Below, piece after piece: positions 1 through 64,000 of a DNA stretch of 64,000 nt. The DNA comes from Tetrahymena thermophila SB210 (lineage: Eukaryota; Ciliophora; Oligohymenophorea; Hymenostomatida; Tetrahymenidae): positions 62,001-126,000 of the forward strand of contig NW_002476174.1 of NCBI RefSeq assembly GCF_000189635.1. Reading direction: 5' to 3'. Each line of letters begins with the position of its first letter. The stretch's first letter is position 1. A model generated the notes under the pieces. The model was given only the letters and a program-made list of their open reading frames with translations, made no database searches and had not been told where the DNA came from. The position numbers and the translations under genes were made by a program.

Positions 1-2
1 AT

Positions 3-2562
3 GAAGATGATGAGTCCCACAATGATTTATAAATACGTAAGAGTATAAATAATTTACCTCAAGAGTAAAGTAATATCAATGAATAAGAAAAAAATTTAGA
101 TGATAGCATTGCCAACATTTAAAATAGCCTGAATGTCAATAAAAATAAAAAAATTCTCATATTGCAATAATTTGATAATGGGTTCAATGCTTTGATTGAC
201 TTTTCATTTCATTGTCAAAATCATATTCTTAGTGTGGAAAAAAAGGGTGAACATCTCATAACAATAAATATTCACCAAGACATACTTTAAGTTTTTTACA
301 CATCAAAAAATTTTTTCATTTTCTCAAAGATACTTCGTAGGTTTGCAGCTAATTTTTTGTAAAATAGCAATGGATAAATTGCTGAAGAGTTTATTTTTGA
401 CGTGGATGAGATGACTTTTAAGTATGCACATAACTAAATAAAATATGAGAATTCTTATATTAAACATATGATTCAATAACTACCAGAATAAGTAATAAAA
501 ATTTTCTCTGAATATTCATTCTTTAGCAATGAGGCGTCTGATTAAAAGCTAATTGAATTATCACAAAAAAAAATTACTGAATCTGAAGTGAAAGAAAAAA
601 AAACAATTAGTTTTGGTGAAGCTATGGTTAATTGCGATCAACTTTAAGAAAAAGTACCAGTAAAATTTATTTACGATGTAAAAAAACAAGTGCTAAATAT
701 TTAGCCAGCTAACCCTTAAATCTAAGGTATGAGAGTTTCTATTAAAAAAGAAGATACACAGCAATGGATTGTGCAAAATAAAGTAAATAAATAAATAAGA
801 TTGAAACATTTTTGATACAAAAAATAAGTTATTTTTTTTTAATTTTTATAATTTCTAATAAAAAAGCTCATCTCCCTAGACAAATAAATAAGAGCTATTA
901 AAATGGAGCATGTTAGATTCTTAAAATCAAGTATTAAGAGATATCATTTAGTCAATAGAGTATTCTCAACATACATAAGTTTGAGCCAATATGATCAGAA
1001 AGTTCACGGAATCCTTACCATATTCAAGGGAATTTAAAATTCATTTGTTTATATTAAAACTCTTCATAAAGAATAAAATTATAAAAGCTTTTATCAAATC
1101 TCAATGAATGATAAATCTTTTGAAAAACTGAAAGAAATATCAAAACAATATATCATTGATTAATGTTAATTTAACTATTCTAAAGGCATAATTTGGATGA
1201 AAAAGGATTTAGGTATTATCAATATCTATCCTAATTTAACAAATGTCATTCATACAGATTTAATCAAAATAACTCAAGAAGAAATATTTATAATCAGACA
1301 AAAAAAAGGTCTTAAAGATGAAAACTTTATTAGAGATGAATCTAGTGATACTCAATATGATACTATTTAAATTGTTGTTAAAATTGTTGATAATTAATTA
1401 ATTGTTTAACCTCTTTGGGATCTTCCAATAGCTCCTTTGCATAAAAAAGTTGAACCGACATAAAATGAAGAATAAATTAAGGAGTTATCAAAAATTTTAG
1501 TTCAAAAGGTAATTTTACTTATTAATTTAATTGGAAATTCATTAAAATAAATTAATAAAAAAAATAAGATAAAAGTAGATTACGATACATAAAAAAATTA
1601 ATTATGTTTGATTCTAAATGATCAAATAAATAATTCAGAGTGTTCGAAACAAAAACCAAGTAATATTTACAAATTAGATTGTTTGAATAAAACACTAAGA
1701 AAAACAAGAAATAATATAAATACTGCTCATTTAGCTTATATTGATGTTATCGAAGTGCCTGATCACACAGCAAAATCAACATGTAAACTCTAGATTCTGC
1801 TTAATACAAGAACAAATGAGTATCTAATTCGCTCATATCTCAAATAAGTGCATGAAATAAAGATACCAGCTCATAATCTATCTAAAGAGAAGCTTCTAAA
1901 TCTTTATTATGTAATAAATTAATTTTATTTTTACAAATTAAAGATTATTTTTTGATAATAGTTTTATTATGAATAAAACACAATTAAATATCTGAGAAAA
2001 TAAATTCTTGAGAAAGTAATATTCCAAATGCGTAGATTTAAAATTATGAATAAGTTGAAATTCTATCAAATCAAAACAAAAGCTGGATAGTATGGTGACC
2101 TAATACTTTTCTAAGGAATAAAAAGCACTATGATAATATTGAAAATTATGTTTTAAAACAAAAAAGACTAAGTCAGAAAGTTATTTGTGATCTAAGAAAC
2201 AAACCTTGAGCATATAATAGAAAATATAAATGAGATTATTTAGCTACTAAATTAGCATATTGTAAACATTTATTTAGTCCTATCGTATAGGCAGGTAGAA
2301 AATTAAGAATTCTAATTCTACAGCATAGCTGCTTTATGGGACTAACACAATAAAGAAATAATTTTAAAACCTGATGATTTAAGTATTCCTCCTGTTATTT
2401 TTAAAAAACCTAAATTATCCTATAGACAAGCATTATTTTAAGGTGAAGAACTGCTCGAATAGGTAATTTAAATATATAACATCATATATTAATAACAATT
2501 ATTATAAAAAGGCTATCCTTTACAAAGATCCTCAGACCGGTTTAAATCGCATAGACATTTGA
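3..2562 (+). CDS. 3' part of an unrecognised large protein (5' end outside window)
   Basis: The frame is open from base 3 and, with TAA/TAG as Gln, runs through five exons: 3-782, 867-1508, 1569-1910, 1962-2462 and 2512-2562. All junctions are phase 0, and the introns are AT-rich, start with GTAA and end in AG. It stops at TGA 2560-2562, giving 771 residues in the window. The protein is mixed alpha/beta in look, with no signal peptide, TM segment or low-complexity run in this part. The C-terminus contains phrases such as YRQALFQGEELLEQ and ends LNRIDI. I do not recognise the family. A scaffold subunit of a large nuclear complex is one guess, with no motif to support it. The next gene, PEX11, converges on it. 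The intron 1509-1568 is a multiple of three and open, so it might be retained coding sequence. Confidence 0.7.
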
Positions 2563-3224
2563 ATTTTATAGATATTTATTTTATTTTAATAATTTTTATT
2601 TATTTTAATTTAATTTTTCTTTCTTGGGTCTTTTTGTTTTAAAGTATGTATAAGTGCATGTATATTTATAAGTACCGTCTGTACTTTTTGATAAGATACT
2701 CTTGAAATAAACTGAATTTTTTACATAGATTTATATTAAAGTAGAGTTTTTTAAGTTAGGTTATAAAAAATAAAATAAATTTTAAAATACCCATATTGCA
2801 TTACATCGTTAATGGTATGGAAGTATTTATAAAAACATTTATGCATGGTATTTATAGTAAATTATTAAAAAATTAAAAGGTCTTTAAAATTTAGTTAAAA
2901 TTAAATTAATGTTATTAAAAATAAAAATTTTGAAATTTTATTGTTTAAAATAATAGATTTATAACATTCACATAAAATACTAATTATATTTATCTGAAAA
3001 ACAGATATTTACTTACACATATGAGTTACTTTTGTACTTTACTTACTTATGCTACATTCATAAAAATTGATAATTAAAAATGTTTATAATTTTCTAATTT
3101 TATTTTATATTAATATTTATTATAAGGTTAATAAGAGTTTTAATGTATGTTTTAGATATTAATTAGTAAAATAACTATCATTATTTACTAATTGACTAAC
3201 TAACTTCTTCATGAATAAATAATA
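2563..3224. other. Convergent intergenic spacer
   Basis: This holds the 3' flanks of two convergent genes. It is AT-rich throughout, with no codon-like stretch or structured element that I can support. Confidence 0.6.
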
Positions 3225-4256
3225 TCATTTTTACTATTGAATTAATTTTTTATTTTTAGAGTAGAATTAGTAGAAAGAGATTAAACTAGACAAAAGACCT
3301 CCAAAAGCGACTAAGCCTCTATTGAATCTAGTGTGGAGCAAGAACTCTGGAATATTGTTACGCTAAACTGCTACTATTAAATCTCCTACAATTCTAATAA
3401 TGTTTAATGAGTAATTTTTTCTTTCTTCAGTGATTTATAAAACTGCTTAGCAAAACTCTTTAGGGGTCATATTGTTGAGCATTAGGGTTTTTAATTCCGA
3501 TTCTTTCTTAAAAGATTATTTAAGTTTAATTATATAATAAATAAGAGCAGATAACAATCCTATTAACCACATAGGATATCCATACTTTTTCACTTTTCTA
3601 TAATCAAACTTTAAGAACTAGATTTTACTTAGTATTGCTACATTATCAATTACATAAAAAAGTAAGTAGAATATATTTGTTGTAATTAAGCAAGACTGTT
3701 GGAATTTGTTTGTTTTTTTTAGATTTTAGAATAAATCTTGTATATTTGGAACACAGATAATGCTTTTTAGTAACCTAATCAATCTTCTTGCATCGTAAAT
3801 TGATTCTATATTAATAAATACAAAGAGTTAGCTTAAATATTCTTCTGCTATTCTAATTCTAAATTATCATTATTATAATCTAAAAAAGCTACTATAATAA
3901 ATGATTTATTATTTTAAAATTTAGAAATTTAAACTATCTTGTAAATAATTATGCATATATTAAATATTAAAATTAAAAGCTTTAATTTTATAACAAGACT
4001 TACAATATATCTAAAAGAAGCGAGAAAATCTACTCTTATCGCGATAATTGTACCAAGATATCCACAAGCAAGAGTATTGCATAATTTTGAGAAGTCTATC
4101 TCTGCATTCTATTGAAATATACAAAAAAAATAAGAGCTGTAATTTATAACTAACTTAGTTGCTGCTTTTATTTAAATATGCATTGTTACCTGTGCTAGTA
4201 AAGCACTCAGAAATATTTTGCAAAGTTAATTATAGCTACTTAGTGTTTGACTACAT
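3225..4256 (-). CDS. PEX11: PEX11-family peroxisomal membrane protein
   Basis: PEX11 proteins shape and divide peroxisomes by inserting amphipathic helices into the membrane. Three exons on the minus strand (4190-4256, 4004-4108, 3225-3847) give 264 residues; the introns 4109-4189 and 3848-4003 have good GTAA/TAG ends and the phases close. Visible family features, in order: an N-terminal CRDRLLKIMQY motif, matching the family GRDK..R..QY signature; the short basic segment YRDKSRFSRFFQIY; an IRLLKS helix; a first hydrophobic segment ending LLFYVIDN; a second starting YGYPMWLIGLLSALIYY; a DLIVAVQ segment; and a C-terminal membrane helix with RGLVAFGGLLSSLISFYQF. Length and order match the usual single-domain PEX11. 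The start is the first ATG of the only frame that splices into the motif. Nothing in the flanks indicates regulation. Confidence 0.9.
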
Positions 4257-4990
4257 AATCTAATTATATTTATATTTTGAAAAATTATTGACTATTTTAA
4301 GAAAACAAGTTTAAACAAAGATCTTATTTATATTATTTATTGATTAATTAATTATTTGTAAATTCTTTGACTTTTTTTTGTTATTTGGATATAATAATAC
4401 TTATGAATACAATGTTTATTATTAATCAGAAAAAGAAAAATATCATATTATATGGTTTATAAAAAGATTTAACAAATTTTTGTAAGCGATAATCCATATG
4501 ATTGTGACGTGATTACTATATTCCTTGCTGTTTGGTAAATTAGCTCATTTCTAATGATTTCTATTTAGAATACTAAGTTTTTTATTTTTAATCCAATATT
4601 AAGAAAAAATATATTCACTATACTTATACTTTAACTAAATTTTTGAATGCTACTATCAACAAATTTTTTGTTTTGCATTAATTATCTGTTATCTATGCTT
4701 CTTAAATTAGTATTAGTCTTAAAAAAATAATATAATCAAAATAACTTAATTAAAAAACTTTAAAAAATAACTTTATTTGAAATGAATTATTTTCTTTTAT
4801 GCAAGCAAATCTCATACAATTGATGAAAATTGATTTTGACTTATAATTATGAAAAACGATATAAAATAATTAAATTCATAAAATAATTTCTTTGTTTATT
4901 ATTTTAAAAGTAATTAAATAATAAAGTTTATCTAAATTAATACCATTTAAATATTTTCATTAATAATTTATTTAGTTGCAACATTTTAAA
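4257..4990. other. Spacer between PEX11 and the phosphatase fusion gene, with a doubtful small ORF
   Basis: On the minus strand an ATG at 4678 opens a frame beginning MQNKKFVDSSIQKF. A possible GTATAA...TTAG intron follows, then a codon-like stretch (RNELIYQTARNIV) near 4560-4480. The frame then runs on as AT-rich sequence into the PEX11 gene with no convincing stop. It could be a small gene or upstream leader sequence; I do not call it. The rest is featureless. Confidence 0.3.
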
Positions 4991-7042
4991 TCATTTCTTT
5001 TTGTTTTTAGCTTTTTTCTTCTTAATCACGTCTTTTTCAAGAAGTGCTTTAATTTCTGCATCACTTTCAGCTGAAAAAGCAGATTTTAAATTAGCAAGTG
5101 CATTTTCGAGCTTCAATCCGCTCAATAAAATTAATCCTCCTTGATGAATAGCAACAGTCATTTTAAACTATGCTACATATTTTCCAGGCTCTTCAGATTC
5201 AATGGGTAGCTAAGAAATTACTCCTTATTTTTTGAATTCCTATAAAACATTATCGTAAGTAGGATCTTCTGCAAACTGTCTTGCACTGAAGTAGAAGTGA
5301 GAGTGATGTTCAATAATTTTGTCGTAAATCTATTGTGCATTTTTTTTAATACCTACCTATTTCAAATGCTTTTCAGGATGGGCTTAGTAAATATTAGATT
5401 TAGGCAAACCTTCAATATGAATGATGCTACCGGAGCCATTAGAAACTAAGATATTTAAGGTATAAACTTCGTACTATTCAAACCTGTAAGTGAAGAATTC
5501 TCTCTTATTAGAGATATCATCAATACTAGGAATAAAGAATTTAGATTCCATATTATTGTGCTTAATTTCATAGCTTCTCACATCGGAAATTGGATTGCAC
5601 TTATAAATATTAGAAGTTTTTTTGATGATATCTACAGTGTCTGTATTAATTTTTTCAGGATTAAGAGTTCTCAAAGCTGTTTAAAGACTATAGTATGCAG
5701 CATGGATGACGTCAGCTTTGGCGCCATCAACACTTGCACCTTCAGAGCAAACTATGGTTTAGGCAGATTCTGCTAAAAAACCATCTATTTGGACACCTAC
5801 GCTAATTTTAACCAAATCTCCTTTCTTGATTACTAACCATTTCTTGTCATCAGTTGTATTCTTTAATGGAGAGTAGTTAGACACAAGCTCATTTAATGTA
5901 ATTGAAGTAGGATATGCAACACCTTTATTCTTATCTTTGGTAAAAACTTTCTTGACTTCAGCTTCCACAAGCTCATCTCCAAATTAGCATAATTCTGAAA
6001 TAACTGCATTTGCTTTAACCTTTTTAATAAGCTCTTCAACTACTAAATCTGAAATTATACCAGCTGCTTTGTACTTATCGAGGACACCATTTGCAAGAAC
6101 GCTATCCTTTTCAGGTTCAGCATCTGGGGCAACTATATTACGCTTAATCTTTACAAGAATAACACTCATATTGTCACAGCCAAGACCTTAAGTAGTGTCT
6201 TTAGCTATGATCTAATCGAGCAAATCTTCAACAATCTTAGTTAAAGGAACATACTCAACTAAACCCTTGCGGCAAATAGTTACTAATTCTTGGTTAGTTT
6301 TTAATTCCCAAATGCCATCACAACCAATCAGAAGGAATTCATCTTTTGGAGTTATTTCATGAATTACAACGTCAGGCATAGGACTGATGAGCTACTCTTC
6401 AGGCTTTATGTCTTTGTTTGACTTGTAATTTAAATCACCTAAGGCACGAGATAGATTTAAATTACCATTAACTCTACCATTTGTAACGCTACCACCAGCT
6501 TTTTTAATTCTATCTAATTCTAATTCATCTTCTGGTTTATGGTCTTTACTGAGATCGAGATTTTTACCTTCAACACTTAAAACACAACGTGAATCACCAG
6601 CATTAGCTACATATATTTAGTTTTTGTAAAGTAAAGTAACGTTAGCTGTGCAACCTGCGGTATTTTAAACCTAAGTTTGTTCTGGAGAACGTGTTTTAAC
6701 AATTTTGAGCAAATCTTCTCTACCTTCTTCTGTGAGAAGCAATTCATCCATTTTTAAGAAAGTTTCCTTTAAGGCAGTAGGAAAATCTTTAGATTTATAG
6801 GCAGCATTTTCTTTAAGTTCCCTACCAAAATGCTTTGCTACAAAAAGTGCAACTTCAAATCCACCATGTCCATCAAAGACTGCATAGAGTTAAGTGTCAA
6901 CATCAAATTTAGGATCACAAATATGAGCATCTTCCATATTTGTACGCCATCCTTACATGCAACTCATAGCAAATTCAACTGAGCCAAAAGAACCGCTTTC
7001 TGTTTCTTTAGTTGTAACAGGTTTACTGAGATACGTTCCCAT
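4991..7042 (-). CDS. PP2C protein phosphatase fused to an EBP1/PA2G4-like domain
   Basis: A single exon of 684 codons gives 683 aa. Residues about 20-300 are a complete PP2C serine/threonine phosphatase: [40 protein letters not shown] and the closing [10 protein letters not shown] are all present, carrying the usual metal-binding Asp residues. With no stop, intron or gap, the frame continues from about residue 320 into a full-length EBP1/PA2G4-type pita-bread fold: [57 protein letters not shown], and a Lys-rich tail after DAEIKALL as in animal EBP1. Compared with true methionine aminopeptidases the first metal-binding Asp of K-I-D is Ser and the second is not Asp, so this half is probably a non-catalytic binding module, as in EBP1. 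EBP1 proteins bind ribosomes and RNA and link growth to translation; a built-in phosphatase would be a new arrangement. MGTY is the first in-frame Met and fits a short PP2C N-terminus. Confidence 0.92.
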
Positions 7043-7892
7043 TTTTAATACTATTTTCTTTTAAATTACTTCTTTTTGTTAACCTTTTAAATTTTACTAT
7101 ATATCCTTCTTTTGATTTTAAAAAAGATTCAATAAATAAAGATTCTATTTCGTTTTAAATTATAAAATAAATAAATAAAATTTGGTATTTTTCTTCAAGA
7201 GATTTTGATTAGACTAGTTATTTAATTTTCCGCACTTCTTATTAATTTTTCATTATATTTGTATATATTTAAAACAAATATCTACATAATTTAATAAATA
7301 AGATTTTAGAGCCACTTTTTTACATAAAAAATTAACCTAAATTATAAAAATTTATGGAAATGAGAGTGATTTAAGAGTTTAATAAACTAATTCCTTGATA
7401 TTATTTTATTTAAATTGTTATATTATTATATTTAAAACGATTTAGAAATACTTCAATAAAAAATTTTTGATTTATTTACGTTTTAAAACAGAATTAAATT
7501 ATTTAGAAGAAAACTTTGCATATTATATTTGTTGTTTAAAATAAATGATAGCTTTTTATTTGAAAAATGATTATTTTGATTAACATTAAAATGAATCAAT
7601 AATTCTTTTTTTAATTTTTAAAGTTAAATATTATTACAATATTATATGGATATAAAATATTAAACCAAAATAACTTGATTATTGAATACTTAATAAGCTT
7701 TAGTCTTCTCCATTAGTTAGATGTTAGGAAGTTATAATTATTATAATAATTAACTTTGATAAGCAAAAGAAACACTAAATAAAATATAAATTTTTAAGAA
7801 TAACACATCTGACAAAAAGAAACATACATACATAAATATACACATTCAAATTTACTTAGCAAAAAAAAAAATACAAAGAAAAGTTAGATAAA
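7043..7892. other. Divergent intergenic region
   Basis: This must hold the promoters of the phosphatase fusion gene (leftward) and the coiled-coil gene (rightward). It is about 80% AT with A and T runs. I recognise no specific element. Confidence 0.5.
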
Positions 7893-8393
7893 ATGAATGC
7901 CACATCATATTCAAATAAAAGCGGATAAGGAGGATTTGGAAGGAAATCGTAAATAAAAGAGTATCAGAACATGGATAATATAGGTTATACTTCTGGAACG
8001 CTCTCAGTAGCTAACGGAACTTAGTAGCTTGGTCAAAATCCAGCAAGTTTGAAAGGAAAATTATAAAATTTAGAAGAAACAACAAAAGCAGTTTCAGATG
8101 AATTAAGCATGCACAAAAAAGAGTTATAAATTTTGAAAAGTGAAAAGGATACTTTGCAACAAGTTTTAAAAGTAAAGACAGATGATGTATAAAATACCCT
8201 GACCAACGAATTAAAGCGCCTTGAAGATGAAATGAGACGACACTTTAATCATTAAAAGGCTGAAACTCATCGTATCTAAACATAAATTAACACATTAAAA
8301 GCTGAAAAAACTTCTTTGGCTCAAACTCTAAATGGCCTTGAGCATAGAATATAAGACTTAGAAATGAATGTAGGAAATCATGAACATTTTTGA
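7893..8393 (+). CDS. Small coiled-coil protein, 166 aa
   Basis: A single exon from ATG 7893 to TGA 8391-8393. The first 50 residues are Gly/Ser/Asn/Gln-rich and probably disordered. From about residue 55 to the end the sequence is one continuous heptad-type helix, for example LEETTKAVSDELSMHKKEL, then ELKRLEDEMRRHFNHQKAE, with no prolines. The pattern and size resemble short axonemal or basal-body coiled-coil proteins, but I cannot name a family. It is divergent from the phosphatase fusion gene with 850 bases between them. GC content rises clearly above the flanks, which supports a real gene. The high Gln content is partly encoded by TAA/TAG. Confidence 0.8.
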
Positions 8394-11300
8394 TGAGAAT
8401 CAAACATATATTTCTAATAAATTATTGAAAATGTTTAAATAAGGAAATAATATAAATAAAATCACTTAAAAAGATAAAAATGAATTGATTAATAATATAA
8501 GGAAATAGATGGGCCTTCTTAGTATTAATTAATGATAAATAAAAAAATTTAATTTATATTGATTATTAAGGTTTTTATAAATTATAATAGCATAATATAA
8601 ATAATATATAAAATAATGTAATTATTTTTCTGTAAAACCTTTTGCATTCATTTACTTCAATTTTCATTATATTTATCTATTTACTTATTTTTATAGTTAA
8701 AAATAATTTTATTCAATCTTATTTTAGTTTATATCAAGATTTGCAAATAATAATAAATAATATTCATCCTTTATTGTTTTTTTAACTGTTAAATAATTTT
8801 AAAAAGCTAAGCAAATTTAAATGTGAAAGTAAAAAAAATCTAATTCTCATTTTTAAATATTAAAAAATATTTAAGATAAAATTAACTTAAAAGTATGAAA
8901 AGTATTATAATATTAAAATTTAATATATTTTTATTTATTCAATGAATAATATATTTTATTTTATTTTTTTATTTTTCATATTTAGTTTTATTTTATTTAA
9001 ATATTAAATAAATTATTTTTTGGAGAAATTAATTCATAAAATAAAATATTAATTTAATTTAAGCAATTATTTTTTAAATAAAATTTTATTTTTCAAAAAC
9101 CAGCTAATAATTATTTTACTTAAATAAAGTCTTTTCCAAAATAAATTAGAGGCTTGAAAATTTAAAAATAATTTAATGATCGGAGCTAAATGTATGTAAG
9201 TTTTTTCTTTTAGCGAGGATTTCGATAAGTCTGAGGTTTGTTTTATTTTTATATTATTTTATAAAAAATAATATGCATTAAATTTTTGAGATTATGAATA
9301 AAAATAACCCAGCCCCAGCCTCAATAAATAAATAAAAAAAGGAGAGATGAAATATTGATTTATTGATTAAAAAAATTTTATAATATTATGACTTACTAAC
9401 CATGAAATTTGAAAAGCATGAAAAGTAAATACGAAATAAAATAATACGCTAATCTAATAATAGTGAAATAACTATATTGTTTTGGCTAATTAATTTTTTT
9501 ATACTTAATGTCTCATACTTAATATTTAAAATGAATTATAAATTCTATAAATATAAATGTAGAAAAGCACTAATTTTTTGCTAATAAATTTATAAAGTAA
9601 GTATATTTTTTAAGCCTTTTATATTTGAGGCATCAAGTATGCAAACACTTTTTTTTAAAATAATTATAAAAGCTCATTTTTGTTTATCTTACATTATTAA
9701 ATTAAAAAACATAAAGCTTTAGTTTTGTGGTTAATTTGAAAAATATAAAGCCTTGATTGTAGTAAATTAAATGAAAATTAAAAAATATAATTTACTAGAG
9801 GTTTTTATGTAATAAAATTATTTTTGAAGTAATATTTAAGAAGTTTTATTACTTTTTTAATAGTTTCAATTAAAATACTTTCAGATGTTAGTATCTTAAA
9901 GTATTAAATAAATCAAGCGAAATGAATGATTATCAATTAAATTTAAAGTCTATTTAGAAAAATTAATTTTAATTTATTTTATTTTTTGATTCTTTCATAA
10001 ATAATAGGAAAACTCATCGAAATTAGATCGAAAAAAGTAAAAAATAGGTTTTTTAAGTTAAAAAATAAAAGCTTGATTTGAAAATAAACAAGAAATAGAA
10101 TGAAAATTTAATGTTAAATAATAGTTCACAATTATATGATTTTATTAAAATTTAAGTATTTAAATATTAAAGTAATTAAAGTTAATAATTATTAAGAGTG
10201 TTAAAATTAATTAAATATTAAAAATAATGATTTTTCAATAACATTTTAACATATTTTTATTATATTTTTAATTTCTATTATATTTTTTCTCAAATTCAAG
10301 TAAAAAAGTGAAAATAACTCCAATCTTAACTAAGTTAAAATATAGGATTTTCTTAAATTTTGTTTAAATTCATTAAATTTCAATAAAAAAATATAATTTT
10401 AGCTTTTATTTAGATTGTAAGTACAATATTTTTCTAAATAATTATTTTAAACTAAAACAATTAATACAATGAAGAAGTTTTTTTTCTGATTAATTAATTG
10501 TTCAACAGTTCTATATATTATTTTTTTTACAAATTAAGTTGAAATTATTAAATAAATGAATACTTATAATTACGATTTATCCAATAAAATTTAAAATAAA
10601 TAATTAAATTATAAAATTATATTTTCTCTTTCAATTTCAATTTAAATTTTATATAAGCTACTTTCTAATAGCAAAATTATTTTCTTAAAATTTTGATTTA
10701 CCGCTAAATGAATTTATTATCTTAATTCACAGCTAAAATCAAAAGCTTTTGGTACTTAATCTTAACTTAAAAAATAATTCAGTAAGAATTTTAGAATTAA
10801 TTAATAAATAAATCTAGTAAGAAAATACAAAAAAAAAGAGTTTTAATAATCCTATGATTTTTTAATTTAGCATTTTAATTTATTATAATTTAAGGCGTAG
10901 AATAGAAAATTAAATTTTCCTTACATTTACATTTTAGTGTTAAAAATCACCATAAATCTAAGAGAATAGCTATTTTTATTTATTAATAATTTGATCAATT
11001 AATAATAGCAAAGAAACAAGAGTATTATAAATAAACTTGTAAAAAAGCAAAATAAAATTGTCTTGTTTTTGTAATTAATATTTAAACTACTCTATTATAG
11101 TGAATTGAGCTGTTTTATATTATTAGACAAACTCTATATTTAAGGAAAAAAAATAATTTTTTAATTTAAGTATCAATTAATTGCTTATGAAAAAAATATG
11201 TAAAAATTTTTCAGAGTTGATTTATGTGTTATAGAGTTATTAATTTATAAAAAGTGTGCTTGCTCTTGACTTTTATTGATTTCTCCCAGAAAATATAATT

Positions 11301-11630
11301 ATATTAAAATCATGATTAATTTATTTATTCTAGTGGCAGATATAATAAAAATAAAAATTAACGCCTCTGATTTCTTAAAATATACCTGGGAAAATAAATA
11401 TATAGGAAAAAAATTCACTTTTTATTTGATAAAGTTATTTTTTAAAATATACCAAAGTTTTTTTAATTATCAATAATTAGATTAAATTTGATGTTTTTAT
11501 AGATTAATTCATCTAATTGAATTGCTTTATGCTTTCATATACTGTACTCATTTTAATACTACTTCAGAATAATTTATTCTATTTTGTTATTATAATAATA
11601 ATAATGATAAAAAAATATAATATCAGAAAA
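8394..11630. other. Long AT-rich intergenic region (3.2 kb)
   Basis: This is mostly featureless A/T sequence. Two spots stand out: 9176-9350, which could be a tiny two-exon gene (listed separately), and 11270-11400, where isolated GC-rich words occur in an otherwise AT-rich frame that I do not consider a gene. The last part is the 5' flank of the first LVIVD gene. Confidence 0.5.
9176..9350 (+). CDS. Candidate 39-aa microprotein (doubtful)
   Basis: ATG 9176 opens a frame starting MIGAKCMQVFSFSEDFDKSE (exon 9176-9235). If bases 9236-9290 are removed as an intron (GTTTGT...TTTTGAG) the frame continues IMNKNNPAPASINKQKKER and ends at TGA 9348-9350. Both pieces are GC-rich islands in a 3-kb desert. 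Against it: the donor GTTTGT is unlike the GTAA donors elsewhere in the window, the product is very short, and nothing homologous is recognised. It could equally be a decayed exon or a structured RNA. Confidence 0.25.
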
Positions 11631-14600
11631 ATGATTAAAAAAATTGTGTTACTTTTACTTCTACTATACTTCTGTATGGCTTAGCAGTAGCAGCAATAAT
11701 ATGATTTTATTTATTAGTAAAATCAAATGTCTTCTTAGCTGTTCAAAAATTCCTAACTGAACATTCTCTAGATGAAATCAAGCTCACTCTACACTGTTGT
11801 TGCAGCAGGATAATCTGGTTTGTGGTGGATAAATAATACTTCTACTTAATTAATAGAATCAGCTACTGTGAGCCTTAAAAATTAAGATTAGGTAAGCGCT
11901 CTTGCTATTACAGCTGATGGAAATTATCTGCTAAATAATTACTAAAACAAGCTTTCACTCTTTAAGGTCAATCCAAATGATTTTTCTATGACTTTACTGA
12001 GATAGGGATAAAACTCGCTAGCTATCACTGACATATTTTTAACAAGTAATGAAAAAATAGCTATTATTGTTGGTGAAAAAGGTTCTGTAATAGCATATGA
12101 CATTTGGTCTAAAACTCCTAATCAACCACTATTGATTCTAAGCTAATATAACTCCTAAACTAACATATTGGCTTACATAACTCTATCAAGCGATATGTAA
12201 TGGCTTTATATAGCAGACTAATTTTTAGGAGCCACCATCTTGAAACTTACTTATGCAGAAAATTAAGATGGGTCTATAAAAACTTTTAATATGAATTTAG
12301 CAGGCTAAGTTGGTGGTTTATATTTTGTTGCATAAGTATAAGCAACTAACGACAACTAATATCTTTACGCTTTGGATAGATGGTACGGTGTTCAAATTAT
12401 ATCTCTTTCCCCTCTAATTTCTGCTAAACCTTCTTCTTATCCTGTTTAATTAAAGATAACTTAACTTTTTTGGCCATATACTGATATGAATCCTGTTTTT
12501 ATGGGTGCTTTAATATCTTCTGACTCTAATTATCTGATCATCTCCGTGAGATCCTAAGGTCTTATCGCCTTTGATATTAGCAATAGACTTAATCCTACTT
12601 ATTACTATTAGATTAAGATTCCTGGTATCCCTCAATATATAGCTTTTACACCTTTATAATCATAAATATATTACACTGATGGCACATAAATGATAGTATA
12701 TGATAAAGTCTAGTCTAATCTAAATGATGATTTCCCTAACCTATTCAATGGTCACTAATCAAATTTGAAAGTTTTCAGCTAAGCCTACTACTAATGGAGA
12801 TGTTACATAACTCCAGATACACAATGGATGCTTGTACCCGAAACGTATTTTTCGAAATTTTATTATTTAATCTAAATATTTAAATATTTTTCTTCTAAAA
12901 TTTGATTTTTTAAGAGCAAATTATAATAAAATTTTTTTTTTGCATTTCATGTAAATTATAAAAATTCAATTTTATCATACTTAGCAATTTTAACAATAAG
13001 GTATATTCTTTTGATTTTTTATGTTATTTTCTTTTACTAAAAAATTAAAATAATCAAAGAGTAAATGCCATTTTTTTATAAAAATTTGTTATCTATTTAA
13101 TTTAAAATTTTTAATCATAAATGTAAAGATGGTATTATTACTATATAATCAGAACAAAATAGGATCATTTTTATATTTCTAAAAATAAACTTAAATAACG
13201 CAAAAAAAAAAGAATATATGCCCTTCAATTTTCAAAATTCATTATCTATTTTAATTGTTTTGACTTTTAAATAATCTTTATTATTTTATTTTTAATAACA
13301 CAAAAAAAGTGAATAAATTTACTTTACTTTTAAATAATCAATTTTTATTTTTTATCAAGAATATAAAATTAATGTTTGACCTTAATTTTGCTCAAAATTT
13401 TATATCTATTCTTATTATATTTTATTTATTTTAAATCATTAAATAAATAAATACTTAATCAATAACAAATTTATAAGTGTCTTTCTATCTAATTAAATAT
13501 TATACTGTTTTCAGATGAAGGAAAAAAAAGCAACAACTTATATCATTAAATTAAAAATCATTTGCTTTTAATTGAATAATAAATATTAAACATAAATTTT
13601 ACAAAATTTTCATTTTAAATTTTTAATAATTTTTTTTTACTTCTGATTTAAATTTATCTTTAATAAAATAAAGCGGAAATGTTAATATTTTAAGCATCCC
13701 CAATTCTGATCCATATTAAATTACCTTATCAGGAGTAATCAAAAAATCAGGAAAAACTCGTACCTGCAACCTTGAGTTTTCAAGTGATTTTAGATATATG
13801 TATCAACCAGTTAATTATAATATTAACACAATAGACATTTATGATTTGAATACTTTAGCTTCAAATTCATAATCTATGGCAATAACGAGTAGTCTTAATG
13901 TTGCATCACCATAAAGAAATGAGAATATATCCTTTAGCAAAGATCAAAAACTTTTAGTATAAACATTCGCATAAGGAATATAAATTATAGACTCATCAGA
14001 TATTTTAAATCTGAAAATACTGACTACTTGGAATGTACCTCTAGTATTAAACGGGTTTCCTGGTTCTGTGGGTATTAGCCATGATAATAAGTGGGTTATT
14101 ATAGCAATGAGAAATGTTGGTATGTATTTGTTTCTAGACATCACAGATCCTAAAAACCCTGTCTTATAGAATTAAATAACCACAAACGGAGGAGAATAAG
14201 TAGTAATTTCAGGTTTGTATAATTTAGCCTACTTATGCGATGGCTCTAATGGTCTAGCTATTCTTGATATATCATATTTACCTAAAATAAAAATAATTAG
14301 CAGAATTGCTATCGACGGATGGGCAAATTAATGTAATCTATTTTAGAATGAAGATTTCATGCTTATATCTTCAATGGATTATGGAATGATTACTCTAGTG
14401 AATCTATTAGACAAATAAAACCCTGTAGTTTACAGTAAATACTAAGAAAGCACCTAGCAATCTTTTGGTAACTGCTATTTTAAAGATTTATCTTATGGTT
14501 TTTCAATAAGCTAATATGGATTAAGAATTTTCCCTTTGAAATCTCAAATAAAAATCCATTCCTCATTTATAGACATAACAAGTTCAAATTCAAATCCAAA

Positions 14601-17600
14601 AACTGTTGGTAAATCATCTAATTTATTGGTTGGCTAACAAATATAACTATAGTTAATGATGCTTTATGCAGTAGAAGGTTCTCAAATAACAAATGTGTAC
14701 TATTATAGTAATTACTAAATGAATTCTCTCCCCTATTGGATAAACTTTGTAAAGAGCTAAGGATCTATATTAATAAATGTTGATAAATCTTCTATAGATC
14801 CTTCAAATATTTCAGGATCCTTTTTAAATACTCTCATAGTATAAGTTTCTGTTCCTATTACTGCACAAAGCTTTATCTATGATGGATTAACAAATTCTGC
14901 ATAGAGCTAAGCTATCTACAATTATTATTAGTAACTTGGATTTATCGATGGGGATAATTTAGTTACACCTATCTTTAATCCTAACATGCCCATCTCTTTT
15001 AATGTTGTTTAGCTGTCTAACCCTTAGCAAAATTAGCAGCTTTATGACAAAGTTAAATTGACACTTTAAAGAGGTATATATTATAATCCCATTCTCTTTT
15101 ACACTGCACAATCATTAAAGTTTGATTTTATGAACAAGCAGTAAATGATACAAACTTATTCTTCAACAGTTCAAGTTAGCATTACTGTTACTAATCCTAT
15201 TATGGGCATTTTTGTGAACATGCCTTATTCAGGCGTAATTGTTTCAATATCAACTTCACAGAATTAGATAGTATTATAAGGTCCTTTATCTAATCTTAAT
15301 AAAATCCTACAAAATAAAATATTTTTCTCTGAGAAATCACCTCTTCTTAGTCAGGTAACTGATAACGGACAACCTTAAGGATTTATTCTTTATATTGATG
15401 ATGGAATCAACTATAGCCAACAGTATACAATAATGCTACAAGATGCTATTTCTAGTTTCATACATATTAAAAGTGAGGTATAGTTATAACCTAGTTATTT
15501 ATTATAGTAGTAAGTTAATGACAAATATAGCGGAGCTAATGTTCCTGTAATAGATGAAGTATCGCTAGAATTTTTACCTCAAACTTTCTCAGATTAAGAT
15601 GGATTTTAATTAAGTTTTTCAGCTTATTAAAAATAAAGTGATGATACTTTCATTGAATTAAAGAGTGATTATTGGTTTAAATTTTCTAATTATCAACTAA
15701 GATTTTATGGAAATGCTCCTAAAGATCTTTTAAATACTAGTGTTACATTAAAAGTAGTTGCAACTGATGGTTACACTACGGTGTCTGATGTTTTTACTAT
15801 CAATTTAAATTAGTTGCCATTATAGTACGTGCTGAATTTGATTGTATCCATACTAACACCACTGCTCAGTATCTTGGGTATTTATAAGTATCGTTATGTG
15901 ATTGTCAATTTTTTAAACTACAATAATACAATTTACTCTAAAGAGACTGTTAAAACGTAATTTATCATTAAAATTTTTTTTTTTTTAATTTATTTCATTT
16001 TTTAATAAAGTAATTAAGTTTATTATAAAATAATTCCACTGCTTGGAAAAAACCTTTAAAAATCTAAGATGATGGTCTAGCAGTTTATACATCATATTTA
16101 ATAGCAAAAGTTCAACTCAGAATATTAAAATTAATAACAAAATGTTCCAGAAGCAATAAAGGAAAGTAAAATTGTTGAATTGTTATTAAAAGAAAACCCA
16201 ACAAAACATGAAAGATCTAACAAAGAGATGGAAGCTTACATAAATAAGTAAAACAACATGTAAATGACAGACCTGCATAAAAAAATTGTTTAGAAGTTAA
16301 CTAAAGTGTCCATAGATAATAACATAAAATCATAAGTATTTAGTAAAATTTGTAACAAAGATGGCATTGTTGATATGCAAAAGTAAATTTTTTTCAAATA
16401 TTATTTTCTCATAAAATTGGCTTGATACTTCTATTTTTTTCTTTTGAAAAATTAAAATTAACTTATTTATTTAATTTAATATATTTTAAATATCAATTTA
16501 GGGTATTAGAAATAATAGAGAATAATATAATAGAATATAAATTCAATGGAAAAAAAATGAAGATATCAGATGATATACAAGAGCTGAAAGATTCCTCTAG
16601 TATGCTCCATATTTGTGTGTTTTGCTTGTTATCAAGGTTCATTCTAAGCTTGAACTCTGAATTATCCTTCTTCTATGAATATTTGAAATAGTATTCTGTT
16701 GCATTAAAGTTTTATTATCCAAATGACTGGTACAAAAACTATATAACCTTTAATTATGCTCTGAATGAATAAGAATAATAAAATATTGATGACATCAGCC
16801 AAAAGAATATTTTAAGTTTATTTTAATTTAAAGACGATTTCATAAAGCTTGCTCTTGAATCATTAAAGCAATCTCCTTAGTATTCTGAAGTAGAATAAAA
16901 ATTTAAATACAAAAATATCAATCATAATATTTTGAAGCAAGTACTAATTGCTGATGCTTTAGGAATTGATAGTTAACCTATTTTCCGCTATAAAAAATGT
17001 TTAGGAGAATCACTATTAATCGATTTTTCTAATATTTAATCGATAGAGGCATACAAAAAAAGTGGATAAACTAATAGCTGTTGTTAAAGAAAATCTTAGT
17101 TCAACTATACTTAATATGGTTTATTTTCTAATCTAAAGCTTCCATATTGGATGTAGATAATAAACAAATAAGATTTGATTATTCTCTAAGGTAAACCTTC
17201 ATTGGATGATGTAGACAGTCTTCAAATCAGAATTATTGATAACAAAAATTATATTATCAAGAGTTATAATCTTGATATTTTGGTTTAGGACAATATTTAA
17301 GTGACAAAAATCAATTAATTTTAGAAACAAAATAGCAAAGACTTTAATAGTTCTAATAACATACTTACAACGGCTGATAGACCAATAAGGTTGTTAAATT
17401 TTAATCAAAATAAAAGATAAATCAGTTAGTTTGAAAATTATTCACTCAATACTTATATTGGCAGCAATGATGATGAGATTATTGAAAATATGAATTTATG
17501 TTCTGAGGCATCTCCTCAATAGAAAAGCTTATTGAATAAAAATGTCGAAGTAAAAATTAAGATTGATGAAGACCACAATAGTATTTATGCCTCAAAGCGT

Positions 17601-17624
17601 ATCAAGTAAAAATCAGAAATTTGA
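11631..17624 (+). CDS. LVIVD-repeat / cadherin-like type I membrane protein, copy 1
   Basis: Four exons (11631-12844, 13674-15956, 16011-16382, 16502-17624), all joined in phase 2, give 1663 aa. Residues 1-17 are a signal peptide (MIKKIVLLLLLLYFCMA). About residues 70-750 form repeated beta-propeller-like LVIVD motifs such as GIQIIDSSDILNLKIL and GMYLFLDITDPKNPVL. Two dystroglycan-type cadherin-like stretches follow: one with the LPYW word, and one near 1030-1120 with FSDQDGFQLSF, WFKFSNYQLRFYGNAP and the VATDGYT word. A single TM helix lies at about 1123-1146. The cytosolic part holds a short linker with an EF-hand-like NKDGIVDM and a roughly 370-aa tail containing YPNDWYKNY and LPYWMQIINK, shared with the next gene. 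It is probably a cell-surface adhesion or sensing protein; ligand unknown. The first intron is 829 nt, unusually long here. Confidence 0.88.
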
Positions 17625-18947
17625 TATGCATAAATGATTAAATTTTATTTTATATTAATTTATCAGTCATCAAAAATATATTTTTTATTTTTATTGTAAT
17701 TACTATTAGAAAGTAATCTTTTTTAAATATTGATAAATATTAGTTTTTTCATTTTTATTAAAAATGTTTAAATGCTATTCACGAAAAATTATAACTTGAG
17801 TAAGAAATATATATTTAGTAGAATAATAAATAATATTTAAAAATAATAAAAAATAAAAAGAAATATAAAAAATTTTGAAAGTAAGTTTTAAATTGAAAGA
17901 AGAAAAAAAAAATAAATGCAAAATCAAACATTTAATTTTTTTGATAAAGAAATCTAAATTTTTTATTCTAAACATTTAATCTTAAATTAATTTTTTTTTT
18001 TACATGTAAATTTATTATGCTACTAAATATTTTTTTCATATGAGAGAAATTATTATTCTAGAATAGCAAATAAGAAATTATTTTCATCAAAAAAAATGTA
18101 AAAATAAATTATATTTTACTATTTTCATTATAAACCAAATTAAATTTTATCAAATATTCTTAATTAGGTAAATTTATAAAAATTACATTTCCTTTCTTAT
18201 AGATCTTATTGTTAATAAATAAAAAAAATAATTTTTTATTGATTTATAATCATTTTGAAAACTATTTGGAAATTTTTTTTTAATTAATTAATAAAAATGA
18301 TGTTATTTAATCAATAGTTTATTTAAATTTTACAATATATCTCTTTTTTTATAGATAAATTATTTTTTGTTTCTATTATATTTCCTCACCCTATTATAAA
18401 AGAATGGAAATAATGATATATTTTTAAACATAATTATTATTTTTATTTTTATAAAATATCTACTTTATCATATATTAAAGAATAGATATAATCATACAAA
18501 TGCTTTATTGTTACTTTTTAATCATTATCAAAATAAAACAAACAAGTAAATTAATAAATTAAATTTATTTTACAAATTAATTTCAAATATAATTTTAATC
18601 TATTTTCTTACATGTACACTCAGTAAAAACTAAAGGAAATATTACTTCTATTTATTATCATCATATATTTTAAATAAACATACCTATTTATAAATTAATA
18701 TTTTCATAACTTTGATCAAGTCATAAATATTTAATTATTACTGAATTAAAATAGAATATTATTAAAATTATGAGCATTAAGGTTTTTTGTTAATAAATAT
18801 GTTTTAGTTTTTTTTATTTATTAAGTAAATAATTAATAGTCAAGTAGAGCTTTTTAATAAAGCAAATATATTAACATTAAAAAATATCAGCTTAGAGTTG
18901 TTTAAATAAATAAAAACTAACTAATTTATTACAAATATATAAAATTC
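17625..18947. other. Spacer between the tandem LVIVD genes
   Basis: 1.3 kb of very AT-rich sequence with long A and T runs. I see no relic of a third copy and no conserved block shared with the 5' flank of copy 1. Confidence 0.5.
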
Positions 18948-21900
18948 ATGACTTTAATAAAACTAATACTTTTACTTTATAGCTTAGGATTTTATTATGC
19001 CTAATAATAGTAATATAACTTTCTTTATTAGCTTAACTAAAGGTCATATTAACTGCTTAAAAGCAATCAACTTAATATTAATCAATTAAAATCAAGTTAA
19101 AATTACTCTGTTGTAGTTTCTGGACAATCAGGATTATGGTGGATTGATAATACATCTTTAATTTTGATTTCTTAAACATAAACGAGCATAAAAAATGAGC
19201 AATTTATAAGCGCAGTAGCTATTACATCTGATTCTCGTTATATACTAGCTAATTATGAGAGCAAACTGACTCTTTTTTAAGTGAATTTAACAGATTTTAC
19301 TCTCATACAACAAAGATAAGCATCTGATGTCTTATCTATCACAGATATTTTTTTAGCATTTAATGAAAAAATTGCTATTATAACTGGAGAAAAAGGTTCT
19401 GTCATAGCTTATGACATATAATATAAATCTATTGGTGATCAATTGCAAAAACTAAGCTCATACAGTTCTTAAACATCTATCATATCTTTTATATAGCTTT
19501 CCTAATATTTAAAGTGGCTCTTTATAGCAGATTAATTTTTAGGGGTCACAATATTAAATTTAAATTATGTAGAATAAAGTAATGGAAAAGTATAAACTTT
19601 CTAAATGAATAGATGTGCAACTGTAGGAGGATTATACTTTGTTGACTAAGTAGAAGTTACTTTAGATAGTAAATATTTGTTTGCTTTTGACAGATGGTAT
19701 GGCATATAAATTGTAGATTTGACACCTTTAATAGAAGCTGACTCTTCTACTTATCCAATTAAACTTACTATTAGCAAATTATACTGGCCTTACTAAAAAA
19801 TGAATCCTGTTTTTATGGGAGGAAAAATGTCTAGCGATTCCAATTACTTAGCTGTGTATGTGAGATCGTAGGGCTTATCTTTTTTGATATATCAGACAGA
19901 CTTAATCCTTAATATTATTATAAGATTTAAATTTCAGGTATTCCTATTTGGATTGAATTTACACCTTCTTAATCAAACATTTTTTACACTGATGGAAAAT
20001 AAATTCTAATTTTTGATCAAATTAGACCTAATTTAAACGATAACTTTCCTAATTTATTCAATGGTCATTAGTCTGATTTGATCACTTATACAAAAAACTA
20101 TTACTAGTGGCGATGCTACATTTCTCCAGATTAAAAATTTATGTATGCAACTTAATGGTAATTTTTATTTAATAAATTTTAAAAATATCAATATTTTTTG
20201 GTTAATGAATTTAAATAATTAATTATAAAAAAATTTTTATCATAATTTTTAAGGACAAAAATAATACCACTAAATTTAATTAGATTGTAATCAAAAAACC
20301 AATAAATTACAATAATTTTCTAATCAAATATATTTATTTCTAGTTTTAATTATAAATTTTAAAAAATGTATAAAGTGGCTAATTAGACATTCTAAGCATC
20401 TAAAGAAATGATCCATACAATATCAATTTATAAATAAATATTCCTAATGAAGGTAAAACCCGTACTTGCAATCTTCAATTCAGCTCCGATTTTAAATATT
20501 TATATTAACCTGTCAATACTTCAAATAGATCAATTGATATTTATGATCTTAGTTAATTAACTTTAAATACCAAATTACTTTAGTAGGTTTCAAGCTATAA
20601 AAATAATAATCCTTAAAGAAACGAAGATATTCGTTTTAGCTAAGACTAAAAACTATTAGTAATGACATACGCTTAAGGCATATAGATCATAGATTCATCC
20701 GATCTGTTAAATTTAAAATTACTAAGTGAATGGAAAGTACCACTGCAAATGAATGGCTTTCCACGTTCTGTAGGAATTTCTTCAAATAATCAATGGGTTT
20801 TGATTGGAGTGAGAAGTATTGGTATGTATTTAGTATTAAATATAGAAGATCCTAAGAATCCTATTTTGTAAAATTCTTTTTCGACTTAAGGAGGAGAGTA
20901 AGTAGTTATATCAGAAATATATAATATTGCTTATCTATGTGATGGGTCTAGCGGGTTAGCTATTTTAGATGTATCCTCTCTTCCTTAAATTAATATAATA
21001 AGCAGGATTAGTATAGATGGATGGGCAAATCATTGTAATCCAATCTAAAAAGAAAATTATATGCTGATTTCTTCAATGGATTATGGAATGATAACTCTTG
21101 TTAACATTTAAAATAAAACCAACCCTATTGTTTATAGTAAATATGTATAGGATGAATAACAATCGTTTGGAAATTGCTACTTCTCTGATTATTCCTATGG
21201 ATTTTCAGTCAGTTAATTTGGTTTAAGAGCATTTCCAATGACTTCTTAAATTAAGATACACTCCTCTTTTATTGATATAACAGGTAGTGACAGTCCGATA
21301 AGATTAATTCAAAATGAATTACTACAAGTAGGATAAGTCATAGAATTGTAGTTACTAATGCTCTATCCAACAGAAGGATCGCTGATAACAAATGTTTTTT
21401 ATTATGATAATTTTTAAATGAATTAGCTACCTTACTGGATCACATTTGTTAAGAGTATAAATTCTGTTATCATATCTGTTGACAAATCCTCTATCGATTC
21501 ATAAAATATTCAAGGAGTATTCCTTAATACTCTTGTTGTTTAGGTATCTGTGCCTCTTACTTCATAAAGTTTCATATATGAAGGGTTAACTAATGAAAGC
21601 TAAAGTAATGATATTTACAATTATTACTAATAAATAGGGCTTATAGATGGAAATAACTTAATTACTACTGTTTTTAATCCAAATTTGTAAATATCCTTTA
21701 CAGTTGTTTAATTAGCCACCTCAGAACTTAATTAAAAACTTTATAAAAAAGTGAAATTAACGTTTTAAAGAAGTATTTATTACAATCCTATCTTATTCGA
21801 AACTTAGCAGTCTTTAAGTTTTGACTTTAAAAATTAACTTGGAATGATACAAACTTTCTCATCAACAGCTTAACTAACTATTTAGGTAAATAATCCTATA

Positions 21901-24575
21901 ATGGGATTTTTCGTTAACAAAATTTACGATGGTGTAATTTCATCTATATTTGTAGACTCAAGTGGGATTATTTTTTCTGGTTCTATTTAAATTTTAAATA
22001 GAATTTTGTAAAACAAAATATTGTTTTCACAAAACTTTCCTCAAAATAAAATAGCTGTTGATAATGGATAATCTCATCAATTTTTAATTAAATTAGATGA
22101 CGGAATAAATTATGGAATAAAAAAATTAATTTCATTTTCAGATTGCACTTAAAGCTTTATTCAAATTAAGAGTAGAGTGATGCAAAATCCTTCATTAAAG
22201 CTACAAAGCTAAATTAAAAACAAATATTATAATTCTATAATTCCTATTATAGATGAGACTTCAATAGAATTTTCATCTCAAACATTTGAAGAACCAGATG
22301 GTTTTCAGCTCTCTTATCAAGCATATCTATAAGGTAGTGATGGAGAATTTACTATATTAAATAGTGATTATTGGCTGAAATTCTAAAATCAATTTCTTAG
22401 ATTTTACGGAAGTGCACCTTAAACAATGTTCAATTAAGCTGTTACCATTTAGATATAGGCGACAAATGGTATTACAGTATGCTCAGATTAATTCACAATT
22501 TACATCTACTAATTACCTCTTTAATTTATTTTAAATCTTTTAGTGTCTATTCTAACTACGCTTATTAGTATAATTGGAGTTTATTAGTATCATTCAATTG
22601 TTTTTAATTTTTTAAACTTCAAAAATACTTTTTACTCCAAAGAAACTGCCAGGATGTAATTAATTTGCTTTTTCAATGTTTTTCATTACTTTTATTTTAA
22701 TTTATTTTTAATTAAAAAGTAATTAAATATACTTTAAAGTAATTCTATTACTTGGGAATAATGTTTTAAAAGCACAGAAGCTTGTAGATTAAGTTTTAGT
22801 GTAACTCTAAGAAGATTTAAAAAATGAAAGTATCAAAAATATAGAGTTGTAGTAAATAAATGATAATCTAAAGCAAAGTTAAATTGTCAAGCTTATAACT
22901 TTTGACAATTCTGTAAATTAATAACAATAATAATAGCCTCAAGAAAAATAACAAAAGAATTAGTAATTTAAGCCACCAAATAAGAATTTTCTTCAATAGT
23001 AAAAAAAATTAATTCTGAAATTAAATTAATTCTATTAATAAAGCAAGTATGATTCTAATATATAAAGCTTCCTCTGTGATATAGATGGAATAATTGATAT
23101 GGATAAGTAAATAAATTTTTATTACTTTTACTATTTTTTATATAAAGAAGAAATAAATTCATATTAGAATTAAATAATTTTTTATTATTCTTATATATTA
23201 TAAAATTAATGGTAATTAAAAGTATAAACAGAAGTAAATATGGGTACTATTCCATTTTTAAAAAGCATGGTCCCATTAAAATGAATTAGGGTATTAGTGT
23301 TATTATAGTTTAAATAAGCAGATTCTATTTGAAAAATAAATTAAATTTTCTAAATTTAGAATTATTGTAAATTCTAATTAATTAAGACCTAACTTTATCG
23401 AAAAATAATTTTTTTGATATAATTATAAAATTTGCATTTAAAAAATTTAAATTATTTAATTTTTAAAAAAATAAATATGTAGGGTAGTATCTTTCATTAG
23501 AATGTCTAAATTAGAATATAAATTTAAAGGGAAGAAAATAAATATGCTTGATGATTTGAAATATTTAGAAGATAGCTCTAGTATTTTGCACTTATGTGTA
23601 TTTTGTTTATTGTCAAAATATGTTCTATAGCAGTTGCCAGATCAATAGTTTTTCTATGATTACTTGAAATAGTATGCATTATAGTATAATTATTACAGTC
23701 CAAACGACTGGTATAAAAATTTTATAGAGCTCTAGTGTTAACTAAATTAAGAGGAGCATATTAAAATGAGTGATATATGTTAATAAAAATTATTTTAACT
23801 ATATAGCTTTAAAGACTTTTAAATCTAGCAAGCTTTTGAATCTTTAAAAACATCACCTCATTTCAAGATTATATAAAATAAATTCAAATACCAAAATGTT
23901 AAATTAAATATTTTAAAATAAGCTCTAGTATCAGATGCTCTTGGTATGTCTTCATCAGGAAAATTTTCAAAATGTTAAGGTGAATCACTTCTGATTAATA
24001 TTTCTAATATAGGATCTATATAGGCATATACAAAAAGGAGTAAAAAATGTTTATTTGATAAATCCTTTTTTAATTACAAAAAATATGGAATATCATAAAA
24101 TATAAAGCTCCCTTGCTGGATGTCTATAGTAAATAAGCATAATTTTATAATCCTCTAAGGAAAGCCATCCATCGATGACTATGAAGAATTTCAAATTAGA
24201 ATAACTGACACTTAAAATCATATATTAAAAACATTTGATTTAGAAGTTAAACCTTAAGACTTAAATACTAAAAGCTAATAAACTCGTATTATTGATAAAT
24301 TTATTTAAAAAGATGAATGTGAAAGTAAAGTTAACAATACAACATTCTTCCCTTAAGATTAGTTTTATACAGAAAACTTTGTTCAAAGATATCAAAATTA
24401 AACAAAAGAATCTATTTTGTACCAATAAGAAACAGATTCAATATTTTCAAAGATATAAAAAGAGAATCAAAAATAAATTTTTCTTCCAGATGAAGCAAAC
24501 TCTCTAGATCAAATTGATAATACTCATAACACGATTTACTATTCATCTATAAAAAAGTAAAAAACACTTTTTTGA
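18948..24575 (+). CDS. LVIVD-repeat / cadherin-like type I membrane protein, copy 2 (one-base frameshift)
   Basis: Tandem paralogue of the gene at 11631, with the same four-exon plan: 18948-20157, 20376-22655, 22720-23106 and 23483-24575. Introns lie at exactly homologous positions, but their lengths are 218, 64 and 376 nt against 829, 54 and 119. It has a signal peptide (MTLIKLILLLYSLGFYYA), LVIVD repeats, a cadherin-like domain with FEEPDGFQLSY, one TM helix, a Q-rich linker with DIDGIIDMDK, and the conserved tail (SPNDWYKNF, LPCWMSIVNK). In exon 1, alignment with copy 1 shows one base missing at about 19872-19873: copy 1 reads S-Q-G-L-I-A-F and copy 2 loses frame after S-Q. Downstream the other frame stays open and conserved for over 4 kb. 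Without correction the protein would end about 75 codons later. I favour a sequence error or a very recent lesion over an old pseudogene. Confidence 0.75.
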
Positions 24576-25457
24576 ATTTAAAGTTGATTAAGATAAAGAT
24601 ATTTTATTAAATTTTACTGAATGTTCAAATATGTGTTTGTTTGACAAATCTATAAAAACCTTCATTATTAATTTTAAAGTTTTTTTTTCATAATTGTTTT
24701 ATCTTAAATAAAAATAATCCATTTGAATTATTGATGAAATTTTTTAATTTTTTAAATATATCTTGATTGTTAAATAACTAAAAATTACAAAATAAATTTA
24801 TGCTTATCATTAATTTGATAAAAATGTCATAAAGATTTTAATTTTCAAAAGTAAAAAATATAAAAAAATCATTTCAACTAACATAAATTCCTAATATAAA
24901 TTATTTGAATAGAATTAATTTAGTGCAATTAAACCAAAGAGAAATAGATATTAATATGTTTAAAAATACATTTACAAATTAAGCATTAAGTGAAAAGAGA
25001 TTGATATGATTATCTTGCAATTTAAAAAAAAAATTCTAAGAGAAAAATATATTTAGTATAAAAAGCAAATAAGTATATAAAAATTGGAATAAAATTAGAA
25101 ACAAACAGATAGATATTAATATATAAAACACTATTTTAAATACTAGAAGAATTTCTTACTTTTAAGTTTAATCAACCATAACCTTAAAATGCATAAATTG
25201 ATTAAACTAGTAATTTATATTTTAGAAAATTCATATTTGTATTATAAACTTATTATGTTTAATTATTATTATTTATTTTGATATATAAAGTCAAAAGAAA
25301 TTAAATGGATTGTAAAATATAATTCTCACCATCAATTTAAGTTTCGTAGGAAAATTTTAATTCTCTTTTCAAGTAATTGAAAGGAATTTATATTTTAGCA
25401 ATTCTTTTGTGCTAATTTATATACATTCAAAAATGAATTTATAAATTTTATGAATGA
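24576..25457. other. AT-rich spacer
   Basis: 3' flank of the second LVIVD gene and 5' flank of the small gene at 25458. Several open frames exist because TAA and TAG are not stops, but their composition is like intergenic DNA. Nothing is called. Confidence 0.5.
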
Positions 25458-25771
25458 ATGAACGAATCACTTGCAAAAAAAGTTGAACCCAAAAATATGT
25501 AACTTTCCTAGCTATCTTCTCTGCTTATTTAGCCACTCCTTAGAAACTATAAAATTTGCTGTAAATAAATATTCCACTATATAAAATCTATTTTTATAAT
25601 TGATATTATCTATTATTTCACAAAGATTTTGAAGCAGAATTAGTGTGTTTTTCTTTATAAGTCAAGCAAATATTAAGTTATATTAGTAAAATTAGTTGCA
25701 TGAGAGACAGTAGAGAAGTTAATAATTATATTGATTTTATTTTTATATAGAGATTTAGTTAGAATTGGTGA
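25458..25771 (+). CDS. Small two-exon gene, 82 aa, unknown
   Basis: Exon 25458-25560 encodes MNESLAKKVEPKNMQ then LSQLSSLLIQPLLRNYKIC. An intron 25561-25625 (GTAAATAA...CACAAAG) leads to exon 25626-25771, which starts YFEAELVCFSLQVKQILSY and ends at TGA 25769-25771. The first exon is distinctly GC-richer than its flanks and the splice phase fits. The product is a mostly helical small protein with no signal peptide. The last 20 residues, from V-N-N-Y, are AT-rich, and a further intron (GTTAAT...ATATAG) with a later end is possible. I do not recognise it. Confidence 0.45.
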
Positions 25772-26105
25772 TATTAAAGTCTTTTTATTTGTAAAATATG
25801 GATTTTGAGAGGGATTTTCGAAAGATGGTGTTTATTTAAACAGTAAATAAGCAAACTACATTTTTATTTATCTTCTAATATTAGTTTTATTGTGTATCAT
25901 ATTTACTTGTAGAAAATTGTTAGTATTTTATATAATTAATTATGAGAAAAATTATAGCTTTGAGAAACAATTTTATAATTATTTGTATAACTATCATTAT
26001 ATTATCATTTTTATATTATTGGTTTTATTATTATTATTATTATTTTTTTTAATAAAATTAATATTTCATTAATCTGCACAACTTCTTCAAAAGTTTTCTT
26101 TTTTT
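25772..26105. other. Spacer with a TTA/TAT microsatellite
   Basis: Convergent 3' flanks. Around 26020-26045 there is a pure run of TTA/TAT triplets followed by an oligo-T tract, a simple repeat with no coding sense. Confidence 0.6.
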
Positions 26106-29100
26106 TCACTATTACTAAGAAGGATTCATGCATTAAGTTACTTTTTTAGTACTTGATTTTATGAGTTGAGCTTGCTTTTGTTTGATATCCTCATTATTTG
26201 TTGGAGAGATACTTTTTGAAATAGATGATATATTTAGAGTCTAATTGAGTAAAGTTTATGACTTTATGCTTGAAGATCTAGCTTAGATATTTTGAGTATC
26301 GTTTGACTAAGTTATGGTACATTTCTCATCTTTTAAGGTGTGATTTGAAGAATTATGATTTGAACCTCTTGAATAAATAGACTCTTTACTTTAAGATTTT
26401 TCATATTATTGCTTTGGGGTATTAGCTTAGTTCTCTTATTCATTAGATGAAAGTTATGCGTTAATATTTTCAGGAGATTTGCTTCTTTGATCTGCTGAGC
26501 TACTGCTATTGGATACCTTACGGACTTCATCCCTCTAAAAATTAATTTATTTAATTTATTTTTTTTGAATTTAATAGTAATAAATTTTACTTGATTCTTT
26601 AAAAGCTATTCTAAAGCTATTACTTCATTTTTAGGGAGTATAACAGGCTTTAGCTTCTTATCCTATTTTTAAATTTTTTTAGCTTTATTTTATACTTTTA
26701 ATAAATTTTACTTTTTAATTCATGACGCTAGAGTGCTAAAAGTGATGTATAAGCGCATTACGGCCTTGAAGTCTAGCATAATAGAGCAAGCAAACCTAAA
26801 TTTAAAAAAGTAAAAAAATTTAATTAGTTTACATAAAAATATGCAATTTACTTTTTCACTGTTGAATTTTGCCCACTTCTGGTTATGAAACTCTTCATAA
26901 AAATTTTTTATAAATTCTGGATCTATGAAGTTTATAAATGCATACCCGACGTTGCATTTGTTCTATTTATTTTTAAAAATTTTATTAAGTTTTATTATTA
27001 AATTTTAACTTTTGTATATTACCCTAAAATCTATAGGAAGATAAAAAAAGTCATAAGTTTTTGAATGATTTTAATCAATTTTTTCCATTAAAGCTTGTAA
27101 AGAATATTTGTTTGGAATATTTTTTATCATTACAGTAGTACGACTATCTTACTTTACCTATTTTTATTTTTAAGAAAATGAATTTGTTATAAATTTAAAT
27201 CTAAATATTTGTTTACATTATCTGGATTGATTAAGTAATTACTTTCTTCCTCTTGAGCTATTATTTTTCTTTTACGTGTTCCTTTAGAATTTTTCTTTTC
27301 AGCTTTCTTACTGCCTTTGGTTTAATCATCTGATTTCTGTTTCTTATCAGTTTCAGATTCATTATTTGAGTCATCAAAAAATTCACCATCAATTTTTTCA
27401 TCATCTTCTTCAAGAATTTAACTCTATTCTATCATATTATTAGTAATACTTCTTACTTTTCTTGAAAGTTATGAGAAAGTAGCTGAACTTGTGGTATCAT
27501 TTTTTTGTTAAGATTTAATAGCCGTACTGTTCTAAATAGAATTTCCATTATTTGAAATTGAATTATCATTCTACTAAATTTATTTAGAAGATTGAATACT
27601 ACCTGATTCAAATTTTTAATTGTTTAATATAGAAATATTAGAATAATTCTATGAGCCACCATTAGTCTTCGATGAGGTAGATAAATTTTTCCTATGGATT
27701 CCTTATGGTTTTGCTAAAAACTTTTATGGATAGTGTAGTAAGTTGCTTGTCTGATTTTATTACTACTAAATATTTTAATTTTGCTAGCTTTAGCTTCCTT
27801 ATTAAATTTAAGGAGAAAATTGAGGATGACTTATTTAGGTATTATTTTGTTAAGAATTTTGAGAGTAAAACTAAGATTAGCTTTATTAAGATGCTTATAT
27901 CTGACCATTTTATTTCTAGCTATCGTTAAAATTTTATTACTATTACTACTGCTATTATAGGATATGCAAGCTATCAGATTTATAAGTTCGAGATTTGTTT
28001 TAATCATCAATCTAACACTAAGAAGTGTAGTTTTGCTAAAAAGATGTATTTAAAGAGTTAATGCTAGAAAGATGGCAATTATTTTATGAAATACTATCAT
28101 TGCTCTTGTTGTGAATCATAGGACTAAACATAATCTCAGGTTAAGCATGATATGCTTAGCTTCCTTGAAAGCTTTAGTTATTGCTGTTACTGCTGTAGGA
28201 ATGCTAATTAATATGCGATTGCTGTAACTATGAAAGAATGAAAGAGTGTTGCTGCGATGAAGAGTTATTAGAGAAAGATAGATGTCTATGATGATGGTTA
28301 TAAAAATTGTTTTGCCCTTAGACGTAATGTTGAGGATAATGAAGTAAAATCATCGAATAATTATTATTCCCACCTCTTGGTGTAGTCGTGGCAGTGTTTT
28401 ACTATTATGATTATTATTATTAACTGTAATCGCTAACACTTAACTAGCTTAACTAGCGCGCTATTTTAGAATCATAATACATTATTGAATTATTATTGTT
28501 ATTATTTATTATACTATTATTGGTAGTGCTATTACTAGAACTGTTTTGATACGCTTAATGGGTAGAAATGCTATTTCTATTTCTATACACTCCTTAAGGA
28601 TTATTCTAGCTATTGTTATATTATGTAGTCTATTGTTAAGAAGGAGTGCAAGATCCTCCCATTTCATTAAAATTTAATATTTGAGAATTTTGAAGATTGC
28701 CTTATTAGATGAATGAGTTTTGTGAAGATTTATTTGTATTTCTAGGGGTAACATAAGAAGATTCCTATACAAGAGTTGATGAACAAGTGGAATCAAAAGT
28801 AGAATCAGATTATTTAGGCCTTTTGTTTTAAAAGAAGACACTATTATTTTGATTCATTTAGGTATTAGCTGATACCTATTATTGTAACTATTATTATTGC
28901 TAAGATTGTTACTAAATTAAAGCTTTGATTTTAGATTAATCCCCAAAAAATTGAAAAAAACTGTTTTCATTGATGTACTATTATTACTGCTATTATTATT
29001 GTTGTTATTGTTGCTACTATTGTTATTATTGTTATTGACCTTATTATAGCTACTGTGGTTGCTACTGCTAGCTTTTTCCTTGGTTAACTTGATTTTCTTA

Positions 29101-29190
29101 GACGTTTTAATTTAAAGTACTTCCTTCATTTAAATCACTCAATATGTTTTTGTTTGGTTGTACTGAATTAATTTTTTTACTTTCTATCAT
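26106..29190 (-). CDS. Mei2-like RNA-binding protein (C-terminal RRM_2)
   Basis: Six exons (27217-29190, 27023-27157, 26852-26962, 26712-26795, 26591-26662, 26106-26534), every junction phase 0, give 934 aa. Residues 1-640 are a disordered Q/N/S-rich region with a run of 19 Gln near residue 65, then an acidic-basic patch (EEDDEKIDGEFFDD, then KKAEKKNSKGTRKRK) that may be a nuclear signal. Residues about 665-770 are a clear Mei2-type RRM: TTVMIKNIPNKYS, YDFFYLPIDFR, NKCNVGYAFINFIDP, WAKFNSEK, YYARLQGRNALIHHFQ and SSVMN. The last about 165 residues are S/Q/N-rich. Mei2 proteins bind RNA through this RRM; in fission yeast Mei2 switches cells into meiosis, and plant relatives act in meiosis and development. 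A meiotic or developmental RNA regulator is therefore a fair inference. Only one RRM is present. Confidence 0.9.
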
Positions 29191-29532
29191 TTTTAAAAAA
29201 TTAGAATTAAAATTTGAATTTATTTTTCAATCAAAACTAAAAAAAGCATTTTCTATTTTAATTACCATAAATCATTATTTATATTGTTATTTAATCCTAA
29301 TTTTTTGAATATGTTAATTATCAATTAAATTGGGTAGATTATTAAATTTGAGAAAAATATAATTATCAATCAATATGTAATTTAAACAAAAAATTTATAT
29401 ATTTGTTTGTTTATGTGATTAGAAAATAAACAACAACTTTTTACTATTGTATTCACTAAATTATGATTCTTTTATCAATTTTGGTATTATAAAAATCAAT
29501 ATTATTTACTTAATTATTTATGGTGATTAAAG
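29191..29532. other. Spacer upstream of the Mei2-like gene
   Basis: 342 bases of AT-rich DNA between two genes on the same strand. It must carry the promoter of the Mei2-like gene; no element is recognised. Confidence 0.5.
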
Positions 29533-30605
29533 TCATTATATTTTTAAATTTCCAAAAAAATTTTCTAAGAAAGCATGACAAAAATGTTTCAATAAAAATT
29601 TGTGAATATACATAACCATTTGATAGGAATTCACATATAAAAATGCTAATAAAACTTTACTTGCATGTAGCATAAACCCTCTTGCAGTTGAACTTAAAAT
29701 AGCCTAAGAAGGAGTCACTGAAGCTGTGTTTGATTGATTTAATGCTTTTGCAGTTGTCTAATTCTAGTAATAATTCTATAGATTTGTACCAGAATTCTAT
29801 TGTTATAGCTAAGACTGTTATGATGAACTTGCTTATCCCATTTGCATAGACATAGGAAAATTTTATTATACAGAATTTAAGAGAATAGGTTGATTCAAAT
29901 GAATTTGAGACTAATTTTATTTAGATCTGCGGATATTCTCATACTGCTTTGAACCTGAATTCATACGATTCTTAGCAGCAATTTATGCTCCATTATTTAA
30001 ATGGCTGTTTCCCATATAATTCCTTTCTTGAGTTTACTTGTTGAAGCAATCAACCACTTTATTATAATTTTATAATTAATCATTCCAAATACTTAAATTT
30101 TGTTCTCCTTCTTCTGGTTGATCAATTTGATCAAAACCCACTAATAAAACACTATTAACTATATTTATATATAAAACAAATTTAATTATTTCATTTTTAT
30201 TCTACTTATTTGATTATAAATTTATATATTCATGTTGTTATTGCTTAAAATTCCTTCATTCTTTAAACTAATTTTTGCAAAAATGCTTTGCTCATTATTC
30301 AATGAATTTGGTTCTTTATAAAAAGATTTCGCTTTAAATTCTATATTCTGTTCTTAAATAAGTTTGATAAAATATTTTTTCACTTGAAACAAGAATTATT
30401 TTGGTATTTCTGCATTAAAATTTCTGTTTAATAACAATCTTTAAATATAAAGTAAGCAAGGGATTTTTTCCTCCTTATTGTTAATTAAAAGTCAATAACA
30501 TATTGTTAAAGAGAAAAGTATAAACAATAAGAATATTTAAAGAGAAATGGCGTGATTACAATCAACATTCTATCTCAGTTGATCCGGTCTGGAAGACTGC
30601 GACAT
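29533..30605 (-). CDS. Q/N-rich protein of unknown function (ends uncertain)
   Basis: The core is solid: exon 30206-30473 (EEKIPCLLYIQRLLLNRNF, then AEIPKQFLFQVKKYFIKLI) spliced over intron 30141-30205 to exon 29533-30140 (MGFDQIDQPEEGEQ, then a Q/N/S-rich stretch). My start at 30605 uses a short exon 30567-30605 (MSQSSRPDQLRQN) and a GTTGAT donor, which is weak. A competing upstream frame also looks coding (see findings). At the C-terminus, after STARGFMLHA the sequence looks intergenic, so an intron or earlier end is likely. The model gives 304 aa: a helical N-terminal third, then disorder. The family is not recognised. It lies upstream of the Mei2-like gene on the same strand, 342 bases away. 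Confidence 0.5.
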
Positions 30606-31533
30606 GATCTATGAGATTAAATGTTTTTATAGAGCTGGGTGAGTGAGTTGAGATTAGTTAGAAGTTCCCTAATGGTTTTGAAGTTTTGATAATAGATTTT
30701 TAGTATTTTACACCTGTCCTAATGCTAAGACCTTTTTGATTGATTTTGATGTTTTGTTAAGAGTTTATTTGTTTTCTTTATATATTTAAATGACCAATCA
30801 CAAACAATTGAAAATAATAAAAATTTGTGAAATTTTCTTTCTTTCTTTTAACTCTTTTACCTTTAATTTCTTTCACAATTTTGAGATTAAGTCAATCAAT
30901 TAATATGTAAAATTTGTTTGCAAAATTTCATTATAGTTTTTTGATTTCAAACCAATACAATCTATACTAAATTATTGCATAAATTTTTAAATTGAATTCG
31001 CAATAAGCTTTTTCTGACTAAAAAAAAAAAAATTAAAAAATCAAATGATTCTAATTAAATTCTATTAAGAATTTCTTTCTTCAAGCTTCACGATTTTTTA
31101 TGTATATTTATTTCATATTTAGTATACTATTCAACCTAAACTAGAAATATTAATAATTTATGTTTTCAAATTTTTTCTATTATAGTATTTAAAACTATAA
31201 AAATAACAACTTACAATTTATGCTAAGAAATATTTTTAGACAGTAGATGGACATAATAATAAATAATTTTTATAAAAAAATTTTTAGCAATAAATAAAAA
31301 AATAGATAAACCTATTTTAAAAAATTGCGGTCATTGTTTTTATTATAGAAACACAGTAATTACTTTAAAAAAACACCAATTTTTTTAGCTCAATACAAGC
31401 GTTATTCTCATTAATTATTTTACTCAACTAAACAAAGCAATTTGATTTAAATTGCTTAATAAAATTTATCAATTTATTTGACATACTTGCTTAATAGAAA
31501 TGTATTTATACATTATGAGATAAAATTGTTTTT
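30606..31533. other. Intergenic region with a GC-rich patch at its left end
   Basis: Bases 30606-30760 continue the GC-rich island of the previous gene and may contain an unmodelled 5' exon (frame ending VAVFQTGSTEIEC on the minus strand). The rest is AT-rich and featureless. Confidence 0.4.
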
Positions 31534-31905
31534 TCACTTTATAAATGAAATCAAATTTTTTTTTTTTTTTGAGGTTTTATTTTTCAGGAGTTTTTAATTC
31601 AGTAATTTGATTATATTTGTATAATTCTACTTTATTTATTATATTTCAAAATTTTTAGTTCGTATTAAAATAATTTGAATTTCAATTTCTATTAAAGTCT
31701 TTTGCTTGAATTCAAAACGAAGTTTTTGATTAATCGCATTATCTATGAATAATTTTAAATATTCAATAATTACCATATAATAAATAGGAAAGAATTCTTC
31801 TAATTTTCTTTTTGATCACAAAAATATTTCATTTTGATTTAAACAAATTTTCCAAATTAAATCTCTAAATTAATCTCTCATCATATTTTGAATATTTCTT
31901 AGCAT
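31534..31905 (-). other. Doubtful small locus with an in-frame TGA
   Basis: From ATG 31905 (MLRNIQNMMRDQFRDLIWKI) one frame runs to a TGA at 31816-31818. The same frame then continues SKRKLEEFFPIYYMVIIEY, then LKLFIDNAINQKLRFEFKQ and KTLIEIEIQIILIRTKNF, to TGA 31534-31536. An ATG at 31776 could start an 80-aa product by itself. A 45-nt intron (31800-31844) removing the TGA is possible but its donor, GTTTAA, is poor. The central helices have the spacing of a small histone-fold protein such as CENP-X, but I cannot establish that. A 14-A lysine run near the end weakens the case for the C-terminus. Confidence 0.3.
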
Positions 31906-32387
31906 TTTAAAGTAAGCAATTTCTTATATTTATTTATTTAATGATAGACTTTTAAATGCTGATATTAAATATAAATTAGATATTTTTTATAATTAATTTG
32001 TATTTATCAGAGAAAGCAATATAGATTGTATAGATTTTCATTTGGAAATAAAGTAAGTAGAAATTACAACAAATTAAATTTGTTGGAAATTTATATGCTC
32101 TTTATTTTATTTGATATTTGATAAATATATTTTTTATAATAAATTGATATGGCATGAAAACATAATATATTTCATTTTTTACATAATTATTTTATTCATA
32201 TAATTATCTTCTAGTAATCGAGCTTTGAAATAGGATTTAATTAGAGGAATATTAATAACATTTTAAAAATAAAATCTATTTAAAGACATAGTAATATAAA
32301 ATCAGTATAAAAAAACATTGATTAGTAAGTTAATTTTAGTTAAAATTATATAATGGGTAGGACTATAATAGTAACAGCCTTCTTAGA
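31906..32387. other. AT-rich spacer
   Basis: No codon-like or structured sequence is visible. Confidence 0.5.
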
Positions 32388-32612
32388 TCAGTGTAAAAAT
32401 CTAACTACAATCTTTTCCTCAGGATAGATATTATAGAATCTGCTTGAATCTTCTGGATCTACCATTCTTTCGAAATCTGTTGGTTGAATGACATCTCTAT
32501 GAGCTTTAGAATTATTTGAGTTTGTTCTTTTATTAACCCAAAGCTTAAAGAAAACAAATGAAGATATGAAGATACCAGCTTCAATACCTCCCTTTTAAAT
32601 CAAGCTATTCAT
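32388..32612 (-). CDS. 74-aa single-pass membrane protein, unknown
   Basis: A single exon of 75 codons from ATG 32612. Residues 1-8 are MNSLIQKG, followed by one hydrophobic helix (IEAGIFISSFVFFKLWV, residues 10-26), a basic flank (NKRT) and a hydrophilic tail (RDVIQPTDFERMVDPED ... EEKIVVRFLH). GC content and codon quality are well above the flanks. Size and plan fit a small accessory subunit of a mitochondrial or ER membrane complex, but no family motif is recognised and that is only a guess. The gene is divergent from the AP-3 beta gene, with 788 bases between them. Confidence 0.7.
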
Positions 32613-33400
32613 TTTTGTAATTGTTTTTTTACTAAGTAATTTAGTATTTTTTTGATGTTTTTTTCAATTGATATATTTTTTTCTTTAAAATTATTATATG
32701 ATATACCCAATCTCACTTTGATTTATTTCTTAATCAATTGCAAAAGGATGCCTAATTAAACATTAATTTTAATGTATCTAAGCAAGTGTAATTTTTGTTA
32801 GTCTACATAGAAGCATAAGAAATTATCTAACATTATAATAATAAAGCTATCAATTTACATACAAGAATTCTAAATATTTTGGGCAAACACATTTTTAATA
32901 ATGTAAAACTAAAAGAAAAAACAAAAAATATTTTAAAAATAAATTAAGTCTTATTTCAAAAATAATAAATCAAATTAAAATAGCTTTTAAAATAATAATG
33001 CTCAATATTGTAAACAATTTTAATTTCTTTTTTAAAAATTAAGCATGTTGAAAATAATATAAATAATTACTACTTTAGCCAATAAATATCAATAAAAGGC
33101 TTTTTAAGTATGTTAAAGAAATTAGTTAAATTATTTTTTATCCAAGCATTTTATATTATATCATTAAAAAACTGTTTTAAGTATTTAAAAGATCAATGAA
33201 TTTTTATCGTATTTTACATTACTTTAATTTTTAAGATACTATTTTTTACAAAAGACCTAAAAAATTAAAAACGTATCTTCACTTTTTGATAAATTATTCT
33301 GATTAAAGGTTATCAAGCAAAAGAAGAGAAAAATATATAATAAACAATTAAAAAACTTAAATTAATTAGATAAGTAAAAAAGCAGTCTTAAAGTCAATTA
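32613..33400. other. Divergent intergenic region
   Basis: 5' flanks of the 74-aa membrane protein and the AP-3 beta gene. AT-rich; no recognisable element. Confidence 0.5.
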
Positions 33401-36198
33401 ATGATAATGAACATTAAGTTCTTATAGCAAATCCCTCAATTAGCTCTTTAAACAAAGGAGAAGGTCAAATCAAAAATTGATCAATTAAAGAAAGAAGATT
33501 CAAAGTATTTAACTAGCAGCAATATGAGTCGTGATTAGATCATCAAAGGGCTTGAATCTAAAAATTCTTAAAAAGTGTTAGATTCATTAAAAAGGTTATT
33601 AGCCGTAACTAAAATAATTTATTTCTAATTCATAAAAAATAGATATAAATTTCAATTAATATTAAAATAATATGTTTAATATATTTTTTATAAAAAGCTA
33701 TCCATCTTAGGGAAAAGCATTAGCAAGTATGTGAATAAGGTTATTCTACTTTTAGCTAATCCAGACATAGAAATTAAGCGTATTATTTACATTTTATTGA
33801 CAGAAATCAGTTATGAAAATCCAAACTGTGATGAACTTCTTATGTGTATCAGCCCACTTTTGAAATAAATAGCTAGCAATATTCCTTCTGTAATAAAAGG
33901 AGATACATTAAAAACTCTTTGCTCTTTAACTATCCAAGAAATGAAGCCAATGCTAATTAAAACTCTCTAAAAATTACATGTTGATAAAAGTCCATATGTC
34001 AAAAAAATATCAGCACTAACTCTTATACAATTCTTTTTAAGCAAAGATATTGAAGAAGAAGAAGTTGATGCTCTTTATAGTTTTCTTTTGAAAGATGTAC
34101 CTTTCTTAAAAGGATGTGTTTTGCACTTATCAAGACAAGTAAGTTTTTTTATAATGAATCAATTTATCAGCAATCCAATTTTAAAATGCAGCAAAAATAA
34201 CTAAATTTTGTATTATTATATTAGCTTTAGACTTAAGGAGATAATTTAGAGTTTTTACATTATCATTTTAGAAGAGTATGCAAAGAAATTCATACGTATA
34301 CTGTTTATGATATTGTACTTAATCTTTAAATGATAAATAAGTATGCTTTAATGTATTTGCAATATGAATAATAAGTCTAGTTAGAGCAACAAGCATAAGC
34401 ATAAGCAGCGGCTGTTGAAGAAAATAAGAAATAAAAACTATCATCAATTAAAAAGATCCATCCAGACCTTTAACTTTTATACAATGTTTGCACTCGCTTA
34501 TTATATTCTTCATATCCCTCTGTCATACTAGAAGTAGCTCACATAGCTATAGATTTTCCTTAACCCGAGCTCTTAAGTAAGGTAAGTTATCATCTTTGAG
34601 TAATAAATGTTATAATAATATTTTGGTATTTAATAAAATTAAAACATTAGGTAGCAAAAGCTCTTTTGAGATTTGTAAATATAAATTCAGACTCAAAACT
34701 TATAATTTTGTAAGCAATAGAATATTTTAGTATTAAGTATCCTTAATACTTCAAAAATAGTTTTAGAACTCTTTTTGTCACTTAGCTTGAGAAAGTGTAA
34801 TTTAAATATTTCAAAAACATATATTTTGTTTGAAGTGAATATTAATTTTTCCTTGTAAAATACAAGATATTGCAAAGTCAAAAAAATTGAAATTTTATAT
34901 CATATCGTAGATGATTTAAATGTTGGACATATTTTAGATGAGCTAAACTATTAAATTAGATCTCCTTCCTTCGATGTAAGCATAGCTGCTATTAATTGTA
35001 TTAAAAAGATTGCAATTAAGCAAAATAAATTCTTTGGAAAATGCATTAAATCTCTTACTAGCTTGTTGAAAACAGCTAATTAGTAGCTCATAGAAGTTTT
35101 AGTTAAAGCACTTAGCGAGCTCATTTAACAAGTAAAATGATTGAAATTTATCACAAGCAATTAATATTATTTTAAAACTAGAATATAAATGTATACTATC
35201 CTATTCTTTCATATACCTTTGAATACTACTAACAAATTAATAATCCACTCATTAAAGAAAGAGTTATAATTTAGATTTCTCAGTTCTGCTAAGAAATTCC
35301 ATCGATTTGTTTAGACTACTACAGAATTCTTTTACAAAGCTATACTAAAGAGCACGATATTGTTAAACTTTAAGTAAAGAGCACTTTAAACTACATTTTA
35401 ATAAAATAGATTTTATTTTTAAAAGATAGGTAATTTAGGATTTAAGCTTTTGTGTATATTTGACTAAAATCATGAGCTCTTTTAGAAGCTTGTTGAATTT
35501 TTCAAATATAACTTGAACCTTGGAATTAATGATAGATCTTTCAAAGTAAGAGACAGAATGAGATTTATTAAAGCAATTACAATTGGTAATGAAGTATCAG
35601 ATATTAGCTCTTATGAAGCATAAAAATTGAAAGAGAATTTAAATAAAATACACACTTAAAAATTAGTCGATTTATCAACAAATCACGTTTCTGAACTATT
35701 TAATAGCAATGAGGGGTAAATATAACAAATATCAACAGAAAATCAACTAGAATACCTAGGTGAATAATAAGCTCGTTCTTTTGGTTTACTAACAAATGAA
35801 GGATTCAGAATTGGCACAATATCATCAATTGTATATTTATTTTTTTCTTAGTAAAAAGTTAATATATTTTAATATGTTAATAGCTAAAAATAAGATACGA
35901 AGGATATTCTAACTTTGAAATATATTCTACATAAATAGCAAAGGAGTCAACAGATTAGAGGAGAAGTGAAGCAGAAACTTAGGAAAAGCTATAAAAAGAA
36001 CAGTAGATTTAAGAAAAGCTGTAAAAATAAAAAGAAATTGCAGAAGCATAGGCTGAAGAAGAAAAAGTTGTATCATAAGTTAAACCTAATCCAGAAGCCA
36101 AGTAGAATCAAATTAAAAAATAAGTTTAAAGCGATTTATTAAATCACTATCAGGACAGTCTCAAAAAAACTCTTAGCGATTTTTTCGAAGACGATTGA
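33401..36198 (+). CDS. AP-3 complex beta subunit (trunk only)
   Basis: Eight exons: 33401-33604, 33698-34138, 34225-34581, 34651-34796, 34867-35131, 35182-35373, 35447-35830, 35884-36198; 767 aa. Beta adaptins form half of the AP heterotetramer that sorts membrane cargo; AP-3 serves lysosome-related organelles. The Adaptin_N solenoid spans about residues 20-640: QIIKGLESKNSQKVLDSLKR, NPDIEIKRIIYILL, DKSPYVKKISALTLIQFF, SYPSVILEVAHIAIDF, KVKKIEILYHIVDDLNV, and KYNLNLGINDRSFKVRDRMRF, which closely matches the AP-3 beta word YDxNYDIRDRxRF. Human AP3B continues for over 300 residues with an acidic hinge and ear; here the trunk ends in a short Q/E/K helix and LSDFFEDD. The splice at 35374 was chosen because the intron-free reading hits TGA and the spliced version restores family spacing. 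AP-3 rather than AP-1/2/4 is my best reading. Confidence 0.82.
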
Positions 36199-36483
36199 AA
36201 GATTTTTTAAAAAGTTTGTCTTTAATAAAATAATTTATATGTTTGTATAGTCAATTAATGCGTTTATCTGTATATCAATTTAAAATTTTAATTATTTTTA
36301 AATTAATAGAGAATATTTTAAAAATAAAATTAAAAATTTTTAATTTGATTAAATATTTTAATAACTTTTTTTTCATAATTAATCTATGAATAAACTAAAA
36401 ATCTTATTTGAAAAATAATTAAAAAAAAAAATTAAGATATTTGAAATATTCTGATTAATAATTAAGTTAAAAAATTGATTTTG

Positions 36484-38960
36484 ATGTATTCAAATTATAA
36501 TAAAATACCATTTTGGAATGTTTATGAAATTTGGGAGTATCACCAAATACAAAAAGATTAAAAAGCAAATAGAGAAAGCTAAAACAAACTAAAAGAAGAG
36601 ATTAGCAATGAAGAGAATAATCTAGTGTAAATGGTGTAGATTCAAGACGTTTTGTATATTTTAATTTAGGATGAATAAAACTATCTGTACTAATATAATA
36701 CAAGTAGAATTAAATAGATTTTTTCATTCATTTAAAGTTTTCTTTTTATAAAAAGACACAAACACTCTAAAATTCGTAACTTAGATAGATGAAAAATTTA
36801 AAATAAGAAAAATGATAAGTGATGGAACATAATATCTTTATTTCTTTAGCTTGAACTGCTAGAATAGTTACTTTTCTAATTATAGATACACTCTGTATAG
36901 ATTTAATACATGTAATAAATTATATTTTAACTTATATCATCAATTATTCTTTCATAATTTTTAAAGAAAAAGAGATATTCGATGAGGTAAATGCTGGGGG
37001 AATCCCACCTAAAGAGAGGGAATGTTTAAACAGTGTTTTTCACAATAATAAAATATATGTATTCGGTTCTGACTCTACTTTTTCTTAAGGCGAAACTTAA
37101 GATAGCCAACTTAAACAATAATTCTAGCAATAAAAGAATATTTATGTGTTTGATTTGATTTAAGAAGAATGGGTTTCAGTAATACAAATAAAAAAATTTT
37201 ATTTAAAAAAAAAATTATTTTAATAAATTATATTGCACCGCTCTACATATAATTTTAAAAATATTTATTAAAAAGAAAGAAGTGTCAGAAATTGAAATAC
37301 CTAAGTTATGTTCTGAAAGATATTGTAATTTTGCTGAAAACTTATTTTATTTGGAAAAATCATTAAATATGACTGTAGTAAAAAGAAATTTAGAAAGTCT
37401 GTAGGGTTAAAAGCATGTTTTTGGATACCTAAAAAATAGAAAGATATAAGATTAAGGTTTACTGTGTGCATCTGATAATCATCTTTATATTTATGATATA
37501 GATAGTTTATATAAAATTGAAAATATTGCTTATCAAGCCAATGAAAACTAAAATACAATTGAGCTAGCTGACTAAAAACAATTACAATTAATTAGACTCA
37601 ACCAAGGTGTAATATTAACTGAATGTATGAGATCAGATATTCATTTAAAGGGCTTTAGAGTTCTAAATGGTATTTTATATAGCTTAGTATAAATAAAAAA
37701 TAAAATTGCTCTTTTATCAATTTCTTAAACTGATTTAAAGGATTTAAATGAGGAAGCTTATTTACTCAAGTAAAATAGCAATTTACTTTAAGCTCACTCA
37801 GACTAAAATCAGATAAATCAAAATATTATTTAACAGATTTAAGAAGAATAATAAAACAGGTAAAATGAGCTTTAAAAATAGTTTAATGGATAAATAACAA
37901 TAGAATAAATTTTGTAAGAATAACAAAAAAATTAGAAGATTTCTAATAAGAATGTTGCAAATAGTAAAAATAGAAAAATAAACTAAAGTTATTATGGTTA
38001 ATCTCTTGAAGAGGATGATATTAGTGTTGAATTAATTAATTATTTCAATCAGCCAACCTACAGTGATTTAAGATTCAAGTTTGAAAATAACAATGACATG
38101 TATTGCAACAAATAACTATTGTCATATTATAGCAAATACTTTAGAAAACACCTGTCTGATCCTGATTTACTGATAGTTAAGATAAATGATGTTAGTTTTA
38201 CGGCATTCTAGTTGCTTATTCAATAATTCTATTATTAATTTACAAATGACATGTCTGTTTACGACTACAATACAATTATAGATCTTTTTAATATGGCAAA
38301 CAAGTTTTCGATCCCTATACTTTAAGAAAAATGTGAGTCTTTGATAACAATATCTGAAAATAATTTTAAATAAATTATTCCTCTTATCAAGAAAGTTAGC
38401 ACTTACTCTTTGAAAGAAAAGTATTTTTTAATATTTTATTTAAATTTTTCTGAGTTCACATTAAATTATTTATTTATAGGTGTATAGAATTCATGAAGAG
38501 AAACAAGTAATTTTTAAATAGTGAATACATGAAAAGCTTTGAAAAATCTGATTTGATTTTGCTTCTCACTTGGCTAAATAATAAATAATGTTAGCATAAA
38601 AAGACAATCAAAATCTAATCTGAACTTAAAAGCAATTATTAATACAATTACTCAAATGTAGCGAATGCTAAAGGTGTAATTGGTCACTCTGCAACAAGTT
38701 CATAAGATTTATAATTAACAAGTAATAAGAACTAATAAATAGAAGGAGGCTAGCAATCTTAATAAAATTTAGCAAAGAGCCAAAATAATTAAGAAACCTA
38801 AGAAACATTTAATTGCAATAAATATAAAAATTTTTCAGGTAAATTTTATAGAAACAATAAATTATTACTTACAATTATATAAAATTTAGGAATAATAAAG
38901 GATGGAGCCTTAGACATTCATATCTGTCTAAATTGTAAAATGGTATTAAATTATGAGTGA
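36484..38960 (+). CDS. Kelch-BTB domain protein
   Basis: Six exons (36484-36703, 36756-36911, 36967-37178, 37276-38420, 38480-38838, 38890-38960) give 720 aa; phases close. The N-terminal half has Kelch-like repeats, clearest at GGIPPKERECLNSVFHNN, KIYVFGSDSTFSQGE and NIYVFDLIQEEWVS. A Q/N-rich linker follows (about 370-440). The BTB domain is at about 460-590: YSDLRFKFENNNDMYCNKQL, YYSKYFRKHL, FQLLIQQFYYQF, YNTIIDLFNMANKFSIPIL. Next is a short BACK-like helix pair (CIEFMKRN, FEKSDLILLLTWLN) and a tail ending CLNCKMVLNYE. BTB-Kelch proteins usually recruit substrates to cullin-3 ligases; Kelch before BTB is the LZTR1-type order. It is in the same orientation as AP-3 beta, 285 bases downstream. 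Its partner is unknown. Confidence 0.85.
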
Positions 38961-39728
38961 AATTTAATCAGTAAACCAAAATTTTATTTTATTTATTTTT
39001 ATGATTGACTTCCTTTAATAAATTTTTATTTTTAAAGCAAATCACATCAAATATATATTCAAAATTTTTATATTTTCATTTGAATTATATTTTAAAATTT
39101 TAAATTAACTAAGCAAAATATTCACTAAATTAATCCTAATTTTTATTAGAATGATTAAAAAACATGTTATATTTAATGAAATAAGTTAAATTAATTTAAA
39201 AAAATTTACTTTATTTTAAGTCAAGTGAAAAAATGAAAATTTTGATTTTAAATTTAAAATATTTAATTAATTGATTGATTAAATATTTTGTTATAAAAAA
39301 GAATTAATCCTATTGGATTTAGTTATTTTTTTCAAGCTTTAATAAAAAATAATTATAATTAGATGGTTTCTTATCTATTGATTGCAAGTTATATAAGATT
39401 TGTTTAATAAATTTATAACAATATTCAGTGAATTTTATGTTGATATTTTCAAAAAATTTTAAAAGCAATATGAAAAATAAAAAAAATCAATAATAAAAAT
39501 AAAAACAGCTTTTTTATTATTCTTTGCTTTTAAAATAAAAATTATTAATCTAAAGTATCTGAATGAAATATCTCTTCTTAAAAATAAAAACCAATAGAAA
39601 TCTAATAAATATAAATTTTTTAAAAGTCTAAACAACAATAAAAAAGTAATATATAAATAAATACTGAAACAAAATAAATAAAATAATAAGTGCAAAGCAA
39701 ATTTATAATAAAGAAACCAATTATAAAA
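38961..39728. other. AT-rich spacer
   Basis: 3' flank of the Kelch-BTB gene and promoter side of the coiled-coil gene; no feature recognised. Confidence 0.5.
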
Positions 39729-40997
39729 ATGTATGAAGGAACATCCAGCTAGCTTCGCAGTAAGTATTTAGGCGGAAGCTTGAGCGCAAGCAGCAACAGA
39801 TTATATCAAGGTAGCAATGATATTGACTATTAAGTAGATAACTTAGAATTAGAAAGCATCTACAAAAAGAAGGCTGTACGTTTGGAGTTGGAACTTGCAG
39901 AATTACGTAAAGAAAATGAATAGCTTAAGTAATCGAATTAACAACTCAAGTCCTCTGAAGCTTTGCGCAATGCTCGAAACTAAAGCTTTGAATAAGAGAA
40001 ATAATTGTAACTTTAGCGTGAGCGTGATGATATTATGAGAGATGTGGTTGATTTAGCTAGAGGAAATCGTTTGTTAAGCCAAGAAAATGATATTCTTTCA
40101 TAAAAATATTCAAATCTATTAGATGTCTACAATAAAGTTATATTAAACAATACATCAGCTTCAAAGTTAGCTGAAGTTTATTCTAATTAAATAGAAGGAA
40201 GAACAAGAATATTAAAGGACTATACCAAAGAAAAATGGGAAGAATTTTCAGAATTGAATTCTAACTATGAAAGCAATAAGCGTAAAATAAATGAGATGTA
40301 TGCAACTTTGAAAGGTAAACTTATGCATCTTTAGACTGATAGTCATATTAATTATGATACCAAAGAGCAATGGAGAGCTTATGCCGAAGATGTTTAAGAA
40401 GTTTTTGACTCTGTCTTTAGACTTAGTTAAGAGTAATCAGACTTACATCAAAAGTTAGTTATCAATATGTAAAATAAAAACCGTGAGCTCTAGTAAAAGT
40501 TTGAAGAAAATAATGGACTTTATGCTTAGAGTAAAATATAAACTCCACAATAAAATGAGCTTAACTCTAAAGAATATAGTAGAGTAGCTTAAGAAATTAT
40601 GCAAAACTCTAATTATTAAATAAATAATAATTTACCTTCAATTTAAGAAAGCAAAAATGAACAAAAATCTACTGAACAAAATACATTTGATATACCCAGT
40701 AAGGATTAAAATGAATAAAATCCTCTAAAATCAAAAAAAACTAAACTAAGTTAGAAATCTGATTTATAACCAAGAACTATTAGGTCACCTAGCCGCTCTG
40801 AAGTAACAAAATCTTCTTAAAAAAGCAAACAAAAAATTGAAGATTCTAAAACCCTTCCTAAATAAAATCCAGGTTCTTAACAATCTATCTCACCAGGAGG
40901 ATTATAGGGAATTAAGTCCAAGCAAAAACTAGTATAGAAATTGGGAACTAAGGCTACAGACAAGCCAAAACTTAATGGAAAAAGTCCAACTAAGTGA
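39729..40997 (+). CDS. Coiled-coil protein, 422 aa
   Basis: A single exon from ATG 39729 to TGA 40995-40997. Residues 1-40 are Ser/Gly-rich (SKYLGGSLSASSNRLYQG). Residues about 45-275 are long charged helices with heptad repeats (KKAVRLELELAELRKENEQ; RERDDIMRDVVDLARGNRLL; KEKWEEFSELNSNYESNKRK). The C-terminal 130 residues are S/K/Q-rich and basic, with SP/TP words (RTIRSPSRSE, SISPGGL, NGKSPTK) that look like phosphorylation or microtubule-binding type disorder. A cytoskeletal or basal-body role is plausible but is inference from composition. There is no membrane segment. The codon content is clean across the whole frame, so no intron is needed. Confidence 0.85.
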
Positions 40998-41804
40998 GTT
41001 TTTAAAATAAATTTATAAATAATACAAATATATTTATGCATAATACTTATATTTTTTAAATTATTATTGTTTTAAATAAGATTTTATCAATTTTTTAATT
41101 TACTGTTTCAAAATTTCTATTTAGTGTTTTTCAAACAAATATTTTTTTATTTATTTGTTAATATATTTTATTAAATTAGTTAAATCATTCTTACTTTTTA
41201 ATAAATTTATATTATTTAAGAAAACATAATAATTAATTAAATTTTTATATATTTTCAAATAAATATATTATAAAATCTATACATAAAATTTTATTTTTGT
41301 TTTATTTAATTTTTTGGAAAAATTTTTGCCTTTGTGTATTTATTGATTTATATACTGTAGATCTTCAAGAAATACATTCAAAGCTTTAACTTACATATTA
41401 ACATTTAATAAAATAGCGAATTGTCTCAATTATATGAACTAAATATGCTTTTTCTTGCTATTTTAAATCATACTTTATGCTCATTATTTTAGCATACAGA
41501 AATAAAAATCAATTGATTTTTTAGTTTTTATCAAACAGACTTAGATTGTTTATTTATTTAAAAGTATTTTTCTATTATTTATATTTTTAAGAGTTAATTT
41601 ATAAAGATTTTTATCTAATTTTTTATTTATTTTATAAATTTATTAATGCTGGTTGTTAAGTTTGAATTATCTAGACATAGTTGAAATTGCACTAAAAGTT
41701 AATATCCATCTATATTTTGATATAAAATCAAATTTCAATTTTTTTATACTTTAATTCCCTTTTAAATTTATTTTACTTAAAGAAAGTTAAATTAAAAAAG
41801 TGCT
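40998..41804. other. Convergent intergenic spacer
   Basis: 3' flanks of two converging genes. AT-rich; nothing recognised. Confidence 0.5.
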
Positions 41805-44679
41805 TCAAAATTCAAATTAATTTTTACATTTTTAACTTATTGCTAAATCTAGAAGGTCTTATCTAATTTAGATGTAATTCGATATTGCTTTTTCGTTTTT
41901 GATTTGTAACTCATCAATTCTTTTCATTTCATCTTATAGATTAGTTGATTTAAGTTAAAGCTGTTTTTTTTCATTAATTTTATATATATCCCAACATGCT
42001 TGATGTGATCCTTAGCTTTAGTAATTGTCTTAAACTTCTTTAGTTGGAGTTTCCTGATTTAATGATATTGATTAGATTTCATTTGGATTTCCTCTTATTT
42101 ATGAAAATTCTGTTTTTAAAGCATATTTATTGCTGTTTGGAGATTCACATATATCCTTTTGAATATTCTAAAGAAAAAATTTTTATAAAAAATAATTTAC
42201 TTTTATAAATAATGATTATTATTATTATTTAATTTAAAAAATTACATGTGATAATAAATTGTTCATTTTTATAATTTTTACTGAAGGACTATTTTAAGTG
42301 TTTAAAGATGCAGCTTTATTAGCTTCATTTTTTTAAGAAGAAAATGACTTCTCCTGCATATTTTAATCTTATAAATCTTCACATTCGTCATCATGAAAGG
42401 GAAGTCTTATTTAAGGTTTAGTGTTTGTATCATCTAAACTTCCATTTTTATTTTATGAGAGTTATGGAGACAGTTATTTATCAAAACTCCTTTTATATCT
42501 CTAAGGAGTTAAAGCTTCATGCTTTGTTTAATATTCTAAATCTTCATCGTGAGTAAGTTTTATTTAATTTGTACTAGCATTTAGCCCACTTTTAGCTTAA
42601 TAGCTTATCATGCTTGCTTTTTTAATGTTTGAAGAATTTCTTGCATTTTGAGGATTGTTTGAATAAAAGTTATTCTAATTTTTACTATTCAATAATCCTA
42701 AAGTGTATCCTTTCTCACTTCTTCTTAAACTGCTACTTGAGCTCCCATTTTTTCGGTATCTTTTTTAAGAAATATATTAAATTTTATGGACATTGCTGAC
42801 TTGCTAATTATTTTCATTAGCATTTGCTCTTCCAGGGTTTATTATTTTATTTCTAAATATATGAGATTAGTTTTTTAATCCATTTTTAAGCATTTGCATC
42901 GGACTGTGATTTAACTATTTTATTATCTACTTAGCTTTCTAATCAGTCAGGTTTTCTAAATTGTACAATTTGAGCAGATCTTTTTCTAAATTTTCTTTAT
43001 TGATAAATGAGTAATTTGCACTTTTTAAAAGGATATTATCAATTTTATCAAATATTAATAAAGGATTATCGTCATTTTCAGCTTGAGATTAAACAACTAC
43101 ATTTTTTCTATTCACACTATTGCTGTTATAAAACCTTTATTTACCATCATTAGTACTATCACCACTTCCATGATTTTTATTCAAACTTTTCTCTTTGACA
43201 CTATTTTTCATGCCAATAGAATTATTAATTTTAGACGAATGAGGGTTTAATATGTTATTAGTGCTCAATGGTTAGATTTATGGAGATGAGGTTGGTTCTT
43301 ATCCTCCTAAATTGTTATTTAGTCATAGTGTATTTGAGTGCTGAATGATCTTTTTAGGAAGACTGCTACGTTTGCTATTTGTATTTTTTTTAGACTTACT
43401 TTAATTATATGTAGCCATAGATTATCCTATAGATGAATATTGGGTATTTGAATTATATGGGGGGCATAAAGATGGATTTTATTAAGTTTACTAGTGGACA
43501 ATATCTTCACTTTGATCAGTTTAATCTCTTTCAACTTTATTTATATTTTATTATCCACTTATGTTTTATTATTGGAATAAAAAGTTTATATTATTTTAAC
43601 TTCCACTTCCAATTTGCATTCTTTTCTAAGATTTATTTTTTTATTTTCCACTATTTTAGTTTCTAGAGCCACTATTGCTTTATTATTACTGATCTATCTA
43701 TTTTTTTGGTGTCTGTACTAAAGTAAATTTATTTTAATGAATTATAGCAGATTTTTGTGATATTTCTACATTATTTTAACTAGATTATTCAATCTAAGAA
43801 ATTGGTATAGCTTGTGAACCTTAAATTTTATTATTTATCAAATTATTTTAAACTTAATTAGAGTTATCTTCAGCAACTCCTTTCATTTTAGAAGAGTTTC
43901 TTTAAGACTAATTTTATTGCTGTTGATTTCCTTACTTTTTTTATTTTATCACTGCCCTTGAATTGTTTTAACTACGATCTCTAGACAGTGCTCTTCTGCT
44001 AGCTTTAGATACGCTCTATCCTTATATGTTTAAAGTAGGGCTTTATAGTTATGAATTATTACTTTTAGTTCCATTATTTTAATTAGATTGAATTTCACTC
44101 AAACTTTACACAACATTTCTTTCTTATGAATTTTCATCAGACTAATCATTTTCGTGATTTTCTTTATTTACTTGTTTAATTTACTTATTTATTCCTTGGT
44201 ATGAAGAAATCGAATTACCTTTTGAATTCTTCATACCCCTTCCTTTTTATATAACTCTGATGCTCCCATTATTTAATGTCACACATTAAGGCAAGTTATT
44301 ATTGTTTTCAGATAACAAACTTTTTTGCATAAAAGAATTTACTCTCTCTCTCTTTGTTTCTTCATTATGCCTTCTTTTATATTCAGATGTGTTAATTCTA
44401 GGTAAAGCAAAAGGAATTTATCTCATTGATTTATTGTCAATCTGCTCAAAATCAATGCTTTTATTTTATAGCTCGACATATTTTTAGTCACTTACTTCAC
44501 TATGTTTATTATCTATATCAACTAAATTCTAAAATAAATATAAATTGTTTTAAGATTAATAAATTACTTTGTAAATAACTGCGATTGCTGATAGAAGGGA
44601 GTCTAATAGAATCTTAGTCCCCTTTATGACTCTAAACTTCTTGTAAAGTTGTTTTGCTTTTATTCCTTTATTCTAGCAT
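41805..44679 (-). CDS. Large Q/N/S-rich protein, 873 aa, unknown
   Basis: Four exons: 44568-44679, 43400-44521, 42282-43306, 41805-42167. The intron 43307-43399 is a multiple of three and contains the only in-frame TGA of the region; it has a perfect GTAAGT donor and a CAATTTAG acceptor, so I remove it. The N-terminus is MLEQRNKSKTTLQEVQ. Most of the chain is low-complexity S/N/Q/K sequence with SP-type words. Two more ordered parts stand out: residues about 500-560 (DDNPLLIFDKIDNILL, ENLEKDLLKLYNLENL) and the last 60 residues, a predicted coiled coil (LKSTNLQDEMKRIDELQIK ... QIRQDLLDLAIS). No enzyme or membrane motif is visible. A scaffold or cytoskeletal protein is possible. The family is unknown. 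Confidence 0.8.
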
Positions 44680-45807
44680 AAAAGACCAATAATTAATAAC
44701 TTTGTATGGACGTAAAAAGTATATAAAATATAATAAATTTATATATATACCTTCAATTAAAAAAAATATAAATGATCAAACAAATATAATTTAATTTATA
44801 TAAAAAACATTGACTCAAGTAAATTATTGATTATAAACATAAATATTAAATTGCTAATTATTAAAAATATATAAGGTTGACTGAGTTAGTTAATTAGTTA
44901 GTGGATAATATTTAAAGTTATTAGACTTTTCTAAAAAAGAAATTTCATAAATGTTTATTTATTTTATAAATTTATATTAATCTATTAACTTCAATAATAT
45001 TTAAAATTATGAGACTTTTCTAATTCACAATTTTAAAAAATAAATATTTATTTTTTTAAAAAAGTTTAATTATTTCAATAATTTATTATTAATATTTTCA
45101 TATTGATATCTATAAATTAATAATTATTTTTAAAAATTAATATAAAATAAAACTAATTTTTTAAGTAGAATACTAAGATATTTAAATAAATAATTGAGAT
45201 AAAATGTTTCATTTAAGGAATTACAAATAATAAAAATAATCTTAAATTTATTTTTCAATTAAATTTGCAAGCCTAATATAAATATTTTTGAAAAGCATTA
45301 CAAAAACTATAAAAAATGCATATAGGGTATTTCCTTTGAATTTATGTAATATAAAAATAAATAATCTTTATTGTTTTGAATGGAATTATTTTGAAGTTTA
45401 AAATTTTTAATTATTTTTACAATTTTATTAATTTAAAAATATTTATTAAAATTTTTAATGATTTATTTAATCTATTTTTAAAATATGTTTTTCTTAATGT
45501 GAAAAAAAAAAAAATTTATTAATTTAACTTTTTTCAATCACACATAATTACATGATGATAAACTATTTTAGTCTAAGAGTAAAAATATCTAAAAATAAAT
45601 AAATAAATTATTTATTTAAAATTTTTGAAAAGAAGCAGTTGAATCCAAAACATTTTTTTAAATTTTATTTTAGATTAACTTGAATTAAAAATTTATAATA
45701 AAAAATGTTAAAATAATTTATTGAGTGAAACTTAATCATAAATTTAAAATCAATCATAAAGAATAGGAATATTATTCACTAATTTGAATTTATTTTAACA
45801 GTTTTTT
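44680..45807. other. AT-rich spacer (1.1 kb)
   Basis: 5' flank of the Q/N/S-rich gene and 3' flank of the giant membrane protein gene. Long A/T runs only. Confidence 0.5.
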
Positions 45808-48800
45808 TCAAATATTTATATTTCCTTCATCTTCAAAAGAATTTTATTCCTCTTATATTGTAATTTCTTTTGCATTTTAAAAGTCTTAATTAAGAGGTAT
45901 CATGTCATCATGATCTTCTTTTTTTTGCCTTACCTTCTTTGCCAAATTTTTTAACTTATCATTAATTTATATTTTTTCATTCTTTTTTAATAGGATATCA
46001 GTGAATTTTTAAGCTGCTTAAAATAGCTCCTTATTTTTCTTTTTTATTTACAAAAAGACATCTTATTGGCTAATTTAACTTATTGACTACTATTAAACTA
46101 CTTCCTTTATTTAATCCTTAACTACATGCTAATTACTGCAATTTTAGATTTCTTTGTTTAGTTTTTCATCTTGCTGGACTTTTTATCTTAAAATAGCAGC
46201 TTGAACAAGTTCTTTTTGCTCTAAAAACCAATTTTTAGCACATGATAAAATTTTTATCTCTGCTAATCTGCCAAATACAACTACTAAAAATGGATGTTTG
46301 ACTTCTTAAGAAAGGTTTGTAATAGTTTCTGTGACTTCAATTATCTTTTATTTAGAATAAACCAAGCCAAAATATGCATAATATCCAATATAAGTAACCA
46401 TAAGCAAAATTATCATCAAAATACTAATCACTGATCCATGTTGGTCTATATTTATAAGTTATATCACAATTATTAATACAATATATTAGAAGAAAATATA
46501 TTTATGTAATAAATATTTTAAATTAAATTAATTACCAACAATAAAGTAAAGAGAAAAGTAGATGAAGAATACAGATGTGAGTAAAGAGTATTCTTCCACT
46601 TTATTTAGTTAGCCAGTTAAGAAAGGTTAGAATTTTTATTAAATTATTAGCCAAAAGAAAAGATAGAGTAATATATTTAGACCCTAGTTAAAAAATAAGG
46701 TATTAAGAAAATATTATAGTTTTCAAATCATTTTATTAAAAAACTTAAAATATTAAAATACTGTTAGGAAAGGATCTAACTTCCAAAATATGCTTCCAAT
46801 GACTAGTATAGATTTTCTATACATAATAACAATTTCCCAAAAGAAAAACTCTGCTCTGTAACCTTTTGTAATAAATCCATAAGTGGCAACAATATCAGGT
46901 CTATCTATTATATCTTTATACTTCCACAATGCTAAAGCCATGATTAAGGGAATAATAAAAACTTTTTTAATTATTTTAGATAATTTATTATTAAATTAAT
47001 TGAATTATATTATATTACCCCATAGTACTAGAGAAGGTATACCAAGATATTTAACCCAATTTAAGTGCTCGCCTTCAAAACACTTAAGCTGAGGCTCTAT
47101 TTGTGAAAACTTTTAAGGATTTGCATTATCTCCTAATTATTAGCATTAGAATAGAGAAAACGAAGCTGTGACAATTTGAGGATGAAATACAAAAATAATG
47201 ACTAGCTGGGTGATGATGATTGCATTTTTAAGTTTCTTTTAAATTAATTAATAAAAATATTTTTTTATTTATTATATATTAGAAATTACTTTTTGATAAT
47301 CTTTATCTGTATAGAGCTTTATTCCTACTTTTATCGAATAATAAATGCAGAAGAAAACGATTGATGAAAGCATAACAACCAAAGGAGTAACAATAGTAAT
47401 AAATACTCTTACCAAAGAAGTACTAACTCCAAATCCTCTGAAATAGCAATCCATAGAGAAAACCTTAAGTTATAAAAAAATTAAATAGTTTTTTTATACT
47501 AATAATAATAATAATTTAAAATTCACTTGTAATGGTGCTGCAAGGTATTAATTGTTGATACTAGCCACAGAACCAACAGAAGAAGGCCATTACAACTAAA
47601 ATAGAGAAATAATACTAATAGTTTAAGTGAAGTTTCCAAATATTTTAATCAAACAAATTGAGTAATCTTTTTATGAACCTTAATTATCCAATTAGTTTTT
47701 AATACCAAGAGAAATCATTCCTAAAGTAATTATTATTGTCACGATGGCTCTAACGTTGTACAGAATATTATTTTAACAAATTACACATTCAGATTATCCA
47801 TATCTATAAAAATTAATTATTTTTTAATTCTTTTAATTTTTTAATTTTTAAGCTTAAATTAAAAATATTATTTGATAAATAAAATTAAATAAAACAAAAC
47901 AAAACCTAGCATAACCATCAGAGCATGCTAAACAAAGATTTCCTTCATAACCAACTTCACAAGAACCAGTATTTGAATTTATTTCTCCATCAACTACTCC
48001 ACCTAAGCAGGCTTATGCATTAGGGCATTACATAAAATTTTCGCTTATATCTGTCAATCTCCAAAACCCTGAAAGAGGAGCTACATTATTGAGTCCTTCA
48101 CAAAATGACTTTATTTAAAATTTAGAAATTAAATATTTTTTAAATATTTATTATTATTTACATTCTATAAACATTCTTTGCATTAGACTGAACCTTCAGT
48201 AATATTAGCAACATTGGAGTATTTGTTATAACTACAAGGTACACATTTATTAGAATCTATTTTAATATTTTTTTATGAAACAAAGATTATTTAAGATTAA
48301 ATAAGAATGTAATTAAAGATAATATATTTTTTTACCTTAAATCTCTCCAATTTTACATTTACGGAATTAAGCATATACTGGGACTGTTCCTTTTGAGTTA
48401 TTTAAGTTTAATAAATCTAAAGACTATCCTTACTATAATTAGCGCAGACGCTAAGACTTAAGCTGTAAATTACGAGCTTTTTCTAACCATTCATCTGGAA
48501 TAGAATCCGTTTCTATCATCATCTGTAAAGTATCTCCTGGATTTATTGTAACGACAAAGTCTGTAAAGTTAAAATAACCATTTTTAGAAACTTGATTTCC
48601 ACTCTCCAAATATACTCCCGATGAGAATGTAGAAAATCTGGCGTAAGATGAATTAGCAGTTAGGACAATGTTTCCATAATGATCAACAAGAGCATAATAT
48701 ATTTCGAATTTCTAGCCAGATACTTCTGCTTCAAAGTTATAAGAATCTTCTACTAATTTTTGAAATCCAGAAGAAAAAGCATTTGGATTCTAAAAATCAG

Positions 48801-51800
48801 AAATCTTTTATTTAAAAAAAACAATAATTTCAAATAAAAATAGGAGCTAAATAAAATATTACTGCTGATTAGTTGGTACTGTTAGTTTTATAGAGATGTA
48901 TAGGATAAGATGCTTTGTCAGGTCCATATATGGCGTAGTTATTAGCAAATTATGTTTAAAAATCAATTGAGACCTCTGATTAATCAAATTTGATAGCACC
49001 TCCATCCATTTCAGCTTAATTATCGATAAAACTACATCTAACAATTTACAAGGAGCAGTAACTGAAGGTAAGAGGACATGAATAATGTATGCCTCCTCCA
49101 TTACCAGTTCCTATAGTGTCATTAAAATAATAGGCTATATTGTTGTAGAAATTAGTATCTATGATATAAGTATTTGTCAACCCATCTATTTTAAGAGCTC
49201 CTCCTTATTGTGCTTAGTTTGTTGTAAAAACAGTATTGATTATTTGTGTCTTCATTACTTGTTAGTTTAGCAAGTTTACTATATTGAGTGCAGACCCTTT
49301 TATCGAGAATAGATTAGAGAAATAACTATCTTATACTATAGATGATGGAGTTTAAAATAAGTACACACCTTTTTTATAATAAATTTAATATTCATTTTAA
49401 AGTATATTAATTTAATTAATAAGTTACCTTTCATTTAGTTTAGTTAATTTTATTAAATTAGGGAAGAGTTACCAGTTATGTTAAGCTAGTAAGCTTAAAA
49501 TGATCTAGCCCAAACATACAAGCTGATACCCAATGAAGCGTTGACTCTTACATTTGTGACTAGAAAATCATCTTAGCATTTTATGAATACATCATTTCCA
49601 TTAAGAGAGGCTTAATTTAAAGTAAAGTTACTATTAGATACTGATAAATAACTAGAGCTTGCTATAGCTCCACCAGACTAGACAGCATAATTATTATTAA
49701 ATAAGCAAGAATCTACTTGAACATCAGAAAAAGCCTCAACCATAATTGCTCCACCATAGTTTGATTAACCATTATAGAATTGAGATGAAGATATTTAGCC
49801 TGTACTTTTAAATAACTAAATGAATGCCCCTGAAACCTAAAATGAATTTTAATTAAATAAATATTTTTAAGTTACATACAAAGATTAATTACCTGATTGA
49901 TTGGCTGAGTATCATTGAAAAAAGAGTCTTATAGTTAAAGAGTTGATTATGTGGCATATATATTCTTTGTTTTTATATTTGCACTATTCCCAGTAAAATT
50001 GGAACCAAGGATGAAAAGATTTACAGTACTTGCTATAATACCACACGAATTAGCTGAGTTATTGAAAAATTTTGAAAACTTGATATTTATGTCTGAACTA
50101 ATTGAATATAACAAACTTGCTTCTTGAAGAGCAGTGTTATTTTAAAATGTTGAGTTGCTAATATCTACAATAGACTGCTCTATTCTTCCAACTCCAGCAT
50201 TTTATTTTGATTAACAAAATGAAACATTTGTTTAACTAATGCTAAAATAAGAGTTTTATATAAAGAAACATCCTCCGTTTAGCAAAGAAGTGTTATTCTA
50301 GAAATTGGAGAGAACTAAATTGAGAACTGAAGTATCTGTGACATAAAAATTACTTCCAATATTTTAAGCAAGGTTATTTGTAACATTTAGATTTGTAGCT
50401 GTGAGTAAACTGTTATCTCTTAATAAGGCTACAGAAGCACTTGAAACTAAATTATTATTAAAATTACTGTTGAGCATTATACCTCTTGATCTGTATAAAT
50501 ACAAAACCTGTACTCCACTGTTTATCAAATTTGTATAATCCTATTAGTTCATTTTAGATAAGATGTAACTAGAGAATAAATTCAAATTATTATTTTAAAT
50601 TGTTAATCCATTCAGCTAATAATTGTATGCGCTCTCAAGATATATTGTGTAAGGGAACGATTATAAAACTTGTAAATCTTGAAGAATAAGTTTTCCTACT
50701 CTTTTAAAGCTCATCAATCCATTTATTGCTACTGAACTGTTAAATAAGTTACCTTCCATATTTACCTAGCCTGAATCCTATTTTTATAAATATTTTTAAT
50801 TTTTTCTCAATCAAATTTAATTTAGTTTATTTATTAAATTCAAAATAAATATCAGCAATTTTACTGGTAAAAATAATTATTTTTATTTATCAATTTTAAA
50901 AGTTTATATTTTTTAATTTAAATAAAAACTAAATTGATTTACTGATGAAATTAAAATTGAATTCGATGATTAGAACCCAATAAAATTCATGTCTCCTATT
51001 TCAATGTAAGAACCGACTAGCTAGTTTTAAACATGAATTCCTTTGTCACCTGTAACTGTTGATTGCATAAGATTAAGAATAGGTTCATTATTTGTAGTGT
51101 TAGCTAGAGTTACAGGGCTACTTTGAAGCATGCAAATCATTCCTCCAATTTAATTATTTATCGCTGATTAGAAGTCATTGTTATTACTTGAAAATGTATT
51201 GCCGTACCCTTATAGTTAATTTAGTCCTGAAACTTCAATTAGGCAACCGCCATTATAATGCTAAAAAAAAATATTTAATTTATAAAATTAAAATGTAGGT
51301 AAAATAATTACTGTATTTTGAGTGAAATTTGAGTTTCTGATTAAGAAATTGACTTGACTATACATCATATATAAATAATCATTTGAAACAGGTTGTGAAC
51401 CTAGAACCTCATTATCAGTAAATAGTTTTATGAGCTGAACAAAACCTCCTAACGAATATAGAGTGTAGGTTTTATATTTTATATTTTGTGTATCTACATT
51501 ATTAGTATTAATTTTGTATTAGTTGTTTGCAAAAGTATTCTAATAGAAATCAATTTGTATAGCAACACTAATTGATTTAGCAAGATGGTAATTTGTATAC
51601 AAATTCACTGAAATTATTGGCAGAGTTGAGTAAGCTTCTATATCATTTTTAATTAATTTTATTTAACAATTTCTAAAAATAATTTTAATATTTTACATCC
51701 TATTTAAGAGCCTTGAGTAATAAAACTTGAAGGTAGTCCGTTGTGGTTTAAAAATTAATTATTGTAAATTTTAACCTAATTTATAATATTATTTAAATAA

Positions 51801-54800
51801 ATGAGTATATTAAATTTATTAATTTTTTATTTATTTTTACATCAGTAACAGAAACTATTTTATGAAGCATAACTGATTAACCAATATAACTATCACCACT
51901 AGATAAGGCCCAATTCTGAGTGAATATGTTGTTTGTTATAAAAGTTGAAACAGGATATTGCAAGAATAAAGCTGATGATTCAGTCATCCAATTAGTATTA
52001 AAGTATGGATAAGTAGCCTTATTGTAATTTACTATATTAATGTAAGGGTTGTTATTAGTGTTAATCTAGCCCTTTTATAATTATTTAATAAGTTAGGTTT
52101 TATAAAAATAAATTTAAATTAACAAAAATTACTTTGGTTTAATCTATCAATACTCCATTACTATCAAAAGTATTTTAGTCAATGTTAATATCTCTAGCAC
52201 CAGTTATAAAAAGACTATTTGATATAATTGCATAATTTTGTATGAATTTATTAGACCTAAATACAACTTATGTGAGAAGATCATTATTTTCTTACTAAGT
52301 ATTTGTTGGATTAAGTTCTTAGTACCAATTATTAGCAAATGATGAAGTTAAAGTTTAGAATCTGCAATTTATACTAACAACAAAATAGCTTGTAGGACAC
52401 CCTAAATTATTCTAAAATGTATTAGATAGAAACTTCATTCCCATACAACTCATATAGCCAGTATTAAAAGGCTTAGAATTTTAATTTTAGTAAAAAGACA
52501 TTACGCTGTTTGCAACAAACGCAAAATTATTGGTAAATATACTATTTTGTATAAATATAACAGCATTTGCTACATAAGCAAAGTTACCATTTGAATCAAG
52601 TATTATATATGAGGTTTATAAACTTGCTCCCATATATTAGGAATAACCCATCATTGAAATAGCAGGATTTTAGTAGCCTATATTCGAATCGAATGTATTA
52701 GTATCCATTAATAATTTTCCTTTAATGTATTACCAAACGATGTGCGAACCAAGCATTTAAGTGTGTTAAGAGATTTTATCCTAATCAAAGTGCTGATTGG
52801 GATTTGTTTTAAGATAAGATGACTTTAATAAGTCACTTTCTGAGCTTTAATCATAACTATTTTTGCACTACATAACCTAAGAACTTATAAAAAATTCTTT
52901 GTCAGCATCAACCATAGTTGAAGATACCATTGCATTAAGGAATTTACTTTACGAGATATTAACTGAAGCTAAAGTGGAAAACAGATGTAGGGTATAACTC
53001 TCTATAAATTTTGGATTATCAGTATAATCTAAAAATAAACGTGTATATTTTTCATAGTTATAGTTTTGAAAAGTTGAAGATGTTAAATATATGAGAAGAC
53101 AAAAAGTCCCCTATTTTAAATTTGCAACTTGCATCCTACAATCAGTTCTATTAAATAATTTTTTATTATTCAATATTTATTTTAAAAAATAAAATTTTAA
53201 GTAAGTTTATTTACCTCCTTTATAATCCAATGTCTTAATCGATATAACTATAAGATTCTCTTTTAGGTTATACATATCTATAATTAGAGATTAAACCTCC
53301 AGTGAAATAATATTTATCTACATTAACATTACTTAAGCTGATAAAACCATAGTTAGAATGGATTTTTATGAAATATCTTATACCGTCTGGATAAAACATC
53401 ATCATATTGCGTACATCAACAGCCTAAATTAAAATTTCTTATACTTAATTTTTTTTAATATATATTTTTACATTAATTGTTATAGAAGGTATGACAGTAT
53501 CTGTGTATCTTTTAGAAGACATAAAATTAAATAAACCCATACCAACAGCATCAGGCTGATAAGTTTTTCCAGTCGCTCTATATTATCTTTTTGGACCATT
53601 ATTACATACATAATTTTGAGGTGTAGCTCCATTGCAGCATAAGTTTCTTTATGTGAAGCATTTAGATGGATCACTCAAATTAGCTGATTCATTAAAGAGA
53701 TTTTAAATAATTAATAATAATCAAAAATTAATAAATTATATTACAATAAAGTTTGTTTTCACTTCCATCAATTGTAACTCCTGATAAATTCAAAGTACCA
53801 AAGATATAAAATCTAATTTTTTCAGTTCTCCAGTATAGAATCACCTAGTTTTTACTTGAAGCAGAACTTTTAGGATTTTAAAAATCAATAATTTATTATC
53901 AATATTTTATTTTTTATTTATTTTATGAAAGACAGAAAAGAAAAAATTATTTTGAATTTTTTAAATATTAATTTTAAAGTTAAAAAATTAGAAACATAAA
54001 ATATTTACTTGATAGTTATATCATAATTAGAATTTCTGAAAAATTCGAAAACAAAGTCAGGATCAGTTTCTTTACCAGAGTAGGCAACATTATCTATCAT
54101 AATAAAATGATTACCGTTCTAAAAGGTAAATGTAAGTTGTCCTTAGCTATACTTTTGAGAGCACACATTTTCAACAAATAATAGTGCAGTGAAGAAACTG
54201 CCAAAAGTTAAAGATTGACTAGCACAATTGTAATTAGGAATTGATTAAAGCTCAGCGTTTTAAACTGTAGTAGTGATTGTGATTACTAAATTTAACGTTT
54301 GTGCTTAATTTATTTCTTTTGATTAAATGAAAGTTAAAATATAAAAAATTTATTAAAAAATTATTATAAATTTTACGAACACAAGTTGGATTCCATGAAG
54401 AACTATATCTGTCTGCTTCTTAATAATTTAATGAATTTTACATATAATATCCCTAAGCACAGTCCCAGCATTACACTTTTCTGGATCCATGTAGAAAGCA
54501 ACCATCACATTAACTAGGACATGCTATTTTATTAATTAATAAATTGCTATAAATTAATAGAATATAACAATAATATTTGGTTAATTTTATTTTCTATACA
54601 AAACGTATTATTTTTAATATAATTTTTTTACGAATGCAAAGAGATGGAGTTACTGAGTCATCGATGTAACTTGTTTCTTCGGGGCAAATTTCAGAGTACT
54701 AAACCAGCTCTATTAAGTTTTATGTTATTTAATTGACAAATATTTTTGAAGTAGAAATAAAAGGATTGATTGATTTATTCATTAATTTGTTAGGTTATTT

Positions 54801-55089
54801 CAGTATTTAAAATAAATTTAAAAAAAAATAAAAATAGCTTACATCCTTTTCCATCTTGGACTGCAAAGTAGGAGATTACAGATTAAGCTGCGATAGGTAA
54901 GCAATTATAGTTTATTAATACAAAACTCGTAGTACACTAATAACAAGCTTCTTATCCATGAGGACATGAAATGCAACCTGTTTAAGAGCAAGTCCCATCA
55001 GCCAAAACAATTCTAAAAAAACTGAGCATTTAATGTACAATTATAAGAATTATTATAGGTTTGAGTGACAAATAAGAATGAAAATTCAT
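45808..55089 (-). CDS. Giant beta-helix, Cys-rich, multi-pass membrane protein (about 2497 aa, 24 exons)
   Basis: Twenty-four exons join with consistent phase from ATG 55089 to TGA 45810-45808. Exons, 5' to 3': 54843-55089, 54632-54709, 54377-54523, 54009-54303, 53745-53866, 53472-53683, 53215-53423, 52133-53147, 51841-52065, 51697-51775, 51312-51637, 50943-51260, 49893-50777, 49428-49836, 48863-49368, 48336-48804, 48162-48256, 47906-48108, 47527-47803, 47290-47463, 47019-47235, 46762-46961, 46536-46683, 45808-46445. Order: signal peptide; furin-like Cys-rich region (SCPHGQEACYQC, CDGCFLHGS); about 1400 residues of right-handed beta-helix repeats with recurring FxNN, GGA and NSTF words; ephrin-receptor-like Cys modules (CVPCSYNKYS, CPNAQACLGG, CEVGYEGNLCLACSDGYAR); 8-9 TM helices; and a cytosolic coiled coil (KEVVQQQSISQ, KKNEKIQINDKLKNL). 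Probably a surface receptor or channel-like protein; no ligand is known. Confidence 0.87.
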
Positions 55090-55784
55090 TTTGATATCAA
55101 ATTTGTCTAAATATTGGAGAGTAAGATAGAAATTTGAAATTCTATTTTAATAGTTAGATCAAAATTCTTTTTAGTTGATAGATAATTATTTTTAATTACA
55201 AAATGAAGTAATTGTAAAAATTTAATTGAATTATTTAGTTCTTATTTTAGATATTTATATTCAATTTATCAAAAATATCATTGGTTTTTTTAATTTCAAT
55301 GAATTAAAGTTGGTTTTGTTTCCAAATTTATGAATACTCACATTTCAATGAATATTTTTTTGCATATGCTTGCCCTTATATAATTTATAGCCAGTATTAT
55401 TAATTGTAGCAACATTTTAATTCAAGCAATTACTTAATGAGAGTATTTTATCATAAAAAGTTTATTCAATTGATTGTATTGTAAATTGTGAAATTAAAAA
55501 TGATTTTTAATATTATTCAATATTTATTCACTTAATTTTGATATAAAGAAAAATAATTAAAACAAATTTGTTTTATTCATACTTTTTTCTTATTTATGCA
55601 ATCAATATGTATTAATCAAATTAAAATAATTTTTAAATAAAAATTCATAAATGCTTCTTAAAGTTAAAATTTTTTAAATAATTCTAATTTATTTTGAAAA
55701 TTCTAAATAATTAAAAATATATTTATATATAACCTTTTTATATTACACGTGTAGTTTTTTTTATAAATTATTATTAAAAAAAGC
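55090..55784. other. Spacer between two minus-strand genes
   Basis: 3' flank of SPCS1 and promoter side of the giant membrane protein. AT-rich, with no recognisable element. Confidence 0.5.
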
Positions 55785-56307
55785 TCAAGCAGCTTTTTTA
55801 GCATCAGGTTACCATTAGAGTTCATTTCTCTTCCAAAAAGGATATCCTGGGACAAATAACTAATTTAATTCGATGAATATATATTATTTTATGTTTTAAT
55901 CATATGCTTTTTAGATGATTTCATATTATATAAATAATTTACAATTATGCAAAAGGCGCAGGCCAATAAAACTGAGTATACACATGTAGAAAATCTTTGC
56001 TAAAAATAAGAAACTATAAAGGAGATAACCTAAATATTAAAGAAACCATATTATTTTATTTAAAATATATTATAATATTGGAATTTACAGCTACAGTGAG
56101 AATAATAATCTTATAATATCTTTCAGTTTTTTTTTGAGAAACAAAATCCTATTTTATATTAATCAAAAATAAATGATTGAATCTAATTGATTCCACTTGA
56201 TCATTAAAATTGTCAATAGGAAATTAAATCAATTAATTAATGCTTAATATATTTACCATTTCATTTAAATAGATCAATATTGCTTTACCTATATCGTCTT
56301 TAGCCAT
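55785..56307 (-). CDS. SPCS1: Signal peptidase complex subunit 1
   Basis: Four small exons (56257-56307, 56089-56148, 55943-56029, 55785-55859), all phase 0, give 90 aa. SPCS1 (yeast Spc1) is a non-catalytic subunit of the ER signal peptidase complex; both termini face the cytosol. Family features: MDFVSQKKTERYYKI, matching DFxGQKxAE; two TM helices forming a hairpin (IIILTVAVISFIVSYF and CVYSVLLACAFCIILF) with QQRF between them; and the C-terminal PGYPFWKRNELQWQPDAKK, matching the P-xW-P-x-Y-N/R-x-W end of the family. The extra 16 residues before the DF motif (MAKDDIGKAILIYLNE) are not typical and may be lineage-specific. The intron ends are clear GTAA...TAG, and the call depends on removing all three introns. 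Confidence 0.88.
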
Positions 56308-56627
56308 TTTACTAATATTTGTTTTTTATAACACTAAATACCTAATTTTTAATTTTAAAGAGTATCTTTTAATTATATAAAGATTTATATGAATAATCAT
56401 AATTTAAAAAACATATATAAAATGTAATTTTTATTCTCTTTAATAAACTATTTTTAATTTTTTTATTTTTAAAATTATTTTTAAAAATCCAAAAAAACAA
56501 ATAAATAATTATGCAAAAATAAATTTTTTAAAAATTTATATTATTTTATTTAAATTTTATTCATAATATATAATATGTGTTTATTGTATAATATATATGA
56601 GTGTTTGCATGTATTTTAATAGATAAA
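56308..56627. other. Spacer
   Basis: 320 bases of AT-rich DNA between two minus-strand genes; nothing recognised. Confidence 0.5.
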
Positions 56628-57176
56628 TCATAAATCTTATCCAGAAGTAGAAGGATTATTTATAATGAAAGGAGAACTGTTTTAATTTTAAGATGATTGC
56701 TAATTTCCTCCAATACCAACAAAGTAAATTTTAAGGATATCAAATATTTCAAATGGTGTGTAAAAACGGTTTCCTAAAATAGCTACTAAAGCATAAACAA
56801 ATACCAATCCAGCAAGTACGAACAGAAGTTCAATAAAAAAAGATTCACTACTTGAACTTGTTTTTTTATCATCGATTTTAGTCATATCGTTGATGTAACC
56901 CTCAAAAATTTCTCTTTCTTTATCAGTAAGTCTGCTTAATAATCTCTCTTTTCTATTCACAGCTTCTTATTTTTATTTATTAAATTCTTTTTAGGCTTGT
57001 TCTATTTCTTCTTAGGTTTTTTATTAGATCTATTCATTGTTAACTTTTGACTTTTCTTTACATTAATTATCTTCTTCTATCACATCATTTTTTTTACTAT
57101 CTTATTCAGGCTTTTATAAACTTAAGTAAACTATAGTTGCTACTCCTATTACTCCTCCTAAAATAATAACAATCAT
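56628..57176 (-). CDS. Two-TM membrane protein, 182 aa, unknown
   Basis: A single exon from ATG 57176 to TGA 56630-56628. Residues 1-21 are a hydrophobic signal anchor (MIVIILGGVIGVATIVYLSL). Residues about 25-85 are a charged Q/E/K helix (QKTQEEIEQAQKEFNKQKQE, then RKERLLSRLTDKEREIFEGY). A second TM segment is at about 110-132 (FFIELLFVLAGLVFVYALVAI), and a short S/N/Q tail ends the protein (PSTSGQDL). The topology resembles small ER or organelle-contact proteins, but I recognise no family. Under the standard code it would appear to end early at a TAG, so it is easily mis-annotated. Confidence 0.78.
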
Positions 57177-57932
57177 TTCCTTTTAACCAATATTTTTAAT
57201 TTTTTTAACTTTTTTGATATAAAATTGATAATAGAAGTTTAACTTTAATTAAGTTGCTAATATAGTTCTTCACATTAAAATAGCTAGATTGATTAAAAAT
57301 TAACTCATAAATTCAAAAAATTTTATCTATTTTTGGTAGATTTTGATGCAAAAATCAACTCATAAACTCAAAAAAGTTTAATTTTTTTTTAATTTATTAA
57401 ATACTATTAAACAACAAATGAAGTAGAGTTAAGATCTTTTAAAATAAAATAATAATTTTATAATATTTTAATCCTGGCCTATTACAGAAAAAGATAAGAA
57501 ATCTAATAGTTAACATGCTAACAAAATTTATTGTTTTGTAAGCACATTTTGAATATCATTTATTTATTTAAATTAAAAGATCAGCTATTTTTGATTTCTG
57601 AATTCAGGATTTAATCCACTTGAAAACAAATAATAGTGATTAAAATTAATTATCTTAATAATTTATTTTCAAAAAATATTATATGAATGAAAACTATTTT
57701 AAAATTTAAAATAAATAAGAAAACATATAAAACTTGATTTTTTAAGATTATTAATTATTAGATTATAAAAATATGTAAAAATAATTTTGATTACACAACG
57801 ATTAATAAATTTTATCCACAACAACAACTAATGCTAAAAAAATAAAAACAAGCCTATAAAATAAGCAAAAAAACGAAAGTATTAATAAAAATAAAGTCAC
57901 CCTAATTAAACAATTTAAAAATTCATTTTTTT
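57177..57932. other. AT-rich spacer
   Basis: 5' flank of the two-TM gene and 3' flank of the monooxygenase. No element recognised; the short GC-rich word near 57470 is isolated. Confidence 0.5.
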
Positions 57933-59072
57933 TCACTCATCTTTGGATTCATGAAAATCTTTTACTCTATTAACAGATTCTTCTTAGTAATAATTAGCCC
58001 TTTTGAACATTGACCTTTCAAAAACTCTTAGACTCTCTGTAATTCTATCAGGTGTAATAATTCTCCCTAAATCTGCAGCATCTTCAAGAGCTTAATTTGC
58101 TCCTTAACCTTTAAAAGGAGGCATGGGATGTGCAGAATCTCCCAAAAATGTCACTGATTAAAAATTAGTAAAATCAGTTGCAGTTATTGGTTCTCTTGTT
58201 TAAAGAAGCCCACATCTAATTAAATCAAGAGAAGTTTTTTAAATCATGTTAAAGATTGGTTGATCATTCATTTTCTCTAAGCATTTAAGTGCATAACTTA
58301 ATTATTCTGAAGGGTTTTACTTGGTTATATTTATAGCTTATTCTAAGTTAAGAGATACAGTTAATTACCACATAAGCTATCCTCTTTAATATGGCTTAAA
58401 AAATAATCTGATTTGTTTATCTCCTTCATAGATATAAGATCTATTTTCTTTATAGTATTCATCTGTATTCTCTATAATGCCATTTATCATTATAGTTTCT
58501 AAGTAAACTAAGTCTTCCTTTCCTAATAAGGTTGTTCTGATTCTAGAATATAACCCTTCACAGTTAACTAAGCAATCATAGAGTTCTTTTTTTGGATTTA
58601 CTTCTTAATTTTAGCAACAAAATTAAATCTCTATCTTTTCATCCTCTTAAATGGTAAAAGAATTAACCCAATAACCCCACTTTACTTTACTTTCAATACC
58701 CTCCAACAATATTCTCCTAACTTCTTACCTTGGAATGTAATAGTGTAAGTCCTTTTTTTATTCGTTAGATTGTGAAATTAAAGAACCATCAATCATACTA
58801 TAACGAGTTTACCCTCTGCCTTTTAAAGCAATACCTTTTTTTACGCATTCTTCAAAATCCTTTAATTTATTAATTAACTCTAAAACTCTTTATCCATTCT
58901 TTTATATGGTTAATGAGTATCCCTATTTTCTTGAACTAAATTCAACATCTTTTTCAATTATATCAAAATCAAACTCTTTACTTCTGTACTGGTGAAGATA
59001 CTGACCTAAAGCAAATCCTCCTATCCCTCCTCCACAAATTAAAATCCTCTTTTTAGTTTCTAAGCCTTCCAT
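57933..59072 (-). CDS. FAD-dependent monooxygenase (class A flavoprotein)
   Basis: A single exon of 380 codons gives 379 aa. The N-terminal Rossmann fold shows the dinucleotide motif RILICGGGIGGFALGQYL at residues 9-26, with an acidic FDIIEKD strand end at about 40. The DG-type middle is present (LVNCEGLYSRIRTTLLG), and the FAD-ribityl motif FLGDSAHPMPPFKGQGANQA with ALEDAADL lies near residue 305. The C-terminal helix carries RSMFKRANYYQEES. This is the plan of single-component aromatic hydroxylases such as salicylate hydroxylase and kynurenine monooxygenase, which use NAD(P)H, FAD and O2. There is no TM anchor, so it is probably soluble; the substrate cannot be told from sequence. No signal peptide or clear targeting sequence is seen. 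Absence of introns and compact size would fit an old acquisition from bacteria, but composition is now native. Confidence 0.9.
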
Positions 59073-59709
59073 GTTTATTTTTTTTAAACTTTATTTTATT
59101 TTTTTTTTGTAAAATAGTTTGAATTATTGAAAAATGATTGATCTTTTAAGTCCTTATTTTAAATGTATCAAACTAGCTATTTTCTGATGATTTCTTAGAT
59201 TTATAAATTATAATTATATAAAGTTAGTCTCAATTTTGTAAATTTTGTCTATCAATAGGGGGGTCACAATAAGAATTATTATAAAGATGTATTATGAAAT
59301 CTAATTCTATATTATTTAATTTATGTATTTATAATATAAATAACCATTTATAAAATTCTATTTTAAAAATAGGCATCACTTTTTGTAACAAAAATCTTAA
59401 TACAAATTTAAAGGAAATTTATAATTTGAAGAAGACTATGTTATCAATAAAAGTAAATCAAAATAAATAAAATTTTTCATATTATTACAAAATTAAAAAA
59501 ATTTAGATAAATTATTACCTTTATTTAGAATTAATACACATAAATCAGCTACTGAAAAATTTCAATTTTATTAATTTTAATAAAGTAAGTACTATTGGAT
59601 ATATATAATCTATCCCATTATAAAAATGATTAGCAATTATTATGATTCTTTTAATTTGTTAATATAAGAAAGGAAATTAGATAGTATTAGAATTACACAT
59701 TTCATTTCA
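59073..59709. other. Spacer
   Basis: AT-rich region between two minus-strand genes. A run of six G's near 59260 is unusual in this composition but has no evident function. Confidence 0.5.
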
Positions 59710-61020
59710 TCATTATGAAAATAGTTTTAAATAGTTTTCAAAAGAGTCTTGAGGATGATTATTACAAATATTGATTTATTTAAAACGGCATTCCTTATTA
59801 TAATAATATTTTAATTGATGTTCATATTTGGACTCTTTTGTTTCTTTTAAAAAATCTTTATAGTATTTTTCTAAAAATATTTAACTCTCTAAAGTATATC
59901 CAAATTATTCATTTTCCCATTGTTGCTAAAATTAAGGGTTTTTTGATCTCTTTGAAATTAGAGTTTATAAGGCATTTTCATCAATTAAGTATTATATAAA
60001 AACTGGAAATTCATTATATAATTAGCAACCATCAACTTCTATTTAAAGTTCAGGTGGAAATTCTAATTTCATGCAGGTTACAATCATCTTTGTATGAATT
60101 TCATATTCATCTAAAGTCAGCAAAACGACTTCTTCCATTCTAGAATGCACAGAACCTTGTTTTTCATGTAACATAAGCCTACATTCCATTGAATTAATAA
60201 TCATTATTTATTTAAAATAATTTGATGAAAATTCTAAAAATCCATTCCTCATACAGATATTAATAAATGAAGAGGGATCAGTACCAATTAAAGCGATTAG
60301 AGGATAAGAAACTCCTACTTGAGTATATTATTATGAGGTATCGTCTAATTTACGATATTGGTATTTATAATATAAATAGAAATCAGACTCAGTAAAGTTT
60401 TCCTATATAAATTATTGCATTTTAAAATCAAAAAATTTCCTTCTCATTTCTTAGAGATTCTCCAGACAGTTTTGTTATATTCTAAATCTCTGAATAAGGG
60501 TTTTTTATATCTCCATTTATATATTATTTTCTTAAATTAATTTTGAAAAATATAGAAGAATTGGATCCTGAGTTTTTTAGATAGCTATATGTATATTACT
60601 CTATGGAATGAATGGCATATTATCAGATGTCTATAAATCTAATATTACTAATTATCTTTTGTCATCTTTTAGTGAGAATAAAACTTGTTTTATTCCTCTA
60701 AATATTCTTATTTATTCTTCTATATTAATTTACTTTTTATAATCTAAATTAACAAAGTAATCTCCATCCATAGGGAATGTTCTGTTGAATTCAATGTTTA
60801 TAAAAAGTTAAATGCCTTTTGTTTTTATATCTTTTGCTAATAACACTCTATTTTCCTAGTTTTACTACTTTTTTTCATCTTTTTGAATTCTTTTCTTCAA
60901 AAATTTTGTTGATTATGTTTTTTTTTAATTGTTTGTAGTATCATTTGAGTTATTTGATTCTAACCCACTTTTGCTATTTTTATCAGACTGATCCGTTAAA
61001 AGAAGGCTAGATGAATTCAT
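59710..61020 (-). CDS. Unrecognised 436-aa protein
   Basis: A single exon from ATG 61020 to TGA 59712-59710. The first 75 residues are S/N/K-rich and basic (TKFLKKRIQKDEKK) and may be disordered or a nuclear signal. The rest is globular: TFPMDGDYFVNLDYKKQI, QVLFSLKDDKRQLVILDL, a helical stretch around 175-215, then VSYPLIALIGTDPSSFIN, ICMRNGFLEFSSNYFKQI and a Glu-rich beta segment. The middle to C-terminal part has the feel of a PAS-like sensor domain, as found after zinc clusters in some fungal regulators, but no zinc cluster is present and I do not claim homology. There are no membrane segments. It is upstream of, and in the same direction as, the monooxygenase. Confidence 0.75.
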
Positions 61021-62166
61021 GAACTAGGAAAAAGAAAACTTTTATTGTTAATCCAATTCTAAATAAAGATAATAGTTTTATCCGAAATTTTATTGTTTTT
61101 TAACAATCGAGCAAGAAATTCAATTTTTATCTATTTTTTTTTTTTAATTTTTTGATAATCAAATAATTATATGTAAATTAATAAAAAATTTACTTTGATT
61201 TTAGAAGTAATTAATTTGTGGTAACTTATTTATAGATTTTCTAATTTTTTCTGCATAATAATATTTTGTGAGCGAAATTTGTGATAAGTGTTAAAGCATT
61301 TCTGCTTAAATTAATTTTTTACAAAAAAAGCTATTTTTTTAATAAAAATTTAGAAAATAAAACTAAATAGTAATTTAATTGTTGTTAAAAGAAAATAATT
61401 TTAATTAATTTATTTAATTAAAAATTAATTTACACAAATAAATAAAAAAATGTAAAAATTAGAATTCAATTTTGAAAATGATAGATACAAGAATATAAAA
61501 AATATCATATAAGCAAATAAATTAAATAGTACAGCACTCTTTTTATACCTTTTATTAATAAAAATATAAGAATATAATAAATTAATTACCATCACACCAC
61601 ACCATCAACTTTTACTTTAAATGAAAGATATAAATTTAAGAAGTTAATTAAGAGAATGAAGATTTTAGGATTGTTGTGATAAATGATAAAATTAAGTATA
61701 GTATATTTATTAGACCATCTAATAAATGAAAACGAGCTTCTTATTCTTACTAGTAAGTTGATAGATTGATAAATTTAATGTTTTTGTTATTGGTAATGGT
61801 TTTGTTTATTTGATTGATGTTTTAATATAAATAGTATCGGATATTTAAATTAAATAGGATGATAGCTAAAAAACTTTTTATTTAGATCGATATCGATTGA
61901 TTCATGCAGACATGTGTATAGTTTGTAATGAGTTGTGATAGTGATTCATATGGTGTTAATGCTGATGAGAGTGGATCAGATGAGATGGTTGACAAAGATA
62001 AATTATTTTAAATTAAAATTTTTAGATTTACTTTTTATATTCTTTTCTGTGTACAAATAGATCTTATAGATATTATTAATTATTTAATTTTTAAAAGCTA
62101 TTATCTGTTTTTTTTTAAAAATTTTCCTTTTAATCAAAGGTGGATGGATGAAGAAAGTTAGCTTCT
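61021..62166. other. Spacer with a GC-richer patch
   Basis: Mostly AT-rich. At 61880-62010 base composition rises and both strands carry short coding-like frames: plus strand from ATG 61904 with an acidic word (DSDSYGVNADESGSDEMVD), minus strand with STISSDPLSSALTPYESL. Neither has a credible gene structure. It may be a small unmodelled gene or a regulatory block. Confidence 0.35.
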
Positions 62167-63844
62167 TCAGATCAAAGAAGGGAAATTTTAGTCATCATTG
62201 ACGATCTAGCTGCTAGCATAGTTTTCATTGTTTCTATTGCTATTACTATAACTACCTTAACCTTAATTGTTATTATTGTAATAATTTCCCTATTAGTTTT
62301 AGTTGTTATAGTTATTGTTGTTATTCTAGTTTCTCTACCCTTGGTATCTATTGCTATTGCTGTTGTTACCTCCTTGATTGTTGTTATAGTTATTCTTGTT
62401 AGGATTATTTCTGGTATTGTTGCTATTGCTGTTATTGGTAATTCTATTTCCTCTAGGCTATTATTGTTATTGTTATTATTATTGCTACTTTTCCTTTTCT
62501 GCTTATTCTTTCTTAAGCTACTCAATTTATTGCTTCAATGATTCATTTTTTTTGGCTAATTCCTAAATTTTAGAATTATTGAGAGAGTTAGCAGCTTTAA
62601 TAGAATTTTGCTTAACTTTATCTTGTTCAGTACTAGGATCAGTAATTAATAGTTAATAATTCTACTTTTGTTGTTCATTTTTCAATATTTCAGCTTCTAA
62701 TTATTCAATTAATTTTGGATAATCAATTGGAGCCTATTATTATTATTATTATTGCTATTATTGTTGTTGTTAATTAGTATTTGGAATTAATTTATTTCCA
62801 CTCTTTCTTTCTTATTGCTATTGCAGATTTTTGGCTTAGTTAGGATTGTTGAATGGTTATCCATTGTTATTTTGGGCGCCCTAAGTTTATAAATTATTAG
62901 TCTAGTTGTTTTGATTATTGTAATTGTTGTTGTAATTTCTATTATTGCTATTGTTATTTCTTCCTTAATAATTAGGGTTACTCATGTTATTCTAGTTTTG
63001 GTTTAAGTTTGGATAACTTTAATTTTTGTTATAGCCTTTGTTATTTTAGTTAGCTCCTTAATTTAAATTATTTGCACCTCCTTGCTAATAGTTTGGATTA
63101 CTACCTTAGTTGGTATTGTTATTAGTATTGTTAAAGCCCTAGTTATTTCTGCTGTTGTTTTGATTATAGTTTTTTTTATTTTGTTATTGATGGCCTTAAG
63201 GATAAGATTGACTTTGGTTGAATTCCATTTACTTAATTAAGAAAGCATTGCTGTATTTGCTCATTTATTGAGGGAATTATGGATCTAAGAAATTAATATC
63301 TAGTCCACCTTAGGCGGGGAATTATTAATAATATGAATTTTAATTATTCTAGTTGTTATTATTTCTTTTGCTCATAAATTCATTTCTACTGTATTCACCA
63401 CTGTTATTATTCTGATAGTTTTAGAAATTTTCACCATAATTTCCTTAGTTATTGAACTAATTATTTTGATTCTAGAATTACCCTTGGTTGTTTCTAGTTC
63501 TGTTATTTATTCTTCCTTTATTTTTATTTTACATTAAATTTTAATTATAATTCTAATTAATTTTTTTAATATTTACCATTGTTTGAATTGTTGTTATTGT
63601 TAAAGTTATTGTTTCCTTGACCTTAGTTCTGATTGTTGAAAAGTTCATTCTTCTTATTGTGGTATTACTCTTTTTTGTTTTGTTATTGTTACTCTGCATC
63701 ATTCAAATTCAAGTTTTCTAAATTAGTTTCTAATTAACCTTCTTCATTAGTGTTTGAATTTGCCTACTTATTTAAAATCTTGGTAGGTCTATTCTATTAG
63801 GGTTTTTATTAAGTAGTAGTCAATCCACTTGTTTCGAACTCCAT
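62167..63844 (-). CDS. N/Q/G-rich, probably RNA-associated protein, 538 aa
   Basis: Two exons (63577-63844, 62167-63515) joined over a 61-nt intron give 538 aa. MEFETSGLTTTQQKP is the first in-frame Met; the frame is open a little upstream, so the start is not certain. Most of the protein is low-complexity N/Q/G with scattered R and Y (NNYNNNQGGNN, RYQGQRNQ, QGNYYNNNNQGQG), the composition of RGG/YG-type RNA-granule proteins, with polyQ runs. An ordered helical part lies at about residues 300-395: IDYPKLIEQLEAEILKNEQQ, then LAKKNESLKQQIEQLKKEQ. The extreme C-terminus is VNDDQNFPSLI; a terminal FPSL-type word occurs in several translation and RNA-binding proteins. Function is inferred from composition only. 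Confidence 0.78.
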
Positions 63845-64000
63845 AAAGAGATCCAAAACCTTCTTATTTGGGCTTTTTTAATAAAAAAAATATTAGAATA
63901 ATAAAATTATTTTTTTTCCTATATATTTCTAATTATTTTTCATAAAAAAATTTATGTGTTGATGGCAATTGTTAATTTCTATTTACAATAGAGATTTTTA

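Follow-up and report, generated by a model that had tools for sequence, protein, structure and literature searches.

In animals, EBP1 and PPM1G are encoded by separate genes. PPM1G, a PPM phosphatase (PP2C-gamma) described as carrying a long acidic region, dephosphorylates eIF4E in human cells and has been tied to growth and translation (PMC11306785), as has EBP1/PA2G4 (PMC7005732). The latter study describes EBP1 as catalytically inactive. Human EBP1 docks on uL23/H59 through R243, L257, K258, R263, and R271, of which L257 and K258 act by their main chain, and it contacts ES27L through a Lys loop and a polybasic tail (PMC7005732). Deletion of ES27L, the landing site of EBP1, is lethal in Tetrahymena thermophila (PMC7005732). 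The polybasic tail also acts as a nucleolar signal, and K20 and K22 serve nuclear entry (PMC4941749).

A locus of T. thermophila joins these two families in a single gene. The window, i.e., the whole stretch of DNA analyzed, comprises 64,000 nucleotides (C318:62001-126000), and the genome searched comprises 101 Mb in 445 contigs. A telomerase (TERT) fragment encoded in this genome agrees with PDB chain 2r4g at 101 of 102 residues, and with 6d6v about equally well, both being T. thermophila chains. The features of the locus are as follows (all on the minus strand):

4991..7042, minus strand: fused PP2C-EBP1 gene, 683 codons in the ciliate code, intron-less, TGA stop
6140..7042, minus strand: PPM1G-like PP2C half, residues 1-301, with Pfam PP2C at 23-284
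6092..6139, minus strand: linker, residues 302-317, pLDDT <50
4994..6124, minus strand: residues 307-683, the EBP1/PA2G4-like half, with a MetAP2-like pita-bread fold that lacks the MetAP metal site
5210..5404, minus strand: region corresponding to the insert domain of human EBP1 (242-305), fused residues ~547-611, borders approximate
4994..5029, minus strand: C-terminal polybasic tail [11 protein letters not shown], corresponding to the Lys cluster in human EBP1

Two families in one reading frame

The window encodes a genuine two-domain protein. Profile matches place both families in the one open frame: the N-terminal half scores 232 bits with Pfam PP2C (cut-off 20.3), and the EBP1 half scores 256.2 bits with TIGR00495, below the cut-off of 430.05. 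The predicted model of the protein matches both the PP2C fold and the PA2G4 fold, joined by a low-confidence linker. The structural claims of the sequence-only reading are borne out, namely that two full-length halves share a frame with neither intron nor restart at the junction.

Two neighboring genes, or an assembly join, might have been misread as one frame, and the frame does contain an in-frame Met at codon 292. This is very improbable: only about 16 residues separate the domains, the junction is coding-like with no AT-rich gap, and neither half has a second genomic copy at comparable identity, as a mis-join of known loci would need. The next PP2C match in the genome reaches 50% over its full length (best partial matches 54-55%) and the next EBP1 match 29-47%. 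The gene, with a GC3 of 0.22-0.26, is therefore regarded as real, an unusual architecture assembled from two familiar families.

The unfused pair on contig C57

Besides the fused gene, a genome search with the EBP1 model returned a single further EBP1, on contig C57 (four exon matches), together with two weak C255 matches. When the whole fused protein was used, PP2C exons were found on the same C57 strand just upstream of this EBP1. The pair was modeled by the analyst as follows:

C57 15045-13031, same strand as C57 EBP1: PP2C, five exons, four introns, 357 aa, own TGA
C57 10988-8321, same strand as C57 PP2C: EBP1, six exons, five introns, 370 aa

In these exon models, all nine introns are GT-AG. 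The EBP1 lies 2042 nt downstream of the PP2C, and the gap has 15-25% GC; its longest code-6 frames, of 360 and 240 aa, look like low-complexity chance frames. The pair thus has the families, order, and strand of the fused gene but differs from it in having separate genes with their own starts and stops, nine introns, and a canonical EBP1.

T. thermophila has about 26,000 genes. With that number, the chance of finding one of four PPM1G-like genes directly upstream of EBP1 and on its strand is about 1 in 10,000, an after-the-fact estimate, and a connection of the fused gene with the C57 pair is therefore likely.

The C57 EBP1 scores 430.4 bits, just over the TIGR00495 cut-off, and matches vertebrate EBP1s at up to 335 bits. 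Strong codon bias is linked to high expression, and the codon usage of this gene (GC3 0.52, AAG:AAA 39:5) looks like that of a highly expressed one. Given such a canonical, strongly codon-biased EBP1 on C57, the fused copy is probably not the main EBP1 of the cell; the fused protein looks like a specialized offshoot.

The phosphatase half and its paralogues

The fused phosphatase shares with PPM1G/PP2C-gamma type enzymes the catalytic core, the N-terminal MGxYLSxP, the metal motifs, and the predicted fold, and differs from them in the EBP1 domain attached behind it. Residues R33, E37, D38, D57, G58, D242, and D290, which we take to be the metal-binding and catalytic positions, are all present. 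With these motifs intact and the fold predicted, the enzyme is apparently active. The long acidic region of PPM1G (PMC11306785) is absent: 40-residue windows (step 10) along the fused protein contained none with 14 or more Asp+Glu, which sets it apart from the PPM1G subfamily. A search for the eIF4E-binding pattern YxxxxL[hydrophobic] found none in the PP2C half and a single match, at 527, in the EBP1 half.

The genome searches revealed four unfused PPM1G-like genes, on C57, C279, C127, and C13. The fused PP2C is 53.5% identical to that of C57 and 49.3-50.2% to the other three. In the best tree the fused and C57 sequences are sisters (support 68/79); alternatives placing the fused PP2C with C279 and C127 (p-AU 0.159), with C13 (0.214), or outside all four paralogues (0.139) are unrejected. 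The C279 and C127 genes (C279:379048-379920 and C127:493163-494032; 62.8% mutual identity) are likewise intron-less PPM1G-like genes, so that intron loss among them happened more than once or is shared.

The nearest solved structure is 2i0o from Anopheles gambiae, to which the fused PP2C is 46.7% identical, the highest among the five, versus 40.4-41.6% for the other four. Relative-rate tests with 2i0o likewise showed more of its states kept by the fused sequence than by each of the four paralogues (35/16, 43/18, 42/16, and 35/19; p = 0.011, 0.0019, 0.0009, and 0.040). With PPM1A as outgroup, in contrast, no difference was seen (22/23, 22/16, 25/20, and 19/20), and a slowly evolving PP2C half is therefore suggested, no more.

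The EBP1 half: fold and erosion

The fused half has in common with EBP1/PA2G4 proteins, and with the yeast-type Arx1, a MetAP2-like fold without the metal site, the Lys loop, and the polybasic tail. It differs in falling below the EBP1 model cut-off, in its eroded insert, and in the phosphatase at its N terminus. The predicted structure shows the PA2G4-type pita-bread fold with insert and is mostly confident, although the alignment behind the model contained relatives. In the tree, the fused half groups with EBP1s against archaeal MetAPs (100/100; the program warns of a long branch). The best tree places it outside C57 plus vertebrates (47/11), and the pairing of the fused and C57 sequences is unrejected (p-AU 0.299).

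Relative to the archaeal MetAP consensus, KISVGVQ, AESAQT, VRSYEI, and EQYEVY stand at the metal-motif positions, and the aminopeptidase metal site is absent. The sequence-only reading had singled out this loss of metal-binding Asp residues (KIS for KID). The loss is seen but is not special to the fused half: human and C57 EBP1 are themselves missing some of the ligands of that consensus, and the lost KID is therefore uninformative and no novelty in an inactive family.

More telling is where the fused half has diverged from human EBP1. Of 369 positions, 168 are identical to the human protein in C57 EBP1 and 120 in the fused half. The following Fisher tests are uncorrected for multiple testing, and the border of the insert was set by the analyst with the alignment in view (start at the named R243, length about 60). 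In the insert (human 242-305), identity is 30/64 (47%) for C57 versus 13/64 (20%) for the fused half (p = 0.0025), and outside it 138/305 versus 107/305 (p = 0.013). The fused insert differs from the rest of the fused half (p = 0.027); the same comparison within C57 EBP1 gives p = 0.89. Of the residues that human and C57 EBP1 have in common, the fused half keeps 8 of 30 in the insert versus 76 of 138 elsewhere (p = 0.008). The docking residues tell the same story, with one kept in the fused half (K258) and four in C57 EBP1, although the named contacts are as few as five (PMC7005732).

Other parts have fared differently. Identity to human EBP1 in the C-terminal part is 25/68 for the fused half versus 24/68 for C57, in the ES27L loop 5/11 versus 4/11, and in helix 1 1/3 versus 0/3. 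The last 20 residues hold 10 Lys in the fused protein, 8 in human EBP1 (cut at residue 373), and 6 in C57. Human K22 corresponds to K325 in the fused protein and to Q21 in C57 EBP1. With loop, helix 1, and C-terminal part matching the human protein about as often as in C57, erosion of the fused half appears to be focused on the tunnel-exit insert and to spare the RNA-touching parts.

This pattern bears on the switch for growth or translation that the sequence-only reading had proposed, in which the EBP1 half would still attach to mature ribosomes at the tunnel exit/ES27L, with the phosphatase acting there. The predicted EBP1 fold speaks for that proposal, as do the ES27L-contacting Lys loop and polybasic tail, neither of them less well preserved than in C57, and the action of PPM1G on eIF4E (PMC11306785). 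However, the insert that gives most of the docking on the exit ring is the most eroded part, and a canonical EBP1 is present on C57, so that the switch is improbable.

The EBP1 half might instead be a largely passive or decaying appendage of a phosphatase that alone matters. The EBP1 half has evolved fast (tree branch 1.55 versus 0.42 for C57), and among 355 positions the human state is kept by C57 only at 84 and by the fused half only at 30; the PP2C half, moreover, is the most animal-like of the five with 2i0o, though not with the PPM1A yardstick. Such decay is nevertheless doubtful: the 377 codons stay open and in frame, the predicted fold is mostly confident even allowing for the relatives in its alignment, and the fused half is hydrophobic at 102 of the 120 positions that are hydrophobic in both human and C57 EBP1 versus 24 of the 181 that are polar in both.

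Origin of the fusion

The fused gene has none of the nine introns of the C57 pair and holds the two families in the parental order. Judged from protein breaks, the C13 paralogue shares three of the four intron sites of the C57 PP2C; the introns therefore look like the older state, and the intron-less fused gene like the derived one. A wider segmental duplication was sought by comparing 926 frames (window plus 9.6 kb, ~73.5 kb) with 502 frames from 36.5 kb of C57 (frames of at least 50 residues, E 1e-5, low-complexity filter on); in the 6 rows of matches, only PP2C and EBP1 appeared.

The fused gene most simply arose from such a PP2C>EBP1 pair, perhaps through a retroposed read-through transcript. 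A comparable case is known from hominoids. The parent genes of the chimaeric retrogene PIPSL are two neighbors. PIPSL is explained by read-through of the two, followed by retrotransposition (PMC6764479). The proposed route is the same as for the fused PP2C-EBP1 gene, which differs in being much more diverged and in that its RNA route is only inferred. At about 50% protein divergence, a poly(A) tract or target-site duplication is expected to have been lost. Tetrahymena retrogenes were sought in the literature as well, and none appeared by title and abstract among the matches listed.

The joint sits beyond [15 protein letters not shown], near the EBP1 start; it corresponds to a point inside the last PP2C exon of C57 and, on the EBP1 side, to the first EBP1 exon, and does not fall on C57 exon borders. 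The lack of introns agrees with an RNA route, which with this exact joint also demands a deletion or an unusual splice. The position of the joint would also suit fusion of a tandem duplicate at the DNA level, by deletion with separate intron loss, or the splitting of an older fused gene to give the C57 pair, and several arrangements of the trees are unrejected. Both, although compatible with any functional reading, are less likely than not by some distance: nine introns are absent, no other shared flanking frame was found, and, since animals have EBP1 and PPM1G as separate genes, a fused ancestor calls for additional steps. By whichever route, the two loci clearly illustrate a gene fusion whose copies have diverged unevenly.

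A proposed function

The EBP1 half, which retains the fold, Lys loop, and tail alongside an eroded docking insert, is more readily read as a module that targets an apparently active phosphatase than as a tunnel-exit switch. The whole explanation, to which a probability of about 0.5 is given and in which we infer the route of origin, catalytic activity, localization, and substrates, combines an active PPM1G-type phosphatase and a diverged EBP1 of fusion origin, the latter serving for targeting. The protein consists of an apparently active Mg2+/Mn2+ phosphatase, a short flexible linker, and the diverged EBP1, and its gene is a dispersed, intron-less relative of the unfused, intron-bearing C57 pair. 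Such a pair would have fused, probably through an RNA copy, when a read-through transcript was reverse transcribed. The two loci would then have diverged after duplication, C57 retaining the canonical EBP1 and the fused EBP1 half changing much faster, with fold, Lys-rich loop, and basic tail retained and the uL23 tunnel-exit docking insert eroded. The EBP1 half would most likely bring the phosphatase to sites that are RNA-rich or nucleolar/pre-ribosomal, and there the enzyme may dephosphorylate growth or ribosome-assembly substrates. By analogy with PPM1G, which acts on eIF4E, growth and translation factors are plausible targets.

Occurrence and wider meaning

Among the literature matches listed, searches for the pairing or its parts gave no description of a PP2C-EBP1 fusion, and to that extent the novelty claimed for the architecture stands, although both domains may already appear in automatic database annotation of the gene. 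Literature naming both genes likewise gave no PPM1G-EBP1 link in titles or abstract openings, among the matches listed. In a viral contig collection, not meant for ciliate genomes, 599 pattern stretches contained no EBP1 relatives or fusion. A genome contig collection, again not meant for ciliates, gave at least 580 pattern stretches and at least 56 EBP1 relatives, all archaeal or bacterial by title and, among the matches listed, at most 34% identical (best segment); these are taken as MetAP-type.

A broader idea, speculative and on balance doubtful, is that eukaryotes at large use a PPM1G-type phosphatase together with EBP1 on the ribosome or on ribosome precursors. In that case both the fusion and the C57 pair would be traces of one old partnership, one locus having kept the phosphatase with a nucleolar or RNA-targeting EBP1 and the other a canonical ribosome-bound EBP1. 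If so, Tetrahymena would have hard-wired a general cooperation. A protein fusion predicts that its two halves cooperate elsewhere. T. thermophila serves as a genetic model, and loss of ES27L is lethal to it, so this prediction is directly testable.

Other features were seen in the window. A 166-aa frame at 7893-8393 (plus strand), coiled-coil-like by eye and with only sub-cut-off Pfam matches, stands head to head with the fused gene. A 310-aa frame at 33401-34333 (plus strand) matches Adaptin_N at 51.8 bits (cut-off 37), and an 89-nt tandem repeat of 1.9 copies with 75% matches lies at 44905-45074.
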